Of a DNA stretch of 35,110 nt, positions 1 through 35,110 are shown piece after piece. The stretch spans positions 1 to 35,110 of the forward strand of contig CADAGO010000027.1 of assembly GCA_902787555.1 (NCBI GenBank). The letters run 5' to 3'. This DNA comes from an uncultured Bacteroidales bacterium (lineage in GTDB: Bacteria; Bacteroidota; Bacteroidia; Bacteroidales; Bacteroidaceae). The notes below the pieces were generated by a model, which was given only the letters and a program-made list of their open reading frames with translations, was not told where the DNA came from and did no database searches. The first letter of the stretch is position 1, and each line of letters begins with the position of its first letter. Position numbers and translations under genes: made by a program.

Positions 1-2506
1 CATCTTCATCCAGATAATGCAATGTCTGCCATAACTCGGTTGCTGTTTGATTCGGATCTTTGGATTGCAAAACAGAAGTAATCGATTCTATCTGCTGCTG
101 GATTTCATTGAGACGTTCTATAAGCTCATGCCTTCTACCCTCGATATCGTCTTTAGATGTGAAGTAACCGGGATTATTCACCCCGCCATCAATATGAGCA
201 TAAGACACATCTGTATGGTCTTGTGTATATTCCGTTCCTCGACCACCTTTCAGGCTGTAACATCCTGTAAACATGTTTTCACTATCGTCCACAGCAATAG
301 TTGTCCAACCATCACTGACGATAATAGTAGTGAGCGCAGAACAACCTTCAAACATTTGATGCATTGCTGTTACATTAGCTGTGTTAAAGCTACTCAAATC
401 AAGACTTGCCAAGGAAAAACAACCGTCGAACATACCAAACATTGTTGTTACATACGCTGTATTGAAATTGGTCAAATCGAGGGTCGTCAGACTTGAACAT
501 TCATTAAACATCTGATGCATGTCTGTCACTTTTGCAGTATTAAACCCGCTCAGGTTAATTGTTGTCAAAGCAGAACAGCCATCGAAAACACTGCTCATTT
601 CTATTACGTTATCAGTGATGAAATTGGATAAGTTGAGACTTGTTAAACTAGAACAATCACGAAACATATAGCCAATGTCTTCAACTTTTGATGTATTGAA
701 ACCGCTAACATCGATACTTGAAAGCTTGGAACATCCACTGAACATCGCCCTCATAACCGTCACGTTATCAGTCTTAAAACCACTTACATCCAATGAGGTC
801 AAACCAAAACAGCCAGAGAACATGCCCTCCATATTCTTCACATTATCTGTCTTGAAACCACTTACATCCAATGAGGTCAAACCACGACAGTCAGAGAACA
901 TACCGTACATATTTATAACGTTATCTGTGTTGAAACCACTTACGTCCAATGAGGTCAAACCATAACAGCCAGAAAACATGCACCACATATTCGTAACGTT
1001 ATCTGTGTTGAAGCTACTAACATCCAATGAGGTCAAACCATAACAGCCAGAGAACATAGAATACATATCCGTCACATTCGAAGTATTGAAACTACTTAAA
1101 TCCAAAGAGGTTAAACCAGAACAATCCTCGAACATGTAGCGCATATTCGTCACGTTATCTGTTTTGAAACCACTTAAGTCCAGAGAGGTCAAACCGGAAC
1201 AGAAAGAGAACATGTCATCCATATTCGTCACGTTATCTGTTTTGAAACCACTTAAGTCCAGAGAGGTCAAACCGGAACAGAAAGTGAACATACCGTACAT
1301 ATTCGTCACGTTATCTGTATGCAGATTCTCAAGTCCTATTATGGATGCTAGGTTTCTACATCCATAGAACAAATAAGCCGTGCTCGTCAAGGACATACAA
1401 TCTGCAAACGATGCTTCAAAAACAGCAGAAGTAATACTTTCACTAGCCTCGTTCCATCCTCTTAGGGAAGAATCGCTAAACGGTCCTACACTCATTCCAT
1501 TCCTTGCTGCCTTCTGGTCATCATAGTAGAATGTCAGCACAGAATTATTATCACTCAGTACAGCATATGGTTCAACCACTGCTACTCCATAGTTCTCTAC
1601 TTCTTCTCGTAGTTGACTCATTCTATCATTTAGATCCCAAATTTTATTCTCAATGTTATTGAGATCTGCTGCTGTCTGAGCCTCTTCCAATGATAAACTA
1701 ATCAATACGTCTTCATCCACCAGCTGAATCAGTGTCTCCCATAATTCTGTAGCTGCACGATTCGGGTCTTTTTCTTCTAGCACCGTTTGAATCTGCATCA
1801 ACTGTCCATAAATATCACCTATCAGCATGTTGAGGTCCTCTTTCCTTGCATCTAAATCTTCCAAATATGTGAGGTAGCCTGGGTAATTCTCCCCTTCGTC
1901 GATACGAGCGTACGTTTCATTTATATTTCCTTGATTAAATGTTGTGCCTGCACCACCTTTCAGGTTGAAACAACCATTGAACATTCCTTCTCCATTTTTG
2001 ACATTAGATATATTCCAGCCATTCCCGACATAGATTGTCGTAAGGTTTTCACAACCAGCAAACATATACATCATATCCGTTACTAACGACGTATTGAACC
2101 TACTCAAATCAAGTGAGGTTAAATTCGTACAGCCAGAAAACATCTCTGTCATGTCTGTCACACTATCGGTCTTCAGGTTTTTGATGCCTGTTATGGTGTT
2201 CAAAGTCGATAGGCTCGCAAACCAATATGCCGTACTGGTCAATTCTGTATAATCAGCAAATGAAGCATCAAAGATAACTTCTGTAATTGGCTGTTGATTG
2301 GCTAACCATGGACATTCATCATAATCAGAAAAGGGACCTATTTCCATTACTGCAGGATAAGCACCTTTATTCGTATCATAGTAGAAGATCAACGTCATCT
2401 CATTCGCGTTATTGCCCGTTAATACTGCATATGGCTCCTGTGCCCTCAATTTCAACGGGAACAAGAGTGTAAGTAAGCAAAGAATGCTCAATAGTTTATT
2501 CTTCAT
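1..2506 (-). CDS. BspA-like surface protein with DUF285 repeats (partial, C-terminus beyond left edge)
   Basis: One open frame runs from an ATG at 2506 to the left edge, giving about 835 visible codons with no stop. The start has a signal peptide (MKNKLLSILCLLTLLFPLKL, then RAQ). The protein is two copies of one module. Each begins with a PYAVL-type strand and a FYYD...GPFSD segment, continues into DUF285 repeats (GMFxxCxxLTSLDLSxFxT), reaches a YAxIDxGxNxPGY box, and ends in a charged helical linker containing TELWxTLxxLxDED. Module A (about 2506-1600) has three repeats; module B has thirteen 26-residue repeats. DUF285/BspA proteins are surface-exposed, and relatives bind host proteins or other bacteria; that role is inferred here. 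A promoter lies directly upstream. The family is clear; the ligand is unknown. Confidence 0.9.
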   Translation of the reverse strand, partial: MKNKLLSILCLLTLLFPLKLRAQEPYAVLTGNNANEMTLIFYYDTNKGAYPAVMEIGPFSDYDECPWLANQQPITEVIFDASFADYTELTSTAYWFASLSTLNTITGIKNLKTDSVTDMTEMFSGCTNLTSLDLSRFNTSLVTDMMYMFAGCENLTTIYVGNGWNISNVKNGEGMFNGCFNLKGGAGTTFNQGNINETYARIDEGENYPGYLTYLEDLDARKEDLNMLIGDIYGQLMQIQTVLEEKDPNRAATELWETLIQLVDEDVLISLSLEEAQTAADLNNIENKIWDLNDRMSQLREEVENYGVAVVEPYAVLSDNNSVLTFYYDDQKAARNGMSVGPFSDSSLRGWNEASESITSAVFEASFADCMSLTSTAYLFYGCRNLASIIGLENLHTDNVTNMYGMFTFCSGLTSLDLSGFKTDNVTNMDDMFSFCSGLTSLDLSGFKTDNVTNMRYMFEDCSGLTSLDLSSFNTSNVTDMYSMFSGCYGLTSLDVSSFNTDNVTNMWCMFSGCYGLTSLDVSGFNTDNVINMYGMFSDCRGLTSLDVSGFKTDNVKNMEGMFSGCFGLTSLDVSGFKTDNVTVMRAMFSGCSKLSSIDVSGFNTSKVEDIGYMFRDCSSLTSLNLSNFITDNVIEMSSVFDGCSALTTINLSGFNTAKVTDMHQMFNECSSLTTLDLTNFNTAYVTTMFGMFDGCFSLASLDLSSFNTANVTAMHQMFEGCSALTTIIVSDGWTTIAVDDSENMFTGCYSLKGGRGTEYTQDHTDVSYAHIDGGVNNPGYFTSKDDIEGRRHELIERLNEIQQQIESITSVLQSKDPNQTATELWQTLHYLDED
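373..1386 (-). repeat. Thirteen in-phase 78-bp DUF285 repeat units
   Basis: Equivalent positions recur at 373, 451, 529, 607, 685, 763, 841, 919, 997, 1075, 1153, 1231 and 1309, always 78 bp (26 codons) apart. Each unit reads NVTNMxxMFxxCxGLTSLDLSGFKT or a variant on the minus strand. The units starting at 1153 and 1231 are nearly identical over about 60 bp, which suggests recent unit duplication. The array lies inside the BspA-like gene. Confidence 0.93.
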
Positions 2507-2548
2507 ATTTAGTTTTAGTTTTTGATTCTAATTGTAAATATTAATGGG

Positions 2549-2580
2549 CAAAGTTACACAAAATAAAAGAAACCACCAAA
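2549..2580 (-). promoter_or_regulatory. Bacteroidota-type promoter for the BspA-like gene
   Basis: Read on the minus strand, TTTG (2580-2577) is followed after 20 bp by TAACTTTG (2556-2549). This matches the Bacteroidota primary-sigma consensus TTTG-N19/20-TAnnTTTG, about 43 bp upstream of the ATG. Confidence 0.75.
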
Positions 2581-2642
2581 CGATTTTCAAAAAAGTTGAT
2601 GGTTTCTCTTATATTCGACAATTCTCTATGCTATTCTGCGGT

Positions 2643-3128
2643 TTAATACTCCTTTTTATCTTCTTTTGCCATCCACATTCGAAAAGAAACAAGGGCTTCA
2701 TCACGCAAAAGAGGAATAATGGGCACGGTACGTTCATCAAGCGGACGATCCAATTCCTCATAGATGAAGTCGTCAGCAAAGTCAATATCTCGGGCATCCT
2801 TTCGGTTGTTGCCATAGAAGATCCGACTGATACGTGCCCAATAGATTGCGCCAAGACACATCGGGCAAGGTTCGCACGATGTGTAAATAGTGGCACCAGT
2901 GAGGTCGAAAGTTCCTAACTTCCTGCATGCCTGTCGAATGGTATTCACCTCGGCATGTGCTGTCGGGTCATTGTCAATGGTCACACTGTTGCTGCTGCCA
3001 GCTATCACTTCACCATCTTTCACTATGATGGCACCAAACGGACCGCCACCTCGTTCTACGCTCTCATTAGCCAATCGGATGGCCTCACGCATATACTGCT
3101 TGTCTTGTTCTGTAATATTATTATCCAT
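2643..3128 (-). CDS. guaD: Guanine deaminase / nucleoside deaminase family
   Basis: This 161-residue protein belongs to the cytidine/deoxycytidylate deaminase-like zinc family. The zinc ligands and catalytic Glu are visible as TAHAEVN (about residues 57-63) and SCEPCPMC (about 85-92). The GGGPFGAIIVKDG segment and the C-terminal FRMWMAKEDKKEY tail resemble the short B. subtilis-type GuaD (about 156 residues) more than tRNA adenosine deaminase TadA. The expected reaction is guanine to xanthine plus ammonia in the cytosol. The upstream gene is xpt, which would use the xanthine made, so the context supports guanine as substrate. A 155-bp gap with a heptamer repeat separates them. A broader nucleoside or pterin deaminase activity cannot be excluded. 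Confidence 0.85.
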   Translation of the reverse strand: MDNNITEQDKQYMREAIRLANESVERGGGPFGAIIVKDGEVIAGSSNSVTIDNDPTAHAEVNTIRQACRKLGTFDLTGATIYTSCEPCPMCLGAIYWARISRIFYGNNRKDARDIDFADDFIYEELDRPLDERTVPIIPLLRDEALVSFRMWMAKEDKKEY

Positions 3129-3193
3129 TATACCTAGGTATAAAATGTAAAATTTATAGTTATCGTAGCATCAGCGTTTCGTAGCGAAACGAC

Positions 3194-3298
3194 TAAAGTC
3201 TAACGTCTAGCGCCTAATGTCTAGCGTCTAGTGCCTAATGTCTAACGTCTAGCGTCTAATGTCTACCGTCTAACGTCTAGCGTCTAGTGCCTAAAGTC
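3194..3298 (-). repeat. Heptanucleotide tandem repeat, 15 units
   Basis: Fifteen consecutive 7-mers run without a phase break (plus strand: taaagtc, taacgtc, tagcgcc, taatgtc, tagcgtc, tagtgcc and variants; minus strand GACATTA/GACGCTA). Position 1 to 2 is always TA and position 7 is always C. The array fills the xpt-guaD gap and extends into xpt, so the xpt TAG stop and its last residues (DFRH) are made of repeat units. Confidence 0.92.
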
Positions 3299-3862
3299 TA
3301 TTCTCTGCGTTTTCCAATCCATCTCTTCTATGACAGCTATCGACTCAAGCCGATAACCTTCTTCTCGTAACAGACGTCCTCCATTTTGTTGACCTTTCTC
3401 CACAGCAATACCAATGCCTACAACCTCTCCTCCTGCTTGATGCACAAGGTCGATGAGTGCATGAACAGCCTGTCCATCGGCTAAGAAATCATCTACAATC
3501 AGCACACGGTCGGTTGAATTCAGATATGGTTGAGACACAAACACATTGTTCATCTGCTTATGGGTGAACGAATAGGCGTGCGACACATACTTGTCATCTG
3601 TACTATTGGCTGTCTCCCCTTTCTTGGCAAACACAACAGGCACATCATATAGATTGCCCACCATAGTAGCAATAGCTATACCACTGGCTTCGATGGTCAG
3701 TATTTTGTTCACCTCTACGTCATGAAAACGGTGCTTCAACTCATCAGCTATCTGGCGCATGATACCAATATCAATCTGATGGTTCAGGAAGTTATCAATC
3801 TTCAGGATATTTCCCTGCTTAACGGTTCCGTCACTCAGTATTTTCTCTTCAAGGAAGTTCAT
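3284..3862 (-). CDS. xpt: Xanthine phosphoribosyltransferase
   Basis: The protein has 192 residues, the usual length for Xpt. It opens MNFLEEKILSDG and contains the type I PRTase PRPP-binding motif VLIVDDFLADGQA (about residues 120-132), plus the TIEASGIAIA and VFAKKG segments typical of Xpt. It would convert xanthine and PRPP to XMP in the cytosol. It starts 21 bp after the LRR gene and precedes guaD, so the three may be cotranscribed from the LRR promoter; no separate promoter or purine riboswitch was recognised. Its extreme C-terminus is encoded by a heptamer repeat. Confidence 0.95.
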   Translation of the reverse strand: MNFLEEKILSDGTVKQGNILKIDNFLNHQIDIGIMRQIADELKHRFHDVEVNKILTIEASGIAIATMVGNLYDVPVVFAKKGETANSTDDKYVSHAYSFTHKQMNNVFVSQPYLNSTDRVLIVDDFLADGQAVHALIDLVHQAGGEVVGIGIAVEKGQQNGGRLLREEGYRLESIAVIEEMDWKTQRIDFRH

Positions 3863-3883
3863 ATACCAATTCGTTTACAATAA

Positions 3884-5524
3884 TCACTTTAACAACACCT
3901 TACCGCCGTTAATAATATACAAGCCACGGCTGGGATTACCTGTGATACGTCTCCCTTGAAGATCGTAAACAGAATGTTCAATGGTCAATGGTTCATGTTC
4001 AATGTTTTCAATCTTGTCTGCCTGTTCCAATGGATAAACCGGACCACTATAGATTACCTTGAACTTCTCAACTTCCGATGGTTGGACATAGAGTTTGGTC
4101 TGAGTACTCATGTTGCTGAATACCGTTCGTGTCATGCAGTTAGGCTGTAAGATTCCTCTGATACATAAGGTATTCATCTTTGTGCCAACAAAAGCTGTGG
4201 CAATACGAGTCAAACTTTCTGGCAGATCCAACGTTCTAAGGGACGAGCAATTACGGAATGCATAATTGGATATTGCGGGAACCCCCTCTGGAATCTTTAC
4301 ATCCGTCAAGTTGCTACAATTATCAAACATACCGAAACTCACCATCTTCAAATTCGATGATATCACTACGCTCTTAAGCGACTTGCACCCAGCAAATACG
4401 TAAGAATCAGCTTCCTTCACGCTCTCTGGGATGACGACAGAAATCAAACTGCTACATCCGTTAAATGCATCATTGCCAAGATAAGTAACACCATTAGGAA
4501 TCTCTATCGACTTCAAGCGCTGACAATTGAAAAACAAATTCGAAGCCACACCACGCAGACTTTTTGGCATCTTCACCTCCAATAGATTTTTACAGTCGGT
4601 AAATGCACTATACCCCAGACTTGTCACTTCATCGGGCACTATGACCCTTTCCAAATACGGGCTATAGGCAAAAGCCTGACCATAAACACATTTTACCCCG
4701 TTTGGAATGGTATAAGAAGTACGAGGTGATCCTATAGGATAACTTAAAACTCCGAGATCGTGCTTTTTAAACAACACACCATCAACGGCGTAAATATCAG
4801 GATTGCCCTCTTCTACCTCAATCGATTCCAAGGCTGTGCATCCCATAAAAGGATTTGACCAGAAAGACTTAGCACTAATCGTACGTGGAATGCGGACTTT
4901 GGTAAGCTTCGTATTGTCCAAGAATGACCTCATATCCATTTCTGTCACTTCGTAATCTTCACCCATGTAGCTCACAATACCAGGAATAATCACTTCTCCC
5001 TCACATGAGCCAGCATCAGCCAAAGCTGCCGTATGCATAGCCTTCAATAGCCTAAAACCTAATCCGTCTATGACGGCATACTCCTTTTTATTCTCCAATA
5101 CCAACGATTTTCCATCAGTTAGATGAACCACTCCATTAAACCACCAACAATTCAAGTAAAAAGAGTTTGGTTCCAAGTCGCAGACAGTAAACGACACATC
5201 ATAAGGACAGACGCAATCCATATCGGCATAAACAATAGCACTCACGTACACATTCACCGTACAAGGGTCACCTTCACTAACGTTCGAAGTCACATTGAAG
5301 CCTGTCGTACCGCAGTTGCTTTCATAATTGAGCAGTTGTACAGACAACTCACTACCCTCTTTCGTCAGGATTATCGTCGGTACCGTCTCTGTCTCTTCAC
5401 CACGAGTATCGTTCAGACAACCGCTGTTCTTAATATCCGACACTTTCAGTTCTTGAGCCATTGCTATATTCAGTGCTGCTGTCAACATAAGCAACAACAG
5501 CAACATAAGTCCTTTTCTTTGCAT
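3884..5524 (-). CDS. Secreted leucine-rich-repeat (LRR_5/BspA type) surface protein
   Basis: This 546-residue protein has a signal peptide (MQRKGLMLLLLLMLTAALNI, then AMA-Q). An N-terminal domain with several cysteines (about 30-150) is followed by tandem LRR_5 repeats (about 195-450) of the form LxxVxIPexVxxIgxxAFxxCxsL. The C-terminus VYDLQGRRITGNPSRGLYII then NGGKVLLK resembles the terminal sorting or anchoring tails of secreted Prevotella proteins. Just before that tail, the stretch IENIEHEPLTIEHS is encoded by a 7-bp repeat, which looks like an insertion into the linker. The protein is probably exported and surface-attached; its ligand is unknown. A TATATTTG promoter element lies upstream, and xpt follows after 21 bp. 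Confidence 0.88.
   Translation of the reverse strand: MQRKGLMLLLLLMLTAALNIAMAQELKVSDIKNSGCLNDTRGEETETVPTIILTKEGSELSVQLLNYESNCGTTGFNVTSNVSEGDPCTVNVYVSAIVYADMDCVCPYDVSFTVCDLEPNSFYLNCWWFNGVVHLTDGKSLVLENKKEYAVIDGLGFRLLKAMHTAALADAGSCEGEVIIPGIVSYMGEDYEVTEMDMRSFLDNTKLTKVRIPRTISAKSFWSNPFMGCTALESIEVEEGNPDIYAVDGVLFKKHDLGVLSYPIGSPRTSYTIPNGVKCVYGQAFAYSPYLERVIVPDEVTSLGYSAFTDCKNLLEVKMPKSLRGVASNLFFNCQRLKSIEIPNGVTYLGNDAFNGCSSLISVVIPESVKEADSYVFAGCKSLKSVVISSNLKMVSFGMFDNCSNLTDVKIPEGVPAISNYAFRNCSSLRTLDLPESLTRIATAFVGTKMNTLCIRGILQPNCMTRTVFSNMSTQTKLYVQPSEVEKFKVIYSGPVYPLEQADKIENIEHEPLTIEHSVYDLQGRRITGNPSRGLYIINGGKVLLK
3975..4009 (-). repeat. Heptamer repeat inside the LRR coding sequence
   Basis: Five 7-bp units lie in phase: gttcaat, ggtcaat, ggttcat, gttcaat, gttttca. 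They are translated as the linker in front of the C-terminal tail of the LRR protein. Confidence 0.8.
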
Positions 5525-5552
5525 AATCGTTTTTTCAACTATTTAGACTCTG

Positions 5553-5560
5553 CAAATATA
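5553..5560 (-). promoter_or_regulatory. -7 promoter element for the LRR-xpt-guaD unit
   Basis: TATATTTG on the minus strand, 29 bp upstream of the LRR start, matches the Bacteroidota -7 box. A clear TTTG -33 box at the right distance is not seen. Confidence 0.55.
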
Positions 5561-5661
5561 ATACTAAATTATAAAACCATCACAGAATTAATTAGAAAAA
5601 GTGGCAAACTACCTGTTAATTCACTGTAGATTACCACTATTTTGATATGTAAATATAACAA

Positions 5662-6060
5662 TTATAAGACTATCACATCCACGAACTCCTTTGGCAAGAT
5701 GATATTCTCCACCTCCAGTGCATCTAGGAACAGTGGAGCTATCTCCTCATCACGGAATCCTGCGATACCACAACCAATCCGTGTCACCAGGAACTTGTAC
5801 CCTATATGTTCTCGTGCAAACTGGATAAATTCATCCACATACGGACGGATGGTCTCTACCCCACCCTGCATCGTTGGGATGCCATAACTTTGCCCCTGCA
5901 AACCAACACCCTGACCCCAAATCGCACCAAACTTACGATAGGCCAGCAGTGCAGCCCCACCACCATGAGCACCGGCCAGATTGCTGCCAAACACAAACAC
6001 TTCATTCGCCTTCAACTCCGTAATCATCTCCGGCGTATAGTCTCTGTCGTATATCTTCAT
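5662..6060 (-). CDS. Small macro-like / A1S_2505-type phage protein family member
   Basis: This 132-residue protein contains EVFVFGSNLAGAHGGGAALL (residues about 20-39), then GAIWGQGVGLQGQSYGIPT and FLVTRIGCGIAGFRDEEIAP. The glycine-rich motif followed by a conserved VTxIGCGxAGF strand resembles macro-domain folds that bind ADP-ribose, and it recalls the family annotated as A1S_2505-type phage non-structural protein. The family name is from memory. No signal peptide is seen, so it should be cytosolic. It starts 1 bp after the SDR gene stops and is the last gene of the small membrane protein-GH127-SDR unit. Hydrolysis of ADP-ribose or a related nucleotide is only an inference from the fold. 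Confidence 0.65.
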   Translation of the reverse strand: MKIYDRDYTPEMITELKANEVFVFGSNLAGAHGGGAALLAYRKFGAIWGQGVGLQGQSYGIPTMQGGVETIRPYVDEFIQFAREHIGYKFLVTRIGCGIAGFRDEEIAPLFLDALEVENIILPKEFVDVIVL

Positions 6061-6061
6061 T

Positions 6062-7087
6062 TCAATTATTATTTAGCCTTTTCCTTGCTGTTTCCTGAAC
6101 CTCAATGACACGATCACACCATACGTCAAAGTCAGGATCTTCGACCTGCAACTCCTGATGAGCCAGGATATATTCTATACAACGACGCACACCCTCATCA
6201 AAACGAGTGGTGGCCATGAACCCAGGTACAGCCCGTTTCAGTTTGGAACAGTCAAAGACCACACTGGCGGCTTTGTCTCCTAACAGATTGCCTCTGAAAT
6301 CCCATTCCTTAGGACTGGCAACGGCAAGGAAATCAGATGCAACATGATAGGGATTCAACCTCACTCCCAGAGCACAGGCTACTGTCTCATATATCTGGTT
6401 CCATGTCAGCTGTTCGTCGCTCATAATCTGGAATACCTCACCGATTGCCTTTGGGTTACCTAGCAGACCTATGAAACCACGGGCAAAGTCCTCATTCCAC
6501 GTCAGTGTCCATAATGAAGAGCCATCTCCATGTATGATAACAGGCTTGCCTTCCTTCATTCGCTTCAGTACCTGCCAACTACCGTTCAGCCCATGAACAC
6601 TCAAAGGCACGCCACGCTCGCAATAAGTATGACTCGGGCGAATGATTGTGACAGGGAATCCTTTCTCACGATATTCCTTCATCAGCAGTTCCTCACAGGC
6701 TATCTTATTACGTGAATACTCCCAAAACGGATTAGCCAGCGTCGTACCCTCGGTAATTACATGATTAGCAGCAGGCTTATTGTATGCAGAAGCCGACGAA
6801 ATATAAACATACTGCTTTGTACGCCCTTGGAACAGGCGGATGTCTCGCTCCACCTGACTCGGCACAAAAACAATAAATTCGCAGACGGCATCGAACGTTG
6901 TATCACCCAACATGCGTAGCACAGAATCTGTATCATCGATATCTGCAATCACTTGTGTTACACACTGCGGCACCTCGTTCTTACGATTACCACGATTCAG
7001 CAACCACAGCTCGTGACCGCTCTCAGCCAACTGTCGGGTGATGGCACTGCTAATTGTTCCTGTACCACCTATTATTAGTATTCTCAT
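6062..7087 (-). CDS. NAD(P)-dependent epimerase/dehydratase (extended SDR)
   Basis: The protein begins MRILIIGGTGTISSAITRQL, a Rossmann-fold NAD(P)-binding GGTGxIS motif, and carries a YSRNK active-site motif (YxxxK, about residue 125) and a following PSHTY segment. At 341 residues it has the extended-SDR size. Substrates of this subgroup are typically nucleotide sugars; the exact one cannot be read from the sequence. An ATG at 7120 would add MNSKSLNHKNK, but that stretch is a repetitive AAATCACT-type sequence and the fold starts at the second Met, so 7087 is preferred. It lies between GH127 and the macro-like gene with very short gaps, consistent with one operon. Confidence 0.82.
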   Translation of the reverse strand: MRILIIGGTGTISSAITRQLAESGHELWLLNRGNRKNEVPQCVTQVIADIDDTDSVLRMLGDTTFDAVCEFIVFVPSQVERDIRLFQGRTKQYVYISSASAYNKPAANHVITEGTTLANPFWEYSRNKIACEELLMKEYREKGFPVTIIRPSHTYCERGVPLSVHGLNGSWQVLKRMKEGKPVIIHGDGSSLWTLTWNEDFARGFIGLLGNPKAIGEVFQIMSDEQLTWNQIYETVACALGVRLNPYHVASDFLAVASPKEWDFRGNLLGDKAASVVFDCSKLKRAVPGFMATTRFDEGVRRCIEYILAHQELQVEDPDFDVWCDRVIEVQETARKRLNNN

Positions 7088-7126
7088 CTTATTCTTGTGA
7101 TTTAGTGATTTACTATTCATCCACCG

Positions 7127-9592
7127 TTACTTAATCACATATTTCTTTCCTTCTTTTATATAGATGCCTTTTGAAGTTGGTCTATACATGAGGCGGCCAT
7201 CGGGGTTGTACCAGGATTCATTCCCTTCGCCATAAGAAGACGGGGTATGAGTGAGGTTTACTTTGGTTGTCAATCCTACCTGATAAAGCAGGCGGTCATA
7301 GTTGTAGTAGCCTCCGTTAACAAACGGCATAGCTTCAGTGAGCATGTCATTGTTTGTGAAAATAAGTTCCACAGGGGACTTATCAGTAGTCGACGGACCT
7401 GTCCAGCGCCATATCTTCCGACCGTTGGCAGTAGTGCCGACCAATGTGCAAAGGTCTCCGTTCTTGGGGTTAAACAGATCGATTGTGGTGTCATCATTCA
7501 TACGCACCTTACAATAGATAGGGTCATCCCAACAGAAACGAGGCTGTTCGAAGTAAGCATAATAACAGCCGTCAACACTTGTCACACAAGCAGGAGCATC
7601 TGCAGGCTGAACATAGTCAGGCACTTCAGGGGTATGCAACGGCTTGGCATCTACGTCAGGAAAGACGGTAAGGCGCAACTCCGTACTGCCGTATGGCACA
7701 AGATCGATATATTTCGTCTCATCACTCAGCAAGGTCAAATGGCCTTGTTTAGGTAGTGCTGGTGTGAAACGGTCATCTTCCAGATTCCATGCTATCTGCT
7801 TTACTGGAATTCGTAAGTTTATACATGTATAGTCGCGATCAAATGGGATAGTTCCACCTATCTCTTCGATTGCCTGATTGTTCACTTCGATGTCCCGACC
7901 ATCATCAGCGTATGCATAGTTAAAGTTACCCGTAGGGGTAATGTTCCAACACTTGAAGTCTGGATTCTCTGGTTTCTTGCCGTGCATATTAGCATATTCT
8001 TCGGTGTCTTCAATCATCTGCTGTGGGATGGCATAAGCATAAAGCAGCGGACCACGCTGGAAGTAGATGCCCTGACCCTCGAGTGTTTTCTTCTCCACTG
8101 CCATCAACAGGTTCAGTGTGATTACATCTCCGCTCTTCACTTCATTGGGTAACTTCACAAACGTACCTGCAGGCAACACTAAGTTAGCAGGAATTCCATT
8201 CATGGCAACTGAAGCTGAAGCACACCATGAGGGGATACGCAACGTCAGAGGAATTGTGGCACCCTCTGCACCGCTGATTGTGAAGGTCAGCGTCTCTGTG
8301 AAGGGATAATCCGTCTCACACGTGATGGTTACATTTCCCTTATCAGTAGGGAACGTAGCCTGACTCGGTCCATAGATAGCAGCAACCGCCCCACCCTCAC
8401 TGTCTGTCATCCACATACGACTTACAAAGTTGGGTAGCATACGGTTCACGTTACCCGAACAACATTCCGTCTCATGTGTTGGACGATAGGCCATCCACGT
8501 AGAACCATGTTTATAGAGGTTGTGGTTCGATGAACCTGTGGCGATGAACTGGTTAACAGACGAGAAATACTGTAAAGAACGGAAGTCTTTGGTGATAGCA
8601 CCCATTCCAGCGTTGTAGATAGCCTGCTCTATCTTGTCTGCCCACTCAGCCTCACCCGTCACTTGCAGGAAGTGGAACAGTGTCCATGTGTAGTCAACGA
8701 TGACACAAGTCTCGTGACTTACACTAATGTTATTGCCATATAGGAACTCGGCACTCGAAGGCACGCCATCGGGCAGCATCGACTCACGTTCCACCTTGCG
8801 GATGGCAGTCATCGCCAAATCCAAATAGTGCTGTTTGCCTGTATATGCATAGAGCAACAACGGCAGTTTTAGCATTTCTGAAAACGTAACGCTATGCATA
8901 TAGAATGGCTCGTCGCTCAAGATAGCAGTTTCATCCACAGCAAACTTATCTTGGATAGCCCAAGCATCCTCTGCCAACTTCAGCAATTTTGCATTGCCTG
9001 TTTTTCCGTATGTCCATAATATGCCTTCAATCGACATGATGTTACGTCCGCCAACGATACCTCCGGCAAGATCCGTAGGCGTGAAGTTCAGGTAGTGTTT
9101 CTCTAAAGCAAGAGGAATACGCTCATCGCCATCATGCTCGTACTTCGCCTGCAACACACGGAAGAATACCGACATAGGCCAAGTGATGCCGACCAGCGTA
9201 GAATTGCCCAGCACACCGTTCTTGTCGGGATGTGCCAGCGTATATTCGATACCTTCCATCGCTTGACTGACCATCTCTTCGGTATTCAGTTCATAGCCCA
9301 GTTTCAATAGTCCCTCTGTGTAATACGCCGTCTGTTCGTAACGCCACCAGTTATCACCATAGCTCTCGTCAGGACGTGATATCTCGCCCGCCCATAGGCA
9401 AGAATTATAAGGATACGATAAAGCCTCTGGATGCCCTGTCAAACCATCGTGCTGTCGCTGCAACATTGTCTGCAACCATCCCCTTGGATGCATGTCAGAG
9501 ACATCCCCCGTTTTAAACGTGCTGTTGCCCTGAGCACAAGTTACAATACTAAAGCAAAGTGAGGCAACAAGTGTCATCAAGCCTCTATTCAT
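7127..9592 (-). CDS. GH127-like (DUF1680) beta-L-arabinofuranosidase family protein with C-terminal accessory modules
   Basis: Translation from 9592 gives a signal peptide (MNRGLMTLVASLCFSIVTCA, then QG) and about 821 residues. The DUF1680 alpha/alpha-barrel covers about residues 30-600. The zinc and nucleophile residues known for HypBA1-type GH127 are present: HETC (Glu294, Cys296) and ETECCSGNVNR (Cys377, Cys378). A further region with FTNNDMLTEAMPFVNGGYYN (about 740-775) resembles starch-binding CBM26-like modules. The C-terminus GRLMYRPTSKGIYIKEGKKY then VIK is a sorting-like tail. The expected substrate is L-arabinofuranose, or a related sugar, at chain ends outside the cytoplasm; specificity is not provable here. 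The start overlaps the upstream small gene by ATGA, implying translational coupling. A longer start at 9643 would bury the signal peptide. Confidence 0.88.
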   Translation of the reverse strand: MNRGLMTLVASLCFSIVTCAQGNSTFKTGDVSDMHPRGWLQTMLQRQHDGLTGHPEALSYPYNSCLWAGEISRPDESYGDNWWRYEQTAYYTEGLLKLGYELNTEEMVSQAMEGIEYTLAHPDKNGVLGNSTLVGITWPMSVFFRVLQAKYEHDGDERIPLALEKHYLNFTPTDLAGGIVGGRNIMSIEGILWTYGKTGNAKLLKLAEDAWAIQDKFAVDETAILSDEPFYMHSVTFSEMLKLPLLLYAYTGKQHYLDLAMTAIRKVERESMLPDGVPSSAEFLYGNNISVSHETCVIVDYTWTLFHFLQVTGEAEWADKIEQAIYNAGMGAITKDFRSLQYFSSVNQFIATGSSNHNLYKHGSTWMAYRPTHETECCSGNVNRMLPNFVSRMWMTDSEGGAVAAIYGPSQATFPTDKGNVTITCETDYPFTETLTFTISGAEGATIPLTLRIPSWCASASVAMNGIPANLVLPAGTFVKLPNEVKSGDVITLNLLMAVEKKTLEGQGIYFQRGPLLYAYAIPQQMIEDTEEYANMHGKKPENPDFKCWNITPTGNFNYAYADDGRDIEVNNQAIEEIGGTIPFDRDYTCINLRIPVKQIAWNLEDDRFTPALPKQGHLTLLSDETKYIDLVPYGSTELRLTVFPDVDAKPLHTPEVPDYVQPADAPACVTSVDGCYYAYFEQPRFCWDDPIYCKVRMNDDTTIDLFNPKNGDLCTLVGTTANGRKIWRWTGPSTTDKSPVELIFTNNDMLTEAMPFVNGGYYNYDRLLYQVGLTTKVNLTHTPSSYGEGNESWYNPDGRLMYRPTSKGIYIKEGKKYVIK

Positions 9593-9870
9593 TTTCCTGA
9601 ATCGCTCTGAGCCACTGTCGAAGCAGCATCCTTCTTTTGCCATCTCCGGTCTCTATAAGTTCTCCATTCCTGAGCCAGGAACTGTCCGAATTTCCATAAC
9701 AGGAAACCGACAATGAGTGCAATGACCACAAACATAATCGTATGGCAAATATGCCATGTAATTCCCCAACCTGCAAAATGATGACCATGAAAGAAATGTC
9801 CCACATGTTGACCACCTTTCGCACAACACTTGGCTATCGCTGAGCCTGCCAATAATAACATTGTATTCAT
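9589..9870 (-). CDS. Small His/Cys-rich membrane protein
   Basis: This 93-residue protein has a first hydrophobic segment (LLLAGSAIA), a Cys-Cys pair, a histidine-dense stretch GQHVGHFFHGHHFAGWGITW then HICH (about residues 20-43), one strong membrane helix (IMFVVIALIVGFLLW, about 45-60) and a charged, probably cytoplasmic tail. I do not recognise the family. It has a good promoter just upstream, and its stop overlaps the GH127 start as ATGA, so it is very likely translated. Clustered His and Cys next to a membrane helix could bind a metal or haem, but this is inference. Met4 is an alternative start. Confidence 0.72.
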   Translation of the reverse strand: MNTMLLLAGSAIAKCCAKGGQHVGHFFHGHHFAGWGITWHICHTIMFVVIALIVGFLLWKFGQFLAQEWRTYRDRRWQKKDAASTVAQSDSGK

Positions 9871-9899
9871 ATTCTTTTAAGTTTAGTATTATTCGACTG

Positions 9900-9931
9900 C
9901 AAATATACAATGTTTGTTTGAATTAACCAAA
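9900..9931 (-). promoter_or_regulatory. Promoter of the small membrane protein-GH127-SDR-macro operon
   Basis: On the minus strand TTTG (9931-9928), 20 bp, then TATATTTG (9907-9900), about 30 bp before the 9870 start. This matches the TTTG-N20-TAnnTTTG Bacteroidota promoter. Confidence 0.72.
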
Positions 9932-9981
9932 ACAAATGACGAAAAAGTAAAAATTATAATGATTATTTAAGTTTCGCAAGC

Positions 9982-10228
9982 TCAACATAGGAAGTTATCG
10001 CAGTCTTTGACCGCTTGGAATTTATCACAATGTTCGAAGTTATATGCTTTGCATGTAGTTAACCAGCTTTCGCTCGTGAATGTTATGCCTTGCAGCAGGA
10101 CGCTACTCAAGCACCTGCCATCTATTGTCTAGCACGAAGTACTTAACTTCCTTTTTAATATCTATAGAAACTAACTGTACGTAGCTAGAAGATGGCGACA
10201 GAGATGATGTAACCACAGGAACAGACAT
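9982..10228 (-). other. Possible degraded coding remnant in the gyrA upstream spacer
   Basis: Two short minus-strand frames look protein-like. The first runs from ATG 10228 to a stop at 10103 (41 codons, starting MSVPVVTSSLSPSSSYVQLV and ending VLDNRWQVLE). The second, in another frame, runs to a stop at 9982 and ends AYNFEHCDKFQAVKDCDNFLC. They abut and partly overlap, as if one gene were frameshifted, or they may be two unrelated short frames. I recognise neither, and no start signal is clear. The rest of the 9871-10517 spacer holds the 9900-9931 promoter, a hairpin and the gyrA promoter. Confidence 0.3.
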
Positions 10229-10322
10229 TGGGGCAATAATAGTATTTGTCAGCCCAATGAATAGTTTGCGGAATTTAGGGCTTATTAAGAAGTTTTAAGG
10301 CTTTCTTGTGTTGCACTCGATA

Positions 10323-10364
10323 CCCCCTCGATTTTGAACCTAAAATGCAAAATCGGGGCTTTTT
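10323..10364 (+). terminator. Terminator-like hairpin upstream of the gyrA promoter
   Basis: The arms ccccctcgatttt (10323-10335) and aaaatcgggg (10349-10358) pair with a two-base bulge around a 13-base loop and are followed by cttttt. The form fits an intrinsic terminator for plus-strand transcription, although no plus-strand gene is seen between 9871 and 10320. Confidence 0.5.
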
Positions 10365-10406
10365 CGCACGAATTTGGGCGTCTTGACAATATTTAACGCT
10401 GAAAAT

Positions 10407-10438
10407 TTTGTGGATATCAAGAAAATGTCTTAACTTTG
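10407..10438 (+). promoter_or_regulatory. gyrA promoter
   Basis: TTTG at 10407-10410, a 20-bp spacer, then TAACTTTG at 10431-10438 matches the Bacteroidota consensus. The start codon is 79 bp downstream of the -7 box, so the leader is about 70 bases. Confidence 0.8.
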
Positions 10439-10517
10439 TAGAAAAATAGGGGAATCCCTATTTGTCACTGCTAAACTAAGATTGAATTTAAACATCGAAT
10501 AATAAAAAGAAATTAAT

Positions 10518-13118
10518 ATGGTGGATCAGCAAGACAGAATTATCAAAGTGGACATCAACGAAACGATGAAGTCTTCATACATCGACTACTCTATGTCGGT
10601 GATTGTTGCGCGTGCGTTGCCTGATGTCAGAGATGGATTCAAACCTGTTCATCGTCGTATTCTTTTCGACATGATGGAACAGGGCATTACTTCGGACAAA
10701 CCAACAAAGAAAAGTGCACGTATCGTGGGTGACGTGCTCGGTAAGTATCACCCACATGGCGACTCTTCAGTATATGGTGCGCTGGTACGTCTGGCTCAGC
10801 CTTGGGCGATGCGTTACACACTGGTGGACGGACAAGGTAACTTCGGTTCAGTCGACGGTGACGGTGCAGCAGCCATGCGTTACACTGAGGCACGACTCAC
10901 TAAGTTGGGCGAGGTGATGATGGACGACCTGTATAAGGACACCGTGGATTTCCAACCGACGTATGACGACTCGAACACAGAGCCTACCGTCCTCTCTACC
11001 AAGATACCTAACCTCCTCGTCAATGGTGCCACAGGTATTGCAGTAGGTATGGCCACGAATATTCCGACCCATAACCTCAGCGAGGTAATCGACGGATGTG
11101 TGGCATATATCGACAATCCCGACATTGATACCGACGGATTGATGCAGTATGTCAAAGGTCCGGATTTCCCGACAGGTGGTATCATCTGTGGTGTAGATGG
11201 CATACGTGAAGCATACGACACAGGTCGTGGACGTATTGTCATCCGTTCGAAGACAGAGTTTGAGACTGATGGACAGCATGAGAAGATTATCGTCAATGAG
11301 ATACCTTATAATGTAAATAAGTCGGAACTCATCAAGCGTATTGCCGACCTGGTCAACGAGAAGAAGATTGAAGGTATCAGCAACGTAAACGATGAATCGG
11401 ACCGTGAGGGTATGCGTATCGTGATAGACCTGAAGCGCGATGCCAACTCCAACGTGGTGCTCAACAAGCTCTACAAGATGACAGAACTGCAGAGCAGTTT
11501 CAGTGTCAACTGTATTGCCATCGTACGCAAACGTCCAAAGCTTCTGACGCTGAAAGACTGCATCAAAGAGTTCATCGAACATCGTCATGATGTAACCATC
11601 CGCCGTACGAAGTTTGACAAGAAAAAAGCTGAAGAGCGTGCACACTTGCTCGAAGCACTTATCATTGCCAGCGATAACATCGACGAGGTGGTACAGATTA
11701 TCAAGTCGTCGAAGACTCCACAGGAGGCTCAGACCCGCTTGATGGAACGCTTTGGCTTCGATGAGGCTCAGGCTAAGTATGTGGTTGATATGCGTCTCAG
11801 CCAACTGACCGGTCTGCAGCAGGAGAAACTCCATGCTGAGTACAACGACCTGTTGAAACTGATCGAATACCTCCAGCAGATTCTCGACGACCCAGAACTC
11901 TGCAAGAAGGTGATGAAGGACGAGCTGATCGAAGTAAAAGAGAAATATGGTGACGAGCGTAAGACAGTCATCGACCCACGTGGCAGCCAGAACTTCAACC
12001 CAGAAGACTTCTATGCCGACGATGCTTGTGTTGTGACCATCTCACACCTCGGCTATATCAAGCGCACACCACTCACCGAATTCCGCACACAGGCTCGTGG
12101 TGGAGTAGGCAGTAAGGGAGGAAGCGCTCGCGATACCGACTTCATAGAGCACATCTACCCTGCTACAGGACACAACACCATGATGTTCTTCACCCAGAAG
12201 GGACGTTGCTACTGGATGAAAGTATACGATATTCCAGAAGGAGGAAAGACCTTCAAGGGACGTGCTGTGCAGAATATGCTCAACATCGATTCAGATGATA
12301 AGGCAACAGCATTCATCTGTATCAAGAATATTAACGATCAAGAGTTTGTCGATAACCATAACCTGATGTTCTGTACGAAGATGGGTGTTGTAAAGAAGAC
12401 GGCATTTGCCAACTATGCTCGTCCACGTTCAACAGGTATTATCGCCATCAACCTCAACGAAGGCGATATCGTAAAGGATGTACTCCTTACCAGTGGAACT
12501 GACGAGATTATGATTGCCAGCCGCGATGGACGTGCCATCCGATTCGTAGAGAACACCGTTCGCGTCATGGGACGTAGTGCTACAGGTGTACGTGCCCTCA
12601 AGCTCAATGGTCCGGAAGACGAAATCGTAGGTATGATTTCCCTCCAGAAGCCAGAAGGCTTTAGCGAAGAGGAAATGGCAAACGACCCAACGATACCTAC
12701 CGTACTCGTCGTCAGCGAAAACGGTTATGGAAAGCGCAGCTCAATTTTCGACTACCGCATCACCAACCGTAACGGAAAAGGAATCAAGACCCTCAACATC
12801 ACAGAAAAAACTGGCAAGCTTATTGCTATTAAGAGTGTGACTGACGATGACGACCTCATGATTATCAATCGTAGTGGTATTGCCATTCGTCTGGCACTCA
12901 AGACCGTACGCATTCAGGGACGTAACACTCAGGGTGTAACCCTCATCAACCTCAAGAAGCGCAACGATGCTATTTCGAGCGTTTGCAAAGTCGAGCATGA
13001 AGAAGTGGAGGGCGATGATGAGAATGCAGTTCCCGATGCTGACGGACAAACCAATATGACGTATAAAGAGAATCCGGAAACGGAAGCTACTGATAACGAA
13101 AACGAAAATCAAAACTAA
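10518..13118 (+). CDS. gyrA: DNA gyrase subunit A
   Basis: This 866-residue protein has the full GyrA layout: winged-helix/tower and breakage-reunion domain (about 10-490), then the six-bladed beta-pinwheel C-terminal domain (about 500-830) with a GyrA-box-like motif (QARGGVGSKGG, about 532-542), then a long acidic tail rich in Glu, Asp and Asn. The catalytic tyrosine is Tyr122 (AAAMRYTEARL). The quinolone-determining stretch KYHPHGDSSVYGALVRLAQP has Ser83 but Gly at position 87, where E. coli has Asp. With GyrB it introduces negative supercoils using ATP. Gyrase rather than ParC is inferred from the GyrA-box-like motif and length. It is followed after 21 bp by the TPR gene, probably in the same transcript. 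Confidence 0.97.
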   Translation: MVDQQDRIIKVDINETMKSSYIDYSMSVIVARALPDVRDGFKPVHRRILFDMMEQGITSDKPTKKSARIVGDVLGKYHPHGDSSVYGALVRLAQPWAMRYTLVDGQGNFGSVDGDGAAAMRYTEARLTKLGEVMMDDLYKDTVDFQPTYDDSNTEPTVLSTKIPNLLVNGATGIAVGMATNIPTHNLSEVIDGCVAYIDNPDIDTDGLMQYVKGPDFPTGGIICGVDGIREAYDTGRGRIVIRSKTEFETDGQHEKIIVNEIPYNVNKSELIKRIADLVNEKKIEGISNVNDESDREGMRIVIDLKRDANSNVVLNKLYKMTELQSSFSVNCIAIVRKRPKLLTLKDCIKEFIEHRHDVTIRRTKFDKKKAEERAHLLEALIIASDNIDEVVQIIKSSKTPQEAQTRLMERFGFDEAQAKYVVDMRLSQLTGLQQEKLHAEYNDLLKLIEYLQQILDDPELCKKVMKDELIEVKEKYGDERKTVIDPRGSQNFNPEDFYADDACVVTISHLGYIKRTPLTEFRTQARGGVGSKGGSARDTDFIEHIYPATGHNTMMFFTQKGRCYWMKVYDIPEGGKTFKGRAVQNMLNIDSDDKATAFICIKNINDQEFVDNHNLMFCTKMGVVKKTAFANYARPRSTGIIAINLNEGDIVKDVLLTSGTDEIMIASRDGRAIRFVENTVRVMGRSATGVRALKLNGPEDEIVGMISLQKPEGFSEEEMANDPTIPTVLVVSENGYGKRSSIFDYRITNRNGKGIKTLNITEKTGKLIAIKSVTDDDDLMIINRSGIAIRLALKTVRIQGRNTQGVTLINLKKRNDAISSVCKVEHEEVEGDDENAVPDADGQTNMTYKENPETEATDNENENQN

Positions 13119-13139
13119 AACCAATTAAATTGAATAGTT

Positions 13140-14363
13140 ATGAAACGAGTATTATTCATCTGCACGATGTTAGCAGCATGCTCAACATTGTTCGCACAAA
13201 AGTATGCAGTGATCGATGCCAACAACACCCTCACTGAAGCTTGTCGTGACTCACGTAACATCGACTACAGGCTCGTCAACAAAGCATGGAGTGATATTCA
13301 GCAGTGTATGACCAACGAGAAGAGTAAGGATTATTACGACACATGGAGAGTGGCAGCCAAGATCAAGAACATCCTAACCTACAAACTCTATCAGGATGGA
13401 CAAAAAAGCACTCTCGACACTCTGCAGTATTTCGGAGGATTGAGCGACATCCTTTCGTACTACTCAAATGTTGAGAAATGTCTTACAACACCTAACGAGA
13501 AGGGTAAACTGCCCGTGAAGGAAGCTGAATACAAGGAAATCCACCAGGATATCCTGCAGCAGGCAACCTCCATGCGTTCGCAGATTCTTACCGGAGCTTG
13601 CGCAATGGTGAACGGACATCCCGACGGAACAATGAAGTTTCTCGACCAGTACTTCCAGACTTTCGACGACCCATTGTTCAAGGAACTGAACCTCAACGAG
13701 ACCGACACACTTCGCGAAAGTGCCTATCTCTATTACGGTATGGCTATGAAGAACAAGGCCGTTACTTGGGAAGATACAGTGAAGTATCTCGACTGGTACG
13801 AGAAAGTACTTGCATCGCCAACCTATGGCAACTACACTTGCGTAGAGCTGATGAACACGTACAAGGATCACGGTGATATGGAGAAGTGGGAAAAGTACTG
13901 CCGCTATGCAGCTGAGCACTACAACGATGTACAGTTCCCGAAACTCCTTGTGCAGGAAAAAGTCCGTCAGGACAAGAACGATGAAGCCTTGAAACTTTGC
14001 GACGAAATGGCAAAACTCTACCCACAGGAGATTTATTTCGTCGAGACAAAGGCGCTGATGGTATTCAACGACAAGAAATATCGCGAAGCCATCGATATCT
14101 TCAAGAAACTCATCGAGATCGACCCGACTTACGGACGTGCATGGACTTCACTCGGCACTTGCTACTATCAGATAGCAATGGAAAACAAGAACAACATTCC
14201 AGAGTGTAAGAAATGGCTCAACGAAGCGATTCCTTGCTATAAGAAGTCAGAGGAAGTAGAACCTGATAATCCTGTCCTCTGGGGCAACTATCTCTATCGC
14301 TGCTATCATGCGTTGTCCGACAAGGCCAACGAACAGAAGTATGCAAAGTACAAGGATGCATAG
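13140..14363 (+). CDS. Secreted/periplasmic tetratricopeptide-repeat protein
   Basis: This 407-residue protein starts with a signal peptide (MKRVLFICTMLAACSTLFAQ). The C-terminal half contains TPR-like helices, clearest at KYREAIDIFKKLIEIDPTYG then RAWTSLGTCYYQIA (about 300-345) and KWLNEAIPCYKKSEEVEPDN (about 357-376). TPR domains serve as protein-binding scaffolds; no catalytic motif is present. It lies 21 bp after gyrA and is followed by an intrinsic terminator, so it probably ends the gyrA transcript. Its biological partner is unknown. Confidence 0.85.
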   Translation: MKRVLFICTMLAACSTLFAQKYAVIDANNTLTEACRDSRNIDYRLVNKAWSDIQQCMTNEKSKDYYDTWRVAAKIKNILTYKLYQDGQKSTLDTLQYFGGLSDILSYYSNVEKCLTTPNEKGKLPVKEAEYKEIHQDILQQATSMRSQILTGACAMVNGHPDGTMKFLDQYFQTFDDPLFKELNLNETDTLRESAYLYYGMAMKNKAVTWEDTVKYLDWYEKVLASPTYGNYTCVELMNTYKDHGDMEKWEKYCRYAAEHYNDVQFPKLLVQEKVRQDKNDEALKLCDEMAKLYPQEIYFVETKALMVFNDKKYREAIDIFKKLIEIDPTYGRAWTSLGTCYYQIAMENKNNIPECKKWLNEAIPCYKKSEEVEPDNPVLWGNYLYRCYHALSDKANEQKYAKYKDA

Positions 14364-14393
14364 TTCATTCCCACAATACATTTCTCTCATAGA

Positions 14394-14427
14394 AAAAGCG
14401 CATGACAAACAATCATGCGTTTTTTTT
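14394..14427 (+). terminator. Intrinsic terminator of the gyrA-TPR unit
   Basis: The arms gcgcatga and tcatgcgt flank a 7-base loop (caaacaa) and are followed by a run of eight T (14420-14427). Confidence 0.85.
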
Positions 14428-14437
14428 GTACTTTATC

Positions 14438-14468
14438 TTTGTCATGTCAAATCTTTATTGTAGCTTTG
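14438..14468 (+). promoter_or_regulatory. Promoter of the GH35-rfb operon
   Basis: TTTG (14438-14441), 19 bp, TAGCTTTG (14461-14468), 27 bp before the GH35 ATG. It directly follows the preceding terminator. Confidence 0.75.
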
Positions 14469-14495
14469 TAGTCGGAAATTAACTAACAACGAATT

Positions 14496-16883
14496 ATGAG
14501 GAAATCATTATTGACACTCGCTTTGGCACTCTCGACTTGTGTTGCCTGGGCACAAAAGGGAACATTTGAAGCCGGTAAGGGAACCTTCTTACTCAACGGA
14601 AAGCCTTTCATCGTGAAGGCAGCAGAAGTACACTACCCACGTATTCCACGCCCCTACTGGGAACATCGCATCCAGATGTGCAAGGCTCTTGGTATGAACA
14701 CTTTGTGTCTGTATGTATTCTGGAACATCCACGAGCAGCGTGAAGATGAGTTCAACTTCACAGACAACAATGATGTAGCTGCTTTCTGTCGTCTGGCACA
14801 AAAGAATGGCATGTATGTCATCGTGCGTCCAGGTCCATACGTATGTGCAGAATGGGAAATGGGAGGTCTTCCTTGGTGGCTACTGAAGAAGAAGGACATC
14901 AAGCTGCGTGAGCAGGACCCTTATTTCATGGAGCGAGTGAAGATCTTCGAGGAGAAGGTGGGTGAACAGCTCCGTCCACTGACTATTCAGAACGGAGGTC
15001 CCATCATCATGATTCAGGTAGAGAACGAATATGGCTCGTATGGTACAGATAAGCCCTACGTAAGTGCCATCCGTGATTGCCTACGTGGCATCTATGGCAA
15101 AGAATTGGCGCTCTTCCAGTGCGACTGGAGCAGCAACTTCGAGCAGAATGGTCTGGATGACCTCGTATGGACCATGAACTTCGGTACAGGAGCTAATATC
15201 AACGATCAGTTCCGTCGTTTAGGCGAACTTCGTCCTGATGCACCAAAGATGTGTTCTGAGTTCTGGAGCGGTTGGTTCGACAAGTGGGGAGCTCGCCATG
15301 AGACCCGTCCTGCAAAAGATATGGTGGACGGGATGGACGAGATGCTCTCGAAAGGTATCAGTTTCTCGCTCTATATGACTCACGGAGGTACTTCATTCGG
15401 TCATTGGGCTGGAGCCAACTCTCCTGGCTTTGCACCCGATGTGACCTCTTACGATTACGACGCCCCCATCAACGAATACGGTCTCGCTACACCTAAGTTC
15501 TGGGAATTGCGCACCATGATGCAGAAATACTCAGACAAGAAACTCCCCGCTGTTCCCAAGGCTCCGATGCCTATCATCACCATTCCAAAGTTCAAGCTGA
15601 CGGAGTTTGCACCCCTCATGATTTCGATGGACAATCCTGTCGAGGGAAGTCTGAAGACGTTTGAAGAGATGGACATGGGCTGGGGTACGATGGTTTACAA
15701 AACGATGCTGCCAGAAATCACCTCCGAGAGCGTCCTCTCCGGCGAGTTCCACGATTTTGCTCAGGTGTTCATCGACGGAAAGTATATTGGCAAGATTGAC
15801 CGTGTGAAGAACGAGAAGTCGATTACCATTCCTGCCATTAAGAAGAGATGCAGTTTGACTATCTTTGTCGAGGGTATGGGTCGCATCAACTTTGGACGTG
15901 CCATCAAGGACTTCAAGGGTATCGTAGGCGATGTCACGCTGACCACTGAGAACGACGACATGGAGATGGTGCTGACACCAAAGAACTGGACGAATTATGC
16001 CATCCCTGACGACTATGAGACTGCCAAGAAAGCCCTCGATTGGTCGAAGAGTGTTAACGACGATATTGCTGCGGGTAAGATGACAGAGCGCGTTCCAGCG
16101 CTTGCCCTTATGCATGACTATGAAAAAGTGAAGCAATTTAACGATTACACCATGCCAGGCTACCATCGTGGCTACTTCAACCTCACCAAGGTGGGTGACA
16201 CCTTCCTGAACTTCGAGACATGGGGAAAAGGACAAGTGTATGTGAATGGGCATCCGATGGGACGCATCTGGTCGATAGGTCCTCAGCAGACACTCTATGT
16301 TCCTGGCTGCTGGCTAAAGAAAGGAAAGAACGAAATCATTGTGCTTGATGTAGTAGGTCCTAAAGAAGCTGTAGTATGGGGACAGGCAGAACCCGAACTC
16401 AACAAACTGCAGCTGGAGAAGTCGAACAAGCATAATAACATAGGCGACAAGCCCGATCTTAACAGTGATACCCCCGCAGCACAGGGAGAGTTCAAGAGCG
16501 GAAACGGATGGCAAACCGTTAAGTTCAACGGTTCAAAAAAAGGATGTCTGCTCTGTCTCGAAGCATCATCGACTCAAGCAGGTGATGACGTAGTGGCTAT
16601 AGCAGAGATTTATGCTCTCGGTGCAGATGGCAAACGTCTTTCTCGTGAACCTTGGACAACCAAATATGCTGACAGCGAAGACGAGAACGGTAATCATACA
16701 GGTGACAAGGTGTTTGACCTGCAGGAGTCTACCTATTGGAAGACCGTCAAAGGTGCAGGATTCCCACACCTGCTCGTTATCGATTTTGGCAGCGAACAGA
16801 CTATAACAGGATTTGAATATCTTCCTCGTGCAGAACAAGGTGCACCAGGAAGCATCAAGAATTATAAGATTTACGTGAAATGA
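14496..16883 (+). CDS. Glycoside hydrolase family 35 beta-galactosidase with F5/8-type C domain
   Basis: This 795-residue protein has a signal peptide ([20 protein letters not shown]). The GH35 TIM barrel (about 25-350) has the conserved start FLLNGKPF and motifs [25 protein letters not shown] and [14 protein letters not shown]. By family knowledge the acid/base is Glu178 and the nucleophile Glu255. Beta-sandwich regions follow (about 380-620), then a C-terminal discoidin/F5/8 type C module (about 660-795, ending [17 protein letters not shown] and KIYVK). It should cleave terminal beta-galactosides in the periplasm or at the surface. Its TGA overlaps the rfbA ATG (ATGA), so the two genes are translationally coupled, which is an unusual pairing. 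Confidence 0.93.
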
Positions 16884-17779
16884 AAGGAATCGTATTAGCC
16901 GGTGGTTCGGGTACACGTCTCTACCCTATCACCAAAGGAATCAGTAAGCAACTGATGCCTATCTATGACAAACCAATGGTGTACTACCCCATCAGCGTGC
17001 TGATGTTGGCTGGTATACGCGACATATTGATTATCTCTACCCCATTCGACCTGCCTGGATTCAAACGTTTGCTAGGCGACGGTAGCGATTATGGCGTACA
17101 CTTCACATACGCTGAGCAGCCATCACCCGACGGCCTTGCTCAGGCATTCACCATCGGAGCCGACTTCATTGGCGATGATTGTGCCTGTCTGGTATTGGGC
17201 GACAACATCTTCCAAGGTCCCGGCTTCACTACCCTGCTGAAGGAAGCTGTCCGTACGGCTGAGGAAGAGAAGAAAGCCACTGTATTCGGCTATTGGGTGA
17301 AAGACCCTGAGCGCTATGGTGTGGCAGAGTTTGATAAGAACGGAAACTGTCTGAGCATCGAAGAAAAACCTGAACATCCTAAGAGCAACTATGCAGTCGT
17401 AGGACTATATTTCTATCCCAACAAAGTGGTTGACGTTGCACGGAAAATCAAGCCTTCCGCACGAGGAGAGTACGAAATCACCACCGTGAACCAATGGTTC
17501 CTCAACGATGGGGAGTTGAAGGTGCAGACACTCGGACACGGGTTCGCTTGGCTGGACACAGGCACCCACGACTCACTCTCCGAGGCAAGTACCTATATCG
17601 AGGTACTGGAGAAACGTCAAGGGCTGAAGATTGCATGCCTTGAAGGCATTGCATACAGTCAAGGATGGATTACCGCAGAGCGAATGCGCGAATTGGCCAA
17701 ACCCATGCTAAAGAACCAATATGGCCAGTATTTGCTGAAACTAGTAGAAGATAGTAGTTTAAGGACGGTTAGCAATTAA
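16880..17779 (+). CDS. rfbA: Glucose-1-phosphate thymidylyltransferase
   Basis: This 299-residue protein has the standard RmlA length. It starts [20 protein letters not shown], with the nucleotidyltransferase signature GGSGTRLYP and the following [16 protein letters not shown] typical of RmlA. It makes dTDP-glucose from dTTP and glucose-1-phosphate, the first step to dTDP-L-rhamnose, and the enzyme family is feedback-inhibited by that product. It is coupled to GH35 by an ATGA overlap and begins the gene order A-C-D-B. Its last codons (GTT AGC AAT TAA) lie within a short heptamer repeat. Confidence 0.96.
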
Positions 17780-17787
17780 TGGTTAAC
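17767..17787 (+). repeat. Heptamer repeat over the rfbA stop codon
   Basis: Three units in phase, ggttagc, aattaat, ggttaac, cover the last three rfbA codons, its TAA stop and the first bases beyond. Confidence 0.6.
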
Positions 17788-17805
17788 CCATATTTAGAAA
17801 CAACA

Positions 17806-18393
17806 ATGAACGTAATCAAGACAAAGATAGAAGGACTATACATCATAGAGCCACGTGTATTCAGTGATACTCGCGGCTATTTCTTCGAGAGCTTCTCACA
17901 GAGAGACTTCGACGAGCAAATTGCCATTCCACTGATTGGCAAGCCACTCGTGTTTGTTCAGGACAACGAAAGCATGAGCAGCTACGGAGTGATGCGCGGA
18001 CTCCATTTCCAACGCCCACCTTTCACCCAAAGCAAGATCGTACGCTGTGTGAGGGGAGCCGTATTGGATGTCGCTGTTGATATCCGGAAGAGAAGTTCTA
18101 CTTATGGGAAACATGTTGCCGTAGAACTCACAGAAGACAACCACCGCCAGTTCTTCATCTCACGAGGGTTTGCTCACGGATTTGCAGTACTGAGCGATAC
18201 TGCAGTCTTCCAATACAAGTGCGATGAGTTCTACCACCCCGAAGCCGATGGTGGTATCAGCATTCTCGATGAATCATTATGTATCGATTGGCGCATCCCC
18301 ACCGAGAAGGCACTGCTAAGTGAGAAAGATACGAAGCACCCCTTACTCTGCGAATTCGAAAGTCCTTTCGATATTCATGTAAATCTATATTAA
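17806..18393 (+). CDS. rfbC: dTDP-4-dehydrorhamnose 3,5-epimerase
   Basis: From ATG 17806 the protein (195 residues) starts MNVIKTKIEGLYIIEPRVFS, the usual N-terminus of RmlC. It carries the cupin-fold signatures GYFFESFSQRDF, GVMRGLHFQRPPF and FISRGFAHGF. Judged by family pattern, the catalytic His is in RGLHFQ and the active-site Tyr in VFQYKCDEFY. It converts dTDP-4-keto-6-deoxyglucose to the L-lyxo isomer. An ATG at 17779 overlapping the rfbA stop would add nine residues, but that segment is a repeat-derived linker. It sits between rfbA and rfbD in one operon. Confidence 0.94.
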   Translation: MNVIKTKIEGLYIIEPRVFSDTRGYFFESFSQRDFDEQIAIPLIGKPLVFVQDNESMSSYGVMRGLHFQRPPFTQSKIVRCVRGAVLDVAVDIRKRSSTYGKHVAVELTEDNHRQFFISRGFAHGFAVLSDTAVFQYKCDEFYHPEADGGISILDESLCIDWRIPTEKALLSEKDTKHPLLCEFESPFDIHVNLY

Positions 18394-18405
18394 GAAACAA
18401 AGAAA

Positions 18406-18433
18406 GGTAAATTGTAAATTGTCCAATAGTAAA
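18406..18433 (+). repeat. Heptamer repeat in the rfbC-rfbD gap
   Basis: Four 7-bp units in phase: ggtaaat, tgtaaat, tgtccaa, tagtaaa. They end just before the rfbD ATG. Confidence 0.65.
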
Positions 18434-18439
18434 AAAACG

Positions 18440-19357
18440 ATGAACATATTAGTGACAGGAGCCAACGGTCAGTTGGGCCATGAGATGCGGATTGTTAGCA
18501 AACACACAGCCGACAACTTCTGCTTTACAGACGTGGTGGAAGCAGAAGGCGTGGAAACAACGATGCTCGACATCACAAATCTTGATGCCATCCGATCGAT
18601 TGTAAAGGCCAGGGATGTGAAGGTCATCGTCAACTGTGCTGCCTACACCAATGTGGACGCAGCAGAAAGCAATCAGGAACTAGCTGAAAGGCTCAATGCT
18701 GCAGCACCCCACAACCTTGCTGTAGCGATGAAAGAAGCAGGAGGGCTGCTTATTCACATCAGCACAGATTATGTGTTTGGAGGTGACCCATATAATACTC
18801 CTTGCCGCGAAGACCAGAAAGGCACCCCGACAGGAGTGTATGGTCTTACAAAGCTACACGGAGAGCAAAACATCATGCAGTCGGGCTGCGAGTATGTCAT
18901 TATCCGTACAGCTTGGCTCTATTCAGAGTACGGAAAGAACTTCGTCAAGACGATGCTCAACCTCACAGCCACCAAACCACAGCTCAAGGTCGTATTCGAC
19001 CAAGTAGGCACGCCAACCTATGCATACGACTTAGCTAAAGCTATTGCCACCATCCTCGATGACTACAAGCAGGCCCTCAATACCAAACCTTCAACGCCCC
19101 ACTACCCGAATAGCGGCATCTACCACTTCTCAAACGAAGGCGTCTGCTCGTGGTACGACTTCACAAAGATGATTGCCGAATACAGCGGTCAGACCTCATG
19201 CGACATCCAACCCTGTCACAGCAATGAGTTCCCCTCCCCGGTAACCCGTCCTGCCTTCTCTGTGCTCGACAAGACAAAGATAAAGGACACCTTCGGCATC
19301 ATAATCCCTTATTGGACAGCATCCTTAAAAACGTGTATAAACAATCTTAAACAATAA
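18440..19357 (+). CDS. rfbD: dTDP-4-dehydrorhamnose reductase
   Basis: The ATG at 18440 gives 305 residues beginning MNILVTGANGQLGHEMR, the NAD(P)H-binding GxxGxxG motif at the very N-terminus as in RmlD. Other family marks are STDYVFGG, the YGLTKLHGE active-site segment (YxxxK) and RTAWLYSEYGKNFVKTML. It carries out the last step, reducing the 4-keto intermediate to dTDP-L-rhamnose. An upstream TTG (18419) in frame falls in the heptamer repeat and is not favoured. The next gene, rfbB, starts 6 bp after the stop. Confidence 0.95.
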   Translation: MNILVTGANGQLGHEMRIVSKHTADNFCFTDVVEAEGVETTMLDITNLDAIRSIVKARDVKVIVNCAAYTNVDAAESNQELAERLNAAAPHNLAVAMKEAGGLLIHISTDYVFGGDPYNTPCREDQKGTPTGVYGLTKLHGEQNIMQSGCEYVIIRTAWLYSEYGKNFVKTMLNLTATKPQLKVVFDQVGTPTYAYDLAKAIATILDDYKQALNTKPSTPHYPNSGIYHFSNEGVCSWYDFTKMIAEYSGQTSCDIQPCHSNEFPSPVTRPAFSVLDKTKIKDTFGIIIPYWTASLKTCINNLKQ

Positions 19358-19363
19358 GACAGA

Positions 19364-20500
19364 ATGGCTCGTAACATCGTAATCACAGGCGGAGCCGGCT
19401 TTATCGGAAGCCACGTAGTGCGCCTGTTTGTGAACAAATACCCAGAATACAACATCATCAACCTCGACAAGTTGACCTATGCAGGCAACTTAGCCAATCT
19501 GAAAGATATCGAAGACCGTCCCAATTATAAGTTTGTGAAGATGGACATCTGCGATTTCGATGCCTTCTACAAGCTGATGCACGATGAGAAAATCGACGGC
19601 ATCATCCACCTGGCAGCAGAAAGTCATGTGGACCGTTCCATCAAAGATCCCTTCACCTTTGCACGCACCAACGTGATGGGCACCCTCTCACTTCTCCAGG
19701 CTGCCAAACTCTATTGGGAAAGCCTGCCTGAGAAGTATGAAGGTAAGCGGTTCTATCACATCTCCACCGATGAGGTATATGGCGCACTCGAGATGACACA
19801 CCCCGAGGGAATCAAGCCTCCTTTCACCACGACCGCCAGCAGCACTGAGCACCATCTGGCATACGGCAAGGATTTCTTCTACGAAACCACGAAATACGAC
19901 CCACACAGCCCCTATAGTGCCAGCAAGGCATCCAGCGACCATTTCGTACGAGCATTTCACGACACCTACGGTATGCCCACCATCGTCACAAACTGTTCCA
20001 ACAACTACGGACCCTATCAGTTCCCTGAGAAACTGATACCGCTATTCATCAACAACATACGCCACCGCAAACCCCTGCCCGTATATGGAAAGGGAGAGAA
20101 CGTGCGCGACTGGCTCTACGTCGAAGATCATGCACGCGCCATCGATACCATCTTCCATCATGGTAAGGTAGCTGAGACCTACAACATCGGAGGTTTCAAT
20201 GAATGGAAGAACATCGACATCATCCACACCGTCATCCACACTGTCGACCGTCTGCTTGGCAGAGCAGAAGACGAAGACATGAACCTCATCACCTTCGTCA
20301 CCGACCGCCTTGGACACGATGCCCGCTATGCCATCGACTCCACCAAACTGCAACACGAACTCGGATGGGAGCCCAGCCTCCAGTTTGAGGAAGGCATCGA
20401 GCGCACCGTACGTTGGTATCTCGATAACCAAGACTGGATGGACAACGTCACCAGCGGCGATTACCAGAAATACTACGACAACATGTACTCGAACCGGTAA
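19364..20500 (+). CDS. rfbB: dTDP-glucose 4,6-dehydratase
   Basis: This 378-residue extended SDR has GGAGFIGSHVVRLF at residues 8-21, LAAESHVDRSI, the STDEVYG motif (Asp and Glu of the catalytic set) and YSASKASSDH (YxxxK), all typical of RmlB. It converts dTDP-glucose to dTDP-4-keto-6-deoxyglucose, the second step of the pathway. It ends the GH35-rfbACDB run, and a large hairpin follows. The full set indicates that the cell makes L-rhamnose for surface polysaccharide or glycoprotein. Confidence 0.96.
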   Translation: MARNIVITGGAGFIGSHVVRLFVNKYPEYNIINLDKLTYAGNLANLKDIEDRPNYKFVKMDICDFDAFYKLMHDEKIDGIIHLAAESHVDRSIKDPFTFARTNVMGTLSLLQAAKLYWESLPEKYEGKRFYHISTDEVYGALEMTHPEGIKPPFTTTASSTEHHLAYGKDFFYETTKYDPHSPYSASKASSDHFVRAFHDTYGMPTIVTNCSNNYGPYQFPEKLIPLFINNIRHRKPLPVYGKGENVRDWLYVEDHARAIDTIFHHGKVAETYNIGGFNEWKNIDIIHTVIHTVDRLLGRAEDEDMNLITFVTDRLGHDARYAIDSTKLQHELGWEPSLQFEEGIERTVRWYLDNQDWMDNVTSGDYQKYYDNMYSNR

Positions 20501-20560
20501 CTTAGGTTAGAGATAATGGTTTGAGGAGCATTCCCCTCCCCCTCTAAGAAGAAGCTGTTA

Positions 20561-20621
20561 TTCCCCTTAATGGGAATTATTGTTACCCTTAATGGGAATT
20601 GTTGTTCCTATTAAGGGTAAC
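20561..20621. terminator. Large hairpin between convergent rfbB and SGNH genes
   Basis: The arms at 20582-20598 and 20605-20621 pair over 17 bp with one G-T wobble around a 6-base loop. A second, smaller inverted repeat (ttcccc...tgggaa, 20561-20576) precedes it and is a partial direct copy (ccttaatgggaatt). It lies between two genes that converge, so it may end transcription from both sides. The run of T after it is weak. Confidence 0.6.
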
Positions 20622-20659
20622 TACTTTTGCTCTTATAGTATATGTGTACTACCCAAGGA

Positions 20660-22504
20660 TTATGGACGTACGACAACCTTGCGTGAAAGGATGGCTCCAT
20701 CGTCAGTACGAACGACTTCGATGTAGGTACCTGAGGTTGGCTTGATTATCAGTCGCATACCACTAAGGGTATAGTTTTCTACGGATACGGCTGATGGCTG
20801 ATGGGGCGTTAGCTGGGTAACGGAAGTTGGTGTGGTGCCTCCCATACCTGATGGTGCTTCGGGATTGGTGGTGATGCAGAGCTTGTCAATACAGGCTCCA
20901 TCTTCACGTCCTCCTATGTAGAGTTTGTGCTGACCTGCCTTGAGGCTGCCGTGATAGAGTTCTTTCCAGTCCCACGATGCTGTTTGCAATCCGTTGACGA
21001 AGTTGTTGGTCAGCGGACTGTCGACACTTACATAATAGCTGTCGTCGTCCCATGTGGGGCAAAGTACGCGTGCGTATATATAATAGGTGTCAGCTTTTGA
21101 TACCGTGAAATTGGCGCCCAGGATATATGCGCTGTCGGTGGGAGCCGAATTGGCAGTCTGCACCATCGTCTTCAAGTATTTTCCTTTCGATGCAGCTGCA
21201 TCTTCTTCTAACTGGTATGCTGTTCCTACGGTCTTAGTACGGAGATCTTCTGCTTCTATCCACAGGGCCTCGCCATACTCTTCTGCCTCGTCTTCCACAT
21301 CGGAAACGGGGTCGGCCTTGGTAAACAGACTGAGATCGATGCAACCACCCATCGTCTCATAGCCTTTCGCGTTCAGGTGGAGCCAGTCGTTCTCGAAGAG
21401 GAACTGTGACTGCATGGCTTCTGGGTCTTGTGGATTGCGGACAGCCTCATCAAAGTCGATTACGCCATCGAGCATCTTCGTAGTGCGTATCCACTGGTTG
21501 ATTGTGCTACGTCCCTTTTCGTGATCCGCCGAGTAGTAGTTGTTTCCTTTGAATGGGGTGATGGTAGCTCCGAAGACATAAATGCCTTTAGCATGTGCCT
21601 CACGGATAATCTGCTTATAGACATCGATGATGCGTTTGGCGGTCTGCACTCCGTTCTGCGCACCTCCCAAGTCGTTGACTGCCTCAAAGAGGATGATCCA
21701 CTTCACCCCCTCCTGTCCCAACAGATCACGCTGATAACGGCTCGATGCCGTAGGGCCTAATCCTCCACCAAGCACACAATTACCTCCGATACCCATGTTG
21801 AGCACCGCTACTTGAGAAGTTGATTCGTTTGCCAACAGACGGCGTGAGAGCACATCTGCCCAGCGATTCTGCTGATTGGTTGTAGAGCCGCGTCCATCGG
21901 TGATGGAGTTACCAAGAACGGCCACAGCACCTGCCTCCTCAGGTGCCTCAACCTCAAGTGCCAGAATGCTGTACCAATGGTCGGTCTTTGTAGCACCACT
22001 GAAGTTGGTGGTATTACCTGATTTGAGATACGACGTGGTGCGGGAACCTGGATGTCCGCTTACGCTGGTAGAAGAAGCAGAGCCGTAGTGGATAGTGATG
22101 GCTACGTTCTCGCGTGGTCCTATTTTAAAGTCCACTGGGTCAGACACAGCCTTACCTTTTGCAGGCATGGTCACACCAGCCTTTCCATCGAAGGTCAGAC
22201 TCACTGTCGAACTTTCGTCGATCTCGCTGCTGCTGCCAGCCGTCTTTGCGATGGCGAGTTCAACAGCCTTAATTTGTGTGCTGCCCGTACTGAACTCGTT
22301 AGTCAGCTTCAGGCGGACCTTCTCTCCTCCAATAGACACCTGTACAATCTGGCGCAGGGAGTTATTACCTAATCCAGGCGAAGGGGGATTGTTGTTGTTC
22401 TCAACCAATTGTGGAGCCGTACCCCACGTTCCTACCCAGTGGCTCTGTGCGAAAACCTCAGTAGCTGCCAACAGGCAAGCAAATACGAATGCTATTTTCT
22501 TCAT
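20660..22504 (-). CDS. Secreted SGNH/GDSL hydrolase (probable carbohydrate esterase) with CBM-like module
   Basis: This 614-residue protein has a signal peptide (MKKIAFVFACLLAATEVFAQ) followed by HWVGTWGTAPQ. A beta-sandwich-like region (about 40-190) precedes the SGNH domain (about 193-395). The catalytic blocks are visible: Ser200 in VLGNSITDGRG, Gly in NMGIGGN, Asn277 in FEAVNDLG, and Asp373/His376 in NDWLHLNAKGY. A C-terminal module (about 410-550, with YYIYARVLCPTWDDDSYYVS) looks like a carbohydrate-binding domain. The tail (YTLSGMRLIIKPTSGTYIEV then RKVVVRP) resembles a secretion-sorting end. Deacetylation of plant polysaccharide is a plausible role. It has its own promoter. Confidence 0.87.
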   Translation of the reverse strand: MKKIAFVFACLLAATEVFAQSHWVGTWGTAPQLVENNNNPPSPGLGNNSLRQIVQVSIGGEKVRLKLTNEFSTGSTQIKAVELAIAKTAGSSSEIDESSTVSLTFDGKAGVTMPAKGKAVSDPVDFKIGPRENVAITIHYGSASSTSVSGHPGSRTTSYLKSGNTTNFSGATKTDHWYSILALEVEAPEEAGAVAVLGNSITDGRGSTTNQQNRWADVLSRRLLANESTSQVAVLNMGIGGNCVLGGGLGPTASSRYQRDLLGQEGVKWIILFEAVNDLGGAQNGVQTAKRIIDVYKQIIREAHAKGIYVFGATITPFKGNNYYSADHEKGRSTINQWIRTTKMLDGVIDFDEAVRNPQDPEAMQSQFLFENDWLHLNAKGYETMGGCIDLSLFTKADPVSDVEDEAEEYGEALWIEAEDLRTKTVGTAYQLEEDAAASKGKYLKTMVQTANSAPTDSAYILGANFTVSKADTYYIYARVLCPTWDDDSYYVSVDSPLTNNFVNGLQTASWDWKELYHGSLKAGQHKLYIGGREDGACIDKLCITTNPEAPSGMGGTTPTSVTQLTPHQPSAVSVENYTLSGMRLIIKPTSGTYIEVVRTDDGAILSRKVVVRP

Positions 22505-22532
22505 TGTCGTTGATACTTTATGATTTCTGCTG

Positions 22533-22564
22533 CAAAATTACAACTTATTATTGACTCCACCAAA
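22533..22564 (-). promoter_or_regulatory. Promoter of the SGNH hydrolase gene
   Basis: On the minus strand TTTG (22564-22561), 20 bp, TAATTTTG (22540-22533), 29 bp before the start codon. Confidence 0.7.
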
Positions 22565-22570
22565 TAGTTT

Positions 22571-22626
22571 TTAGACTTTAGACATTAGTTGTCATTTTTT
22601 AGACATCAGACTTTGGACTTTGGTCC
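22571..22626 (+). repeat. Heptamer repeat of the same family as 3194-3298
   Basis: Eight units lie in phase: ttagact, ttagaca, ttagttg, tcatttt, ttagaca, tcagact, ttggact, ttggtcc. Read on this strand, the core TTAGACA/TTAGACT matches the minus-strand units of the xpt-guaD array 19 kb away. The rest of the 22505-22844 spacer holds two divergent promoters and AT-rich sequence. Confidence 0.78.
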
Positions 22627-22771
22627 TCTTCGGGCTTATTTTACTTATCCTGAGCCAGTCGAATCAACAACTAAAGTCATAAGCTAAAATACAAAAAACG
22701 TCCAAAAATAAAGAGTTTTATCCTTTTTTGTAAAAAATTTATTGTTTTTCGATAATTTTTTATTCTTTTTC

Positions 22772-22802
22772 TTTGTCAATGTAAAAATAATATTTACCTT
22801 TG
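22772..22802 (+). promoter_or_regulatory. Promoter of the DUF2975-XRE pair
   Basis: TTTG (22772-22775), 19 bp, TACCTTTG (22795-22802), 42 bp before the ATG at 22845. Confidence 0.75.
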
Positions 22803-22844
22803 CACCGAAAATAATTATCGTTTAACAATAAATATTTATTAATT

Positions 22845-23582
22845 ATGAAGAAAAAGCTTAAAATTTACAGCACATTGTTTGTTGTAGCACTTATTGTTTT
22901 GTTGGTTGCCCACAAAGTCCGTTTCGAAGGATATACTTGGTATCAAGGAGGAAAGGACACATTAATGTTTGAGGATAATGCACCAGAGTTTTATACGAGC
23001 GATACGACCTACCATGAAGGTGGCCAAGGTGTCCATACCATTTATCATCCTACGATGAGCTATAATGTGTATGTGAGGCCAAAAATGCCGAGAGACAATC
23101 AGACACTCATTTCAAGATCAAAGTGGTTAGGTTCGGAAAAGCCGGAGATGCAGACGTACAGAGTGACAATGCAAAAAGTGAGGTTGGAAACGCCTGTCAA
23201 AGAAGAAGGTTTTTTTATCAACTTCCCGATAATTGAAGCCATCGTCTCTGGCGTTTTAACTGCTGTTGTCACTATCTGGATTCTCTGTCTGGTATTCAAA
23301 CTCGTTCGCCGCATCCATCGTGGTGAGGTGTTTGTGACACAGGTGTCCAAATACCTTGAAATCACAGGTTACCTTCTTTCTGCTCTCTATCTGATACAAT
23401 GGATTGGTGATTATGCCTTAACCCAGTATTGTATTCACAATATCCAGTTGGCAGACTATTACATCGTCTACGGGAACGATACGAACAGCATGTACCTCCT
23501 TACTGGGTTGACGCTGATGATTATCTCGCAAATCATCCTTATGGGTAAGGAAATAAAAGAAGAACAGGAATTAACGATTTAA
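22845..23582 (+). CDS. DUF2975 family membrane protein
   Basis: This 245-residue protein has an N-terminal membrane helix (about 8-22), an extracytoplasmic stretch (about 25-120), and three further helices (about 130-155, 175-195 and 215-232). The segment KLVRRIHRGEVFVTQVSKYL (about 150-169) between helices is the recognisable DUF2975 feature. Members are usually encoded beside a small YozG-type helix-turn-helix regulator, exactly as seen here 13 bp downstream. Their function is unknown. The pair has its own promoter and terminator and so forms a self-contained cassette. Confidence 0.85.
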   Translation: MKKKLKIYSTLFVVALIVLLVAHKVRFEGYTWYQGGKDTLMFEDNAPEFYTSDTTYHEGGQGVHTIYHPTMSYNVYVRPKMPRDNQTLISRSKWLGSEKPEMQTYRVTMQKVRLETPVKEEGFFINFPIIEAIVSGVLTAVVTIWILCLVFKLVRRIHRGEVFVTQVSKYLEITGYLLSALYLIQWIGDYALTQYCIHNIQLADYYIVYGNDTNSMYLLTGLTLMIISQIILMGKEIKEEQELTI

Positions 23583-23595
23583 CTATCCACGCTTT

Positions 23596-23805
23596 ATGAG
23601 CATCATAGTAAATGTAGATGTGATGATGGCAAAACGCAAGATGTCATCACAGGAACTGGCTGAGCGGATTGGCATTACCCAGGCCAACCTCTCCATCTTG
23701 AAGACAGGCAAAGCAAAGGCCATCCGTTTCTCTACCTTAGAGGCTATCTGCAAAGCTCTCGACTGCCAGCCGGGCGACATCCTGGAGTTTGCACAGGATG
23801 ATTAG
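23596..23805 (+). CDS. XRE-family (YozG-type) transcriptional regulator
   Basis: This 69-residue protein is essentially one helix-turn-helix of the Cro/CI type. The motif runs through SSQELAERIGITQANLSILK (residues about 17-36), with a further FSTLEAICKALDCQPGDIL typical of the small HTH_26/YozG group. It would bind DNA as a dimer and probably regulates its own operon or responds to the membrane partner encoded just upstream. Downstream is a strong hairpin terminator. No operator could be identified with confidence. Confidence 0.88.
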   Translation: MSIIVNVDVMMAKRKMSSQELAERIGITQANLSILKTGKAKAIRFSTLEAICKALDCQPGDILEFAQDD

Positions 23806-23840
23806 TCGAAGTGTATAGTGAACAAGGGTATCTAACAAAA

Positions 23841-23871
23841 AAACGCCTCACACACTAGGTGTGGGGCGTTT
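23841..23871. terminator. Bidirectional hairpin terminator
   Basis: The arms aaacgcctcacac (23841-23853) and gtgtggggcgttt (23859-23871) form 13 pairs with one G-T wobble around the loop actag, flanked by A-rich and T-rich ends on the two sides. It lies between the plus-strand XRE gene and the minus-strand lipoprotein gene. Confidence 0.82.
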
Positions 23872-23890
23872 ATTGTTTTTAGAGGTTGGT

Positions 23891-24331
23891 TTAGAGATCA
23901 GGAAGACCGATTTCATCAGTCAACTGCTTCCCGAAGTCCTTATCATCAAGGACAGCCTTTCCGTTTGAGCAACTCTCAGCGATTTTGTTAAACTCGTCCA
24001 TGAGTGCCTCGACTGGCTCGTACTCACCTGCAAACTTCTCGAGTTCAGCCATCTTCTCTGCAGCGCCTTCTCCGCCAAGTCCGTCAGTGAGTTCAGCCAT
24101 TTTAACCATCAAAGGCTTAAAAGCGATAGCAGCCTGCTTGAAAACATACTTCCACTGGTCAATTGTCCAGTTTGCACCGTCAGCCTTTGCCTTTGTAACG
24201 ATGTCGGTCAATACTTCTACTGCAGTTCCATCGGTCTTGATGTCAACTGGAGCATCACTTTTCTGATTGCATGAAACAAATGCAAAACCCATTGCGAGTG
24301 CAACGATACTTGCTAAAAAGAATTTCTTCAT
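23891..24331 (-). CDS. Small hypothetical lipoprotein
   Basis: This 146-residue protein has a lipoprotein signal peptide ending in a lipobox, FVSC, with the modified cysteine at position 21. The mature part is helical and acidic (GEGAAEKMAELEKFAGEYEP and similar), with no recognised domain. It probably sits in the membrane envelope as a lipid-anchored protein. It is a single gene with a TAACTTTG box upstream and a shared terminator downstream. I do not recognise the family and propose no function. Confidence 0.8.
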   Translation of the reverse strand: MKKFFLASIVALAMGFAFVSCNQKSDAPVDIKTDGTAVEVLTDIVTKAKADGANWTIDQWKYVFKQAAIAFKPLMVKMAELTDGLGGEGAAEKMAELEKFAGEYEPVEALMDEFNKIAESCSNGKAVLDDKDFGKQLTDEIGLPDL

Positions 24332-24377
24332 ACGCTTTGAATAATTAAGTTTGTAATAAGGATTGATTAAATCACTG

Positions 24378-24385
24378 CAAAGTTA
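24378..24385 (-). promoter_or_regulatory. -7 promoter element for the minus-strand lipoprotein
   Basis: TAACTTTG on the minus strand, 46 bp upstream of the start. No matching TTTG -33 box is seen at the usual distance. Confidence 0.55.
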
Positions 24386-24468
24386 ACGATATTTAAAGAA
24401 TTAAAAAATTAAAAAAGAGAAAAATGCAAAAATACAATGATTTTTCGTGTTTTCTTGTCTGTTTTTAC

Positions 24469-24476
24469 TAACTTTG
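24469..24476 (+). promoter_or_regulatory. -7 promoter element for the plus-strand lipoprotein
   Basis: TAACTTTG, 31 bp upstream of the ATG at 24508. The -33 region (TTTTTCGTG) is only weakly similar to TTTG. Confidence 0.55.
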
Positions 24477-24507
24477 CATACGAAAAAAAGGAAAAACGAG
24501 AATTACA

Positions 24508-25221
24508 ATGAAAAAAATGATATTGATGGTTCCCATTGCAATGGTGATGATGGGATGTATGAATTCGAGTACGAACAATGGAAAGGATGTCGCTGAAGAC
24601 AGTATAACGGACGAGATGACAAAAACCTTAAAAGACGATGAGGCTGACGAGACAGAAGAGATGGGTGTAGCGATGTATCAGCAGGACGAGATGGATGCGT
24701 CGGAATTACCCAAAACTGCCAAGTTGATGGATAACCGCAACCAACTGGCTTTATATGTAAACGAAGACCAAGCTCCGACGGAAGACGAACCGAATGCATC
24801 ATACACGGTGTGGTTGGTAAACGAAGTAACCAATAAAATGTATCGTGTATGCAAAACGAACCCTACAGCAGCTGCTCCTTGGGAGGAGATGAGTGGAGAA
24901 AAATCCGATGCGGTGGAGGTACCTATTCACCTGATTGCAACGGCAGAGCAGGCTTATTTCGTTCCAGGCAAGGGTACGAAAATTCTAGTAGAAGGTTGTC
25001 CAGACGGACGTAACATCTGGACATACATCATCAATATGGACACCCATACAGCAAATATGTTCCCATCAAATGAAGGGATGAGCCATATAGATTTTGATCA
25101 TGATGAAATCATACTTGCTACGTATGGCTATTACTCGGAAGGAGGACGCTATACATACCTCAGAGCATATTCACCAAGTGGACATTACTTGCGTAATATG
25201 AGCGAGAAGGAAGCAGAATAA
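24508..25221 (+). CDS. Hypothetical lipoprotein with acidic N-terminal linker
   Basis: This 237-residue protein has a lipobox, VMMGC, with the cysteine at position 17 of a short signal peptide. A strongly acidic linker (about 25-70, rich in Asp, Glu and Met) precedes a globular part with SYTVWLVNEVTNKMYRVCKT, an aromatic NIWTYIINMDTHTANMF strand, and GYYSEGGRYTYLRAYSPSG, which suggests a beta-rich fold. No known domain was recognised. It is divergent from the 146-residue lipoprotein gene and convergent with plsC. Function unknown. Confidence 0.8.
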   Translation: MKKMILMVPIAMVMMGCMNSSTNNGKDVAEDSITDEMTKTLKDDEADETEEMGVAMYQQDEMDASELPKTAKLMDNRNQLALYVNEDQAPTEDEPNASYTVWLVNEVTNKMYRVCKTNPTAAAPWEEMSGEKSDAVEVPIHLIATAEQAYFVPGKGTKILVEGCPDGRNIWTYIINMDTHTANMFPSNEGMSHIDFDHDEIILATYGYYSEGGRYTYLRAYSPSGHYLRNMSEKEAE

Positions 25222-25232
25222 CTGGTGATCAT

Positions 25233-25937
25233 TTAGCGGAGTTGCGAGTCGATGATATCATAGACTTCCTGCATGAAGACCTTAGTGGGCCGATGCTGAT
25301 AATAGTCGGGCACGATGGGCTGATGAATGGTGAGTGATAGTGGTGTACGGGTGACAGATCGTGCCTTACGGCTGAATGCCTGGAACGAGCCATTGATGGT
25401 GATAGGTACTATGGGCAGTCCTATCTCGTTGGCCAACATAAAAGCACCTCGCTTGAATGGTATCATCTTTCCATCGTAGGTTCGTGTACCTTCTGGGAAA
25501 ATTGACATCGACATACCTCCCTGCAACGTGGTACGTGCACGTTTCACCGCCTGCTGAATAGAGGTAAGACTATCGCCCACGAAAATCTGACGACTAATTA
25601 TACAAGCCTGTCCTACGACAGGCATTTTTTTGAGGTATTCCTTCATCATCCACTTGAAACTATGTCCTAGAAATCCATACATCAGTAGGATGTCAAGATA
25701 ACCTTGGTGGTTGGCAACAAAGATGTACGACTGATGGGGATCGAGCTGTTCACGGCCTTCTACATGAACAGGAAGGAGATAGAGCCAACAGGCAATACGC
25801 CCCCACCACATAGGAATGTAACGATGAGGAAGTGCTCGAAGACCACACAATGCGGTGACTGACACCAAGAGACCAATGATGATGGTGACAATGAGGAAGA
25901 TGGGTGTAGCGATGAAAATGGAATAGAACTTGTACAT
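25233..25937 (-). CDS. plsC: 1-acyl-sn-glycerol-3-phosphate acyltransferase (PlsC family)
   Basis: This 234-residue protein has an N-terminal membrane helix (about 7-27). The acyltransferase motifs are NHQGYLD (HX4D, His77/Asp82), a GDSLTSIQQAV segment and FPEGTRT, with GLPIVPITINGS further on. It would transfer an acyl chain to lysophosphatidic acid at the inner membrane to form phosphatidic acid. Lysophospholipid or ornithine-lipid acyltransferases share these motifs. It is the last gene of the operon read from 29730, separated from the metallophosphoesterase by a 23-bp heptamer-repeat gap. Confidence 0.88.
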   Translation of the reverse strand: MYKFYSIFIATPIFLIVTIIIGLLVSVTALCGLRALPHRYIPMWWGRIACWLYLLPVHVEGREQLDPHQSYIFVANHQGYLDILLMYGFLGHSFKWMMKEYLKKMPVVGQACIISRQIFVGDSLTSIQQAVKRARTTLQGGMSMSIFPEGTRTYDGKMIPFKRGAFMLANEIGLPIVPITINGSFQAFSRKARSVTRTPLSLTIHQPIVPDYYQHRPTKVFMQEVYDIIDSQLR

Positions 25938-25944
25938 ATGATAC

Positions 25945-25972
25945 GGTTAACAGTTAAGAGTTAGCGGTTATT
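25945..25972 (-). repeat. Heptamer repeat over the metallophosphoesterase stop codon
   Basis: Four units in phase on the plus strand: ggttaac, agttaag, agttagc, ggttatt. They supply the last codons and the TAA of the metallophosphoesterase gene. Confidence 0.65.
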
Positions 25973-26899
25973 GCTTTTCTTAGAGCGTAGGGTGAGGACA
26001 CAGATTTCAGGCCATGCCCCGATGCGGAACGGAACAGGTACGCACCCTACTCCTTCGCTGATGTTGAGATACTGGGTAAGGGATTGCCCGTCAGGGGTGG
26101 TTTTCACATTGTCATAAAGACCACTCCACTCGTTATACACCATCTTGACAGGTGACCATCCGAAGACTTTGAACTGTCCGGCATGGGTGTGACCAGAGAG
26201 GGTGAGATGGATGTTGGTCTCTGGAAGGATGGTGCGACGCCAATGCGTAGGATCGTGACTGAGCATTACCTGGAAGGAACTGCTATCGACTCCGTTCATA
26301 GCCTTCTTCATATCGGCAAAGCGTGGGAAATGCGGTGGTGTCCCATCGTTTTCAACACCAATCACCACGATGGAATCATCCCCACGACGGATAGTAGTGT
26401 TTTCGTTGAGCAGGAGGGTCCATCCCATATCACGCTGACGACGATAGAGGTCTTTGATATCGGCTCGACGCTGCGCCTTCGAGAACTTACGCTGGTACAT
26501 CGCATAGTCGTGGTTACCCATGATGGATATGACACCATCGGGGGCTGACAACTGCGAGAGCTGCTCCATAAAGCCATTCAGTTCGTTGGCCTGTATGGTA
26601 ACAATGTCGCCTGTGAATACGATGAGGTCACAATGCTGGGCATTAATGAGGTCGACCACCTTCTGTACATCTTCCTCATGTCCACAATGGAAAGAGAAAG
26701 CATGGAAGTCAGAGAACTGACAGATGCGATAGCCATCGAAGGCATCAGGCAATTGGTCGAACTCGATGGTCTGTTCGTGCACAACAAAATGGCGGCTACC
26801 ATAGAAATAGCCTACAGCAAACAAAACCACAATCAGGAGAATCAGACTGACGATGGTGATGAACATAGTTTTCAGTATTTTTATCAGAATTCTTATCAT
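25961..26899 (-). CDS. Membrane-anchored metallophosphoesterase (YkuE-like)
   Basis: This 312-residue protein has an N-terminal membrane helix (about 10-32) and the calcineurin-type metallophosphatase motifs in order: FSDFHAF (DxH), FTGDIVT (GDx), MGNHDYA (GNHD), an SHDP segment and LSGHTHAGQ (GHTH). These coordinate two metal ions. YkuE/LpxG-like enzymes in this group can act on UDP-diacylglucosamine or phospholipid substrates; the true substrate is unknown. Its start overlaps the MetH-activation gene by ATGA, implying coupling. A heptamer repeat encodes its C-terminus (SNNR). Confidence 0.87.
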   Translation of the reverse strand: MIRILIKILKTMFITIVSLILLIVVLFAVGYFYGSRHFVVHEQTIEFDQLPDAFDGYRICQFSDFHAFSFHCGHEEDVQKVVDLINAQHCDLIVFTGDIVTIQANELNGFMEQLSQLSAPDGVISIMGNHDYAMYQRKFSKAQRRADIKDLYRRQRDMGWTLLLNENTTIRRGDDSIVVIGVENDGTPPHFPRFADMKKAMNGVDSSSFQVMLSHDPTHWRRTILPETNIHLTLSGHTHAGQFKVFGWSPVKMVYNEWSGLYDNVKTTPDGQSLTQYLNISEGVGCVPVPFRIGAWPEICVLTLRSKKSNNR

Positions 26900-27636
26900 G
26901 AATAAACATCTAAATATTTTTTCATTAATTCAGGCGGAAAACCACGCCGACGGGCATAGTCAACCAATTGTTCCTCGCTTACAGGACCGATAGAAAAATA
27001 ATGCGCATGCGGATGGGACATAATGAATCCACTCACGGAGGCATGCGGTTGCATCATGCCATTTTCTGTCAGACGAATACCTATCTGACTCAAGTCGCAT
27101 AAGTCGTTGAGCAGAAAGTTAATGGACATGTCAGGAATCATAGGATAGCCCACAGCCGGACGGATGATATGACTGGTGTTCCACCCCACACTAGCTGCCA
27201 CTTGCTGCTGCAAATACTCAGCAGCTGCCTCTGCAAGACGATCTGACATAGTCTGTAGAAGCAAGCTTGTATAGGGATCATCGTGAGACACATCATACAG
27301 ACACTCTACCGATGTAGCAAAGACACCTACTCTATCGCCTTGCGGACGCACAAAATCGCTCACACAAAGACAATAGCCTTCGGAGTTAGGCATCTGCTGA
27401 CGCAGAAAAGGGATTCTGTGATTATCCAGCAAGATATCATCTTCATCGGAACGGGCATCGAACAACTGGTAGAGATAGTGGACATGAAGCTTGTCACTAA
27501 GGGTGGCGAGCATCTGTAATGCCTCTTGTTTCAAATGGTCGGCTGCTTCTGTACCTGATTTGACGTTCCAGGTATAGAAGAAATGCTCCCAACTGATGAC
27601 ATCGAGCAATTGGTAAACGCTGTATCGGCTAATCAT
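26896..27636 (-). CDS. Stand-alone methionine synthase (MetH) activation domain protein
   Basis: From ATG 27636 the protein has 246 residues and corresponds to the C-terminal reactivation domain of cobalamin-dependent methionine synthase. The start (VISWEHFFYTWNVKSGTEAA) aligns with the DWTPFF/FxxW region of MetH, the middle has a SDFVRPQGDRVGVFATS strand, and the AdoMet-binding loop HIIRPAVGYPMIPD (Arg159) and LTENGMMQPHASVSGFIMSH then P are highly characteristic. The domain provides AdoMet for reductive methylation of oxidised cob(II)alamin. It is encoded alone, so it must work in trans with a MetH lacking it, or on another target. It overlaps pyrC by 8 bp and the metallophosphoesterase by ATGA. 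A start at 27678 would add 14 residues not seen in the family. Confidence 0.9.
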   Translation of the reverse strand: MISRYSVYQLLDVISWEHFFYTWNVKSGTEAADHLKQEALQMLATLSDKLHVHYLYQLFDARSDEDDILLDNHRIPFLRQQMPNSEGYCLCVSDFVRPQGDRVGVFATSVECLYDVSHDDPYTSLLLQTMSDRLAEAAAEYLQQQVAASVGWNTSHIIRPAVGYPMIPDMSINFLLNDLCDLSQIGIRLTENGMMQPHASVSGFIMSHPHAHYFSIGPVSEEQLVDYARRRGFPPELMKKYLDVYS

Positions 27637-28969
27637 AAACCAATTCCATTCCTCTGACACCATCGACGACGATACCATCGGAGTAAGCTGTTACTCCATT
27701 GACCAATGTACGGACAACCTTCCACTTGAAAGTACGCTCGTCCATAGGCGTCCAACCGCATTTGGTGTAGTAGCGTCCTTCACCAACCTGCCAGTTGGCA
27801 TTAGGGTCGACCAGCACAAGGTCAGCATAATAGCCCTTGCGGATGAATCCACGCTGACGAATCTTAAACAGACGTGCGGGGTTATGGCTCATCAGTTGTG
27901 GGATATGTTCGAGCGGCAGGATACCCTTATCGGCCAACTCCAGCATCGAGACTAACGAGAACTGAATGAGTGGCATACCCGAAACGGCCTTAAGTGCCCC
28001 ACCAACCTTTTCGTTCAGCAGATGGGGAGCATGGTCGGTCGCTACAACATCTATTTTTCCATTGAGAAGTGCCTCGTAGAGAGCAGCCTGGTCTTCAGGG
28101 GTCTTGACAGACGGGTTGCATTTGATGCGTGTACCCAACCAATCGTAGTCTTCGGTGGTAAACATCAGGTGTGCTATACATACTTCGGCCGTAATCTGTT
28201 TCTCCTCAAGAGGTTTGGCTTCGAATAGTGACAACTCGTGAGCCGACGATACATGAGCCACATGCAGACGTGCCCCTGTGGCTTTCGCCATTGCTACAGC
28301 CTTCGATGAAGCCTCATAGCAAGCCTCCACACTGCGGATACGTGAGTGGTACCGAACAGGGAAGTCGTTTTGTCCCTTATAGCGTTTCTTGAATGCCTTG
28401 ATGTTGCGTGCAATGACATTGTTGTCCTCACAATGAGCCACGATTCGCAAGGGTGACTTCTCGAATAGCTGACGCATAGCACTATCGTCATCTACCAAAA
28501 GGTTTCCCGTACTCGAACCCATAAACACCTTCACACCAGGCACCCGATGTGGATCAAGCTGACGCAAAGCATCCACATTGGTATTGGTGGCGCCGAAGTA
28601 GAAGGAATAGTTCACACGACTCTTCTGGCGAGCCAATTCGAACTTCTCGTCCAATAATTCCAGGGTTGTTGTAGGCGGATTGGTATTTGGCATCTCCATA
28701 TATGACGTAACGCCTCCTGCTGCTGCCGTGCGGCTTTCCGACTCGATATCGGCCTTGTATTCATAGCCTGGTTCACGGAAATGAACATGATCGTCAATCA
28801 CACCAGGAAAGAGGTAGAGTCCACGTGCATCGATGAAGAGATTGTCGTTGTCGGGATGAAGTATCACTCCCTCCTGAATATCCGCAATCCGCTCATCTTC
28901 GATGATGACCGACCCTAAGAACTGGCGTTCTTCATTGACGATAGTAGCTCCACTTATAATTGTAAGCAT
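27629..28969 (-). CDS. pyrC: Dihydroorotase
   Basis: This 446-residue amidohydrolase carries FPGVIDDHVHFREPGYEYKA (metal ligands His61 and His63) and EMPNTNPPT, GVKVFMGSS, HVAHVSSAHE and VVATDHAPH (late catalytic Asp), the usual set for class I dihydroorotases. It closes N-carbamoyl-aspartate to dihydroorotate in pyrimidine synthesis. Allantoinase is a relative, but the FREPG motif and the biosynthetic setting favour PyrC. It starts 5 bp after the GT2 gene stops and overlaps the MetH-activation gene, so it is part of one tightly packed operon. Confidence 0.93.
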   Translation of the reverse strand: MLTIISGATIVNEERQFLGSVIIEDERIADIQEGVILHPDNDNLFIDARGLYLFPGVIDDHVHFREPGYEYKADIESESRTAAAGGVTSYMEMPNTNPPTTTLELLDEKFELARQKSRVNYSFYFGATNTNVDALRQLDPHRVPGVKVFMGSSTGNLLVDDDSAMRQLFEKSPLRIVAHCEDNNVIARNIKAFKKRYKGQNDFPVRYHSRIRSVEACYEASSKAVAMAKATGARLHVAHVSSAHELSLFEAKPLEEKQITAEVCIAHLMFTTEDYDWLGTRIKCNPSVKTPEDQAALYEALLNGKIDVVATDHAPHLLNEKVGGALKAVSGMPLIQFSLVSMLELADKGILPLEHIPQLMSHNPARLFKIRQRGFIRKGYYADLVLVDPNANWQVGEGRYYTKCGWTPMDERTFKWKVVRTLVNGVTAYSDGIVVDGVRGMELVYD

Positions 28970-28974
28970 GCTTC

Positions 28975-29730
28975 TTAATCTTTTGGTTTAGGATAGGTTT
29001 TGAACCATCCGTCGAGACGCAGACGGATAACACCCCATAATGCTTCACTGAAAATACCGCCGCTCATCTTCGAGGTGCCAAGCTCACGGTTGACGAAGAT
29101 GACGGGAACTTCCTTGATGCGGAATCCGCACTTGTAGGCAGTGAATTTCATCTCTATCTGGAAGGCATATCCCTTGAAGCGTACAGCATCGAGATCAATG
29201 GTCTCCAACACGCGACGTTTGTAGCACTTGAAGCCCGCCGTCGTATCACGGATTTCGAAACCTGTTACGAACCGTACGTACATAGAAGCGAAATACGACA
29301 TCAACACACGCCCCATCGGCCAATTCACGACGTTCACACCAGAGATATAGCGTGAGCCTATCGCCAGGTCATACCCTTCATCAGCACAAGCGGAATAAAG
29401 GCGTGGAAGGTCGGTCGGAGCATGCGAGAAGTCGGCATCCATCTCAAAGATATAATCATACTTTCGCTCAATACTCCACTTGAAACCAGCGATATAAGCG
29501 GTGCCCAACCCCAGTTTTCCTGAACGCTCAATAATGAACAGGCGGTCACCAAACTCTGTCTCAATCAACCGCTTGACAATATTACCCGTTCCATCGGGCG
29601 AACCGTCGTCGATTACAAGAACATGAAAACTCTGCGGCAACGTGAAGATGGCGCGGATGATACTCTCAATATTCTCTTTCTCGTTATACGTAGGTATAAT
29701 TACAATGCTATCACTTGCATACATATTCAA
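28975..29730 (-). CDS. Family 2 glycosyltransferase, polyprenyl-phosphate mannose synthase-like
   Basis: This 251-residue protein has a GT-A fold with IVIIPTYNEKENIESII, VLVIDDGSPDGTG and FEMDADFSHAP (DxD metal motif), and C-terminal KEVPVIFVNRELGTSKMSGG (about 216-235), a Dpm1 hallmark. It lacks membrane helices, as bacterial and fungal soluble-type Dpm1 enzymes do. It likely moves mannose or another sugar from a nucleotide donor to undecaprenyl phosphate for glycan or protein glycosylation. It is the first gene of the operon, with its own promoter. Confidence 0.88.
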   Translation of the reverse strand: MNMYASDSIVIIPTYNEKENIESIIRAIFTLPQSFHVLVIDDGSPDGTGNIVKRLIETEFGDRLFIIERSGKLGLGTAYIAGFKWSIERKYDYIFEMDADFSHAPTDLPRLYSACADEGYDLAIGSRYISGVNVVNWPMGRVLMSYFASMYVRFVTGFEIRDTTAGFKCYKRRVLETIDLDAVRFKGYAFQIEMKFTAYKCGFRIKEVPVIFVNRELGTSKMSGGIFSEALWGVIRLRLDGWFKTYPKPKD

Positions 29731-29753
29731 CCAGATATTAATTCATTGAATTG

Positions 29754-29784
29754 CAAAGATAACACAAAGAATGATAAGTACAAA
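29754..29784 (-). promoter_or_regulatory. Promoter of the GT2-pyrC-MetH_act-phosphoesterase-plsC operon
   Basis: On the minus strand TTTG (29784-29781), 19 bp, TATCTTTG (29761-29754), 24 bp before the GT2 start at 29730. A strong match to the consensus. Confidence 0.78.
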
Positions 29785-29812
29785 ATAAATTAGGATTTAT
29801 TTTCAATAAATG

Positions 29813-32800
29813 TCATTTTTTTATGATTTCTTCCAAAATACTTACTGCCTGACTAACAGAATTGACCTCTTTCACCCATAATGAACGGCGGCCGTCCTGT
29901 TCGCGTATCTTGGTATTACGAGGATGCCATGATGCATAGGTAATGATGCGGTCGAATGACTCACTCTCGTAGAAACTGCTATTGAAATCAGAGAGAAGAT
30001 AGAGAAACATGTTGCTGCTTTTCAGCACAATCTTCTCCACACCGATGGAGGCAGCAAGCCATTTGAGCGGCATCACCTTCAACAGTTCCTCGCCTTCAGA
30101 TGGAATAGGTCCGAAACGATCGATCAGTCGCTGGCGATATGCGTCAAGCTGTGCCTGCGAAGTCAATGCATCGAGTTCGCGATAAAGGCTGATGCGTTCA
30201 CCACTACTTGGAACGAACGATTCCGGGAAATGTGCCACGATATCTGATTCCACAACTACATTGTCAAACCATTTACTATTTGACCATTTACCATTTACTA
30301 TTTGGTTTTCGTCCTTAGCCTTTTCTCCTTCGTCCTTCGACATCACTTCTGCCCTCAGTTCATCCATCGCCTCAGCCAGCACTTTCTGGTAAGTCTCATA
30401 TCCTAAGTCGGCAATGAAACCGCTCTGTTCAGCTCCTAACAGATTACCGGCTCCACGGATATCGAGGTCCTGCATTGCTATCTGCATTCCGGCTCCTAAC
30501 CCTGAGAAATTCTCCAAGGCTTGCAGACGCCGGCGTGCATCGTCGTTGAGGGCTGCTAATGGCGGAGCCAAAAGGTAGCAGAACGCTTTCTTGTTGCTGC
30601 GCCCTACACGTCCACGCATCTGATGCAGGTCAGAAAGGCCATAATTCTGCGCTCCATTAATGATAATCGTATTAGCATTGGGGATGTCGATACCGTTCTC
30701 AACGATAGTGGTCGAGAGCATCACATCATAGTCATAGTTCATGAAGTCGAACACCACCTCCTCCAGTTCCTGAGGATTCATGCGACCATGTCCGATGCAT
30801 ACACGGGCATCGGGTACTTGCTTCTCTATCATGTCCTTCAGGTCCACCAGGTTGTTGATGCGGTTGTTCACGAAGAACACCTGTCCGTTACGACTCATTT
30901 CAAAGTTGATCGCTTCTGCCACAATCTCGGGCGAGAAAGTATGTATCTCAGTCTGAATGGGATAGCGATTGGGGGGCGGTGTCTGGATAATACTTAAATC
31001 GCGTGCACCCATCAATGAGAATTGCAAAGTACGTGGAATAGGTGTGGCAGTCATCGTGAGGGTATCTACATTGATTTTCATCTGACGCAGTTTCTCTTTC
31101 ACCGATACTCCGAACTTCTGTTCCTCGTCGATGATAAGCAACCCCAGATCCTTGAACTTCACATCCTTGCCAATCAGTTTGTGGGTACCGATGATAATAT
31201 CCACCTTTCCTGCCTTCAAATCCTCCAACACCTCTTTGGTTTGCTTTGCGCTACGTGCCCTACTGATGTATTCCACCCTTACCGGGAAGTCCTTCAGACG
31301 TTCACAGAATGTCTGATAATGCTGATAAGCAAGGATGGTAGTCGGCACGAGGACAGCTACTTGCTTGTTGTCTGCAGCAGCCTTGAAAGCGGCACGAATG
31401 GCTACCTCTGTCTTTCCGAATCCCACATCACCACACACCAGTCGGTCCATCGGCTGCTGACGCTCCATATCTGTCTTCACATCCTGTGTTGCTTTCAGTT
31501 GGTCAGGTGTATCTTCATAGATGAAGCTTGCCTCCAACTCATGCTGCATATAGCTGTCGGGACTATAGGCAAAACCCGCCTCCTGCTGACGCTGCGAGTA
31601 AAGTCGGATAAGATCGCGGGCGATATCCTTCACCTTCGTCTTCACACGGTCTTTCATCCGCTCCCACGCACCTGTACCCAGTCGGTTCAGTCGTGGAGCC
31701 TCACCTTCCCTACCCTTGTATTTCGACACCTTGTTGAGCGCATGAATCGACACATACACGATGTCGTCGTTCTGGTAGATAATCTTGATCATCTCCTGCA
31801 TCTGCCCATTCGTCGGCACCCTCACCAGTCCGCCGAACTTACCCACACCGTGATCGATATGCACCACGTAGTCACCAATCTCAAACTGCTGAATCTCCTT
31901 CAGCGTGAGTGCCACCTTACCTCGACGGGCCTTATCGCTCTTGAGGCTATACTTGTGATATCGGTCGAACAGCTGGTGATCGGTGAAGTAACACTGTTTG
32001 GTTTCATGGTCGATAAAACCTCCATGAATGGCAATAGGCACAGGATTGAATACTACGAGAGTACTACCCTTGCGGTTTGCATCAAAGATTTCCTCCAAAC
32101 GACGTATCTGCTTATCGTTATCGGCAAAGATATTGAGCGTATAGCCATCACCCAGCAACTGTTCAAACGTACTTGTCACCAGTTCGAAATTCTTATGGAA
32201 CAGCGGTTGCATCTCAGTGTTGAACGACACCTTTATATATTTGTTTCCACCCTTGACTTCGTGAACACCTATCAGCACCTTGCGCTTATCAGCTATCTCA
32301 CGTTCAAACTCCTCCCGCGACGACAGGAAACTTGTGTCTAACAGCCCACTCGCGTCCTCCCCCTCAGTTCCCTCCCTTGAGGGGAGGGTTAGGGAGAGGC
32401 TTGCCTGCTTCGAAAAACCTGTCTCACTAATCACCCCTATCTTATCAGCCACAAAGTCAAGGTTCTTGGCCACAATCAGTGTATCGTCGGGCAAGAATGA
32501 AAGGAGTGAGATGTATTGATTCTTTTGTTGTAGCAGGTCGGGCACAATCGAAGCGACATCCATCTTCTCGTCCGACAGCTGACTGACGATATCGAACGTA
32601 CGGATGCTATCTACTTCATCGCCAAAGAAGTCGATACGATAAGGATTCTCATTACTGAACGAATAGACATCGACAATACTTCCTCGGATGGCAAACTGAC
32701 CAGGCTCATACACATAGTCGGTACGTACAAACCCCAAGTCCATCAGACGGTCCTCTAACAGTGATAGATCCATCACATCGCCACGCTTCAATGTCACGGA

Positions 32801-33463
32801 ATTGTCCTCAAGATTCTTACGAGATACTACGCGTTCAGCTAATGCATCAGGGTATGTGACGATAAGAATAGCCCCCCTCCCCGCTCCCCCTGAATGGGGA
32901 GAGTTTTTACTATCGGTCATTATCATCCCTTGGTGACTACTCCCCTCCATGCAGGGAGGGGAAAGGGGGTGGGTCTGGTTAGTTAGCACTTGTGCTAACG
33001 TGTTCGTTCGCAACAGCTCATTGGCATCATCTTTCTGGTTATACTTAATGGCTCGACGATATGAAGAAGGAAAGAATGCCACCTCCCTGTCGCCCAGCAT
33101 CTGGGTGAGGTCGTGATAGAAATAGCCCGCCTCTTCCTCATCGTCCAAGATGAACAAGAAAGAATTGGCAGACCCTCCCCCTTTAACCCCTCCCTGCAAG
33201 GGCGGGGAGTAGTCACTATCAGGGCTAAACATCTCGTGGCATTCACTCCCCTCACTCGCAGGGAGGGGAATGGGGGCGGGTCTTGATATAATAGAGGCAA
33301 AATACAAAGCAGCAGACGAACCATTAAGTCCGTCTACCACTACGTCCGACTTACGTCGTTTGATTGCTTCTGCCAGTCGCTTCGCTTCTGACGACGAAGC
33401 CAACTGCTTCAGTAATTGTTCTCGTTCCAACGCTAAACTGTACCTCTCTCTTATCTCCCCCAA
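29813..33463 (-). CDS. mfd: Transcription-repair coupling factor Mfd, enlarged by in-frame repeat insertions
   Basis: The frame spans 1216 residues, about 100 more than I expect for Bacteroidota Mfd. Recognisable parts: UvrB-homology region (FLFILDDEEEAGYFYHDLTQ; IVTYPDALAERVVSR; VDVYSFSNENPYRIDFFGDE), RNA-polymerase interaction domain (DYVVHIDHGVGKFGGL, about 531-546), helicase motifs (Walker A GDVGFGKTE, about 678-686; DEEQ, about 779-782; TATPIPRTL; GRVGRS) and the C-terminal TRCF domain. It displaces stalled RNA polymerase and recruits UvrA. The excess maps to four low-complexity blocks at about residues 61-98, 164-197, 355-377 and 1043-1068, each encoded by repetitive DNA. No ATG lies in frame before the first block. 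TTG at 33463 is the longest option, but TTG at 33430 (LEREQLLKQ) may be the true start. Its end lies 82 bp before the next operon starts. Confidence 0.9.
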   Translation of the reverse strand: MGEIRERYSLALEREQLLKQLASSSEAKRLAEAIKRRKSDVVVDGLNGSSAALYFASIISRPAPIPLPASEGSECHEMFSPDSDYSPPLQGGVKGGGSANSFLFILDDEEEAGYFYHDLTQMLGDREVAFFPSSYRRAIKYNQKDDANELLRTNTLAQVLTNQTHPLSPPCMEGSSHQGMIMTDSKNSPHSGGAGRGAILIVTYPDALAERVVSRKNLEDNSVTLKRGDVMDLSLLEDRLMDLGFVRTDYVYEPGQFAIRGSIVDVYSFSNENPYRIDFFGDEVDSIRTFDIVSQLSDEKMDVASIVPDLLQQKNQYISLLSFLPDDTLIVAKNLDFVADKIGVISETGFSKQASLSLTLPSREGTEGEDASGLLDTSFLSSREEFEREIADKRKVLIGVHEVKGGNKYIKVSFNTEMQPLFHKNFELVTSTFEQLLGDGYTLNIFADNDKQIRRLEEIFDANRKGSTLVVFNPVPIAIHGGFIDHETKQCYFTDHQLFDRYHKYSLKSDKARRGKVALTLKEIQQFEIGDYVVHIDHGVGKFGGLVRVPTNGQMQEMIKIIYQNDDIVYVSIHALNKVSKYKGREGEAPRLNRLGTGAWERMKDRVKTKVKDIARDLIRLYSQRQQEAGFAYSPDSYMQHELEASFIYEDTPDQLKATQDVKTDMERQQPMDRLVCGDVGFGKTEVAIRAAFKAAADNKQVAVLVPTTILAYQHYQTFCERLKDFPVRVEYISRARSAKQTKEVLEDLKAGKVDIIIGTHKLIGKDVKFKDLGLLIIDEEQKFGVSVKEKLRQMKINVDTLTMTATPIPRTLQFSLMGARDLSIIQTPPPNRYPIQTEIHTFSPEIVAEAINFEMSRNGQVFFVNNRINNLVDLKDMIEKQVPDARVCIGHGRMNPQELEEVVFDFMNYDYDVMLSTTIVENGIDIPNANTIIINGAQNYGLSDLHQMRGRVGRSNKKAFCYLLAPPLAALNDDARRRLQALENFSGLGAGMQIAMQDLDIRGAGNLLGAEQSGFIADLGYETYQKVLAEAMDELRAEVMSKDEGEKAKDENQIVNGKWSNSKWFDNVVVESDIVAHFPESFVPSSGERISLYRELDALTSQAQLDAYRQRLIDRFGPIPSEGEELLKVMPLKWLAASIGVEKIVLKSSNMFLYLLSDFNSSFYESESFDRIITYASWHPRNTKIREQDGRRSLWVKEVNSVSQAVSILEEIIKK
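30270..30304 (-). repeat. Heptamer repeat inside mfd
   Basis: Five 7-bp units in phase (catttac, tatttga, ccattta, ccattta, ctatttg) encode the stretch NQIVNGKWSNSKWF near the C-terminal TRCF domain. The flanking residues are Lys/Glu/Asp-rich. Confidence 0.72.
32362..32400 (-). repeat. GC-rich palindromic insertion inside mfd (third block)
   Basis: The arms cctccccctcagttccctccc and gggagggttagggagagg pair imperfectly around ttgagg. It encodes SLTLPSREGTEGED at about residues 357-370 of Mfd. Confidence 0.68.
32870..32975 (-). repeat. GC-rich palindromic element inside mfd (second block)
   Basis: About 106 bp with long imperfect inverted arms (left cccccctccccgctcccc, right gcagggaggggaaagggggt) around a central ttactatcgg...tggtgacta part. 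It encodes HPLSPPCMEGSSHQGMIMTD then SKNSPHSGGAGRG. The right arm is nearly the same as that of the element at 33171-33281. Confidence 0.75.
33171..33281 (-). repeat. GC-rich palindromic element inside mfd (first block)
   Basis: This 111-bp element, exactly 37 codons, starts gaccctccccc and ends gggggcgggtc, a terminal inverted repeat of 11 bp with one mismatch. Long imperfect arms each hold a smaller palindrome (cccctccctgcaagggcggg and its counterpart). It encodes RPAPIPLPASEGSECHEMF then SPDSDYSPPLQGGVKGG between the FASIIS and SANSFLFILDDEE parts of Mfd. Confidence 0.78.
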
Positions 33464-33538
33464 GGGGAGAGGTTTTTTTTGACTCCCCTCCTTGGGAGGG
33501 GGGGTGGGGGAGGTTTTTATTTCGGACCTCTCTCTTAT
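33442..33538 (-). repeat. Palindromic element with 13-bp flanking direct repeats at the mfd 5' end
   Basis: The 13-mer acctctctcttat occurs at 33442-33454 and again at 33526-33538, exactly 84 bp apart. The 71 bp between them (33455-33525) contains the palindromes ctcccccaaggggag and ctcccctccttgggaggg, related to the elements inside mfd. The layout resembles an insertion with a target-site duplication. Confidence 0.78.
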
Positions 33539-33539
33539 T

Positions 33540-33677
33540 CTACATTAAATTAACTACCGTTGCCTCGTAATGGCTTGCAAAGAAACGGATAAAACTTAAT
33601 GTCTCCTCGCTTGCATGCAACATCGGCATGTCCAAAGGGATGGAATCAAAATCAGTGTCTTGTGTAAAATCTCTCAT
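33540..33677 (-). CDS. Short hypothetical protein (45 aa) upstream of mfd
   Basis: An ATG at 33677 opens a 45-codon frame to a TAG at 33540. The protein begins MRDFTQDTDFDSIPLDMPML, continues HASEETLSFIRFFASHYEA and ends TVVNLM. The even mix of charged, aromatic and hydrophobic residues and an amphipathic helix (EETLSFIRFFASHYEA) look like a genuine small protein, unlike the repeat-rich sequence around it. I do not recognise a family; an antitoxin-like or regulatory role would be a guess. It points into the mfd 5' element and may share its transcript. Confidence 0.5.
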   Translation of the reverse strand: MRDFTQDTDFDSIPLDMPMLHASEETLSFIRFFASHYEATVVNLM

Positions 33678-33790
33678 AGGCAATGGGGATAATGAATTGA
33701 ACTCTTTTACTTATATAACGCAACAATCGTATTTTTATTTTGCAACACTGCATTTTTTTCAAAATGATGAAAATGGGAGGGGGTGTGAAG

Positions 33791-33829
33791 CCCATGAAAG
33801 GGAGGGGGCGAAAAAGGCCCTTTCATGGG
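33791..33829. repeat. Perfect 12-bp inverted repeat
   Basis: The arms cccatgaaaggg (33791-33802) and ccctttcatggg (33818-33829) are perfect complements around a 15-base loop. G-rich tracts lie on both sides. It belongs to the repeat-rich spacer 33678-33885, in which I see no gene. Confidence 0.75.
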
Positions 33830-33841
33830 GGGGGTGTTTTC

Positions 33842-33889
33842 AAAAATCACAAATCACAAAAATCACAAATCACAAAAATCACAAATCAC
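33842..33889. repeat. Three 16-bp tandem repeats
   Basis: The unit aaaaatcacaaatcac occurs three times in a row. The same AAATCAC word also appears in the leader of the SDR gene (about 7090-7110, minus strand). It abuts the RhuM fragment. Confidence 0.85.
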
Positions 33890-34110
33890 CATTTTGCACG
33901 AAGTGAAAAATAGTGGCTCATCTGACGGCGCACACTTCTGTTGCCTTCCTGTCGAACTAACAAAAATTTTTTGTGAGTTCGTTCTGGATTTTGTTCACCC
34001 TCTTCATAAATCTGATTGATATGATAGCTTACATCCTGTTGTGAAGCATCAAACAATTCCATGATTTGCTCCACAGGCAGCCATACATCATCACCCTCGA
34101 ATCTTATCAT
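33886..34110 (-). pseudogene. RhuM-family virulence protein fragment
   Basis: The frame (74 codons) contains IRFEGDDVWLPVEQIMELFD then ASQQDVSYHINQIYEEGE, followed by FLLVRQEGNRSVRRQMSHY. This matches the N-terminal part of RhuM-family proteins (VWLTQ.QMAELF...HI.NIFEEGEL...EGNR.V.R...YY). It stops after SHY, where the repeat-rich spacer begins, so about three quarters of a normal RhuM (about 330 residues) is missing. The 5' end is also cut, fused into an RHS fragment at the TATGAT junction. It is a remnant and unlikely to be functional. Confidence 0.7.
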
Positions 34111-34165
34111 AGTCTATCCACGAGACGCCTTTGTTTGCATCGTAGGAAAGGGCACCATTTGACAT
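34091..34165 (-). pseudogene. RHS/YD-repeat fragment
   Basis: Minus-strand frame MSNGALSYDANKGVSWIDYD, the typical YD-repeat pattern (NGxLxYDANKGVSxIDYD) of Bacteroidota RHS proteins. It is open upstream to at least 34190 (LKQIKHIN) and then shifts, at the second YD, into the RhuM remnant, which uses an overlapping frame. Confidence 0.65.
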
Positions 34166-34199
34166 ATTAATATGTTTTATTTGTTTCAACATATAGAAT

Positions 34200-34670
34200 T
34201 TAAAAGAATCTCCATGGAATCCGTGCATCTGTTTGATTCATCTTTTCCAGTTTGATCTGCTTTTCTTTAATAAGTTGTTCGTAGTCTTCCGTTGAATGAA
34301 ATTCATGTACAACGCAGTCAGTATAGTCTGCATTATCCTTGGTAGGCAATTCAATAATTACAAAGTGAGGCTTACACTCAATTCCCTGCGTACCTTGAGC
34401 CACAATGTAAAGTCGATTGTAAAATATAATATAAGGGTCAAAAGCCTCTGCAATAAATGGGCCTTTATCAAAAGAAAATACTTTTGCACCACCAGGGTCT
34501 ATTTCTGTTATTTTTATCTTTGTATTACCAATATACTTATATTGAGTAATGTCATAACCACCAATCAAACTGGCAAATGCAATCTTTGCAAACACACCGA
34601 ATGAAAATAGTGATAAGACAACAATCAACGTGGTCTTCAATACCTTTTTTATCTTACTTTCGTTTGCCAT
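34200..34670 (-). CDS. Hypothetical membrane-anchored protein, candidate orphan immunity protein
   Basis: This 156-residue protein has a charged start (MANESKIKKVLK), one strong N-terminal hydrophobic helix (TTLIVVLSLFSFGVFAKIAF, about 13-32) and a globular extracytoplasmic part with FSFDKGPFIAEAFDPYIIFY and HFVIIELPTKDNADYTDCVV. No known domain was recognised. The gene overlaps the end of an RHS core fragment by 22 bp and is followed by another RHS fragment, the position taken by immunity genes in RHS toxin cassettes. That role is inference from context only. Confidence 0.6.
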   Translation of the reverse strand: MANESKIKKVLKTTLIVVLSLFSFGVFAKIAFASLIGGYDITQYKYIGNTKIKITEIDPGGAKVFSFDKGPFIAEAFDPYIIFYNRLYIVAQGTQGIECKPHFVIIELPTKDNADYTDCVVHEFHSTEDYEQLIKEKQIKLEKMNQTDARIPWRFF

Positions 34671-34909
34671 ATATAGAACTGATATGTGTTACTTAATAAT
34701 TTACGGCTATATCGATCTTTATTCCAAGATTTAGGGGTAAGATGATACATTAAAGAGCTTAAACTCTTACCGTCTGCCTTCATCACCTTGCGTACGTTGC
34801 CCAGATAATCCTTAATGGTGTAGTATGTGGTTGGAGTACCCGATGGAGTCTGATCTACATAACCCTCACCGAAATACCACTTTGTGTTCCTGCCTTGGTC
34901 TATCTCCAC
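34649..34909 (-). pseudogene. RHS repeat-associated core fragment with short C-terminal tail
   Basis: From a GTG at 34909 the frame reads KWYFGEGYVDQTPSGTPTTY then YTIKDYLGNVRKVMKADGK. The YxIKDYLGNVRxV motif is the conserved RHS core near the toxin junction. The tail (SSLMYHLTPKSWNKDRYSRK then LLSNTYQFYIW) is unlike a normal core, which would continue with YYPFGG, so this is either a shortened toxin tail or a frameshifted remnant. There is no large RHS gene upstream in the window; the frame begins just after the KilA-N gene. Confidence 0.6.
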
Positions 34910-34935
34910 ATCACCTGCTTTCTTATGTTTAGTTC

Positions 34936-35110
34936 TTATTTTAATAAATATCTTCCTCCGCTCCCCTCCAGCACCTGCATCTGTTGGATGGCAATCTGAT
35001 TGAGTTTTACCAGCCGTTCGCCTTGAGACATACCATCGTTAATGAGTACGGCATTGATATTCTCCATATTCGAGAGGCATATAAGTTCATTGATCGTGGC
35101 ATAGTCACGG
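34936..35110 (-). CDS. KilA-N domain protein (partial, only the C-terminus in the window)
   Basis: The minus-strand frame entering at the right edge gives 57 residues to a TAA at 34936. It reads RDYATINELICLSNMENINA then VLINDGMSQGERLVKLNQIA. From memory this is the conserved C-terminal part of KilA-N domain proteins of Bacteroidota, which are often linked to phages or mobile elements. The N-terminal DNA-binding KilA-N domain lies outside the window. The end of the gene touches the RHS fragment region, so the mobile-element neighbourhood may continue beyond the edge. Confidence 0.6.
   Translation of the reverse strand, partial: RDYATINELICLSNMENINAVLINDGMSQGERLVKLNQIAIQQMQVLEGSGGRYLLK

What the first reader, a model, noticed from the sequence alone, without database searches (positions are those of the whole stretch)
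29813..33463. Mfd carries at least four in-frame repeat-derived insertions
The mfd frame is about 100 codons longer than expected, and the excess falls in four blocks (about residues 61-98, 164-197, 355-377, 1043-1068). Three are encoded by related GC-rich palindromes (33171-33281, 32870-32975, 32362-32400) and one by a 7-bp repeat (30270-30304). The gene stays open and all helicase motifs are intact. This resembles the palindromic-element insertions into coding genes known from Rickettsia, but I know of no description for this group. Either the inserts are tolerated in surface loops or the elements have evolved to keep frame.
Basis: partly seen in the sequence, partly recalled or inferred. 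Interest (0 to 1): 0.78.

Follow-up and report, generated by a model that had tools for sequence, protein, structure and literature searches.

The report
Mobile palindromes translated inside essential genes
In a bacterium probably from the rumen, short mobile DNA palindromes have landed inside working genes, including the DNA-repair gene mfd, and appear to be read through as extra floppy protein loops; this habit is known from Rickettsia and some other bacteria, but I found no report of it for this group.

Summary
The mfd frame (29813-33463, minus strand) is open and keeps its Mfd domains. Three of four blocks are GC-rich palindromic elements read in frame: 33170-33283, 32870-32976 and 32357-32401. 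The fourth is a linker, similar only in sister genome G004. The excess is 62-76 codons against ten congeners and 106-113 against two; the probable start is TTG-33430.

Congeners show insertion: element 1 is in 2 of 14 genomes readable there (own included), element 3 in 3, element 2 whole in one with remnants in two. The core pattern occurs 48 times in the genome against 3 for a reversed control. Elements also sit in frame in recG, a DPP-IV peptidase, an amylase and pcnB, where several relatives lack them. More distant Mfd genes carry other palindromes at the same sites. AlphaFold gives low confidence at the inserts.

This is a new member of a known kind (Rickettsia palindromic elements, intragenic REPs). 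I found no target duplication and no cognate transposase. Unexplained: eight copies shared with G004 differ at 2.0% of positions where the aligned DNA around them averages about 15%.

The parts
29813..33430 (-). mfd (transcription-repair coupling factor), probable CDS from the conserved TTG; the frame stays open to TTG-33463 and beyond
   Evidence: Pfam domains; TTG/GTG-Glu/Asp at the aligned place in 13 of 14 genomes
33170..33283 (-). Element 1: family-B inverted pair, AGACCC-CCCCC arm / stem-loop / spacer / stem-loop / GGGGG-GGGTCT arm; encodes residues 61-98 of P0001 (RPAPIPLPASEG...SPPLQGGVKGGGS)
   Evidence: present in G000 and G004 only of 14 genomes readable at this site (DNA of ten of them); DNA fold z -5.05; AlphaFold pLDDT below 50 at residues 66-68 and 70-97
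32870..32976 (-). Element 2: two stem-loops within AGACCC.../...GGGGGGCT arms; encodes about residues 163-198
   Evidence: whole only in G000; left remnant in G004, right remnant in G013, none in G006; pLDDT below 50 at residues 166-195; DNA fold not beyond shuffles (z -0.92)
32357..32401 (-). Element 3: single 45-bp nested palindrome; encodes SLSLTLPSREGTEGE (residues 355-369)
   Evidence: shared by G000, G004 and G006, absent from the other 11 genomes readable here; pLDDT below 50 at residues 363-373, overlapping its second half
33442..33515 (-). Element 4: family-A-like copy just upstream of mfd; contains the TTG at 33463
   Evidence: AACCTCCCCC...CTCCCCTTGGGGGAGATAAGAGAGAGGT, same layout as the copies; not matched by the stricter pattern; fold z -1.47
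30265..30310 (-).
   Evidence: similar in G004, different in the other relatives aligned, at similar length

Best explanation
The blocks are copies of small, non-autonomous mobile palindromes (REP/REPIN-like, 45-115 bp, several related families) that spread through the genome by an unidentified machinery acting in trans. They usually settle between genes or at gene ends. Copies that land inside a gene survive only if they hit a length-tolerant loop, keep the frame and read through without a stop. They are then translated as Pro/Gly/Ser-rich disordered loops and are largely neutral for the protein. Shown: repeat family, insertion relative to relatives, openness of the frame, placement in variable loops of Mfd, predicted disorder. 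Inferred: mobility by a transposase acting in trans, actual translation, neutrality.
For: Family far above chance. Filled and empty sites in congeners: mfd sites 1-3; recG (filled in G000 and G004, empty in 4); DPP-IV peptidase (filled in G000 and G004, empty in 5); amylase (filled in G000 and G004, absent in 7); pcnB (element in G000 only, of 9). mtaB and a GT2 gene carry different elements in different species. In the 16 of 17 genomes of the genus set with an Mfd match, the matched stretches, scored by reading through stops, have none inside, and 14 genomes have one open frame over the whole protein. The recG insert falls between residues 514 and 517 of T. maritima RecG. The three inserts lie in low-confidence loops of the model, at sites that vary in length in 48 relatives while five control stretches vary little. 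In 393 kb taken as long stretches, 11 of 29 clusters are intergenic, 5 at gene edges and 13 inside ORFs; of those 13 I judged 4 mid-gene.
Against: No transposase was identified: no Y1 transposase in this 82%-complete genome, and none of six Y1 loci from five congeners had elements within the 2.2-3.4 kb read. No target-site duplication was seen, and empty sites suggest replacement of a few codons. Simple neutral decay is contradicted by the low divergence of several shared copies. In-gene copies in G000 were found through open frames, so genes broken by an element would have been scored as intergenic.
Confidence: 0.85

Rival explanations
1. The elements are kept at DNA or RNA level by selection (for example as protein-binding sites or structured RNA), inside genes as well as between them; the encoded loops are a side effect.
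For: Eight copies shared by G000 and G004 differ at 13 of 658 positions, where equal windows in the same alignments average about 15%. In recG, the peptidase, the amylase, the gamma-carbonic-anhydrase 5' region and C28, no other window is as conserved. At C2:75349 the non-palindromic spacer is identical too, although the 50-bp flanks differ at 11 of 50 and 13 of 47.
Against: mfd element 1 (10 of 115; 1096 of 3115 windows as low) and an intergenic copy shared with G006 (5 of 65) are not exceptional. Windows as conserved as C2:75349 (225 of 2659) and as mfd element 3 between G000 and G004 (317 of 3325) exist nearby; the C28 background is inflated by poorly aligned DNA. The non-palindromic linker of block 4 is also identical between G000 and G004 (0 of 40). 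At mtaB, GT2 and C29:1829 the two genomes carry different elements. I lowered this rival from 0.15 after re-reading the linker result.
Confidence: 0.13
2. The shared copies are similar because short DNA tracts carrying them are exchanged between species by homologous recombination.
For: One flank is also little diverged at the peptidase (1 of 50), mfd element 3 (0 of 50) and both at C28 (3 and 2 of 50). Right-hand element 2 sequence is shared by G000 and G013, which are much less alike elsewhere in Mfd.
Against: Both 50-bp flanks are at ordinary divergence at recG (6 and 12 of 50) and C2:75349 (11 of 50, 13 of 47).
Confidence: 0.25
3. The blocks are ordinary fast-evolving loops that look repetitive by composition.
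For: Block 4, and much of the length of block 3, fit this.
Against: The same element sequences recur between genes and inside unrelated genes, with common ends; 48 versus 3 pattern counts.
Confidence: 0.03
4. The inserts are skipped by the ribosome or removed from the message, like the hairpin byps of yeast mitochondria (recalled, not looked up).
For: GC-rich hairpins inside genes.
Against: The frame is kept and no stop occurs in the copies compared, which skipping would not require.
Confidence: 0.03

Closest known systems
Rickettsia palindromic elements (RPE; Ogata 2000 and 2002, not read, seen only as cited and summarised in passages of PMC10969869)
   Same: Palindromes of about 100-150 bp, inserted in frame in many unrelated genes, several families per genome.
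   Different: Another phylum; the elements here resolve into single or paired short stem-loops, and the same gene sites are reused by different elements in different species. Sequences were not compared.
Intragenic REPs / REP dimers (PMC3733652, section 15 and passages read)
   Same: Short GC-rich stem-loops, single or inverted pairs, mostly intergenic, some in frame in replication and repair genes; different REPs at about the same recB site in two Xanthomonas species.
   Different: No GTAG or CGTC tag is evident in family A; in family B a GTAG/GTGG lies on the other side of the stem from the convention as I recall it. No RAYT association found.
MITEs (PMC10969869, passages read)
   Same: Non-autonomous, inverted ends, able to make in-frame fusions.
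   Different: No target-site duplication seen; no parent transposon identified (none was sought).
Subclass 1.2 Y1 (TnpA) proteins (PMC6006769, passages read)
   Same: The Y1 protein of G004 has YIENQETHH, close to the table's YIKNQKEHH, and the subclass occurs in Bacteroidetes.
   Different: That paper's table lists no REPs for the subclass; none flank it here. Membership was judged by motif only.

Membership tests
Rickettsia palindromic elements | palindromic repeat of about 100-150 bp in several copies | tested here: met
   element 1 is 114 bp with related copies elsewhere
Rickettsia palindromic elements | in-frame insertion in unrelated protein-coding genes | tested here: met
   mfd, recG, DPP-IV peptidase, amylase, pcnB
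Rickettsia palindromic elements | sequence similarity to a described RPE family | not tested
   no RPE sequences were compared
REP / REPIN | short GC-rich stem-loops in high copy, mostly intergenic, often as inverted pairs | tested here: met
   in 393 kb, 4 of 29 clusters judged mid-gene, the rest intergenic, at gene ends or starts, or spurious (1)
REP / REPIN | GTAG or CGTC tag at the stem foot | tested here: inconclusive
   GTAG or GTGG follows the stem in 9 of 15 family-B units, on the opposite side from the convention I recall; family A was not scored, and no tag is evident in its copies
REP / REPIN | cognate RAYT gene flanked by the repeats | tested here: inconclusive
   Y1_Tnp absent from this incomplete genome; found in 6 of 17 genomes of the genus set; six loci from five of these examined, none flanked by elements; the weak matches of G001 were not examined
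MITE | terminal inverted repeats | tested here: met
   AACC.../...GGTT and AGACCC.../...GGGTCT ends
MITE | target-site duplication | tested here: not met
   exact adjacent repeats of 2-9 bp sought; 9 rows (8 copies, one listed on both strands): 7 rows with none, the others 2 and 3 bp
MITE | parent insertion sequence with the same ends | not tested
   no search for an IS with these ends was made

The most novel reading that the evidence does not exclude
The palindromes are not dead insertions but are maintained at nucleotide level inside essential genes: the cell conserves the DNA or RNA element, spacer included, better than the surrounding gene, so the same stretch of recG or of the peptidase gene serves both as protein code and as a conserved non-coding element. 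(Probability lowered from 0.13 after re-reading that the block-4 linker is also identical between G000 and G004.)
Probability: 0.11. Interest if true: 0.85.

Novelty: new member of a known kind. Interest (0 to 1): 0.6.

Why it matters
How protein-coding palindromes move, and whether their peptides are tolerated or used, is to my knowledge still open. Here they occur in a bacterial family with well over a hundred held genomes. Pattern counts swing from 0-3 to over 100 between species of one genus, empty sites are easy to find, and different elements reuse the same protein loops. That allows direct tests of the insertion mechanism, of which protein sites accept 15-45 extra residues, and of whether the elements are selected. 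It also warns annotators that some start codons and apparent protein segments in these genomes come from mobile repeats.

Tried and rejected
Old domains: rejected, most congeners lack the blocks. Block 4 as an element: rejected. RAYT as the driver: tested with PF01797 in the own genome and in the 17-genome genus set; the Y1 gene shared by G004 and G007 lies between other genes with no elements around it, so the link is not supported. Six of 7 mid-gene copies have length 2 modulo 3 against 3 of 9 intergenic ones; this is too few to conclude, and I assigned the classes. My first extraction of Mfd relatives used the wrong strand for some loci and was redone. In the scan of 80 Mfd loci, 27 of 39 clusters lay in mfd, but at least 5 are the conserved motif YKGKEG or YRGKEG and not elements. 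The Mfd model used 48 of 56 eligible relatives; 24 of 80 loci had been skipped for a short match. Of the model's 8 low-confidence segments, 4 fall in or across inserts, 3 are short loops elsewhere and 1 is the end of the fragment. The divergence count left out sites where G000 and G004 carry different elements (mtaB 44 of 114, GT2 18 of 55, C29:1829 40 of 97 differing), ispD (0 of 40), the element-2 remnant (0 of 29) and the block-4 linker (0 of 40), all. Element-bearing LeuS and RuvA rest on short palindromes (16 and 26 bp) without compared relatives and are weak. Literature on this group: the listings showed no paper on in-frame palindromes in rumen Bacteroidaceae or Prevotella; several listings were capped at 10-15 of 22-137 papers, and subscription journals are mostly not held. 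Only passages or one section of four papers were read.
Full report
What was checked. The window is a whole contig (C27) of a 2.69-Mb, 55-contig genome, estimated 82% complete. The 80 named loci kept by a GTDB search are largely MAGs of Bacteroidaceae, Prevotellaceae and Bacteroidales, many from the rumen or gut; the closest, 94% identical, is RGIG6563 from a sheep reticulum (L036). The mfd frame is open from TTG-33463 to 29813 and carries the Mfd domains. The start shared with relatives is the TTG at 33430: 13 of 14 genomes have TTG or GTG followed by Glu/Asp at the aligned place.

The elements. Element 1 (33170-33283) is an inverted pair of stem-loops inside long inverted arms ending AGACCC / GGGTCT. 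Element 2 (32870-32976) has a similar layout with less symmetrical arms. Element 3 (32357-32401) is one nested palindrome. A fourth copy, of a related family with AACC / GGTT ends, lies just upstream (33442-33515) and contains the TTG that an automatic caller would choose. Single-strand DNA folding is far beyond shuffles for element 1 (z -5.05) and not for the others (-0.92, -1.84, -1.47).

Insertion shown by relatives. The genus set holds 17 genomes, own included; 16 have an Mfd match. Two of these (G003, G014) are cut by contig ends, leaving 14 genomes readable at sites 1-3 (DNA of ten). Element 1 is present in G000 and G004 and absent from the other 12, including G006 (93% identical over most of the protein). 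Element 2 is whole in G000. G004 keeps only its left end, G013 only its right end, and G006 has nothing. Element 3 is shared by G000, G004 and G006. No matched stretch has a stop inside (which reads through stops), and each of the 14 has one open frame over the protein. Block 4 is a linker of 54-60 residues in ten genomes, similar in G000 and G004 only. The protein is 30 residues longer than that of G004, 62-76 longer than ten congeners, and 106 and 113 longer than two.

Not only mfd. The pattern CCCTCCN{2,14}GGAGGG occurs 48 times per strand in this genome against 3 for the reversed control. I read 704 kb of the genome, window included, partly chosen around hits, and found 83 clusters by a looser rule that also catches some chance ones. 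In the 393 kb taken as long stretches there are 29 clusters: 11 intergenic, 5 at gene edges, 13 inside ORFs. By reading the proteins I judge 4 of these 13 to be mid-gene (one of them, RuvA, weak), 8 near or before the true start, and 1 spurious. Since most of a bacterial genome is coding (general knowledge), most insertions that hit genes must have been lost. With relatives as comparison: recG is filled in G000 and G004 and empty in G006, G007, G012 and G013; a DPP-IV peptidase is filled in the same two and empty in G003, G006, G012, G013 and G015; an amylase-family gene is filled in the same two and lacks the element in seven others; pcnB has the element in G000 alone of nine, while G016 and G013 have other short repeats at that spot. 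mtaB and its neighbouring glycosyltransferase carry different elements in different species; in G013 and in G004 both genes carry nearly the same insert, which suggests copying or conversion between sites. Pfam supports the gene kinds.

Beyond the genus. Counts of the same pattern in 121 genomes of the family are patchy. 85 have at least one match, many of them no more than the reversed control. 18 genomes, in seven of 30 genera, have 30 to 154 against controls of 0 to 9, while other species of the same genera have almost none. In 20 stretches around hits from three genomes of two other genera, 15 of 35 clusters lay inside frames of 200 aa or more, though a few of these frames may not be genes. 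Named by Pfam among them are UvrA, asparagine synthase, a methionyl-tRNA formyltransferase-like protein and a CobQ-like protein (one of eight proteins had no match). In 30 further loci from ten genomes, 18 of 48 clusters were listed inside such frames, some of them the same site in overlapping loci. The UvrA insert falls between residues 602 and 607 of a solved UvrA. All these frames were found through openness, so broken genes are not counted. Among more distant Mfd genes, whose genus I did not determine, L041 carries at site 2 a palindrome with AAGCCCCCC ends, L051 an inverted array of a 7-bp repeat, and L057 and L090 short palindromes; at site 3, L041, L048, L054, L056 and L090 carry palindromes. 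Different elements have thus reached the same loops several times.

Why there. In 48 relatives, sites 1-3 range over 12-50, 17-54 and 27-48 residues, while five control stretches vary little (one is constant, the widest reach 59 against 47 and 72 against 61). An AlphaFold model of residues 12-640 has pLDDT below 50 at residues 66-68 and 70-97, 166-195 and 363-373, in or across the three inserts, at three short loops elsewhere and at the fragment's end. The recG insert lies between the DEQHRFG and TATPIPRT stretches, at residues 514/517 of T. maritima RecG. So the surviving inserts examined sit in loops.

Mechanism. No target duplication is seen: 9 rows for 8 copies, the longest match 3 bp. In the peptidase and recG the element seems to replace three or four codons of the empty site. 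This resembles REP-type insertion more than a classic MITE, but no RAYT-like gene was tied to the elements. The Y1 protein of G004 has a motif close to that of subclass 1.2 in PMC6006769, for which the paper's table lists no REPs (passages read). The mobilising enzyme is unknown.

A result that does not fit simple decay. Eight copies shared by G000 and G004 differ at 13 of 658 positions; equal-sized windows in the same alignments average about 101 differences for the same total. In five of the eight no other window is as conserved, though for C28 the background is inflated by poorly aligned DNA. Against this, mfd element 1 is ordinary (10 differences; 1096 of 3115 windows as low), C2:75349 and mfd element 3 have equally conserved windows nearby (225 of 2659; 317 of 3325), and the block-4 linker, not a palindrome, is also identical (0 of 40). 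Of the two comparisons with G006, mfd element 3 differs at 1 of 43 positions (50 of 3490 windows as low) and the intergenic copy is ordinary (5 of 65; 261 of 1962). Short recombination tracts can explain copies with a conserved flank, but not recG or C2:75349, where both flanks are diverged. I leave this open.

Known work. RPEs are summarised in PMC10969869 (passages read). Intragenic REPs in many species, with a tendency towards replication and repair genes and one case of reuse of about the same recB site, are described in PMC3733652 (section 15 and passages read). The present case is a new member of that kind in Bacteroidota, documented by empty sites.

Noticed in passing
window 33442-33463; also G000 C4:154257-154919 and C20:132334-134259: Elements just upstream of genes supply in-frame start codons or join upstream frames, so automatic start calls (for example mfd TTG-33463) are probably wrong; in C20 a DUF559-like frame (name by eye) runs through an element into leuC (name by eye).
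   Followed up: partly
window 33521-33537: A partial right end of a second family-A element (ATAAGAGAGAGGT) lies directly upstream of the full copy, hinting at tandem or decayed copies.
   Followed up: no
window 30265-30310; L012 Mfd site 3; L051 Mfd site 2; L230 pcnB site: A second class of insert made of short repeats (7-bp units such as AAATGGT, CGGTTAG or CATTCCT, and GTTCAAGGT-like units) occupies tolerant loops in some species; in L051 it forms an inverted array.
   Followed up: partly
L161 (G013) and L168 (G004), mtaB and neighbouring GT2 gene: Within one genome both neighbouring genes carry nearly the same insert, while species differ, as if copies were homogenised within the genome.
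   Followed up: no
L210 (G004) and L282 (G091): What looks like the same gene (no Pfam match for L282) carries different palindromes at the same site (after KxNKHYRPWEE) in two genera.
   Followed up: partly
L212, L213, L214, L215: Y1 transposase-like frames of 162-185 residues, one strong match per genome; in G004 and G007 in the same neighbourhood, apparently a domesticated gene; that of G013 is a different type.
   Followed up: partly
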